DNA of 32,043 nt from assembly GCA_028822535.1 (NCBI GenBank), contig JAPKDO010000005.1:1-32043 (forward strand), given 5' to 3'. Of this stretch, positions 1 to 32,043 are shown piece by piece. Position numbers and translations under genes: made by a program. Below the pieces are notes generated by a model. That model did not search any database. It saw nothing but the letters and a program-made list of their open reading frames with translations, and was not told where the DNA came from. Each line of letters starts with the position of its first letter. Positions within the stretch are counted from its first letter, which is position 1. The stretch is from Acidimicrobiales bacterium. Its GTDB lineage: Bacteria; Actinomycetota; Acidimicrobiia; Acidimicrobiales; Salinilacustritrichaceae.

Positions 1-19
1 CGAAGCGGACGGTCGTCAT
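1..19 (-). CDS. 5' end of an unknown gene, cut by the window edge
   Basis: Only the first six codons are inside the window (M-T-T-V-R-F). The ATG at 19..17 overlaps the TGA stop of the mca-like gene (18..16) in the ATGA arrangement typical of translationally coupled genes. A downstream operon partner of mca is therefore likely, but nothing can be said about its product. The start is inferred from the overlap alone. Confidence 0.5.
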
Positions 20-867
20 GCCACGCCGTCGAAGATGTCGCCCGTGGACTCGTCCGACTCGACGTGACTGACGGCGAGCACGTAGTCGTCCCAGGGGTGG
101 ATCGACGCGGCCACGTCGCGTGGGAGCCCGAACCAGAACGGCGACGTCGGATCGACTTGGGTCGCGTGGGCCAACAACGCGTCCCAGCGCACATCGCCGT
201 AGCCGTCCGTCGAGACCCGGGTCGTGATCCGATGGTCCTTCGATTCACGTTCGAACCACTTGTCGTCGAACGGCGACTCGAGACCGAGCTCGAGGAACTT
301 GGCGTGCATCCCCTCCATGCGGGCCCGCGACCACTCGGTCCAGTACACCTTCTGGACCTGGTGTGGCGCCCCGGATTCGGGATAGGCCGCCTCGTCCGCC
401 GCCTTCTCGATGGCCGGCATCGTCACGTCGTGGACCATGAGGTGGTCGGGGTGCGGATATCCCGTCTGGTCGTCCCCATAGGTGACGACCACCTGGGGTC
501 GCTCGCGCCGGATGATCTCGACCAGCCGGCCCACGGCCTCGTCGAGGGGCGCATTCGCGAATGCTTCGGGACGGGCGTTGGCCTCGCTGTCGGGCATGCC
601 CGAGTCCCGGTATCCGAGCATCACGACCTCGTCGTAGCCGATGATCTCCGCCGCGGCATCCAGTTCCTGGCGGCGTACGGCCTCGAGGTCGGCTCGCACC
701 TCGGGACGGTCCATCGCCGGGTTCAAGATGTCGCCCTCCTCGCCGCCGGTGCAACAGACGAGCACGGTCCGCACGCCGTCGGCGTGGTAGCGGGCGACGG
801 TACCGGCACCCTTGGACGATTCGTCGTCGGGGTGCGCGTGCACCGTGAGCAGGCAGCGGTCGGTCAC
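16..867 (-). CDS. mca: Mycothiol S-conjugate amidase (LmbE/PIG-L family)
   Basis: A 283-residue zinc hydrolase of the LmbE/PIG-L fold. Mca cleaves mycothiol S-conjugates into a mercapturic acid and GlcN-Ins, so electrophiles and antibiotics can be exported after mycothiol trapping; it acts in the cytoplasm. The N-terminal AHPDDESSKG motif (residues 11-20) supplies H12 and D15, and the HPDH motif near 139-142 supplies a further zinc histidine. GGEEGDILNPAMD (about 41-53) is the Mca-type version of the loop and favours Mca over the related deacetylase MshB. The GTG start at 867 lies 6 bases after a TAGCGT -10 and has no Shine-Dalgarno, so the mRNA is probably leaderless. The gene overlaps the next minus-strand gene by 4 bases. 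Mycothiol is restricted to Actinobacteria, which places the host. Confidence 0.87.
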   Translation of the reverse strand: MTDRCLLTVHAHPDDESSKGAGTVARYHADGVRTVLVCCTGGEEGDILNPAMDRPEVRADLEAVRRQELDAAAEIIGYDEVVMLGYRDSGMPDSEANARPEAFANAPLDEAVGRLVEIIRRERPQVVVTYGDDQTGYPHPDHLMVHDVTMPAIEKAADEAAYPESGAPHQVQKVYWTEWSRARMEGMHAKFLELGLESPFDDKWFERESKDHRITTRVSTDGYGDVRWDALLAHATQVDPTSPFWFGLPRDVAASIHPWDDYVLAVSHVESDESTGDIFDGVA

Positions 868-873
868 GCAGAC

Positions 874-879
874 ACGCTA
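874..879 (-). promoter_or_regulatory. -10 element (TAGCGT) of mca, leaderless type
   Basis: TAGCGT on the minus strand ends 6 bases before the GTG start of mca. This spacing puts the expected transcription start at or next to the start codon. It fits the pattern seen in front of many other genes in this window. Confidence 0.45.
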
Positions 880-923
880 GCGAGCGACCCGCCGGAGGGA
901 CGCCAACGATCGGTGCTGCGGGG

Positions 924-1226
924 CTACCGGGTGGTGTAGCGGTCTCCGCCGTCTTCGACAGTCCAGCGTCCGCCGCGTCGGAGCCATCGCCCACTGGCCA
1001 CCCCGGTCCCGATCCCGAACAGGACTCCGAACGGGAGCGCCACCTTGAGGAGGCCGGTACGGATGATCGGACGGTCCATTCCGTTCGCCTCGAACGACGC
1101 CACCAGGTAGATCGGGATCGCGATGAGGAAGTACACCGTCGCACCGACGGCAACACCGATCGTGACGCCGAGCAGGATCGATCGACCGATCGGGCGCGGC
1201 TCGGGAGTGTCGGTGGTCGCGGGCAT
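924..1226 (-). CDS. Small membrane protein of unknown function
   Basis: A 100-residue protein with two predicted membrane helices (about residues 18-41 and 56-75) separated by a short loop, and a charged C-terminus ending DRYTTR. I do not recognise a family. I chose the ATG at 1226 over the ORF-track start at 1262 because GGAGA lies 5 bases before it and a TACCGT -10 ends 9 bases before it; the longer version would run across the divergent promoter of the lipoprotein gene. It points the same way as mca and lies 56 bp upstream of it, but mca has its own -10. Confidence 0.65.
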   Translation of the reverse strand: MPATTDTPEPRPIGRSILLGVTIGVAVGATVYFLIAIPIYLVASFEANGMDRPIIRTGLLKVALPFGVLFGIGTGVASGRWLRRGGRWTVEDGGDRYTTR

Positions 1227-1235
1227 GGTGTCTCC

Positions 1236-1258
1236 ACGGTAGTGCCGGTCCCTACGAT
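1236..1258. promoter_or_regulatory. Divergent promoter pair between the small membrane protein and the lipoprotein
   Basis: On the minus strand TACCGT (1236-1241) lies 9 bases before the ATG at 1226. On the plus strand TACGAT (1253-1258) lies 6 bases before the GTG at 1265. Both look like -10 elements. The whole divergent intergenic region is only 38 bp, so the two polymerases would compete for space. Confidence 0.45.
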
Positions 1259-1264
1259 CCAACC

Positions 1265-1942
1265 GTGCGCCTCGTCGTCCTCGCCTGCCTGCTCATCGCC
1301 ATCGCTGCATGCGGCAGCGACGACGGCGTCGGTGACACTCGAGCCGAACAAGCCCGCACCGCCGCACTCGACGCCGGTCTCGACGACGAGGTCGCAGACT
1401 TCCTCGCCACCGCCGCACGCGGCCAGACCGCGACCTATCAGGCCACGTATCCGGGCCCCGAGGAGGGGACGCAGATCGTCGTGGCCAACCGTTCTCCCGA
1501 TCGACGGATCGACGTCCTGGACGGCGAGCGGATCGTGGAGATGCAACTCGTGATCGACGGCGAAGCCGTCACCTGCACACGCGACGCCGACGAAGACGCC
1601 ATCGTCGCGTGCGAGCGCACCGATGCGATCGTCGAACCGCTCGGGGCGTTCGGTGCATCGACCATGGAACAACTCACCGGCACGCTGGCGACGCGCATGG
1701 AGGACTACACCTTCGCGATCGAGACTGCGACGGTGGCGGGCACGGAAGCCCGATGCCTGGTCACGACCATCCGGGAGGGGCGAGAGCGATCCGACCTGAC
1801 CGACACCGGCACGCTGTGCATCTCGGCCGAGGGAGCGCTCCTGCGGGTCGCCCAGGGCGACGAAGTGCTCGAGGCGAGCGACTACACCACCGACATCCCG
1901 GACGGCACATTCGTCCGACCCGACCGCGACGGCGACAAGTAG
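1265..1942 (+). CDS. Putative lipoprotein, unknown function
   Basis: A 225-residue protein with a short N-terminal signal and a lipobox (IAAC, C16), followed by an acidic mature domain, so it is probably exported and lipid-anchored to the outer face of the membrane. No catalytic motif is visible. Two further cysteines (in VTCTRD and ARCLVT) could form a disulfide. The GTG start is supported by TACGAT 6 bases upstream and by how neatly the signal peptide begins there. The stop is 9 bases before the NfeD start, so this gene probably leads an operon with NfeD and the SPFH protein. I do not recognise the family. Confidence 0.75.
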   Translation: MRLVVLACLLIAIAACGSDDGVGDTRAEQARTAALDAGLDDEVADFLATAARGQTATYQATYPGPEEGTQIVVANRSPDRRIDVLDGERIVEMQLVIDGEAVTCTRDADEDAIVACERTDAIVEPLGAFGASTMEQLTGTLATRMEDYTFAIETATVAGTEARCLVTTIREGRERSDLTDTGTLCISAEGALLRVAQGDEVLEASDYTTDIPDGTFVRPDRDGDK

Positions 1943-1951
1943 CCTGCGGGC

Positions 1952-2443
1952 GTGGACGACCCCGACTTCTGGCAGTGGGTGTGGCTGGGTGCCGCCTTGG
2001 TGTTCGGCCTCGGTGAGATGGCCAGCCCCGGCTCGTTCTTCCTGGCACCGTTCGCCGTGGGCGCGGCGTTCGCCGCGACGGCCGCACTCCTCGGAGCCGC
2101 CGTCGGCATCAGTTGGCTGGTGTTCATCGTCGTGTCGACGGTTGCCTTCGCGGCGCTTCGTCCGCTCGCACGCCGTCTCGACGAAGCCGGAGGCAACCCG
2201 ACCGGCGTCGGCGCCCAACGCCTCGTCGGTGAGCAGGCGCTCGTGCTCCAGGACATCCCCGCCGGACTCGACGAGGTCGGACTGATCCGCATCGGACGCG
2301 AGGAATGGCGGGCCCAGACGCCGGACGGCACCGCCGTTTCACGCGACAGTCGCGTCGTCGTCGCCGAGGTCCGTGGCACCCGTGTCGTCGTGTACCCGAC
2401 CGAACGCGCCCTCCCCTCCACTCCACCCGAAAGGTCCCTCTGA
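1952..2443 (+). CDS. NfeD-like membrane protein
   Basis: A 163-residue protein. Two or three hydrophobic segments fill about residues 8-70 (containing FGLGEMASPGSFFLAPFAVGAA), followed by a soluble C-terminal beta domain of about 70 residues, starting near GAQRLVGEQALVLQD, that resembles the OB fold of NfeD proteins. NfeD proteins usually pair with SPFH/stomatin partners in membrane microdomains, and the next gene is exactly such a partner: the TGA of this gene shares one base with its ATG (TGATG). The start is a GTG 9 bases after the preceding stop. It is the short NfeD form, without the N-terminal serine protease domain. The pairing raises confidence in both calls. Confidence 0.85.
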   Translation: MDDPDFWQWVWLGAALVFGLGEMASPGSFFLAPFAVGAAFAATAALLGAAVGISWLVFIVVSTVAFAALRPLARRLDEAGGNPTGVGAQRLVGEQALVLQDIPAGLDEVGLIRIGREEWRAQTPDGTAVSRDSRVVVAEVRGTRVVVYPTERALPSTPPERSL

Positions 2444-3396
2444 TGGGTCTCGTCGTCGTCCTCGCCGTCATCGGCGTGTTGCTCTTCGCCTATGTCGCCG
2501 CAGGCGTCCGGATCATCCGGCCGTACCAGCGAGGCATCGTCGAGATGCTCGGCAAGTACCAACAGACCGTGGACCCCGGCCTTCGGATCATCATCCCGTT
2601 CGTGCAGACCATCCGCGCTGTCGACATGCGCGAGCAGGTCGTCGACGTGCCACCCCAGGAGGTCATCACCTCCGACAACGTGGCGGTCTCGGTCGACGCG
2701 GTCATCTACTACGAACCCACCGACCCCCAGCGCCTCGTGTACAACGTCGCGAACTTCATCCTGGCGGTCACCAAGCTCGCCCAGACCAACCTCCGCAACG
2801 TGATCGGTGACCTGCAGCTCGACGAGTCGCTCACGTCGCGCGACAAGATCAACATCGCCCTGCGCGAGATCCTCGACGACGCCACCGACAAGTGGGGCGT
2901 CCGCGTGGTCCGGGTCGAGATCCAGCGCATCGACCCGCCGCCGGACGTCATGTCGGCGATGCACGAGCAGATGAAGGCCGAGCGCACGCGACGTGCCGTC
3001 GTGACCGAGGCCGAGGGTGCGCGGACGGCGTCGATCACCACGGCCGAGGGCGAGAAGGCTTCGGCCATCCTGCAAGCAGAGGGCATCAAAGCACGCTCGA
3101 TCCTCGAAGCCGAGGGTCGAGCCGAAGCGGTCCGGACGTTCGCCGAGGCCGAGAAGTTCCGTCAGCAAGCGGTCGCCGAGGGCGAGGCCGATGCCATCCG
3201 CAGCGTGTACCAGGCGATCCACGACGGCAACCCGTCGAACGACCTGCTGGCCATCAAGTACCTCGAGGCCCTCCAGAAGTTGGGCGACGGACAGGCGACC
3301 AAGATCATCGTGCCGACCGAACTGTCCGGCGTCGCCGGAGCGCTCGCCGGCGTGTCCGAACTCCTCGACCGACCCGCTTCCAACGGTTCGGCCTGA
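2443..3396 (+). CDS. SPFH/stomatin-family membrane protein (QmcA-like)
   Basis: A 317-residue protein with one N-terminal membrane helix (residues 1-23), an SPFH/band-7 domain (about 25-190, with RPYQRGIVEMLGKY, PGLRIIIPFV and DNVAVSVDAVIYY), then a helical, coiled-coil tail with repeated AEG motifs (about 190-260). Proteins of this type form large membrane-bound oligomers that organise lipid domains and work with proteases or NfeD partners. The ORF track starts at 2305, but residues before M47 come from the NfeD gene in another frame. The real ATG (2443) overlaps the NfeD stop by one base and is preceded by GAAAGG. It is 12 bases upstream of the dehydrogenase gene, which may share the mRNA. 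Confidence 0.9.
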   Translation: MGLVVVLAVIGVLLFAYVAAGVRIIRPYQRGIVEMLGKYQQTVDPGLRIIIPFVQTIRAVDMREQVVDVPPQEVITSDNVAVSVDAVIYYEPTDPQRLVYNVANFILAVTKLAQTNLRNVIGDLQLDESLTSRDKINIALREILDDATDKWGVRVVRVEIQRIDPPPDVMSAMHEQMKAERTRRAVVTEAEGARTASITTAEGEKASAILQAEGIKARSILEAEGRAEAVRTFAEAEKFRQQAVAEGEADAIRSVYQAIHDGNPSNDLLAIKYLEALQKLGDGQATKIIVPTELSGVAGALAGVSELLDRPASNGSA

Positions 3397-3408
3397 TAGA
3401 CGGGGCGC

Positions 3409-4653
3409 ATGAGCGAGCGCCTCACCGCACATCAAGCAGTCACACGCTATTTCGAGGAAGCGGCCGCCATCATCGCCCTCGAGGACGAGATGACGGCCGT
3501 TCTCACCTCGTCCTACCGGGAGGTGGCCTCCCAGGTCCCGGTCCGTCGCGACGACGGCTCGCTGCTCGTGCTGCGCGGGTTTCGCGTCCAGCACAACGGG
3601 GCTCGCGGTCCGTACAAGGGTGGCATCCGGTACCACCCGACCGTCGATCTCGACGAGGTGCGGGCGCTCGCTTCGCTGATGACGTGGAAGACAGCGCTGC
3701 TGGACATCCCCTTCGGCGGAGCCAAGGGCGGGATCGAGGTCGACCCGACCGACATGTCGGAGCGCGAACGCGAGGCGATGACCCGCCGCTTCACGAAGTC
3801 GATCCACCACGTGTTGGGCGCCTACCGCGACATCCCCGCCCCGGACGTCAACACCAATGCCCAGACGATGGCCTGGATGATGGACGCGTACTCGCAGCTC
3901 CACGGCTACACCCCGGCCTGCGTGACCGGCAAGCCGGTGGCGCTCAGCGGAGCGCCCGGCCGAGCGTCAGCCACCGGGCGTGGAGCGATCGACGTGCTCG
4001 AGGCGTGGTGCGAACACACCGATCGCCCGATCGACGGGCTCCGGATCGCGATCCAGGGCTACGGCAACGTCGGTTCGTGGGCCGCGACCACCGCCGTCGA
4101 ACGCGGTGCCACGGTCGTCGCGGTCTCCGACGTCGGCGGCGGCGTGTACGACCCGTCGGGCCTCGATGTCCCCCTCCTGTGCAAGACGGTCGCCGAGGGC
4201 GGTTTCGTCGCCGACGCCGGCGTCGGCGAGACCATCTCGAACGACGAGTTGCTGGCGCTCGAGTGCGACGTGTTGATCCCCGCCGCACTCGGTCAGGTCA
4301 TCACCGACCAGAACGCGGCCGACGTTCGAGCTTCCGTGGTGCTCGAAGGCGCCAACTATCCGGTGACGCCTGACGGCGATGTGATCCTCAACGATCGGGG
4401 AATCGTCGTGATCCCCGACATCCTCGCCAACGCGGGCGGCGTCACCGGCTCCTACTTCGAGTGGACGATGAACATCCAACAGTTCACGTGGAAGATGTCG
4501 GTCTTCAACGACGAACTCGCGGACCGACTCCGGATGGCCTACGAGCGGACGCATGCCTTCGCCGACGCGCACGACTGCACCCTCCGTCGAGCGGCGTACA
4601 GCATCGGCGTCCAGCGCGTCGCCGATGCGGCTCGTCTCCGGGGGTACGTGTAG
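3409..4653 (+). CDS. gdhA: Glu/Leu/Phe/Val dehydrogenase family protein (glutamate dehydrogenase-like), copy 1
   Basis: A 414-residue cytoplasmic oxidoreductase that interconverts an amino acid and its 2-oxo acid using NAD(P). The N-terminal substrate domain carries GPYKGGIRYHP (K70), K94 and the catalytic-lysine motif PFGGAKGG (K106), followed by PAPDVNT. The Rossmann domain begins with QGYGNVGSWAA, and NAGGVTGSYFEW lies near the end. Length and motifs match hexameric glutamate dehydrogenases. Glutamate is the likeliest substrate, but leucine or another amino acid cannot be excluded by eye. A second family member lies at 12113-13360. The gene begins 12 bases after the SPFH stop and may be the last gene of that operon. 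Confidence 0.88.
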   Translation: MSERLTAHQAVTRYFEEAAAIIALEDEMTAVLTSSYREVASQVPVRRDDGSLLVLRGFRVQHNGARGPYKGGIRYHPTVDLDEVRALASLMTWKTALLDIPFGGAKGGIEVDPTDMSEREREAMTRRFTKSIHHVLGAYRDIPAPDVNTNAQTMAWMMDAYSQLHGYTPACVTGKPVALSGAPGRASATGRGAIDVLEAWCEHTDRPIDGLRIAIQGYGNVGSWAATTAVERGATVVAVSDVGGGVYDPSGLDVPLLCKTVAEGGFVADAGVGETISNDELLALECDVLIPAALGQVITDQNAADVRASVVLEGANYPVTPDGDVILNDRGIVVIPDILANAGGVTGSYFEWTMNIQQFTWKMSVFNDELADRLRMAYERTHAFADAHDCTLRRAAYSIGVQRVADAARLRGYV

Positions 4654-4682
4654 TCGACGTGCCCGGGTGGCACGATGCCCTG

Positions 4683-5300
4683 ATGCCCCGGAGGATCCTG
4701 CTTCGCTGCACCGTCGCCGGCATGCTCGTGTTCGCAGCATGCGGAGACGACGGCAGGACGCTGACACCGGCGCCCGAGGTGCCGATCGCTCCGGTGACCA
4801 CCACGACGGCACCACCGCCGGAAGCCGGGTTCACGACCGACGACCCGGCGATCGGGCTCAACCTGTCGAGCCCGGCGTTCGCCGGCGGAGACCTCCTCGG
4901 CGCCGACTTCACCTGTGACGGGTTGAACGTCTCTCCCCCGCTCGTGTTCGCCGGCACCCCGGACAACGCTGCCGAACTCGCGGTCACCATGGTCGATCGG
5001 ACGGCGGACGGTGCCGTCCACTGGGTCGTCACCGGGCTCGACCCGACGCTGCTCCAACTCGAGTCCGGCGTCACCCCACCCGGCGCCGTCACTGCTCGAA
5101 CCGACACGGGAGTCGACGGCTGGGACGGGCCGTGCCCACCGGCGGGCGACGACCCCCACGAGTACGTGTTCTCCATCTACGCGTTGGCCGAGCCGATCGG
5201 CCTCGCCCCGGGGCTCGACGGCCGAGAAGCGATCACCTTGATCGAACAGGCTGCGATCTCGTCGACGTTGCTCGTGGGTCGCTACGCCAGCCCGTCCTGA
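4683..5300 (+). CDS. YbhB/YbcL-type PEBP-family lipoprotein
   Basis: A 205-residue protein with an N-terminal hydrophobic segment ending FAAC, a slightly atypical lipobox (F at -3) followed by GDDGRT, then a Pro/Thr-rich linker and a phosphatidylethanolamine-binding-protein domain. Family hallmarks are LSSPAF, DFTCDGLNVSPPL, the AVTMVDRTADG segment, HWVVTGLDP and HEYVFSIYAL. In bacteria these YbhB/YbcL proteins have no settled enzymatic role; the exported form is common in actinobacteria. The ORF track starts at 4461 inside the dehydrogenase gene; the ATG at 4683, just before the signal peptide, is preferred. The stop lies 3 bases from the stop of the convergent MaoC gene. Confidence 0.85.
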   Translation: MPRRILLRCTVAGMLVFAACGDDGRTLTPAPEVPIAPVTTTTAPPPEAGFTTDDPAIGLNLSSPAFAGGDLLGADFTCDGLNVSPPLVFAGTPDNAAELAVTMVDRTADGAVHWVVTGLDPTLLQLESGVTPPGAVTARTDTGVDGWDGPCPPAGDDPHEYVFSIYALAEPIGLAPGLDGREAITLIEQAAISSTLLVGRYASPS

Positions 5301-5303
5301 GGT

Positions 5304-5774
5304 CTATCCGTACGTGAGGCGGGTGATCCAGTCGGCGACGACGGCCGGGCGGTCGACTCCTTCGATCTCGATCGTGTAGGTGCGGGTGACCTGGATGTTG
5401 TCGCCCTTGAGTTGGACGTCCTTGAGCACGCTGGTCGCTCGGATCTTCGAGCCACTCGGCACCGGCGACACGAAGCGGACCTTGTCGAATCCGTAGTTGA
5501 CACCCATCACGACGCCCTTGAACGTCTCCGGGTCCTGGGGGACCGACGAGGACAGGTGGGTCAGCATCGACAGCGTGAGGAATCCGTGTGCGATCGTTCC
5601 ACCGAACGGACTCGCCTTCGCCGCTTCCTCGTCCACGTGGATGAACTGGTGGTCGATGGTGACATCGGCGAAGTCGTTGATCCGCTCCTGCGTCATCTCG
5701 AACCACTCGCCCGTACCGTCGGTCTCGCCGACGTTGGCCTGGAACTTCTCGAATGCGGTCTCTGCGGCAGTCAT
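5304..5774 (-). CDS. MaoC-family dehydratase (hot-dog fold, NodN-like)
   Basis: A 156-residue single hot-dog protein. The (R)-hydratase catalytic signature is visible as DHQFIHVDEEAA (D41, H46), followed by PFGGTIAHGFLTLSML, in which the glycine/histidine segment lines the active site. Such enzymes hydrate trans-2-enoyl-CoA to (R)-3-hydroxyacyl-CoA in fatty acid or polyester metabolism; the substrate cannot be told. The family's usual length is about 150 residues, so the protein is complete. The ATG at 5774 is preceded by TAGGGT with an 8-base gap and no Shine-Dalgarno. It appears to be a single-gene unit, with its 3' end almost touching the YbhB gene. Confidence 0.88.
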   Translation of the reverse strand: MTAAETAFEKFQANVGETDGTGEWFEMTQERINDFADVTIDHQFIHVDEEAAKASPFGGTIAHGFLTLSMLTHLSSSVPQDPETFKGVVMGVNYGFDKVRFVSPVPSGSKIRATSVLKDVQLKGDNIQVTRTYTIEIEGVDRPAVVADWITRLTYG

Positions 5775-5782
5775 GGCGCAGG

Positions 5783-5788
5783 ACCCTA
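5783..5788 (-). promoter_or_regulatory. -10 element (TAGGGT) of the MaoC gene
   Basis: TAGGGT on the minus strand lies 8 bases before the ATG at 5774, in the 45-bp gap between two co-directional genes. The spacing fits a leaderless or near-leaderless transcript. Confidence 0.4.
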
Positions 5789-5819
5789 CGCGTGGCCGCC
5801 GGGTGAAGGGGGACTTCCC

Positions 5820-6611
5820 TCAGTCGTCGTCCTCGACTGCCTCGGCGTCGATGACGTTCTTCCCCCTGCCCCCGGCCTTGTCGGCCTTGTCGGCCTTGCG
5901 AGCAGCGCGTTGCGCTTTCAACTCGGCGACCCGATCGGCGTTCTCTGCTCGGCGGGTCTGGAACCCACCGACCCCGAGCGCGACCAGCGCCGGCAACGTG
6001 TAGATCGCGTATGCCCCACCGATGAAGAAGACGTAGCCGGCGATCGCCAGCATCGACATCGTCCAGATCGTCGAACGTTTCTCGTGTTTGGTGAAGTACG
6101 CCGCCACGCCGGTGATGACGACGGGCGTGAACATGATGAGCAGCGCGACCGGGAGGGACTCCTCGTCGAGGAGCTTGACGTCCTCGATGATCGTCGCCGT
6201 GCCGTCGTCGTTGATCTCGGGGTCATCGGCGAGTTCGACGCGCGGGTCGTCCTCGGGCACCTCGCGCTCGACCCGCACCGGCGTGAGGATCAACAGACCG
6301 ATCGAGGCGATGCTGAACAGGAAGGCCAACATGACGGCGCGCTGACCCGGGATCGAGAACGGGTTCTGCCGTCCACCCTTCGTCGGTCGTGCCGTCGCCT
6401 TCTTGCCGGCCGTCTTCTTCCCGGCCGAGCCCTTCGCTGAGTCGCCGCCGCCCGAGGTCGTCGATCCGCCCTCGGACCCGGCGTCTGCACCGCCGAGTTC
6501 GTTCGCGATCTCGGTCGCCTCCCCCGCATGGGCCGAACGCGCCTGACGCGCCTCGCGCTGCGCGCGATTGCGACGCTGCCGTTCCGCCTTGCTGGGTTTG
6601 GGAGAAGCCAC
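5820..6611 (-). CDS. Membrane protein with basic low-complexity tails, unknown function
   Basis: A 263-residue protein. The first ~85 residues are Lys/Arg/Ala/Ser/Gly-rich and probably disordered (SKAERQRRNRAQREARQARS, then GGSTTSGGGDSAKG and KKTAGKK runs). Three or four membrane helices follow (about residues 92-110, 155-175 and 187-222), with an acidic loop between the first two. The C-terminal tail (about 228-263) is charged and probably helical, ending in a run of acidic residues. No family recognised. The GTG start at 6611 is preceded by TACGGT with a 7-base gap, supporting it as a leaderless start. The basic tail could contact nucleic acid or the ribosome, but that is speculation. Confidence 0.7.
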   Translation of the reverse strand: MASPKPSKAERQRRNRAQREARQARSAHAGEATEIANELGGADAGSEGGSTTSGGGDSAKGSAGKKTAGKKATARPTKGGRQNPFSIPGQRAVMLAFLFSIASIGLLILTPVRVEREVPEDDPRVELADDPEINDDGTATIIEDVKLLDEESLPVALLIMFTPVVITGVAAYFTKHEKRSTIWTMSMLAIAGYVFFIGGAYAIYTLPALVALGVGGFQTRRAENADRVAELKAQRAARKADKADKAGGRGKNVIDAEAVEDDD

Positions 6612-6618
6612 GTCCGCG

Positions 6619-6624
6619 ACCGTA
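6619..6624 (-). promoter_or_regulatory. -10 element (TACGGT) of the 5820-6611 gene
   Basis: TACGGT on the minus strand ends 7 bases before the GTG start. It lies in the 34-bp gap after the VOC gene stop, so this gene need not depend on the upstream transcript. Confidence 0.4.
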
Positions 6625-6645
6625 GATCGCGGACCGTCGGCACCC

Positions 6646-6996
6646 CTAGCCAGGCTCGTGCAGTTCGATCATGTTCCCGGAGGGATCGTGGAGGAACGCC
6701 TGACGGCTCGGGCCCACCGGCGAGGGGTCGCCGACGGTCACCCCCTTGTCTCGGATCTCGGCAACCGCAGCGTCGAGGTCGGACACCTGCACCGCGAAGT
6801 GCTGGCCGCGGTCGTCGGGCACCGGCACCTCGAGGAGATGCACCTGCTGACCGCCGATGTCCAACCACGCCCCACCGAACCCGAAGTCGGGACGGTCGTC
6901 GCGAACACTCAGGCCCAGCACGTCGGTGTAGAACGCGATCGCGGCATCGGCATCGTGGACGTTGATCGACACGTGATGGACCCCGAGTGGCTGCAT
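6646..6996 (-). CDS. VOC-superfamily (glyoxalase/dioxygenase fold) protein
   Basis: A 116-residue single-module VOC protein with the paired beta-alpha-beta-beta-beta pattern: GVHHVSINVHDADAAIAFYTDVLGL at the N-terminus and HDPSGNMIELHEPG at the C-terminus. Likely metal ligands are a histidine in VHHVSI (H7 or H8), the histidine in QVHLLEV and the glutamate in MIELHE. The family includes glyoxalase I, thiol-transferase resistance proteins and ring-cleaving dioxygenases; the reaction cannot be assigned here. The ATG at 6996 replaces the longer ORF-track start, which runs into the alkB gene in another frame; GAGGGG precedes it. It lies 53 bp downstream of the AlkB-like gene on the same strand and could be carried on the same SOS-induced transcript. 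Confidence 0.85.
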   Translation of the reverse strand: MQPLGVHHVSINVHDADAAIAFYTDVLGLSVRDDRPDFGFGGAWLDIGGQQVHLLEVPVPDDRGQHFAVQVSDLDAAVAEIRDKGVTVGDPSPVGPSRQAFLHDPSGNMIELHEPG

Positions 6997-7049
6997 CCCC
7001 TCATCCTGCCTCGTCGGGGCGCGCCACGGCCGACCGGTCGTCTGCTGCG

Positions 7050-7658
7050 TCAGCCCAGCCAGGGCGGGCGGAACATGATCGACAGGCGAGGGCCGACCGG
7101 GCGTGCGGTCTTCGGCACACCGTGGCGCCACGTGCGTTGGATCGTCCCGCCCATCACCAACAAGTCGCCGTGGCCGAGTTCCAGCGTCCGGCCATGCCCG
7201 CCGGCGACCGGCGTCAAGCGAAAGCGTCGGCGCGCACCACACGAGACGATCGCCATCGTCGTGGTGTCCATGTCGCGGGCGATCTGGTCGCCGTGGGGGG
7301 CGACCGAATCCCGGCCGTCCCGATACCAGGCCAGTCCGATGCGGTCGCAGGGTTCGTCGTAGCGCTCGCTGACGAGGCGGCCGATCTCGTCGAGCACGGG
7401 ATGGCCGGGGCCATCGTCGGGGATCGCCGCCGTCCGTCGGGGCACGTCCACGATGCGGTCGTACATCGGCCGTCGTTGTGCCCGCCACGACGTCGAGGCG
7501 ACGAGGCCGTCGAACACCTCCTGTTCGCCGCCGAGCCAGCCGGGGAGCAGTTCGATCCACGCGCCATCGGTCAGTTCGACGTGTTCGATGCCCGAGAACG
7601 ACGCGTCCACCTCCGGTACGGACGAACCGAACAGCGTCGGTTGGAGGTCGGCGAACAC
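7050..7658 (-). CDS. AlkB-like 2-oxoglutarate/Fe(II)-dependent dioxygenase (alkylation repair)
   Basis: A 202-residue protein. AlkB enzymes remove methyl groups from N1-methyladenine and N3-methylcytosine in DNA or RNA by oxidative demethylation. The iron triad is visible as PHGDQ (H122, D124) and WRHGV (H179); the 2-oxoglutarate arginine and the trailing conserved arginine are in GPRLSIMFRP (R191, R197). LAWYRDGRDSVAPHGD corresponds to the family's NYYRDG...WHSD segment. All key residues are intact and the length is normal. The GTG start has a TAGCAT -10 seven bases upstream and a LexA-type box (7672-7685) filling the 18-bp promoter spacer, so SOS induction is expected. That box links it to dnaE2 and imuA in the same window. 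Substrate preference is not known. Confidence 0.87.
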   Translation of the reverse strand: MFADLQPTLFGSSVPEVDASFSGIEHVELTDGAWIELLPGWLGGEQEVFDGLVASTSWRAQRRPMYDRIVDVPRRTAAIPDDGPGHPVLDEIGRLVSERYDEPCDRIGLAWYRDGRDSVAPHGDQIARDMDTTTMAIVSCGARRRFRLTPVAGGHGRTLELGHGDLLVMGGTIQRTWRHGVPKTARPVGPRLSIMFRPPWLG

Positions 7659-7665
7659 GGGACGA

Positions 7666-7695
7666 ATGCTACGAACACTTGTTCGATTCCGTCAA
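7666..7695 (-). promoter_or_regulatory. SOS promoter of the alkB-like gene: -35, LexA box, -10
   Basis: On the minus strand: -35 TTGACG (7690-7695), an 18-bp spacer containing CGAAC-N4-GTTCG (7672-7685), -10 TAGCAT (7666-7671), then 7 bases to the GTG at 7658. The palindromic box matches the LexA operator known from actinobacteria and Bacillus. Its position between -35 and -10 means bound LexA would block polymerase. There is no room for a leader, so the mRNA is probably leaderless. The layout is the same as at imuA. Confidence 0.82.
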
Positions 7696-7713
7696 CCCGC
7701 GACGTCCGTTTCG

Positions 7714-7719
7714 TACCGT
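7714..7719 (+). promoter_or_regulatory. -10 element (TACCGT) of the HExxH lipoprotein gene
   Basis: TACCGT lies 6 bases before the ATG at 7726. The LexA box of the divergent alkB-like gene ends at 7685, just upstream of where this promoter's -35 should sit (about 7691), so LexA could also affect this gene, though it would not cover its -10. Confidence 0.35.
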
Positions 7720-7725
7720 GTGTGG

Positions 7726-8583
7726 ATGCTGCAACGCCGGATGCTCGTTGCCCTGTTGAGCCTGGCGTTGGTCGTCGTCGCCTGCGGGGGTGACGGCGAC
7801 GACAGCGAGACGCTCCGGGCCACCACCACGACGGCAGCGGCCGAGGCGACGACGACCACCGCGGCGCTCGACACCTCGACGCGGGCGACCAAGGATCGAC
7901 CCGACGACGATCCCGGCGTGCCGAAGGTCCACGTGCTGTACCTCACGCCGTCGGACGGCCCCGACGACCGTCTCGACACCGACGGCACGATCGCCGGGTC
8001 GATGGAGTCGGCGATGCGCTGGCTCGAGTCACAGATCGATCGACGACTCCGCCTCGACACGTTCCAGGGCGAACTCGATGTCACCTTCCACCGACTCCCC
8101 CGCACCGCGGACGAGTACTTCGCGGAGGGCGTGTTCATCCGCGACGCGATCGAGGACGACATCATCGCCGCCGGCTTCGATGCGCCACTCACCGTGTACG
8201 CCGCCTACTACGCCGGCCCGTCCGAGGACTGCGCCAGCTCATTCAACCCCGAGACCCTGCCCGGCACGTTGGTCGCCCGGTACTGGGCCCACGTCGATCC
8301 CGGCGAGGCGCCATGCGTCCCGAACGACTTCCGGGCCGCCGGCGAACCCCCGAGCACGTGGGAGTTCGGGGTGACCCATGAACTGTTCCACGCCATGGGA
8401 GCGGTCGAGACGTGCGCTCCGAATCACTTCGAGGGCCACGTCGGCGACCACCCCGACGACCTCATGTATCGAGGGGACCAGCCGTGGAAGCCGGACTCGA
8501 TCGACATCGGCAACGACGACTACTACGGCCACGGAGACCTGGACTGCACCGACGTCGCCCGCGCCCCGTACTGGGCGTCGTAG
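7726..8583 (+). CDS. Putative secreted lipoprotein with zinc-metalloprotease (HExxH) motif
   Basis: A 285-residue protein. A signal peptide ends in the lipobox VVAC (C20), followed by a Thr/Ala-rich linker (about 30-55) and a globular domain. THELFHAMGAVE (H218, E219, H222, G225) is an HExxHxxG zinc-protease motif, and DLMYRG (M247), about 25 residues later, could be a Met-turn as in metzincins. The usual third metzincin ligand position is E228 rather than His or Asp, unless H234, H238 or H242 is used. Six cysteines in the mature part could form disulfides. The ORF track starts at 7453, but the signal peptide and the -10 place the start at 7726. It is transcribed away from the SOS-controlled alkB-like gene. 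The exact family and substrate are unknown. Confidence 0.72.
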   Translation: MLQRRMLVALLSLALVVVACGGDGDDSETLRATTTTAAAEATTTTAALDTSTRATKDRPDDDPGVPKVHVLYLTPSDGPDDRLDTDGTIAGSMESAMRWLESQIDRRLRLDTFQGELDVTFHRLPRTADEYFAEGVFIRDAIEDDIIAAGFDAPLTVYAAYYAGPSEDCASSFNPETLPGTLVARYWAHVDPGEAPCVPNDFRAAGEPPSTWEFGVTHELFHAMGAVETCAPNHFEGHVGDHPDDLMYRGDQPWKPDSIDIGNDDYYGHGDLDCTDVARAPYWAS

Positions 8584-8601
8584 TCCCGACGGGCGGGCGC
8601 C

Positions 8602-11600
8602 TCAGCGGAAATCCCGACTCTTCGGGACGTTGCCGTTCACCGGCAGGAACGACAGACGCTCGGCCACGACGTTGATCACCCCCTCGCTGCGTTCGCATCG
8701 TCCACGGATGAGCATGGCGGGAGCGGTGAGCGCTACCCGCCGATGAGCGTTCCAGCACCCCTTCGACACCACGACGTTGATGAGCCCCGTCTCGTCCTCG
8801 AGGTTGAGGAACATGGTCCCGCCCGCGGTCGCCGGACGCTGGCGATGGGTCACCACGCCGCCGATGAGCACCTTCGACCCCGGCTCGACGTCCCACAGTC
8901 CGGCGCTCGTCACCACCCCCATGCGGTCGAGTTCGTCGCGGATGAACCTCGTCGGATGCCCCTCCGGACTCATCCCCGTGGCCCAGAGGTCGGCCCGAGC
9001 GGTCTCGAAGTCGTCCATGCCCGGCAGCGGCGGCGGCTGGTCGCCGGTGACGATTCCCGGCAACCGGTCGGCCCCTCCCTGGGCGACGGCACCGGCTTGC
9101 CAGATCGCCTCTCGCCGCTCCAGGCCGAAGCAGTCGAACGCCCCCGCCGTCGCCAACGCCTCGAGCTGGGACAACGTGAGCTCGACCCGACGGGCCAGGT
9201 CCTCCATCGAGGCGAACGGCCCCCTGGTCTCGCGCTCGGTGGCGATCTCCCGGGCCAGGTCGACCCCGATCCCCCGTACCTCCCGGAACCCGAGCTGCAC
9301 CACCGCCCCTTCCGATTCTCCCCACGAGAACTCCCCGGTTTCCGGGGCGTTCTCACAGGAATTTTCGGAGGGTACGGGTGGGGCAGGGAGGAGGGTGGCG
9401 TCGGCGAGAGAGGTGTTGCAGTCGACGGTGCGGACCTCGACGCCGTGGCGACGGGCGTCCTGGATCAGCGAGTGGGGCGACCAGAACCCCATCGGCTGGG
9501 CGTTGAGCAGGCCGGCGCAGAAGGCGGCGGGGTGGAAGCGCTTGAACCACGACGAGGCGTAGACGAGGTAGGCGAAGGAGACCGAGTGACTCTCGGGGAA
9601 GCCGTAGTTGGCGAAGGCGGCGAGCTTGACCCAGATCTCCTCGATCACGTCATCGGGCACCCCCCGCTCCCGGGCGCCCGTGCGGAAGCGGTCGTGGAGA
9701 CGCTCCATCCGTTCGGGCGAACGCTTCGACCCCATGGCCTGCCGGAGCTGATCGGACTCGGACGCGGTGAATCCGCCGACGTCGATCGACATCTGCATGA
9801 GCTGTTCCTGGAACAGCGGGATCCCCAAGGTCTTCTCCAACGACTTCTCGAGCAACGGGTGGAGATACGTGATCTCCTCCTGGCCGTTGCGCCGACGGAT
9901 GTAGGGGTGGACCGAACCGCCCTGGATCGGGCCGGGCCGGATGAGCGCCACCTCGACCACCAGGTCGTAGAACGTGCGGGGCTTGAGTCGGGGCAGCGTC
10001 GCCATCTGGGCGCGCGACTCGATCTGGAACACGCCCACCGTGTCGGCCTTGCACAACATGTCGTAGACCTCGTCGTCCTGGGGCAACTCGGCGATGTCGA
10101 TGTCGACACCGGTCGACTCGCGCACCAGGCGCACCGTCTCGTGCAGCGCGGTGAGCATCCCGAGGCCGAGCAGGTCGAACTTCACGAGACCGACTGCGGC
10201 ACAGTCGTCCTTGTCCCACTGGAGAACAGAACGGATCGGGACCTCGCTGCGAACCGTCCCGCCGTCGCGCCCGGTGAAGCGGCCCCACTCGACCGGGCAG
10301 ACCTCCACCACGGGACGGTCGCACAGGACCATGCCCCCGGAGTGGATGCCCAGGTGACGGGGAAAGTGCTCGACCTCGGCCGCCATCGCCAGGACATCGT
10401 CGGGCAGTTGGTTGAGCCCCTCCTTCTGCTGGTCGGCCGAGGTCTTGACCCCACCCCACGCGTCGGCGGACTTCGAGAACGCGTCCTGTTGGCCGGTGGC
10501 ATAGCCGAGCGCCTTGGCCATGTCCCGGATCGACGACTTGGCCCGGTAGGTGATGACGTTGGCGACCTGGGCGGCGTGGCGGCGGCCGTGGCGCTCGTAG
10601 ACGTACTGGATGACCTCTTCTCGTCGGTTCGACTCGATGTCGATGTCGATGTCGGGCGGCCCGTCGCGCTCGGGCGACAGGAACCGCTCGAACAACAACC
10701 CGAGCTTCACGGCGTCGGCCTTGGTGATGCCGAGGGCAAAACACACGGCCGAGTTGGCGGCACTCCCCCGGCCCTGGCAGAAGATGTCGGACCGGCGGCA
10801 GAAGTCGACGAGGTCCCACACGATCAGGAAGTAGCCGGGGAACCCGAGTGTCTCGATCAGGGCGAGTTCGTGGTCGATCTGTTCCCATGCCCCCGGCGTG
10901 TTCGGTCGGGAACGCGGCCCGTAGCGACGCTCGGCTCCCGCTTCGGTGAGCCGGCGGAGGAAGCCCATCTCGGACATCGGTCGACCGTCCGGCCCGTCGG
11001 GGCACGGGTACGGCGGCAGGTTGGGCGCGACCAACTGCAGGTCGAAGGCGCAGGCCAGGCCGAGCTCGGCCGCCCGTTCGACGGCCCCGGGGTACCGGGC
11101 GAAGCGGCGGGACTGTTCGACGCCCGACCGGAGGTGCGCCGTCGCTGCAGGCGGGAGCCAACCGTCGGCACCCTCGAGATCGCGACGTGCCCGCACGGCG
11201 GCGAGCGCTGCGGCGAGGGGACGTTCGGCCGGCGTGGCGTAGTGGACGTTGTTCGTCGCCACGACCTCGACGCCGACCCGCCCCGAGATCTGCGCCAGCG
11301 CGTCGTTGCGGGCCGAGTCGAGCGGGTCGTGGTGATCCCACAACTCGACCACCACGTTGTCGGGACCGAAGGTGTCGACGAGCCCTCGCAGGGCGTGTTC
11401 GGCCGCGGCCGGGCCGTGGTCGACCAACGCTCGATTGACCGCACCCTTCCGACAGCCGGTGAGGACCAGCCAGTCGCCACCGTGCGCACGCGACCAGTCG
11501 ATCGAGTCGTAGTCGGGCTTGCCCTTCATCCCCCCGGCGAGCTGTGCCGAGGAGATGACATCGGCGAGGCGTGCGTAGCCCGCGGTGCCCCGAGCGAGGA

Positions 11601-12051
11601 CCAACAGGTGCGAACCCTCGGGGTCGGGCACGCCGTTCTGCGGTTGGCTCAACCCCAGCGACAGCTCGGCCCCGAAGACCGTGGGCAGCCCGACCTCACG
11701 CGCGGCCTGCGAGAAGCGGACCACGCCGTAGAAGCCGTCGTGATCGGTGAGCGCCAGCGCCTCGAGCCCGAGCCGCGCCGCCTCCTCCGCCAGCGCCTCG
11801 GGGTGCGACGCGCCGTCGAGGAACGAGAAGTTCGAGTGGCAGTGGAGTTCGGCGTAGGGCACCGCCCCGCGTCGTCGCTCGAGTCCGGTGGGCGCCGAGT
11901 ACTCGGGCCGGCGATACGACCACGCCGGACTGTCGCCCCCGTCTCCCTCCGCGCGTGTGGGCTTGCGATGCCGCGCCCCCTCGGGAGATCGGCTGTCGGA
12001 GAGCGTCCGTTCCAGTTCGGACCAGGAAACCCCTGGGTTGTTGAACCCCAC
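8602..12051 (-). CDS. dnaE2: Error-prone DNA polymerase III alpha subunit DnaE2
   Basis: A 1149-residue C-family polymerase that bypasses DNA damage with ImuA and ImuB and causes SOS mutagenesis. In order: a short N-terminal segment with DGGDSPAWS typical of actinobacterial DnaE2, a PHP domain starting AELHCHSNFSFLDGAS (about 67) with LTDHDG, the polymerase core with GRGSAANSAVCFALGIT and the catalytic aspartates in PDIDIDIES (about D468, D470), helix-hairpin-helix GIGVDLARE, and a C-terminal OB domain (VLIGGVVTHRQ). It ends in SRDFR, a DnaE2-type C-terminus. The ORF track starts at 12339; the GTG at 12051 is preferred because MGFNNPGVSWSELE matches family N-termini and a -10 lies 8 bases upstream. 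Two LexA boxes precede it. It converges with the metalloprotease gene, 18 bp away. Confidence 0.95.
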   Translation of the reverse strand: MGFNNPGVSWSELERTLSDSRSPEGARHRKPTRAEGDGGDSPAWSYRRPEYSAPTGLERRRGAVPYAELHCHSNFSFLDGASHPEALAEEAARLGLEALALTDHDGFYGVVRFSQAAREVGLPTVFGAELSLGLSQPQNGVPDPEGSHLLVLARGTAGYARLADVISSAQLAGGMKGKPDYDSIDWSRAHGGDWLVLTGCRKGAVNRALVDHGPAAAEHALRGLVDTFGPDNVVVELWDHHDPLDSARNDALAQISGRVGVEVVATNNVHYATPAERPLAAALAAVRARRDLEGADGWLPPAATAHLRSGVEQSRRFARYPGAVERAAELGLACAFDLQLVAPNLPPYPCPDGPDGRPMSEMGFLRRLTEAGAERRYGPRSRPNTPGAWEQIDHELALIETLGFPGYFLIVWDLVDFCRRSDIFCQGRGSAANSAVCFALGITKADAVKLGLLFERFLSPERDGPPDIDIDIESNRREEVIQYVYERHGRRHAAQVANVITYRAKSSIRDMAKALGYATGQQDAFSKSADAWGGVKTSADQQKEGLNQLPDDVLAMAAEVEHFPRHLGIHSGGMVLCDRPVVEVCPVEWGRFTGRDGGTVRSEVPIRSVLQWDKDDCAAVGLVKFDLLGLGMLTALHETVRLVRESTGVDIDIAELPQDDEVYDMLCKADTVGVFQIESRAQMATLPRLKPRTFYDLVVEVALIRPGPIQGGSVHPYIRRRNGQEEITYLHPLLEKSLEKTLGIPLFQEQLMQMSIDVGGFTASESDQLRQAMGSKRSPERMERLHDRFRTGARERGVPDDVIEEIWVKLAAFANYGFPESHSVSFAYLVYASSWFKRFHPAAFCAGLLNAQPMGFWSPHSLIQDARRHGVEVRTVDCNTSLADATLLPAPPVPSENSCENAPETGEFSWGESEGAVVQLGFREVRGIGVDLAREIATERETRGPFASMEDLARRVELTLSQLEALATAGAFDCFGLERREAIWQAGAVAQGGADRLPGIVTGDQPPPLPGMDDFETARADLWATGMSPEGHPTRFIRDELDRMGVVTSAGLWDVEPGSKVLIGGVVTHRQRPATAGGTMFLNLEDETGLINVVVSKGCWNAHRRVALTAPAMLIRGRCERSEGVINVVAERLSFLPVNGNVPKSRDFR

Positions 12052-12059
12052 GCCGTTCG

Positions 12060-12099
12060 ATGGTATGCGAACACCCGTTCGTTGTCGAACAGGTGTTCG
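12060..12099 (-). promoter_or_regulatory. SOS promoter of dnaE2 with two LexA boxes
   Basis: On the minus strand: LexA box 1 CGAAC-N4-GTTCG at 12086-12099, box 2 at 12068-12081, then -10 TACCAT at 12060-12065 and 8 bases to the GTG at 12051. Box starts are 18 bp apart, so the two operators lie on nearly the same helix face. Box 2 fills the spacer and box 1 covers the weak -35 (TTCGAC or TCGACA). All of this fits in the 61 bp after the upstream dehydrogenase stop. Confidence 0.82.
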
Positions 12100-12112
12100 G
12101 ACTGGCTGACGC

Positions 12113-13360
12113 CTACGGGAAGATGCCCCTCGTCGCCATCGCTGCCGCCACTCGCTCGAGTGCCAACGCGTACGCCGACCGCCGCAGGCTGACGTCCCAG
12201 CGCTGTCCAGCAGCCCAGACGTCGGTGAATGCGTCGGACATGACCCGATGGTGGCGATCGGCGACGAGGTCTTCCTCCCACGGGAACCCCTGACGGGCCT
12301 GGGCCCACTCGAAATAGGAGGCGGTGACGCCACCGGCATTGGCGAGTACGTCGGGGACGACCGTGATCCCGCGGCGATCGAGCACCTCGTCGGCCTCGGG
12401 CAACGTCGGGCCGTTGGCCGCCTCGACGATCACCTTCGCCTTCACCCGCTCGGCCACGGCGGCATCGATCACGCCGCCCAGTGCGGCCGGGATCAGCAAT
12501 TCGCAGTCGACTTCGAGGACATCGCCGGCATCGATCGGATCGCCCAGCGGGAAACCGGCCACTCCCCCGGTCTCGATCACGTGATCCGACAACGCCGCGG
12601 TGTCGAGGCCGCCCTCGTTGATGACCGCGCCCGTGACGTCGCTGACCGCGACGACACGCATGCCGGCCGACTGCAACAGATAGGCCAGTGGTCCGCCGAC
12701 CTTGCCGAAGCCCTGGATCACGGCGCGTCGCCCGGGGAGTTCGATGCCGAGCGCCTCGAACGCTGCCCGCACGCACACCACGACGCCGGCCGCAGTGCCG
12801 CCGGCGTGGGCACGCGTCCCGCCGACCGACAGCGGCTTGCCGGTCACGGCCCCGGGGAGGTGGACGCCGCCACCGGTCATCTGCAGCGTGTCGAGCAACC
12901 AGGCCATGACCCGGCCATCGGTGTTGACGTCGGGCGCGGGAATGTCGCGGTCGGGGCCGAGCACCGGCGAGATCTCGAGCGTGTAGCGGCGGGTCAGGTG
13001 TTCGAGTTCGTTGAGCGACAGTGACCGCGGATCGACCCGCACGCCGCCCTTGGCCCCGCCGTAGGGCAGACCGCACACGGCGGTCTTGATCGTCATCTGC
13101 GCCGAGAGCGCACGGACCTCGTCGGCATCGACGGCGGGGTGGAAGCGGATCCCACCCTTGCCCGGACCGCGCACCGTGTTGTGATGGATGCGCCAGCCGG
13201 TGAAGACCTCGACAGACCCGTCGTCACGTCGGACCGGGACGGAGACCTCCATCACCCGTTCGCACCGACGCACCATCGCGTGGATGCTCGGATCGATGTC
13301 GGCCACCTTCACCGCATCGTCGATGCGGTCCAGCACAGCGTCCCACGGACCAGCGTCCAC
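12113..13360 (-). CDS. Glu/Leu/Phe/Val dehydrogenase family protein (glutamate dehydrogenase-like), copy 2
   Basis: A 415-residue paralogue of the product at 3409-4653. The substrate-domain lysines are present: GPGKGGIRFHP (K68), K92 and LPYGGAKGG (K104), with PAPDVNTDGRVMAW. The nucleotide domain starts at IQGFGKVGGPLAYLL, and NAGGVTASYFEWAQ follows near the C-terminus. Differences from copy 1 (for example QGFGKVGG against QGYGNVGS) suggest separate roles, such as NAD against NADP use or catabolic against anabolic direction, but this cannot be decided by eye. The GTG start at 13360 is preceded by CACACT six bases upstream, a weak -10. The gene sits directly upstream of the dnaE2 promoter on the same strand. 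Confidence 0.87.
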   Translation of the reverse strand: MDAGPWDAVLDRIDDAVKVADIDPSIHAMVRRCERVMEVSVPVRRDDGSVEVFTGWRIHHNTVRGPGKGGIRFHPAVDADEVRALSAQMTIKTAVCGLPYGGAKGGVRVDPRSLSLNELEHLTRRYTLEISPVLGPDRDIPAPDVNTDGRVMAWLLDTLQMTGGGVHLPGAVTGKPLSVGGTRAHAGGTAAGVVVCVRAAFEALGIELPGRRAVIQGFGKVGGPLAYLLQSAGMRVVAVSDVTGAVINEGGLDTAALSDHVIETGGVAGFPLGDPIDAGDVLEVDCELLIPAALGGVIDAAVAERVKAKVIVEAANGPTLPEADEVLDRRGITVVPDVLANAGGVTASYFEWAQARQGFPWEEDLVADRHHRVMSDAFTDVWAAGQRWDVSLRRSAYALALERVAAAMATRGIFP

Positions 13361-13401
13361 GCACCGAGTGTGACATCCGGCGGCGACCGCCGCGCGGAAG
13401 G

Positions 13402-13668
13402 TCAGGCAGCGGTGCCGCAGACGACGCTCGGCTCGGCCGGGGACCGAGTCGGATCAGCGCACGCCGCGACGTACTGCACGACGATCTTGCCGAGCGCCCG
13501 TTCGCGGGCGACGGTGGGGGCGGACGGGTCGGCGGCGATGCCGATGAGCGTCTCGCACACGCCGCGACCACGGGCTCCGGCGAGGAGCGCGGCCACGGCC
13601 GGTCGATGGTCGCCGAAGCCGTCTTCGACGACGGCTTCGGCGAGTTCGGTGGCTGCGGTGGGGGTCAT
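13402..13668 (-). CDS. Small hypothetical protein with three cysteines
   Basis: An 88-residue predicted protein, mostly helical and alanine-rich. Its three cysteines lie in GVCETL, AACADP and VVCGTA. No signal peptide is visible when the ATG at 13668 is used. The ORF track begins at 13695, but a TACGCT -10 lies 6 bases before the internal ATG, so the longer start would lie upstream of the expected transcript. It is 41 bp upstream of the dehydrogenase gene on the same strand and could share its mRNA. No family recognised. It is short but has coding-like composition and a sensible promoter. Confidence 0.55.
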   Translation of the reverse strand: MTPTAATELAEAVVEDGFGDHRPAVAALLAGARGRGVCETLIGIAADPSAPTVARERALGKIVVQYVAACADPTRSPAEPSVVCGTAA

Positions 13669-13674
13669 GACCCA

Positions 13675-13680
13675 AGCGTA
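13675..13680 (-). promoter_or_regulatory. -10 element (TACGCT) of the small hypothetical gene
   Basis: TACGCT on the minus strand lies 6 bases before the ATG at 13668. It shares a 77-bp divergent region with the LysR gene promoter. Confidence 0.4.
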
Positions 13681-13718
13681 CGAACATCGGTACATCAGCG
13701 CTAGCGATTATCCTTCAC

Positions 13719-13737
13719 TGTATTGATCAGATACACT
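13719..13737 (+). promoter_or_regulatory. LysR promoter with palindromic operator candidate
   Basis: An interrupted palindrome with TGTAT and ATACA arms spans 13719-13735 in a conspicuously AT-rich patch. A -10 TACACT (13732-13737) overlaps its right arm and ends 8 bases before the ATG of the LysR gene. LysR proteins typically bind interrupted palindromes with T-N11-A cores next to their own promoter, so this is a likely autoregulatory site, possibly also acting on the divergent small gene. Confidence 0.5.
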
Positions 13738-13745
13738 TATCGACC

Positions 13746-14675
13746 ATGAGCGCGCTCCGAGACGTGGACATCCGGCACCTCGCCGCCCTCGCGGCCGTGG
13801 TGGACGAGGGCTCGTTCGCCAAGGCGGCGGCGGCTCTCGGCTTCACACAATCCGCCGTGAGCCAGCAGATCGCCGCCCTCGAGAAGGCGGCAGGACTCCC
13901 CGTCCTCGACCGACCACGTGGCCCGAAGGCTGCCGAGTTGACGCCGGCGGGCGAGTTGCTCCTGGAATATGCCCGCGAGGTCCTCGCCCGCGTCGAGGAG
14001 ATGGACGACGAACTCGACCGACTCCGCCGAGGCATCACGGGTCGGCTCGTGATCGGCACCTTCCAGTCCGTGTCGGGAAAGCTGCTCCCGACGATCATCG
14101 GACGGATGCGGGCGGAGGTCCCCGACGTCGACATCCGTCTGTTCGAGACCGATGATCAGACCGCGCTGCTGCGCGGCGTTCTCGACGACGAACTCGACCT
14201 CGCGTTCACCGTCGATCCCGAGGGTGCGGGGACCGAGTCACGCTTCCTGGGGTTCGACCCCTTCGTCGTGATCGCCGCCGCGGGCGAACTCCCCGGACCA
14301 ACGGCGTCGCACGCCGACCTCAACGGCCATCCGATGATCGGCCAACCCGCGGACAACGTCTGCCAGCGTCTGATCGACCGTCGACTCGATCAAGCGGGCG
14401 TCGTTCCCGACTACGTCTTCCGGTCGGCCGACAACGGCGCCGTGCAGGGCATGGTCCGGTCGGGCATGGGCCGTTCCGTGGCGCCCTACCTCGCCGTCGA
14501 CCCGGACGATCCCGGCATCGACGTGCTCGAACTCGATCCGCCGGTCACGCCGCGCAGCATCCATCTCACGCGTCGGGCCGGGCGGACACTCCCACCGGCC
14601 GCCGACACCTTCGCCGACATCTCTGCGGAGATCGGTGCGGACGTGTTGCAGCCCGACAACACGCTCGTCGACTGA
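13746..14675 (+). CDS. LysR-family transcriptional regulator
   Basis: A 309-residue protein with an N-terminal winged helix-turn-helix (about residues 8-67: ALAAVVDEGSFAKAAAALG, FTQSAVSQQIAALEKAAG, then LTPAGELLLEYA), a linker helix, and a C-terminal effector-binding domain of the periplasmic-binding-protein fold starting at RLVIGTFQSVSGKLLP (about 98). Length and order are normal for LysR. The effector is unknown. It has its own AT-rich promoter with a candidate operator and no Shine-Dalgarno (leaderless spacing). The PhoD-like gene follows 29 bp downstream on the same strand and is the most obvious target apart from the regulator itself and the divergent small gene. Confidence 0.92.
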   Translation: MSALRDVDIRHLAALAAVVDEGSFAKAAAALGFTQSAVSQQIAALEKAAGLPVLDRPRGPKAAELTPAGELLLEYAREVLARVEEMDDELDRLRRGITGRLVIGTFQSVSGKLLPTIIGRMRAEVPDVDIRLFETDDQTALLRGVLDDELDLAFTVDPEGAGTESRFLGFDPFVVIAAAGELPGPTASHADLNGHPMIGQPADNVCQRLIDRRLDQAGVVPDYVFRSADNGAVQGMVRSGMGRSVAPYLAVDPDDPGIDVLELDPPVTPRSIHLTRRAGRTLPPAADTFADISAEIGADVLQPDNTLVD

Positions 14676-14704
14676 GCAATCGGCATCGGGGGTAGGACTC
14701 CCTC

Positions 14705-16369
14705 ATGTCGAGCATCCGTTTCCACCACGGCGTCGCCTCGTTCGATCCCGATGCCACGTCGGTCCTGCTGTGGACCCGGAGTGAGGAGCGTGGACCGGTC
14801 GAGTGGCGTGTCGCCCTCGATGCCGAGTTCTCGTCGGTCATCCGATCCGGCACCACCGAGGCCGTCGACGTTCACGACCGCTGTGTGACCGTCTCGGTCG
14901 ACGGGCTCGATGCGGGGACCACCTACTTCTACGAGTTCTCGCAGGCGGGTGACCGATCGCCGGTCGGACGGACGCGCACGATCGCGGACGGGTCGGTCGA
15001 CCACCTGCGGCTCGGGATCACCTGCTGCGCCGATTTCTCCGCCGCGCCGCTGGGCGTCTACCGGGCCCTCGCCGAACGCGACGTCGACGCGATCGTCCAT
15101 CTCGGCGACTACATCTACGAGGCCCAGACCGCCAACAGCGGACGTCGAGCGAAGTTCCGGACGACGTGCACCACGGTCGAGGACTACCGCTCGCGCTATG
15201 CCCAGATCCGCGAGGACCCCGACGTGCAGTACCTCCACGCCCGGCACCCGATGTTCACGATCTGGGACGACCACGACCTGGCCGACAACGCGTGGCGGAC
15301 CGGCGCCAAGGCACACGACCCCGACGAGCACGGCGACTGGGACGACCGGGTCGGCGCGGCAGCAGCAGCGCGGGCCGACTGGCTCCCCATTCGCTACCGG
15401 GAACCCGAGGACCTGCGTCGGACCTGGCGGTCGGTGGTCATCGGCGACCTGGCCGAGATCGTTCTCCTCGACACTCGCTACGAGGGCCGCGACCGCCAGG
15501 CCGGCGACGAAGGCACGCTCCCCCGTGATCATCCGGACCGGTCCCTGCTCGGAGACGACCAGCGAGCCTTCGTGGGCGAGCGACTCGCGGACACGGCGCG
15601 GCCGTGGACCATCATGGCCAGCGGCGTCGTCGTCAACGAGATCGCGCTGCCGTTGCCCGGCGACGGGTTGCTCCCGAATGGCCTGCTCCCGAACGGGTAC
15701 GCCGTCATCGACGGGAAGATCCTTCACGACGACCAGTGGGACGGCTACACGGCCGAACGCGATTGGCTGACCACCCGACTCGAGGAACGTGCGAGCGACG
15801 GCGCCAAGACCGTCCTGCTCTCGGGCGACGTGCACTCGTGTTGGGCCATGGAGGGGCCGCAGGGTTCCGACGGCGCAGTGGCGGTCGAGGCGGTCTGCCC
15901 CGCGGCGTCCTCCGCCGCGATGGGCCGGGCGAACGTGGCGGGAGTCAACCGACTCATCGATCGGGCCGCCCGCGAGATGTCGCACGTCCCCTGGGCGAAC
16001 GTGACCGAGCGCGGCTACGCCATCTGCGACATCGACCGCACCCGAGCACAGGTCGAGTGGTGGATCGCCGACCCCTATGCCCACGACCCCGGCGCGGACG
16101 CATCGTGCGCCGCGGCGATGGCGCTCGCACACGACCGTTGGCCGTGCCGATTCGACCGTGTCGACCACCCCACGCGCGACCCGGACCGGCCTGGCCTCCC
16201 AAAGGTCCCGGCGCGTCCGGACGACCTCGGCATGTTGCGACTGAAACGCTTCGGTCGCCTCGTCATCAAGGGTTCGTTGCTTGCTTCCAGCGCCGCGGCG
16301 GTCGCCGGTGCGTCCTGGTTGCTCAGTCGACGACCGTGGCAGGCGCCACGTCGGCTCGGCGGGCGCTGA
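14705..16369 (+). CDS. phoD: PhoD-like alkaline phosphatase/phosphodiesterase with C-terminal membrane segment
   Basis: A 554-residue metallophosphatase. The N-terminal PhoD_N-type beta domain has HHGVASFDPDATSVLLWTR and GTTYFYEF; the phosphatase core has CCADFS, HLGDYIYEA, WDDHDLADNAW, VVLLDTR-like VLLDTRYEGRD and LSGDVHSCW, the metal ligands of the PhoD family. PhoD enzymes hydrolyse phosphomonoesters and diesters outside the cell and usually carry an N-terminal Tat signal. Here the start (AGGA seven bases before the ATG) gives no signal; instead residues about 515-540 (RFGRLVIKGSLLASSAAAVAGASWLL) form one hydrophobic segment after a basic patch. Location is therefore uncertain. The last 47 bases overlap the 3' end of the convergent exporter gene. 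Confidence 0.85.
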   Translation: MSSIRFHHGVASFDPDATSVLLWTRSEERGPVEWRVALDAEFSSVIRSGTTEAVDVHDRCVTVSVDGLDAGTTYFYEFSQAGDRSPVGRTRTIADGSVDHLRLGITCCADFSAAPLGVYRALAERDVDAIVHLGDYIYEAQTANSGRRAKFRTTCTTVEDYRSRYAQIREDPDVQYLHARHPMFTIWDDHDLADNAWRTGAKAHDPDEHGDWDDRVGAAAAARADWLPIRYREPEDLRRTWRSVVIGDLAEIVLLDTRYEGRDRQAGDEGTLPRDHPDRSLLGDDQRAFVGERLADTARPWTIMASGVVVNEIALPLPGDGLLPNGLLPNGYAVIDGKILHDDQWDGYTAERDWLTTRLEERASDGAKTVLLSGDVHSCWAMEGPQGSDGAVAVEAVCPAASSAAMGRANVAGVNRLIDRAAREMSHVPWANVTERGYAICDIDRTRAQVEWWIADPYAHDPGADASCAAAMALAHDRWPCRFDRVDHPTRDPDRPGLPKVPARPDDLGMLRLKRFGRLVIKGSLLASSAAAVAGASWLLSRRPWQAPRRLGGR

Positions 16370-17546
16370 ACACCGCAACGGTCGTGGCGGCGGCGCTCAG
16401 CACGAAACCAATCGCCAGCGGCGTGATCGTGCCGTCGAAGAAGCGGTCGAGCACCCCGCCCAACGAGGCGCCGATCGCCAACTGGAACGCGCCGATCACC
16501 GACGACGCGGTGCCAGCGACCGCGGCCATGGGGGCCATCGCCAGCGTGTTGAGGTTGGGCAACAACAGCGCGTGGAAGGCCAACATCACGGCCATGATCA
16601 CCATGAAGACGACGAGCGGCGGACGACCACCACTCGCCACCGCGACCACGACGAAGAGCAACGCTCCGGTCCCGTAGCCGGCGAGGGCGCGGACCACCAT
16701 CGGCGTGGTGCCGACCGTCGACACGATGCGGCCGTTCAACAGTGCGGCGCACCCCATCACCGCGGCCAGTGCTCCGAACACCAACGGGAAGATCCCCTCG
16801 GCGTCGAATGTCTTGTCGAAGATGGCTTCGGCCGATCCGAGGTAGGACGAGAACACCCCGTAGAGGGCGGTCACCCCGACCGCGTACGAGAAGGCCGTGC
16901 GGTTGGACACCACGTACCTGGCCGCGGTGACGACCCGGTGAAACCGCAGGTCGGGGATGCGGTGTTCGGGGGCGAGCGTCTCGGGCAGACGACGGACCCA
17001 CACCGCGATGGCCACGGCCCAGACGGCGCACAGTGCGAACAGCCACCGCCACGGTGCGATGAGCAGGACGGCCGAACCCAGTGCCGGGGCGACCACGGGC
17101 ACGAGGATGAAGATCGCCATCATCGACGACATCGTCTTCGACATCTCGTCGCCGTCGAAGCGGTCACGGATGACGGCGAGCGCGACGACCCGGGGCCCGG
17201 CGGCGCCGAGACCCCACAGGAACCGGGCAAGGAACAGGGTCGGCAACGTGGGTGCGACGGTCGCCAGGAGCGCGCCGCCGATGTAGATCGCCAGACCGAG
17301 ACGCATCGTCCAGCGACGACCACGGTTGTCGGCGAGGGGACCGTAGAAGATCGTTCCGGCGCCGAGGCCGACGAAGTAGGCGGTGACGAGGCCGGTGACG
17401 GCGGTCGAATCGGCAGCGAGGCCGAGGTCGGCTCGGATGTCGTTGAATGCCGGCAGCATGAGGTCGATCCCCAGCGCGGTGAGCGCCGTGGCCATCGCCA
17501 ACAGCGCGATCAACTCCCGCCGTCCGATCTCGTCCGCCGTCTCCAT
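16323..17546 (-). CDS. Bcr/CflA-type multidrug MFS exporter
   Basis: A 407-residue major-facilitator protein with about 12 membrane helices. Family signs are ALGIDLMLPAFNDI in helix 1 (the D-LP-A-I motif of Bcr/CflA proteins), GPLADNRGRRWTMRLGL after helix 2 (MFS motif A) and ARFLWGLGAAGPRVVALAVIRDRF in helices 4-5. Such drug:proton antiporters export bicyclomycin, chloramphenicol or other small molecules; the substrate here is unknown. A GTG directly precedes the ATG at 17546; CAGACT lies 6 bases before the ATG, so I start there. The 3' end overlaps the phoD-like gene by 47 bases. It lies downstream of imuB on the same strand, separated by 171 bp holding a tandem hairpin repeat. Confidence 0.88.
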   Translation of the reverse strand: METADEIGRRELIALLAMATALTALGIDLMLPAFNDIRADLGLAADSTAVTGLVTAYFVGLGAGTIFYGPLADNRGRRWTMRLGLAIYIGGALLATVAPTLPTLFLARFLWGLGAAGPRVVALAVIRDRFDGDEMSKTMSSMMAIFILVPVVAPALGSAVLLIAPWRWLFALCAVWAVAIAVWVRRLPETLAPEHRIPDLRFHRVVTAARYVVSNRTAFSYAVGVTALYGVFSSYLGSAEAIFDKTFDAEGIFPLVFGALAAVMGCAALLNGRIVSTVGTTPMVVRALAGYGTGALLFVVVAVASGGRPPLVVFMVIMAVMLAFHALLLPNLNTLAMAPMAAVAGTASSVIGAFQLAIGASLGGVLDRFFDGTITPLAIGFVLSAAATTVAVFSARRADVAPATVVD

Positions 17547-17580
17547 CACACGAGTCTGGAGGAAGAACGTCTCGACCGAG

Positions 17581-17716
17581 CAACCATTCGGTCGGAAGAA
17601 GCGCCAGCGCCGACCGAATCAGGAAGGCGACGCAGGAGCCGACCGCAACAACCATTCGGTCGGAAGAAGCGCCAGCGCCGACCGAATCAGGAAGGCGACG
17701 CAGGAGCCGACCGCAA
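17581..17716. repeat. Two tandem copies of a 68-bp repeat, each with a 10-bp inverted repeat
   Basis: Two adjacent copies of a 68-bp unit (17581-17648 and 17649-17716), identical by eye, fill most of the 171 bp between imuB and the exporter gene; a third copy begins with CAAC and then ends at the imuB stop. Each unit holds perfect 10-bp arms ATTCGGTCGG and CCGACCGAAT around a 14-base loop (17586-17619 and 17654-17687). A second CCGACC later in the unit could pair with the first arm instead. The period is not a multiple of three, so it is not a protein repeat. It may stop or stabilise the imuAB transcript, or be a dispersed intergenic element. No other copy was noticed in the window. Confidence 0.85.
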
Positions 17717-17720
17717 CAAC

Positions 17721-19343
17721 TCAGTCATAGGTGGCGGCCACGCTCCAGCGACCACGTTCGAGCACCACGAGTCGGGCGGTGCCGTCGTCGGTCACCACCT
17801 GGAACCGGGCTCGTCTGGAGTGACGCTCGGGATCCCACCAGCGCTCGTCGACCGGCCACGGCCCCGCCCAGGAATCGATCCGATGGGACCGGCCGTCGAC
17901 CCGCAACCGTTCGGGGGGCGCCGTGGGCGTGCACCTCCCGTCGACCATCACCACCCGTCCGGTGCCGTCGAGCACGTCGACCGGGAGTGGCTGTGGGTGG
18001 ACGGTGGCCGGCGACGGGTTCGGGAGCCGACCGGGCCAGGGAGCAGCCACCCAGTCGGCGTGCACGGCGGGACGATCGGCGGTGAGATCCACGGCGCCGG
18101 CGGGAACGAGGCGTAGTTGTTCGTCGGGGTCGCGACCCCCGGCGTACTCGGGCACCGACACTGCGTCGGCGCCGAGCAGGCCCTGCACCCGGGCGATCGC
18201 CCGTACGGCCCGATCGGCCGCCCCCGTGTCGCGCCCGCCGAACCCCTCCCCCGGGAGGCCGAGCTGGCGTCCGTCGGCCGCCACCACCTCGTCGGGGTGC
18301 AGTTCCAGGTGGACGATGCCGGCGGTGGGACGCTGACGGACCGAGGCGTTGATCCAGCCGTCGAGCTGCCAACGGACCCGGTCGGCGATGGCCCCGGCGC
18401 CGAGGCCGCTGGTGCCGGTCGACCCGGCGGAGGAACTCTCGGCGTGGCGCCACACCCGCTCGGACCGCTCGCCGTTCTCGGTCTCGGCGATCACGACGAG
18501 GCGGGTGCACACCGAACCACGAGCGTCGAGTCGTCGGTGGAGTTCGTCGGCAAGGCCGCGTGCCACGAACGCGGCCGGCGCCACCTGGTCGGCCGGCGGG
18601 TCGAGCTCGGCCGAGACCACGAGGTCGAGCGGTGGCGGTGCCGTCCGCAGAGGCCGGGCGTCGAGCCCGCGGGCGAGGCGATGGGCCTCGGCCCCCGCCG
18701 GGCCGAACCGCCCCAGCACATCGGCGGCCGGGAGCGCCGCGAAGTCTCCGAGGGTGTGGAGACCGAGCCGTCGGAGCACATCGGCGAGGTCGGGCTGTTC
18801 GAGCGCCGTCAGCGACAACGGAGCCAGATACTCGGCGACGCTGCCCGGCTCGACGATCCAGACCGGCGGATCGCCCCGTTGCGCGGCGACGTAGGCGGTT
18901 CGGGCTGCGTGCTCGGCGGCGAAGGGACCATCGGCCACCCCCACCATCACCGGCTGATCGACCGCTGCGACGACCCGATCGGCCAGCGCCCGATCGCCAC
19001 CGAAATAGCGCGACGGCCCGAGGGTCGGGAAGGCGCACCGGCCGGGGCGGGTGATCTCGACGCGCGGGGTGAACGCCTCGAGCGCCTGGACGACCGGTTC
19101 GAACATCCGGGCGTCGCGCTCGACATCGCGGTCGAGCACCCGGAGCGACGGGCATCGAGCCTGGGCCTCACGCCGTCGCATGTGCCGGCGCACGTCGGCC
19201 GCCCGTGCCGCTGCAGTGCAGGCCACCACCCGGTTGGCCACGAACACGGCGGCCGGTTCGTCGGCCGGGACTCCAGCAGCGAACAACGGCCAGTCCGGCA
19301 CCCAGACCGTCATCACCCTGGCGGGAGCGGCGGGGTCAGGCAT
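17721..19343 (-). CDS. imuB: ImuB, inactive Y-family polymerase-like mutasome subunit
   Basis: A 540-residue protein. ImuB is the hub of the SOS mutasome: it lacks polymerase activity but binds the sliding clamp, ImuA and DnaE2. The N-terminal Y-family-like region starts VMTVWVPDWPLFAAG, where active polymerases have their first catalytic Asp in a different motif. The fingers/thumb region includes LGLHTLGDFAALPAADVLGRFG with a helix-hairpin-helix. QLGLPG (360-365) is in the place of the clamp-binding motif (QLxLW in relatives), and the C-terminus RWSVAATYD matches ImuB ends. The ATG lies inside the imuA stop region (8-base overlap), so translation is coupled and transcription comes from the imuA SOS promoter. 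Confidence 0.93.
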   Translation of the reverse strand: MPDPAAPARVMTVWVPDWPLFAAGVPADEPAAVFVANRVVACTAAARAADVRRHMRRREAQARCPSLRVLDRDVERDARMFEPVVQALEAFTPRVEITRPGRCAFPTLGPSRYFGGDRALADRVVAAVDQPVMVGVADGPFAAEHAARTAYVAAQRGDPPVWIVEPGSVAEYLAPLSLTALEQPDLADVLRRLGLHTLGDFAALPAADVLGRFGPAGAEAHRLARGLDARPLRTAPPPLDLVVSAELDPPADQVAPAAFVARGLADELHRRLDARGSVCTRLVVIAETENGERSERVWRHAESSSAGSTGTSGLGAGAIADRVRWQLDGWINASVRQRPTAGIVHLELHPDEVVAADGRQLGLPGEGFGGRDTGAADRAVRAIARVQGLLGADAVSVPEYAGGRDPDEQLRLVPAGAVDLTADRPAVHADWVAAPWPGRLPNPSPATVHPQPLPVDVLDGTGRVVMVDGRCTPTAPPERLRVDGRSHRIDSWAGPWPVDERWWDPERHSRRARFQVVTDDGTARLVVLERGRWSVAATYD

Positions 19344-20031
19344 GCAGGGGCACCGGATCGGCCACCACCGACTCGACCCACCCGTCGATCGACGGAAGCC
19401 ACAGTTCGGCGCGGCGCGGCCGCGACGCCTCGCGCCGTCCGCCGCCGACCACCGTCACCCGACGCGACCGCAGGTGTCCGTACCCGTCGGCCAGACCCTC
19501 CCACCGAGCGTCGGTCACCTCGAGGGTGACGTCGGCACCCTCGGACCACCCCGACGAGCCGACCTGCACCAGCACCGCACCCCGCTCCCGGGTACGGGCG
19601 GCGAGCCGACGGCCGTCGCGCGCCTTGACCCGATGCGTGGCCTGCACCAACACGACCTCGAACGCGTCGACCAGCGCGGCGACCGCAGCCGCCCAAGCCG
19701 TCTCCTCGTTGTCGGGGCCGATCTCGGTGTCGGGTGATGCGACCAGGACGAATCGTTCGAGGGCGATCCCGAGTTCGGCCGCGGCCAGGAGTCCGAGCGA
19801 CGGGAACCCGACCGCAGCGACCCAGGCCCCGTCCTGCGACGCGGCAGCCGCTGCAGCCAGAGCGAGCGACGTCGCTGCCGGGCCGTCGGTGGCCAGCGTC
19901 GATCCCCGTCGCAACCCCCCGCCGGGGATCAGCGACGCGAACGCGGGGAGGACCGGGAGTCGCTGTTCACGAGCGAGCGCAATCGGCTGGATCTGCTCGA
20001 CCAGCGCTGCTGCGACCTCCGCTCGACCCAT
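19336..20031 (-). CDS. imuA: ImuA (RecA-like mutasome subunit, actinobacterial type)
   Basis: A 231-residue RecA/SulA-like protein that works with ImuB and DnaE2 in mutagenic bypass. The RecA-like layout is visible (SLIPGGGLRRGSTLA, then a beta strand and helix), but the Walker A position reads DGPAATSLALA (49-59) with no GKT, so nucleotide binding is probably lost, as in other actinobacterial ImuA' proteins. The assignment rests strongly on context: it overlaps imuB by 8 bases and has a near-perfect SOS promoter. The ATG at 20031 lies 7 bases after a GATACT -10 without Shine-Dalgarno. Some annotators would label it only as a RecA-like or hypothetical protein. Confidence 0.87.
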   Translation of the reverse strand: MGRAEVAAALVEQIQPIALAREQRLPVLPAFASLIPGGGLRRGSTLATDGPAATSLALAAAAAASQDGAWVAAVGFPSLGLLAAAELGIALERFVLVASPDTEIGPDNEETAWAAAVAALVDAFEVVLVQATHRVKARDGRRLAARTRERGAVLVQVGSSGWSEGADVTLEVTDARWEGLADGYGHLRSRRVTVVGGGRREASRPRRAELWLPSIDGWVESVVADPVPLHA

Positions 20032-20038
20032 GCCGACC

Positions 20039-20068
20039 AGTATCGAACACCTGTTCGATACTCGTCAA
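20039..20068 (-). promoter_or_regulatory. SOS promoter of imuA-imuB: -35, LexA box, -10
   Basis: On the minus strand: -35 TTGACG (20063-20068), 18-bp spacer, -10 GATACT (20039-20044), 7 bases, ATG. The box TCGAACAGGTGTTCGA lies at 20043-20058 and its symmetry extends to perfect 11-bp arms across 20039-20062, so it takes in the -10 itself. The -35 contains the TGA stop of the upstream beta-propeller gene. It is the most symmetric LexA site in the window. Confidence 0.88.
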
Positions 20069-21066
20069 CCGTGATCGGGGTCGCGCCACACCGCGTCGGA
20101 CGTCGTCGTGACGATCGACCCGTCGGCGAGCACCGTCACCCCGGTCGCACACGGCGGGCCGAGCACCTCGCCCGGCAATGCCACGCCGGCGTCGGGAGTC
20201 GGGAGTCGCTCCACGACCTCGGAGAGGAAACCGCAGAGCACCAAGTCGCCGTCCGGCAACACGGCGAGCGAGGAGGGCGCCCGCATCTCGCCATCGAGTT
20301 CGAGGACCGCCTCCTCCCCCTCCGGGGAGATCCGGACCACCCGCTCGGGCTGTGGCCCGGGGGCGTTGTCGACGAGCCAGATGTCGTCGTCCACCACCGT
20401 CATGGCGAACGGGTTGTTCCAGCCGCCGGACACGACCCATGGCTCCTGGTCGGGTTCGCCGTCAGGATCGAGCACGAGGATCTTGCCGTTCGGCGTGTCC
20501 GGGTCGTCGGTGGCGTCCGGTTCCTGCAGATCCCCGATCGAGATCAGGAGTTCGTCCCCTCGGAACGCGAGCGTCCCCCCGTTGGCGAGCTCGGTGCTGA
20601 CCGGGCCCTCCCACACGAGCGTCTCGGTCCCCGACGCCAGCCGACCGACGACGAGCCGACCGTCCGATGCCCGGGTCCACGACGCGTAGACGTCGGTCGC
20701 CTCCCCCGACTGACGGGTGGCGAGGCTCAGCAACCCGCGTTGACCCTCGGTCGCGAGTTCGTCCGACAGTTCGACCGCGACCGTGGTCTCCCCCGTCCGA
20801 TCCGACCGCATGATCCGTCCGGTCGTGCGTTCGGCGTAGAGGAAACCGCCTTCGGCCAGGGCGACCGGCGACAACGGATCGCCCGACGCCGAGATGATGA
20901 CCGTCGGCTCGTCGCTGCGGTCGACGACGAACGCAGCGATCAGCGCGGCGCCGATCCCCACGAGGAGCGTGAGTACTGCGAGGCCCACCCCGAGCTTGGC
21001 GACGAGCGGCCAGCGGACGCGCTCGCGTTCGTCCTCCGGCGGGGAGCCGGGGACGAGGTCGCTCAA
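20065..21066 (-). CDS. Membrane-anchored beta-propeller (glucose/sorbosone dehydrogenase-like)
   Basis: A 333-residue protein with a cytoplasmic N-terminus, one membrane helix (about residues 24-48) and an outside domain resembling PQQ-dependent sugar dehydrogenases and NHL propellers. Matching landmarks, in order, are QRGLLSLA, NGGTLAFRGDELLISIGD, NGKILVLDPDG and GGWNNPFAMTV. At about 270 residues the propeller is shorter than classical enzymes, and PQQ binding cannot be confirmed, so it may be non-enzymatic. The start is TTG, overlapping the TGA of the Nfu-N gene (TTGA), so the two are translationally coupled. Its own stop codon lies within the -35 of imuA. Confidence 0.72.
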   Translation of the reverse strand: MSDLVPGSPPEDERERVRWPLVAKLGVGLAVLTLLVGIGAALIAAFVVDRSDEPTVIISASGDPLSPVALAEGGFLYAERTTGRIMRSDRTGETTVAVELSDELATEGQRGLLSLATRQSGEATDVYASWTRASDGRLVVGRLASGTETLVWEGPVSTELANGGTLAFRGDELLISIGDLQEPDATDDPDTPNGKILVLDPDGEPDQEPWVVSGGWNNPFAMTVVDDDIWLVDNAPGPQPERVVRISPEGEEAVLELDGEMRAPSSLAVLPDGDLVLCGFLSEVVERLPTPDAGVALPGEVLGPPCATGVTVLADGSIVTTTSDAVWRDPDHG

Positions 21067-21416
21067 TCGGTGGATGCCGCGACGGCGGCGTCGTCCGGCG
21101 CCGGATCGTCACCGGTCGCTTCGACTCCGCCGTCTGGATAGAACCGGAACAGGTCTTCGATGATCTCCTGGAGACCGTCGCCGGTGGAGCCGCCCGCGAG
21201 GCGCACCGTGATGACCGAGCTGTTGACGTGGACCGAGTCGACGCCGCCGTGTTCGAGGATGCGCCGAGCCACCAGATCGACCGGGCGGTCCCGGATGACG
21301 TCGGCGAGCGACGAGTAACGCTCGTGGCCCATGCCCGTGAGACTGCGGTTGATCTCGAACCGCAGTACTTCGGAGTTGGTCGACGGCTTGGCGATGACGG
21401 TCACGCTCTGTCCCAT
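21063..21416 (-). CDS. Nfu/NifU N-terminal-domain-like protein
   Basis: A 117-residue protein resembling the N-terminal domain of Nfu iron-sulfur scaffold proteins: AKPSTNSEVLRFEINRSL (like the family's PTPNPxxxKF), a middle LADVIRDRPVDLVARRILEHGGVDSVHVNSSVITVRL, and an acidic tail. The CxxC cluster-binding domain of full Nfu proteins is absent, and there is no cysteine at all, so it cannot hold a cluster alone; it may be an adaptor. The ATG lies 9 bases after TAGCCT. It is coupled to the propeller gene by a TTGA overlap, an unexpected pairing. The family call rests on motif likeness only. Confidence 0.62.
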   Translation of the reverse strand: MGQSVTVIAKPSTNSEVLRFEINRSLTGMGHERYSSLADVIRDRPVDLVARRILEHGGVDSVHVNSSVITVRLAGGSTGDGLQEIIEDLFRFYPDGGVEATGDDPAPDDAAVAASTD

Positions 21417-21425
21417 GCGGGACCG

Positions 21426-21431
21426 AGGCTA
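21426..21431 (-). promoter_or_regulatory. -10 element (TAGCCT) of the Nfu-N/propeller operon
   Basis: TAGCCT on the minus strand lies 9 bases before the ATG at 21416, within the 57-bp region shared with the divergent hydrolase gene. Confidence 0.35.
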
Positions 21432-21473
21432 GACCGCCGCACGCCTCCGGCAAGAGTGCGAGGATGGTCGTCG

Positions 21474-22304
21474 ATGAGCGCGCTGGGCTGGGGACATCGC
21501 TACCTGCTCTGCCCGCCGAAGCACTTCGGCGTCCTCTACGAGATCAATCCGTGGATGCACGAGGGAGTGGTCGTCGATGTCGACGCGGCACGCGGACAGT
21601 GGGAGGCGCTGCATCGGACGCTCCTCGACGCCGGGGCAGAGATCGAGACCATCGACCAGCCCGACGGCGTCCCCGACCTGGTGTTCACGGCCAACGCCGG
21701 TCTGCTCGACGCCACCACACGACGGTTCGTGCCCTCCCACTTCCGACATCCCGAGCGTCAGCCCGAGACCGAGGTGTTCGCCACCTGGTTCGCCGACCGT
21801 GGATGGGACGTCGACCGTCTCCCCGACGACGTCGACCAAGAGGGTGCGGGCGACGCGCTCCCCTTCGATGGCGTGTTGGTGTCGGGCCATCGTCCGAGAT
21901 CCGACGCGGCCGCCGGCAACCATCTGTCCGAACTCCTCCACGTGCCGGTGCGCTCGGTCGAACTGGTCGACGAACGGCTGTACCACCTCGACCTCACCTT
22001 CTGCCCGCTCGACGACCGTCGAGCGATGTGCGCCCCGCTCGGCTGGGACGCCGACGGACGCGACATGATCGAGTCGCTCGTGCCCGAGCCACTCTGGCTC
22101 GAGGACGACGAAGCGCTGGCATTCTGTGCCAACTCGGTGGTCGTCGGCTCGCTGGTCGTGATGCCCTCGTGTCCACCGCGTGTCGGTCGCATCCTCGAGT
22201 CGTGGGGATTCGACGTCGCCGTCTGCCCTGTCGACGAGTTCCTCAAGGCGGGCGGCGGTTGCCGCTGCCTCACACTGGCGTTGGACGTGACGTTCGCTCC
22301 GTAG
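21474..22304 (+). CDS. DDAH/amidinotransferase-family hydrolase
   Basis: A 276-residue guanidine-modifying enzyme of the pentein fold. The family includes dimethylarginine dimethylaminohydrolase (releasing citrulline), arginine deiminase and citrullinase-like enzymes. Landmarks are PDLVFTANAGLL (about 67-78), LYHLDLTFCPL with the probable catalytic H171, and AGGGCRCLTL with the likely nucleophile C265 near the C-terminus; ADI/DDAH enzymes have GGGxHC there. The substrate is not settled: DDAH is the best guess from length. The ORF track starts at 21228 inside the divergent gene; the ATG at 21474 gives the normal N-terminus. The final 35 bases overlap the convergent membrane-protein gene. Confidence 0.83.
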   Translation: MSALGWGHRYLLCPPKHFGVLYEINPWMHEGVVVDVDAARGQWEALHRTLLDAGAEIETIDQPDGVPDLVFTANAGLLDATTRRFVPSHFRHPERQPETEVFATWFADRGWDVDRLPDDVDQEGAGDALPFDGVLVSGHRPRSDAAAGNHLSELLHVPVRSVELVDERLYHLDLTFCPLDDRRAMCAPLGWDADGRDMIESLVPEPLWLEDDEALAFCANSVVVGSLVVMPSCPPRVGRILESWGFDVAVCPVDEFLKAGGGCRCLTLALDVTFAP

Positions 22305-22668
22305 CGGTCTCGTGTGCGGCACGATCGGCCCACAACGCGAGGCCGACCGACACGACCGCCAGCACCGTGTGGACCAGCTTGAACGCCACGCCGTGGTCGG
22401 CGAGGCCGATCTGTACGGCGCGGATCGCCCACACACCGATGGTCCAGACCGCGAACGCCCGGACCCAGTTCGCCACGTCGGACCGGCGTCGCCACAACAC
22501 GACCACACCGACCGCGAACACCGTGAAGATGCCGGCGAGGGCGGTGCGCCACACCTGTCCGCCCGTCGTCAGCGCGTCGTCGGTCCAGATGTTGCGGATG
22601 CGCGTCGTCCAGACGAGGAACGTCCACGCAGCCAGGACCAGCGCTGGGCGAATCGGTCGCGAGGCCAT
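22270..22668 (-). CDS. Small four-helix membrane protein, unknown function
   Basis: A 132-residue protein with about four membrane helices (roughly residues 8-22, 40-59, 68-88 and 92-114) rich in Trp/Val/Ala, with a basic loop (WRRRSD) in the middle. No family recognised. The ATG at 22668 is supported by TATCGT 6 bases upstream; the ORF track extends much further in the same frame with non-membrane, Arg/Pro-rich sequence that is a shadow of the GGDEF gene. Its 3' end runs 35 bases into the 3' end of the convergent DDAH-like gene. Confidence 0.7.
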   Translation of the reverse strand: MASRPIRPALVLAAWTFLVWTTRIRNIWTDDALTTGGQVWRTALAGIFTVFAVGVVVLWRRRSDVANWVRAFAVWTIGVWAIRAVQIGLADHGVAFKLVHTVLAVVSVGLALWADRAAHETATERTSRPTPV

Positions 22669-22674
22669 CGCGCG

Positions 22675-22680
22675 ACGATA
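22675..22680 (-). promoter_or_regulatory. -10 element (TATCGT) of the four-helix protein gene
   Basis: TATCGT on the minus strand lies 6 bases before the ATG at 22668, giving leaderless spacing. The divergent region to the GGDEF gene is 155 bp long, the second-longest gene-free stretch here after the imuB/exporter gap; apart from this promoter I see no clear hairpin or operator in it. Confidence 0.4.
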
Positions 22681-22823
22681 ACGGCGACGCCGTCCATCAC
22701 CGCCATCGCCCACCGGAACTGGCGCTCGACGGCCACCGAGTCGACGACATCGGCGGGCGATGCCGCAGATCGCGCTTCGGTCGCCCGTAACGATTGCAAC
22801 CGGGTCGTGGCACGATCGGGGAC

Positions 22824-24413
22824 ATGAGCCGCGTACCGCCCACCGCCGAAGGGCTCTCCCCTGCGGAGGCGGTGTCCTTGCGGGCGCGCACGCTGGTGCA
22901 CCAGGGGCGAGCGGAGGAGGCCTTGACGGCGGTCCGCGACGCGCAGGAACAGCTCGAGATCGGGCCCTGGGACCGGCCCACGCTGCACTATGCGGTGGCG
23001 GTCGCCCACCGCTCGCTGGGGCAGGCCCGAGAGATGACGTTGGCCGCAGACGCTTGCCTCGCCGCCGCCCGGGGAATCGAGAGCGCCGGTTGGACGGCGA
23101 ATGCGCTGAACCTCCAGGCCATGTCTGCGATCCGTGACGACGATGTCGATGCTGCTTTGGCGGGGCTCGCGCGGGCGGAGAACGCGCTCGCTGCGACGAC
23201 CGATCCGGTGCTGGCGGCCTGGGCGCGCAACGGGCTGGGCTACTGCTACACGCTGCTGCGCCTGTACGAGATCGCCGTTCCCCACATGGAGCTGCCCCTC
23301 CCGACGGGCGACCCTCGTCAGCCTCCCATGGCCGCCGCCATCCAACGATTGAATCTGGCATGGCTGCACCACCGCTGGGCCGGCGACATCGAACGGGCCG
23401 CCCCGGAAGACGTCGCCGTCGGCCAGGCCGCCCGGTTACGCGAGACGGCCAACGAGTACGCCCGAGAGGCGTTGGCGATGAGCACCCATCACGATCACCC
23501 GATCATGGCGGAGATCCGTGCCGTGGAGTTGGTGACGAGACCACCGCACGTTGCCGTCGCATCGATCGATGACCTCCGGGCGCTGTGGGCCGAAGCCGAC
23601 CACGCCGACCACGTGGGGAGCCGTCCGACAGTCGGCTGCGCCTTGGCCCGCGCCCTCTGGGAGGTCGGCGACCGGGACGAGGCGATGCTGGTCGCGCAGG
23701 AGGCGGCCCGCATGTCCGAGACGACGTCGGACTGGCAGGTCACCGCCGACGCGCAGTGGCTGTGCGCAGACCTGGCCGCACAGGCCGGGATTCCGGGCGC
23801 AGATGCCAGCCGGGCCTACGGGTTGACGTTGTCGCGGGTGCTGTGGCGGCAGCGGTTGGCGACGTTGCACGGCGCGATGGCTGCCCGGGAGGTCGAGGCG
23901 ATGCAGCACCGACTCGAGGCGGCCCAGCAGGCGGCCACCTCGGACCCGCTCACCGGGCTGGCCAACCGCCGGGCGCTCGAGGGCCTGCTCGCCCGGACGT
24001 CCGGCGGGGCACCGGATGTGCCGACCAGCCTGCTGCTGATCGACCTGGACGGCTTCAAGGCCGTCAATGACGAGCACGGCCACCGGGTGGGTGACCAGGT
24101 CCTGCGCGCGGTCGGGACAGCCATCACCGACGTGGCCAGGCGCGGTGATCTGGTGGTGCGGCTGGGCGGTGACGAGTTCGTCGTCGTCGCGGTCGACGCC
24201 GATGCCCGGCAGGCGGCGATGATGGCCGAGCGCGTCAGAGAGGCCGTCGCCGCGACGACCGTCTCACCGCCCGGGGGCGGGCAGGTCGGCGTGACCGCCA
24301 GCGTCGGCAGCCGCACGACAGGGCCGGACCTCGCCACCGGCGACCTGTTGCACGCTGCGGACGAGGCGATGTACCAGGTCAAGCGTGGCCACGCGAGTGT
24401 GGGGACTGGCTGA
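22824..24413 (+). CDS. Diguanylate cyclase (GGDEF) with N-terminal TPR-like helical domain
   Basis: A 529-residue cytoplasmic protein with no membrane segment. About residues 10-350 are alanine-rich helical pairs resembling TPR repeats (for example RTLVHQGRAEEALTAVRDAQEQL and ALARALWEVGDRDEAMLVAQEAARM), followed by a coiled-coil helix (REVEAMQHRLEAAQQ) and a GGDEF domain beginning TSDPLTGLANRRALE. The active-site loop RLGGDEFVVV is intact (GGDEF at 448-452), and the product-inhibition I-site RRGD (439-442) sits five residues before it. It should make cyclic di-GMP from two GTP and be feedback-inhibited. The helical part probably senses a protein partner. The ATG at 22824 (GGGGA just before) is preferred to the TTG at 22794. 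Confidence 0.9.
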   Translation: MSRVPPTAEGLSPAEAVSLRARTLVHQGRAEEALTAVRDAQEQLEIGPWDRPTLHYAVAVAHRSLGQAREMTLAADACLAAARGIESAGWTANALNLQAMSAIRDDDVDAALAGLARAENALAATTDPVLAAWARNGLGYCYTLLRLYEIAVPHMELPLPTGDPRQPPMAAAIQRLNLAWLHHRWAGDIERAAPEDVAVGQAARLRETANEYAREALAMSTHHDHPIMAEIRAVELVTRPPHVAVASIDDLRALWAEADHADHVGSRPTVGCALARALWEVGDRDEAMLVAQEAARMSETTSDWQVTADAQWLCADLAAQAGIPGADASRAYGLTLSRVLWRQRLATLHGAMAAREVEAMQHRLEAAQQAATSDPLTGLANRRALEGLLARTSGGAPDVPTSLLLIDLDGFKAVNDEHGHRVGDQVLRAVGTAITDVARRGDLVVRLGGDEFVVVAVDADARQAAMMAERVREAVAATTVSPPGGGQVGVTASVGSRTTGPDLATGDLLHAADEAMYQVKRGHASVGTG

Positions 24414-24442
24414 CGACACCGGGTGAATGGCCAAAGCGGCGC

Positions 24443-24919
24443 TCAGGGCCGGAGGCGCGAGATCTCCGCCACGACCGCCGGCGGCGCCGGGACCGGCGGA
24501 CCGGTGTCGTCCACCGCGTCCGCTCCGGGCCTCGGCCGGTGCGCCACCCGCGAGCCGGCGAACGCCACGACGAACACGCCGGCGGCCAGCGCCGCGACGA
24601 TCAGGAGCACGACGCCACCTCCGAGGGCGCCACCGACGGCCAGCAACAGCAGTGCGCAGAACAGGCCGACCCACGGGAGCGCCGACGTCTGCTTCGTCGG
24701 CGGCAACGTGCTCGCCGCCCGTCCGCCGTGGAAACGCCCTTGGACGTTGGCTTCGAACACGATCTGCGACACCCGTTCGACCACATCGTCGGCGTCGCCG
24801 GCGATGGGCGCGAGGTCACGGCCGACGGCGTTCCAGTCGTCTGCCGGTAGTCGCAGCTTCGACAGGTCGTCGAGGAGCCGCGACAACTCGACGTCGCGAC
24901 GGTCAGCGGTGGCGCTCAC
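24443..24919 (-). CDS. Membrane protein coupled to rnhB, unknown function
   Basis: A 158-residue protein: a soluble, helical N-terminal part (about 1-80, with DVELSRLLDDLSKLRLPADDW and DDVVERVSQIVFEANVQGRFHG), two adjacent membrane helices (about 88-125), and a Pro/Ala-rich tail. No family recognised. The GTG start overlaps the TGA of rnhB (GTGA), so translation is coupled. This start was chosen over the ORF-track start at 25186, which lies in rnhB in another frame. Confidence 0.7.
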   Translation of the reverse strand: MSATADRRDVELSRLLDDLSKLRLPADDWNAVGRDLAPIAGDADDVVERVSQIVFEANVQGRFHGGRAASTLPPTKQTSALPWVGLFCALLLLAVGGALGGGVVLLIVAALAAGVFVVAFAGSRVAHRPRPGADAVDDTGPPVPAPPAVVAEISRLRP

Positions 24920-25647
24920 GCGAACAACGTCCCCTGGTTCTCGTCGGGACGGAGGTGTCGCGGCACGGCGCGGATCGCGCCCGGCCACGGCAGATGCTCC
25001 ATGAAGACCCAACTCCGACGATGGATCGACGACGGACCCACGCCGGCCAACGCCGTCTTGTGGCGCGGACACGGGTAGCCCTTGTTGGTCTCGAAGCTCC
25101 ACCACGGGTGAGCCTCCGACTCGGCCCGCATCATCCGGTCGCGCGTCACCTTGGCGACGATCGAGGCGGCGGCGATGGACAGACACGACGCATCACCCTT
25201 GACGATCTTGCGCACCGACGAAGTCGGGACCACGTCCCCACCCACGAAGTCCCAGTTGCCGTCGAGCAGCACCTGGTCGGGCTCGACCCCCAGTCCGGCG
25301 ATCGCCCGGGCCGCCGCCAGCTTCTGCGCCGCCGACATCCCCAGCTCGTCGCACTCCTCGTGGGTGGCGTGACCGACGGCGAACGCGTCGCTCCACTCGA
25401 CGATGCGTCCGTACATGAGCTCGCGTTCGGGCTCGGTCAACATCTTCGAGTCGCGCACCTTGGTGAGACGTCTGTCCTTCGGGATCACCACCGCGCCGAG
25501 CGTCAATGGACCGGCCCACGCGCCGCGGCCGACTTCATCGATGCCGACGACGACGTCGTGCCCGGCCTCCCAGAGGTCTCGTTCGTTGCGCGTGCCGGGC
25601 GCCTTGCGCTTGAGGCTGGGGCGCAGCGTGGTTCCGGGCGAGGACAT
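24916..25647 (-). CDS. rnhB: Ribonuclease HII
   Basis: A 243-residue endonuclease that nicks DNA at misincorporated ribonucleotides and cuts RNA in RNA:DNA hybrids. The family signature VVVGIDEVGRGAWAGPLTLGAVV contains the first catalytic Asp-Glu pair. LLDGNWDF carries the next Asp, and VKGDASCLSIAAASIVAKVTRDRMM the following one, with SFETNKGYPCPRH after it. The protein is complete with a short basic N-terminal extension. The ATG at 25647 has TAGCGT 8 bases upstream; the ORF-track start at 25887 would read the antisense of the nonapeptide-repeat gene and is rejected. The downstream membrane-protein gene overlaps by 4 bases. Confidence 0.95.
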   Translation of the reverse strand: MSSPGTTLRPSLKRKAPGTRNERDLWEAGHDVVVGIDEVGRGAWAGPLTLGAVVIPKDRRLTKVRDSKMLTEPERELMYGRIVEWSDAFAVGHATHEECDELGMSAAQKLAAARAIAGLGVEPDQVLLDGNWDFVGGDVVPTSSVRKIVKGDASCLSIAAASIVAKVTRDRMMRAESEAHPWWSFETNKGYPCPRHKTALAGVGPSSIHRRSWVFMEHLPWPGAIRAVPRHLRPDENQGTLFA

Positions 25648-25655
25648 CGACGGCG

Positions 25656-25665
25656 ACGCTACCGT
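25656..25665. promoter_or_regulatory. Overlapping divergent -10 elements of rnhB and the nonapeptide-repeat gene
   Basis: Minus strand TAGCGT (25656-25661) lies 8 bases before the rnhB ATG. Plus strand TACCGT (25660-25665) lies 7 bases before the ATG at 25673. The two hexamers share two base pairs inside a 25-bp intergenic gap, so the promoters should exclude each other. Confidence 0.45.
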
Positions 25666-25672
25666 CAGCGCG

Positions 25673-26074
25673 ATGTTGCGTACCCCACTCGCCCGACGGA
25701 TCCCCGATCTGCGCCGGATCGCGCTCGATGCGGTCGACAGCGTCGACTCCGTGCTCTCGGTGCGATCGCGCCACTCGGAGCTCAGCGCACTGTCGTCCCG
25801 CAGCATCCTGTCGCTCGGATCGGTGGGGAGCATCCTGTCGGTCGGCTCCGCCGGCAGCATCCTGTCCTTCGCCAGCGCCGGGAGCATCCTGTCGGTCGGC
25901 TCCGCCGGCAGCGTCCTGTCGGTCGGCTCCGCCGGCTCGCTGTTGTCGCGCTGGTCGATCCTCTCGATCGGCGGGCGCGCCGACCGCTTCGCGTATCGAC
26001 GTCGCGATCAGGCGGCCGTAGGCCTCGCGACGGTTGCCAGTGTCGTCGCGCTCACGAGGACCGATTCGGCATGA
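25673..26074 (+). CDS. Ser/Gly-rich nonapeptide-repeat protein coupled to PPK2
   Basis: A 133-residue protein. A basic N-terminus (TPLARRIPDLRRI) and a Ser/Val/Leu segment lead into nine-residue repeats of the form GSILSVGSA with little variation (about residues 43-92), then RWSILSIGGRADRFAYRRRDQ and a short hydrophobic stretch. For about 50 residues there is no charged residue. The repeat could form a beta-solenoid or small-residue-packed membrane helices; it lacks the aspartates of calcium-binding RTX nonapeptides. No function known to me. Its TGA overlaps the PPK2 ATG (ATGA), so the two are translated together. The ORF track begins at 25403; the ATG at 25673 fits the -10 and the divergent rnhB start. 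Confidence 0.75.
   Translation: MLRTPLARRIPDLRRIALDAVDSVDSVLSVRSRHSELSALSSRSILSLGSVGSILSVGSAGSILSFASAGSILSVGSAGSVLSVGSAGSLLSRWSILSIGGRADRFAYRRRDQAAVGLATVASVVALTRTDSA
25802..25936 (+). repeat. Five tandem 27-bp units coding the nonapeptide repeat
   Basis: Units starting AGC(A/G)TCCTGTC begin at 25802, 25829, 25856, 25883 and 25910, exactly 27 bp apart. The last two share GGTCGGCTCCGCCGGC almost letter for letter, which suggests recent unit duplication. The reading frame is kept across all copies. Confidence 0.88.
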
Positions 26075-26874
26075 CCGCGCATCGCGTCGAGCCCGACAGC
26101 ACGGTCGACCTGTCGAAGATCGACACACGCGCCACGCCGGACTTCGACGGCGACAAGGAGGACTCGTACCCCGTCCTCGACGAACGGCGCCGACGACTCG
26201 CCGAGCTGCAGGACGTCCTCTACGCCCAGAACCGACACCGCGTGCTGTTCGTCCTCCAGGCCATGGACACGGGCGGCAAGGACGGCACCATCCGCCACGT
26301 GTTCCGCGACGTCGATCCCATCGGCGTGCGGATGCACAACTTCAAGAAGCCGTCCGAACGCGAGCTCGCCCACGACTACCTGTGGCGAGTCCACCCGCAC
26401 GTCCCCGGCGACGGCGAACTCGTCGTGTTCAACCGCAGCCACTACGAGGACGTGCTCGTCGTGCGAGTGCACGACTGGATCGACGACGACCTCGCCGAGA
26501 AGCGCTTTCGCCACATCCGGGAGTTCGAACGGATGCTCGTGGACGAAGGGACGACCATCGTCAAGGTGTTCCTCCACATCTCGAAGGACGAGCAGGCCGA
26601 GCGGCTTCGAGCCCGGCTCGACGAACCCGACAAGAACTGGAAGTTCTCGACGGGCGATCTCGAGGAACGCAAGTTCTGGGACGACTACCAGCGTGTCTAC
26701 GAGGACGCCATCAGCGAGACATCGACGAAGGACGCCCCCTGGTACGTCGTCCCCGCCGACCGCAAGTGGTACCGCAACCTCGCCGTGTCGCAGATCTTGA
26801 TCGACACGATGGAAGGACTCGACCTCCGCTACCCCGAGCCCGAAGAGGGTCTGGACGACGTCGTCGTCGAGTAG
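26071..26874 (+). CDS. ppk2: Polyphosphate kinase 2 family protein
   Basis: A 267-residue PPK2 enzyme that transfers phosphate between polyphosphate and nucleotides, usually making NDP or NTP from polyphosphate. The P-loop-type AMDTGGKDGTIRHVF (about 64-78) is the family signature; HNFKKPSERELAHDYLWRVH and VVFNRSHYEDVLVVRVH follow, then the lid with LDEPDKNWKFSTGDLEER. About 270-300 residues is normal for single-domain PPK2. Whether it phosphorylates AMP, ADP or both cannot be told by eye. The ATG overlaps the stop of the nonapeptide-repeat gene. Its stop codon directly abuts the stop of the convergent adenylate cyclase gene, with no base between. Confidence 0.92.
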   Translation: MTAHRVEPDSTVDLSKIDTRATPDFDGDKEDSYPVLDERRRRLAELQDVLYAQNRHRVLFVLQAMDTGGKDGTIRHVFRDVDPIGVRMHNFKKPSERELAHDYLWRVHPHVPGDGELVVFNRSHYEDVLVVRVHDWIDDDLAEKRFRHIREFERMLVDEGTTIVKVFLHISKDEQAERLRARLDEPDKNWKFSTGDLEERKFWDDYQRVYEDAISETSTKDAPWYVVPADRKWYRNLAVSQILIDTMEGLDLRYPEPEEGLDDVVVE

Positions 26875-28011
26875 TCACTCGTCCCCGTCGTCGTCCCCAC
26901 CGCCGGGCAACAGACCCTGCGTCAGCTCGACGACCCGGGCGCGGCGGCGTTCGCGGCGTTCGCGTCGGTGCTGTTCCTGCTCGCCCGCCTCGCGCAGGAC
27001 GTGCAGGCGTACCAGCCCGATGTTCTTGAGGCGTCGCGGGATCATCGACCGGAAGCTGAACTCCTCGTGTTCTTCCAGGAGGCCCTGGAGGTCATCGTCG
27101 ATCAGGACCGAGCCGGGATACGCGATGGCCGTCATGCGGCTGGCGAGGTTGACCGGTGGACCGAACAAATCTCCCTGCCGGTCGATCACCGTGCCGTAGG
27201 CAACGCCGACCCGCACATCGGAGAGGTCGTCGGCGTCGTGATACGACTCCGCCAGGTCGAGCGCGCATCGCGCCGCCGCGACCGGATCCTCCACCGTGAA
27301 CATGACCTCGTCACCGATCATCTTCACCACCCGGCCGCCGTGCCTGCCGACCGTTCCGTACGCCACGGACTCGAACCGGTCGACCACGTCCGCCAATGAG
27401 TGACTCTCGAGTTGCTGGGACAGTGCCGTGAACCCCACCAGGTCGGCGAACCCCACAGCCTGCGACGGCGCTTCGTCATCGACCGGGGTGCTCAGTCGGG
27501 CGCGGGCCGCCGCCTGCATGTGGCGACGCCAGACCTGCTCGAGCACCTCGCCGAACGTCTCACCGAACCACACGAGCGCGGTGTCGGCGTCGAAGTCCCT
27601 GGCACGTCCCCGGGAGAGCACCAGCTCGGCCTGAATCGCCGCGACGCGCGCCATCGATGCGCCCAGCATCCGCGTGATCTGGATGATCACTTCGCGGGAT
27701 GCGAACCCTGAATCGGCCAGCTCGGCGACCGACTTGAGTTGGGCGACATCGGTCTCGTTGAAGATGTTCTCGCCGGGCCGTGGGGTGGCGAACCCCAGCG
27801 CGCCCCACAGCGTCGCGACGCGATCGGCCGGGATGCCGGACCGCTCGGCGACATCGTCGATGTCGAAGCGCTGGTCCGGCAAGATCATGCTCTCGACCGC
27901 GAGGAGCGGCAGCGTGCCCGCTTCGATCGCCTGGCCGAGGTCCACATCGCTGACGCCGGCTCGCCGCAACGCCGCGATGATGAGCTCGGCGGTGTCGGCG
28001 TCGTCGCTCAT
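26875..28011 (-). CDS. Class III adenylate cyclase with N-terminal regulatory domain (Rv1264-like)
   Basis: A 378-residue soluble protein. The catalytic domain (about 180-350) has every residue expected for ATP cyclisation: metal-binding D190 (FADLVGFT) and D234 (MIGDEVMFT), adenine-selecting K230 and D281, and N288/R292 in FGPPVNLASRM; their spacing matches the mycobacterial enzyme Rv1264. Residues about 10-130 (ILPDQRFDIDDVAERSGIPADRVATLWGALGF and FNETDVAQLKSVAEL) resemble the Ad_Cy_reg regulatory domain of such cyclases, which has a helix-turn-helix-like look and can sense pH. A charged Arg/Glu tail follows. The ATG overlaps the stop of the upstream glycosidase-like gene by 4 bases, so it is the last gene of the gpsA operon. 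Confidence 0.88.
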   Translation of the reverse strand: MSDDADTAELIIAALRRAGVSDVDLGQAIEAGTLPLLAVESMILPDQRFDIDDVAERSGIPADRVATLWGALGFATPRPGENIFNETDVAQLKSVAELADSGFASREVIIQITRMLGASMARVAAIQAELVLSRGRARDFDADTALVWFGETFGEVLEQVWRRHMQAAARARLSTPVDDEAPSQAVGFADLVGFTALSQQLESHSLADVVDRFESVAYGTVGRHGGRVVKMIGDEVMFTVEDPVAAARCALDLAESYHDADDLSDVRVGVAYGTVIDRQGDLFGPPVNLASRMTAIAYPGSVLIDDDLQGLLEEHEEFSFRSMIPRRLKNIGLVRLHVLREAGEQEQHRRERRERRRARVVELTQGLLPGGGDDDGDE

Positions 28012-29582
28012 CCGAACGAATCGCCCTGCTCTGGACCAGGCGCCACTGCGACGGTGCCAGGCGGTTCTTCCGGCGCCTCGAGCAAGGTCTCGCCTCGCGC
28101 CTCGTCGGTCGACCAGGCAGGGTCGATTCCCGGACAGGTGAGGGTCACGGCGGCATCCGGGTCGTGAGGTTCCAGTTCCCACAACAACGCCGGCCGTTCC
28201 CCGTGCCAGCGGACCCCGAACGAGAGGGTGCCATGACGTGTGGGAGCGTCGTGTACCTCGATCCCCTGCCCGAACCAGCGGCGGGGCACGGTCGACAGCA
28301 ACGCCACGCCACCGTCGACCTCGCGCACGACCGACGCGCGAACGAGCGAACAGAACCGCGCCACGGCGGCAGCATCGTGCGGGTCGTCCCCAGCCCACGT
28401 CCAGGTCGTGCTCGCCGTTCCCAGCATCTCGTCCGCATCGACGAACGGGTTCTCACCGAGCGACACGCCGTCGTCGAGGGCTGCCGCCGAGGCGAGCTTC
28501 GTGGCCTGCGCCGCAGCGTCGTCCTCTCCTGCGGCTCGGAGCAGCCGCGGCGCGCCGCGCAGGCCGGCGAGCGACCAGGGGTCCCCACCGCCGCGACGGG
28601 CGACCTGCTCGGCGGCACCGGCGATGGACGTTGCCAGATGCTCGACGAGTTCGACGTTGCGGGTCAGGTCCCAGTGGTGTGCGAGCGCCCACAGCGCTGC
28701 GGCGTTGCCCTCCGCGTCCTTCGCGAACAGCGATCCGTCCTTCGCCTGGTCGGTTGCGAACGGCAGGAAGACCTCGCCCACCTCACGGTGGAACCCGAAG
28801 CGGTCGAGTGCTGCCAACCGGTGCGCGGCCGCTCGGAAGTCGACATCGTCGGTCCGGTGGAGCAACAGGAGGAATCGCCGGTTGGCATCGACGGCCGACT
28901 GCAGCCGTTCGTCCGGCACCACGAGTCGCATCCCACGATCCGTCTGGCTCCGCCAGCCGCCGACGACCTGTTCGGTCGTGGGCACCGCGGCCGGGAACGA
29001 CTGGTCGATGGGCGACTTCGCTCTGGCGCTCCGGAACAGGCCCGTGCGGCGCGGCGCTCGGGGTTCGATCGGGATCGCCACCTGGATGGTCGCGCTGTGT
29101 GGAAGCGGGAACGTGACCGTGGTCCGCTCGTCGCCGTCGGCGACCTCGTTCGGCTCGCGAGGCAACAACAGCGCTGCGCTCCCGTCGACCAGGACCGTCG
29201 TCGCGTCGACCGTGGCCGCTGTGCCGCTGTCGGCTCGCACGCCGAACGACACCGCGACGGGCACGGCCGAGTCGTTCTCCAACTCGACGATCACCATGTC
29301 GCCCCCGCCGTCGGCGGCCGTGGCCACCATCGCGTAGGCGCGATGGATGATGTCCCCTCCGGGGACGCGCATCCGCGTCTCGACGACGGGAGCGTCGCCG
29401 ATCAGTTCCTGGCGCACGTTGGCGCTCTGGACCGGATCGTGCCAACGGTCTTCCGCGCCGACCGACCAGTCGACGGTGAACGCGCCATGCCCGGGATGGA
29501 CGAGACCGGCGCGGTCGACGATGGCCGTCCGGGTCGATCCGAGGTTGCCAACAGCGGTGCCGGCGACGTGGACGGTGCTCAC
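28008..29582 (-). CDS. Six-hairpin glycosidase-like protein of unknown activity
   Basis: A 524-residue protein with no signal peptide. The first ~170 residues look like a beta-sandwich (HPGHGAFTVDWSVGAEDRW, VVETRMRVPGGDIIHRAYAM, VIVELENDSAVPVAVSFGV). From about 225 to 440 the sequence is helical with motifs recalling the six-hairpin toroid of glucoamylase-type enzymes (SAVDANRRFLLLLHR, KDGSLFAKDAEGNAAALWALAHHWDLT, TTWTWAGDDPHDAAA), followed by a C-terminal beta region. I could not identify a catalytic acid/base pair, so it may be a binding or degenerate enzyme. The GTG start overlaps the gpsA stop (GTGA) and its stop overlaps the cyclase start (ATGA), so three genes are translationally coupled. 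Confidence 0.6.
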   Translation of the reverse strand: MSTVHVAGTAVGNLGSTRTAIVDRAGLVHPGHGAFTVDWSVGAEDRWHDPVQSANVRQELIGDAPVVETRMRVPGGDIIHRAYAMVATAADGGGDMVIVELENDSAVPVAVSFGVRADSGTAATVDATTVLVDGSAALLLPREPNEVADGDERTTVTFPLPHSATIQVAIPIEPRAPRRTGLFRSARAKSPIDQSFPAAVPTTEQVVGGWRSQTDRGMRLVVPDERLQSAVDANRRFLLLLHRTDDVDFRAAAHRLAALDRFGFHREVGEVFLPFATDQAKDGSLFAKDAEGNAAALWALAHHWDLTRNVELVEHLATSIAGAAEQVARRGGGDPWSLAGLRGAPRLLRAAGEDDAAAQATKLASAAALDDGVSLGENPFVDADEMLGTASTTWTWAGDDPHDAAAVARFCSLVRASVVREVDGGVALLSTVPRRWFGQGIEVHDAPTRHGTLSFGVRWHGERPALLWELEPHDPDAAVTLTCPGIDPAWSTDEARGETLLEAPEEPPGTVAVAPGPEQGDSFG

Positions 29583-30592
29583 GGTTGCTCGAGTCCGTGC
29601 ATCTCGCGCCGGTTCTCCCGGTCGATCAGCCCGTCGTAGGCGTCCATGGCGGTTGCTCCTTCATGACACACGGCGACGACCCAGTCGGTGATCGGCGTCC
29701 GCACGTCGAGCTCACGGGCCTTGGCCTGCACGATGCGACAGCTCTTGACGCCTTCGGCCACCTGGTTCATCTCGGCGATCGCCTCGTCGATCGACAAGCC
29801 CTCCCCGAGCATCTTGCCGACCGTACGGTTGCGCGACTGTGGGGAGATGCACGTGGCGATGAGGTCGCCCATGCCGGCGAGCCCCGCGAAGGTGAGCGGG
29901 TTCCCGCCCAACGCCACGCCGAGTCGAGTGATCTCGTTGAGGCCACGGGTGATGACCGCAGCGCGTGTGTTGTCGCCGGCGCCGAGGCCGTCGCCCATCC
30001 CCGAGGCGATCGCGACGACGTTCTTGAGCGCGCCGCCGAGCTCACAGCCGATCAGGTCTTCGTTCGTGTACACCCGGAACAGGTTCGAATGGAACACGTC
30101 CTGGAGGGAATCGGCGACCGCGAGGTCCGCCATGGCGACCACGGAAGCGGCCGCAGCACCGGCGAGGATCTCCTTGGCGAGGTTCGGACCCGTGAGCACG
30201 CCGACGGGGTGGCCGGCCAACTCGTCGTGGATGACCTCGGTCATGCGCATCCCGGTGTCGAGTTCGAAGCCCTTGGTGAGGCTGACGACCGGGACCCATG
30301 GGCGGACGTGCGGCGTCGCAGCTCGCAACGTCTCCCGGAACGCACTCGACGGCACACCCATGACCAACAGATCCGCATCGTCGAGCGCTTCGCCCAGGTC
30401 GTTCGTGGCGGTCAGCGACTCGTGCAGGTCGTAGCCCTCGAGGTACCGCTTGTTCTGGTGCTCCTCGTTGATCTGGGAGACCGTCTCCTCCGACCGGCAC
30501 CACAGCACCGTCGGTGCGTTGTGGGCGCACAGGTGGGCGACGGTCGTCCCCCACGAGCCTCCCCCGAGAACAGCCACTCTGATCGACGACAT
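29579..30592 (-). CDS. gpsA: Glycerol-3-phosphate dehydrogenase [NAD(P)+]
   Basis: A 337-residue cytoplasmic enzyme that reduces dihydroxyacetone phosphate to sn-glycerol-3-phosphate for phospholipid synthesis. The N-terminal nucleotide fold is AVLGGGSWGTTVAHL (about 8-22). LLVMGVPSSAFRETL, SLTKGFEL and LTGPNLAKEI follow, then the catalytic region GALKNVVAIASGMGDGLGAGDNTRAAVITRGLNEI with the essential lysine, and FAGLAGMGDLIATCISPQSRNRTVG. The length is normal. TAGTCT lies 6 bases before the ATG. The gene heads an operon with the glycosidase-like and cyclase genes and is divergent from cofC; a gpsA/fbiD neighbourhood is also known in mycobacteria (Rv2982c/Rv2983). Confidence 0.95.
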   Translation of the reverse strand: MSSIRVAVLGGGSWGTTVAHLCAHNAPTVLWCRSEETVSQINEEHQNKRYLEGYDLHESLTATNDLGEALDDADLLVMGVPSSAFRETLRAATPHVRPWVPVVSLTKGFELDTGMRMTEVIHDELAGHPVGVLTGPNLAKEILAGAAAASVVAMADLAVADSLQDVFHSNLFRVYTNEDLIGCELGGALKNVVAIASGMGDGLGAGDNTRAAVITRGLNEITRLGVALGGNPLTFAGLAGMGDLIATCISPQSRNRTVGKMLGEGLSIDEAIAEMNQVAEGVKSCRIVQAKARELDVRTPITDWVVAVCHEGATAMDAYDGLIDRENRREMHGLEQP

Positions 30593-30598
30593 GGCCGC

Positions 30599-30604
30599 AG
30601 ACTA
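30599..30604 (-). promoter_or_regulatory. -10 element (TAGTCT) of the gpsA operon
   Basis: TAGTCT on the minus strand lies 6 bases before the gpsA ATG at 30592, again the leaderless spacing. Confidence 0.4.
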
Positions 30605-30660
30605 GTGACGGGTCCTGGCGTACGCCGTGGCCGGCGGGATCATCGATGTGTCCGGGTTCG

Positions 30661-30666
30661 TACACT
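30661..30666 (+). promoter_or_regulatory. -10 element (TACACT) of cofC
   Basis: TACACT, a close match to TATAAT-type elements, lies 8 bases before the ATG at 30675. It argues for this start over the upstream in-frame codon at 30627 given by the ORF track. Confidence 0.45.
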
Positions 30667-30674
30667 CCCCTGCC

Positions 30675-31253
30675 ATGGACGCTCCTCACGCCGACGACCC
30701 CACCGTCGTCATCCCGGTGAAGGACTTCACGCGCGCCAAGCTCCGGCTGGCTCCCGAACTCGCACCCGCCGAACGCGAAGCCCTGGCCAAGCGCATGGCG
30801 ACCACGGTCGTCGAGGCGGCCGATCCCCTTCCCGTGGTCATCGTGTGCGACAGCAACCCGGTGCGTTCGTGGGCCGAGTCCGTCGGGGCCCGCGTGATCT
30901 GGACGCCGGGCCTCGGACTCAACGGTGCCGTCCAGGCCGGTGTCGAGCAGTTGCGTTCCGAAGGCGTCGCCACTGCGATCGTCGCCCATTCGGACCTCCC
31001 GCTCGCCCGGTCGCTGGCGTGGGTCGGTGCGACCGAGGGCGTCACCCTCGTCCCGGACCGCGTGCGCGACGGCACCAACGTGCTCGCCGTCCCCACCGCC
31101 ATCGGCTTCCGATTCGCCTACGGCGCCGGCTCGTTCGCCGCGCACCGTGCCGAGGCCACGCAACTCGGCCAACAGGTCCGCATCATCAACGATCCCCGAC
31201 TCAGCTGGGACGTCGATCGACCCGCCGACCTCGCACTCCCCACCTGCTCATGA
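30675..31253 (+). CDS. cofC: CofC/FbiD guanylyltransferase of coenzyme F420 synthesis
   Basis: A 192-residue nucleotidyltransferase. CofC couples GTP to 2-phospho-L-lactate; the mycobacterial version FbiD uses phosphoenolpyruvate. Both give the activated precursor for F420. Family landmarks are VVIPVKDFTRAKLRLAPELAPAEREALAKRM at the N-terminus (with the MobA-like signature K in P-V-K), PGLGLNGAVQAGVEQL, VAHSDLPLA (metal-binding Asp), TLVPDRVRDGTNVLAVP and a C-terminal DPRLSWDVDRPADL. Substrate choice cannot be read by eye; PEP is likelier in an actinobacterium. Its TGA overlaps the ATG of the LmbE-family gene (ATGA). The divergent neighbour is gpsA. Confidence 0.9.
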   Translation: MDAPHADDPTVVIPVKDFTRAKLRLAPELAPAEREALAKRMATTVVEAADPLPVVIVCDSNPVRSWAESVGARVIWTPGLGLNGAVQAGVEQLRSEGVATAIVAHSDLPLARSLAWVGATEGVTLVPDRVRDGTNVLAVPTAIGFRFAYGAGSFAAHRAEATQLGQQVRIINDPRLSWDVDRPADLALPTCS

Positions 31254-32038
31254 ACACCCCCGACCTCCCCATCCCCGAGCCGACACCGCCACCCGGCACC
31301 GTCTCGATCGGTCGCGACCTCCCGGTTCCCGACCGTGCGCTCGCCATCGGCGCCCACCCCGACGACGTCGAGTTCGGCGCCGGCGGCACGCTCGCCAAGT
31401 GGGCGGCGGCAGGTTGCGTGATCAACCACCTCGTGTGCACCGACGGGTCGAAGGGCACCTGGGACCCCGCCGCCGACCCCGCCCGACTCGTCGCCACCCG
31501 CCAGGTCGAACAGCGTGACGCTGCGACGGCACTCGGCTCGACCGGCGAGGTCGTGTTCCTCGGTTGGCCCGACGGCGAGCTCGACTCATCGCTGCGCCAG
31601 CGCTGGCAGGTCTCCTACTGGATCCGCAAGCTGCGTCCCACCGTCGTGCTCGGTCACGACCCGTGGAAGCGCTACCGCCTCCACCCCGACCATCGCCACG
31701 CCGGCCTGTTGGCCGTCGAGGGGATCGTGTCGGCACGCGACCCGTTGTTCTTCCCGGAACAGGACCTCCCCCATCACCGGCCCGACGCGCTGTTGTTGTG
31801 GGAGGCCGACGAGCCCGACCACGTCGAAGACGTCACCGACCACGTCGACGCCAAGCTCACGGCGCTCCGGGCGCACACGTCACAGTTCCGTTCGACGATG
31901 GGCGTCGACGTCGACGACCCCACCGCAGAAGACCAGTGGGACGTCTTCGCCGATCGGATCCGTGCACGGCTCGCCGAATGGGGCGACCTCGGCGGCTGCA
32001 CCCACGGCGAGGGATTCAAGCTGCTCGACCAGCTGTAG
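31250..32038 (+). CDS. LmbE/PIG-L-family zinc deacetylase
   Basis: A 262-residue zinc hydrolase of the same superfamily as the mca product at the other end of the window. The zinc motif GAHPDDVEFGAGGTLAKW gives H36 and D39, and HPDHRHAG gives a later histidine; LGHDPWKRYRLHPDH spans the active-site strand. It lacks Mca's GDILNPAMD segment, so it is not Mca; the AHPDDVEFGAGGT form is typical of general LmbE deacetylases acting on N-acetylglucosamine-like groups or small metabolites. The first ~25 residues are a Pro-rich extension. The ATG overlaps the cofC stop, indicating coupling with an F420 gene; the meaning of that is unknown. The gene is complete, ending 5 bases before the window edge. 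Confidence 0.87.
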   Translation: MNTPDLPIPEPTPPPGTVSIGRDLPVPDRALAIGAHPDDVEFGAGGTLAKWAAAGCVINHLVCTDGSKGTWDPAADPARLVATRQVEQRDAATALGSTGEVVFLGWPDGELDSSLRQRWQVSYWIRKLRPTVVLGHDPWKRYRLHPDHRHAGLLAVEGIVSARDPLFFPEQDLPHHRPDALLLWEADEPDHVEDVTDHVDAKLTALRAHTSQFRSTMGVDVDDPTAEDQWDVFADRIRARLAEWGDLGGCTHGEGFKLLDQL

Positions 32039-32043
32039 CTAGT

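Follow-up and report, generated by a model that had tools for sequence, protein, structure and literature searches.

An alkB-like gene with a LexA box in its promoter and a conserved clamp-like N-terminal motif in an Acidimicrobiales genome

In Escherichia coli, alkB is regulated by Ada and not by LexA. A LexA-type palindrome immediately in front of an alkB-like gene of an Acidimicrobiales bacterium hence raises the question of whether the direct reversal of alkylation is here a part of the SOS response and, if so, how the enzyme would relate to the error-prone polymerases that are induced at the same time. The window, i.e., the entire stretch of DNA analyzed, is a whole contig (G000:C451; 32,043 nucleotides) of a 4.06-Mb draft genome. 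The locus comprises the following elements:

7050..7658, minus strand: alkB-like gene, GTG start, 202 amino acids (PF13532, PDB profile search, AlphaFold2, and Foldseek)
7666..7671, minus strand: -10 hexamer TAGCAT of alkB
7672..7685, unstranded: LexA box CGAACAAGTGTTCG, of the actinobacterial type CGAAC-N4-GTTCG, with perfect palindromic half-sites
7690..7695, minus strand: -35 hexamer TTGACG of alkB, starting at 7695, which is also the upper end of the interval picked out by an earlier, sequence-only reading of this DNA

An AlkB-family dioxygenase nearest to ALKBH3 and ALKBH2

The product of the alkB-like gene matches the PF13532 model with 43.5 bits against a cut-off of 31.2, and the five residues from which the sequence-only reading had recognized an intact AlkB-like protein (H122, D124, H179, R191, and R197) are invariant in both an 18- and a 44-sequence alignment of AlkB proteins, so that this claim is borne out. 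The protein displays the HxD...H iron triad, the RxxxxxR 2-oxoglutarate motif, and the jelly-roll fold by which AlkB-family dioxygenases are recognized. An NCBIfam search supplied no family name for it, and a PDB profile search identified ALKBH3 and ALKBH2 as its nearest solved structures without reaching E. coli AlkB at E<=0.001. With the AlphaFold2 model (mean pLDDT 89.5), Foldseek ranked ALKBH3 and ALKBH2 first (TM score of about 0.75 to both), followed by E. coli AlkB. The window AlkB is thus an Fe(II)/2-oxoglutarate dioxygenase that is closest in both sequence and fold to ALKBH3 and ALKBH2, and its intact active site suggests that it would act as an oxidative demethylase, the 1meA/3meC-directed activity that characterizes the AlkB family.

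A predicted LexA operator within the alkB promoter

The sequence 5' of alkB reads TTGACG-GAATCGAACAAGTGTTCG-TAGCAT-TCGTCCC-GTG, in which the 18-nt spacer is mostly filled by the LexA box and the end of the box abuts the -10 hexamer. The location of a LexA box between the -35 and -10 elements, as originally claimed, is therefore confirmed by a perfect box. TTGACG-N18-TAGCAT is the only sigma-70-like promoter found in positions 5500-9500 (0.2 expected), and the transcript is probably leaderless because the GTG start at 7658 lies only 13 bases 3' of the box. The E. coli-type LexA box (CTGT-N8-ACAG) was also considered and rejected, its occurrence being no higher than chance.

Perfect CGAAC-N4-GTTCG boxes are rare in the genome (24 in 4.06 Mb, against none for the reversed control pattern). 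Four of them are found in the window, where 0.19 would be expected, and all four are directly upstream of alkB (one), dnaE2 (two), or imuA' (one). The mutasome genes and their operators are as follows:

8602..12051, minus strand: dnaE2, error-prone DNA polymerase (NF004225, 1422.6 bits against a cut-off of 939), with a GTG start inferred from a congener and from the box position
12068..12081, unstranded: LexA box 1 upstream of dnaE2
12086..12099, unstranded: LexA box 2 upstream of dnaE2
17721..19343, minus strand: imuB, inactive Y-family polymerase homologue (PF00817, IMS)
19336..20031, minus strand: imuA'-like gene overlapping imuB, a probable assignment from this overlap, its size, and its LexA box; a Pfam search of the product gave no match
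20044..20057, unstranded: LexA box upstream of imuA'-imuB, with TTGACG just before it, as at alkB

The single lexA gene of the genome (219.6 bits against a cut-off of 110.95) has several GAAC-N4-GTTC sites in front of it, including two perfect 14-mers, and a perfect box also precedes a gene that reads as ruvC, named by eye rather than by a family search. The presence of the same box before lexA itself, ruvC, and other genes indicates that CGAAC-N4-GTTCG is the genome's own SOS operator. The alkB box is of this type and overlaps the promoter, as is expected of a member of the LexA regulon. Elsewhere in the genome, a perfect LexA box begins 7 bases ahead of the start of each of two similar genes (L167 and L173); reading their products by eye, we take them for DUF222/HNH-type proteins. 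Similar HNH proteins are SOS responsive in Mycobacterium tuberculosis.

Relatives were sampled in three ways, namely, as order-mates, as a genome-wide collection, and as a phylum sample drawn with the Pfam model; start codons were chosen by rule, and sites were scored by matches out of 10 positions, with 9 or 10 counted as a box. In raw tallies that ignore relatedness, such a box is present in 18 of 25 usable group-A AlkB genes of the order-mates (12 of them perfect) and in 38 of 80 loci from the genome-wide collection (16 perfect), the latter loci being the best matches to the query and not a random sample. Random 180-nt windows from the same 80 loci yield a box of at least 9 in 1.4% and a perfect one in 0.06% of cases. 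True boxes lie mostly about 35 bases before the alkB start codon, and some of the 9/10 boxes further upstream are probably chance matches. In the phylum sample, both the box and the N-terminal motif described below are seen again. No box at 9/10 is found in the remaining 7 of the 25 order-mates and in many of the 80 loci, some of which may be accounted for by a different LexA motif, and none is found in the 12 genes of a paralogous clade, clade B. The search upstream of orthologues that the sequence-only reading had recommended as a check thus reveals a box that is conserved in relatives, at about -35, as expected of a LexA regulon; this is contrary to the outcome that would have refuted the claim, a box shared with no relative. 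In three Chloroflexota (L050, L068, and L070), box-like sites (AGAACGTACGTTCT, CGAACGTACGTTCT, and CGAACGAGCGTTCT) occur 28 bases before the alkB start, which suggests that these genes too may be SOS controlled.

That the box is a chance palindrome, with alkB being constitutive or under another alkylation regulator, could be argued from the commonness of loose GAAC-N4-GTTC matches in the genome (97), but the rarity of perfect boxes, their concentration at SOS genes of the window, and their conservation in relatives make this explanation exceedingly improbable. The position of the box, its recurrence at SOS genes, and its conservation at orthologues instead argue for the proposed direct control of alkB by LexA.

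The comparison with congeners provides a further perspective on this control. One congener is "Acidimicrobiia bacterium EGI L10123," whose AlkB is identical to that of genome G002. In the congener locus L046, the gene order is the same as in the window, and the alkB start lies inside the dnaE2 stop codon (ATGA); here alkB has no box of its own, and a perfect box precedes dnaE2. In the window, dnaE2 and alkB are separated by a lipoprotein gene (7726-8583, plus strand), and a box of its own precedes alkB. SOS control of alkB therefore appears to have been kept within the genus by two different wirings, its own box in one case and overlap with a boxed dnaE2 in the other. Since linkage of alkB with dnaE2/imuAB was found in the flanks of the 80 database loci only in L046, this neighborhood is a genus-level feature and not a general one. 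The earlier suggestion of a link between alkB and mutagenic bypass gains strength from the presence of the mutasome genes on the contig of alkB and from the dnaE2-alkB overlap in the congener. The window also contains two glutamate dehydrogenase genes (3409-4653, plus strand, and 12113-13360, minus strand), roughly 8 kb from each other, both of which match one place in L046.

The divergent lipoprotein gene offers another potential target for the box, which lies 41-54 bases upstream of its ATG at 7726 and would then fall in the alkB promoter as a by-product of the geometry. We consider this very unlikely, given that the box is kept upstream of alkB in relatives, that nothing in the syntenic region of L046 matches the lipoprotein gene, and that the promoter hexamers are directed toward alkB. 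With its start 41 bases from the box, this gene might nevertheless be SOS controlled in addition to alkB. Its product contains a metallopeptidase-like HELFHAMG (HExxH) motif and has no Pfam or NCBIfam match.

A conserved motif in the N-terminal tail

Beyond its operator, the alkB gene encodes a short conserved element that the sequence-only reading had missed:

7629..7643, minus strand: codons 6-10, QPTLF, N-terminal tail motif Q-x-[ST]-L-[FL], predicted to bind the beta clamp

Residues 1-10 of AlkB form a flexible coil outside the fold (mean pLDDT of 54 in the AlphaFold2 model). Q6 and L9 do not vary in any of 44 sequences, which come from Actinomycetota, Chloroflexota, and Myxococcota; position 8 is occupied by S or T in 43 of them and position 10 by F or L in 42, and the flanking tail positions vary (entropies of 2 to 3 bits). 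A looser version of the pattern is present in 79 of the 80 database loci, again as best matches to the query, against 4.6 expected from a tail-shuffling permutation, and the strict pattern was never found beyond residue 30 in these loci. Clade B branches beside L028 and L038, both of which have perfect boxes and motif-like tails (QGSLL and QGNLL), and has the motif in 0 of its 12 members; motif and box are absent together in this clade. Two distant box-less AlkBs (L134 and L135) have the N-terminal tails QPDLF and QPPLF. The motif is thus not confined to SOS-controlled genes, and such a clamp-like element may be wider in distribution than the SOS-controlled AlkB group.

The consensus for binding the beta clamp is Q-phi-x-[L/M]-[F/L], with position 2 being the most tolerant, and in Hda the clamp motif is located in a disordered N-terminus (PMC11139829). 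The AlkB motif fits this consensus at four of five positions; its position 2, where Leu is preferred, is in most cases G, P, A, S, or T, and Pro, Gly, or a small residue there may lower the affinity for the clamp. The genome possesses dnaN, and the window ImuB has a candidate clamp motif of its own (QLGLPG, residues 360-365). An alternative view accepts the SOS control and has the motif dock on some other partner, as tail motifs can do, or on AlkB itself, perhaps by closing over its DNA-binding face. The departure of position 2 from the published consensus in most members would favor such a role, as would the open-access literature searched, which yielded no experiment linking a bacterial AlkB to the clamp and no report of a clamp motif in one, the mentions found being of APIM/PCNA or unrelated (PMC3265494 makes no statement on the clamp). 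Weighing against it are the location of the motif in coil that is modeled with low confidence and is not part of the fold and the match of the Q-x-x-L-[F/L] pattern to clamp motifs, of which the Nannocystis tail (QLPLF) is close to ideal. We regard this alternative as a serious possibility that falls somewhat short of being probable. On balance, binding of the beta clamp by the AlkB tail seems more probable than not, and this strictly conserved clamp-like tail seems to be the new part of the system.

Our preferred scenario, which we hold with moderate confidence, is that LexA cleavage induces an ALKBH2/3-like oxidative demethylase and that this enzyme is tethered to the sliding clamp together with ImuB-DnaE2. 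In the undamaged cell, LexA on the box between the -35 and -10 elements would block RNA polymerase at alkB. Upon DNA damage, RecA filaments would trigger the self-cleavage of LexA, and alkB would be expressed along with dnaE2 and imuA'-imuB. QPTLF in the short flexible tail would then dock in a hydrophobic clamp pocket, the one that the ImuB-DnaE2 mutasome uses, and so bring direct alkylation reversal to stalled forks, where the enzyme would either work beside the mutasome or compete with it. The chances are roughly even for a more general version, wherein a universal N-terminal peptide tethers bacterial ALKBH2-like AlkBs to the clamp, so that SOS-induced error-free reversal contends with mutagenic bypass for a single docking site, in the manner of ALKBH2 on PCNA by an unrelated motif. 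If the tail does bind the clamp, alkylation reversal would be coupled to translesion synthesis in space as well as time, and antibiotics aimed at the clamp, of which griselimycin is one, would block AlkB docking too.

Relationship to known systems

The alkB gene of Streptomyces venezuelae (vnz_32390) is described as a core LexA target with 11-fold induction (PMC9380542), and that of M. tuberculosis (Rv1000c) as induced by mitomycin C in a RecA-dependent manner (PMC8151990). These genes belong to the LexA/RecA regulon, as the window alkB appears to, the likeness being at the level of the gene family, and the excerpts of the two accounts drawn upon here mention no clamp motif. Thus, the contrast with E. 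coli that had been drawn from the sequence, i.e., SOS in place of Ada, is supported for this gene but is not new: placement of alkB under SOS control is an accepted feature of actinobacteria and had been described for the phylum before. What our analysis adds is the extension to an Acidimicrobiia-like lineage, the dnaE2-alkB overlap seen in one congener, and a clamp-like tail that is nearly invariant. The window alkB further differs from the above two in sharing one contig with dnaE2 and imuA'B.

The dnaE2, imuA', and imuB genes under LexA boxes in the window make up the same set as the mycobacterial ImuA'-ImuB-DnaE2 mutasome, in which the ImuB clamp motif QLPLWG is essential (PMC10421592); its candidate counterpart in the window ImuB is QLGLPG. 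The literature searched contained no description of AlkB as a part or neighbor of the mutasome. E. coli AlkB shares the fold and catalytic residues of the window AlkB and ranks lower in the fold comparison than human ALKBH3 and ALKBH2, which have about 25% identity to the window AlkB. The E. coli gene belongs to the Ada regulon, and nothing ada-like was seen among those genes of the window that were examined. ALKBH2, after which the PCNA-binding APIM motif is named, presents a parallel to the proposed sliding-clamp tethering of the window AlkB. The two differ in that the motif of the latter is of the bacterial clamp kind (Q-x-x-L-F) and not an APIM, as well as in the predicted SOS control. If the tethering is true, it would constitute a bacterial counterpart, by way of a different peptide, of the recruitment of ALKBH2 to PCNA.
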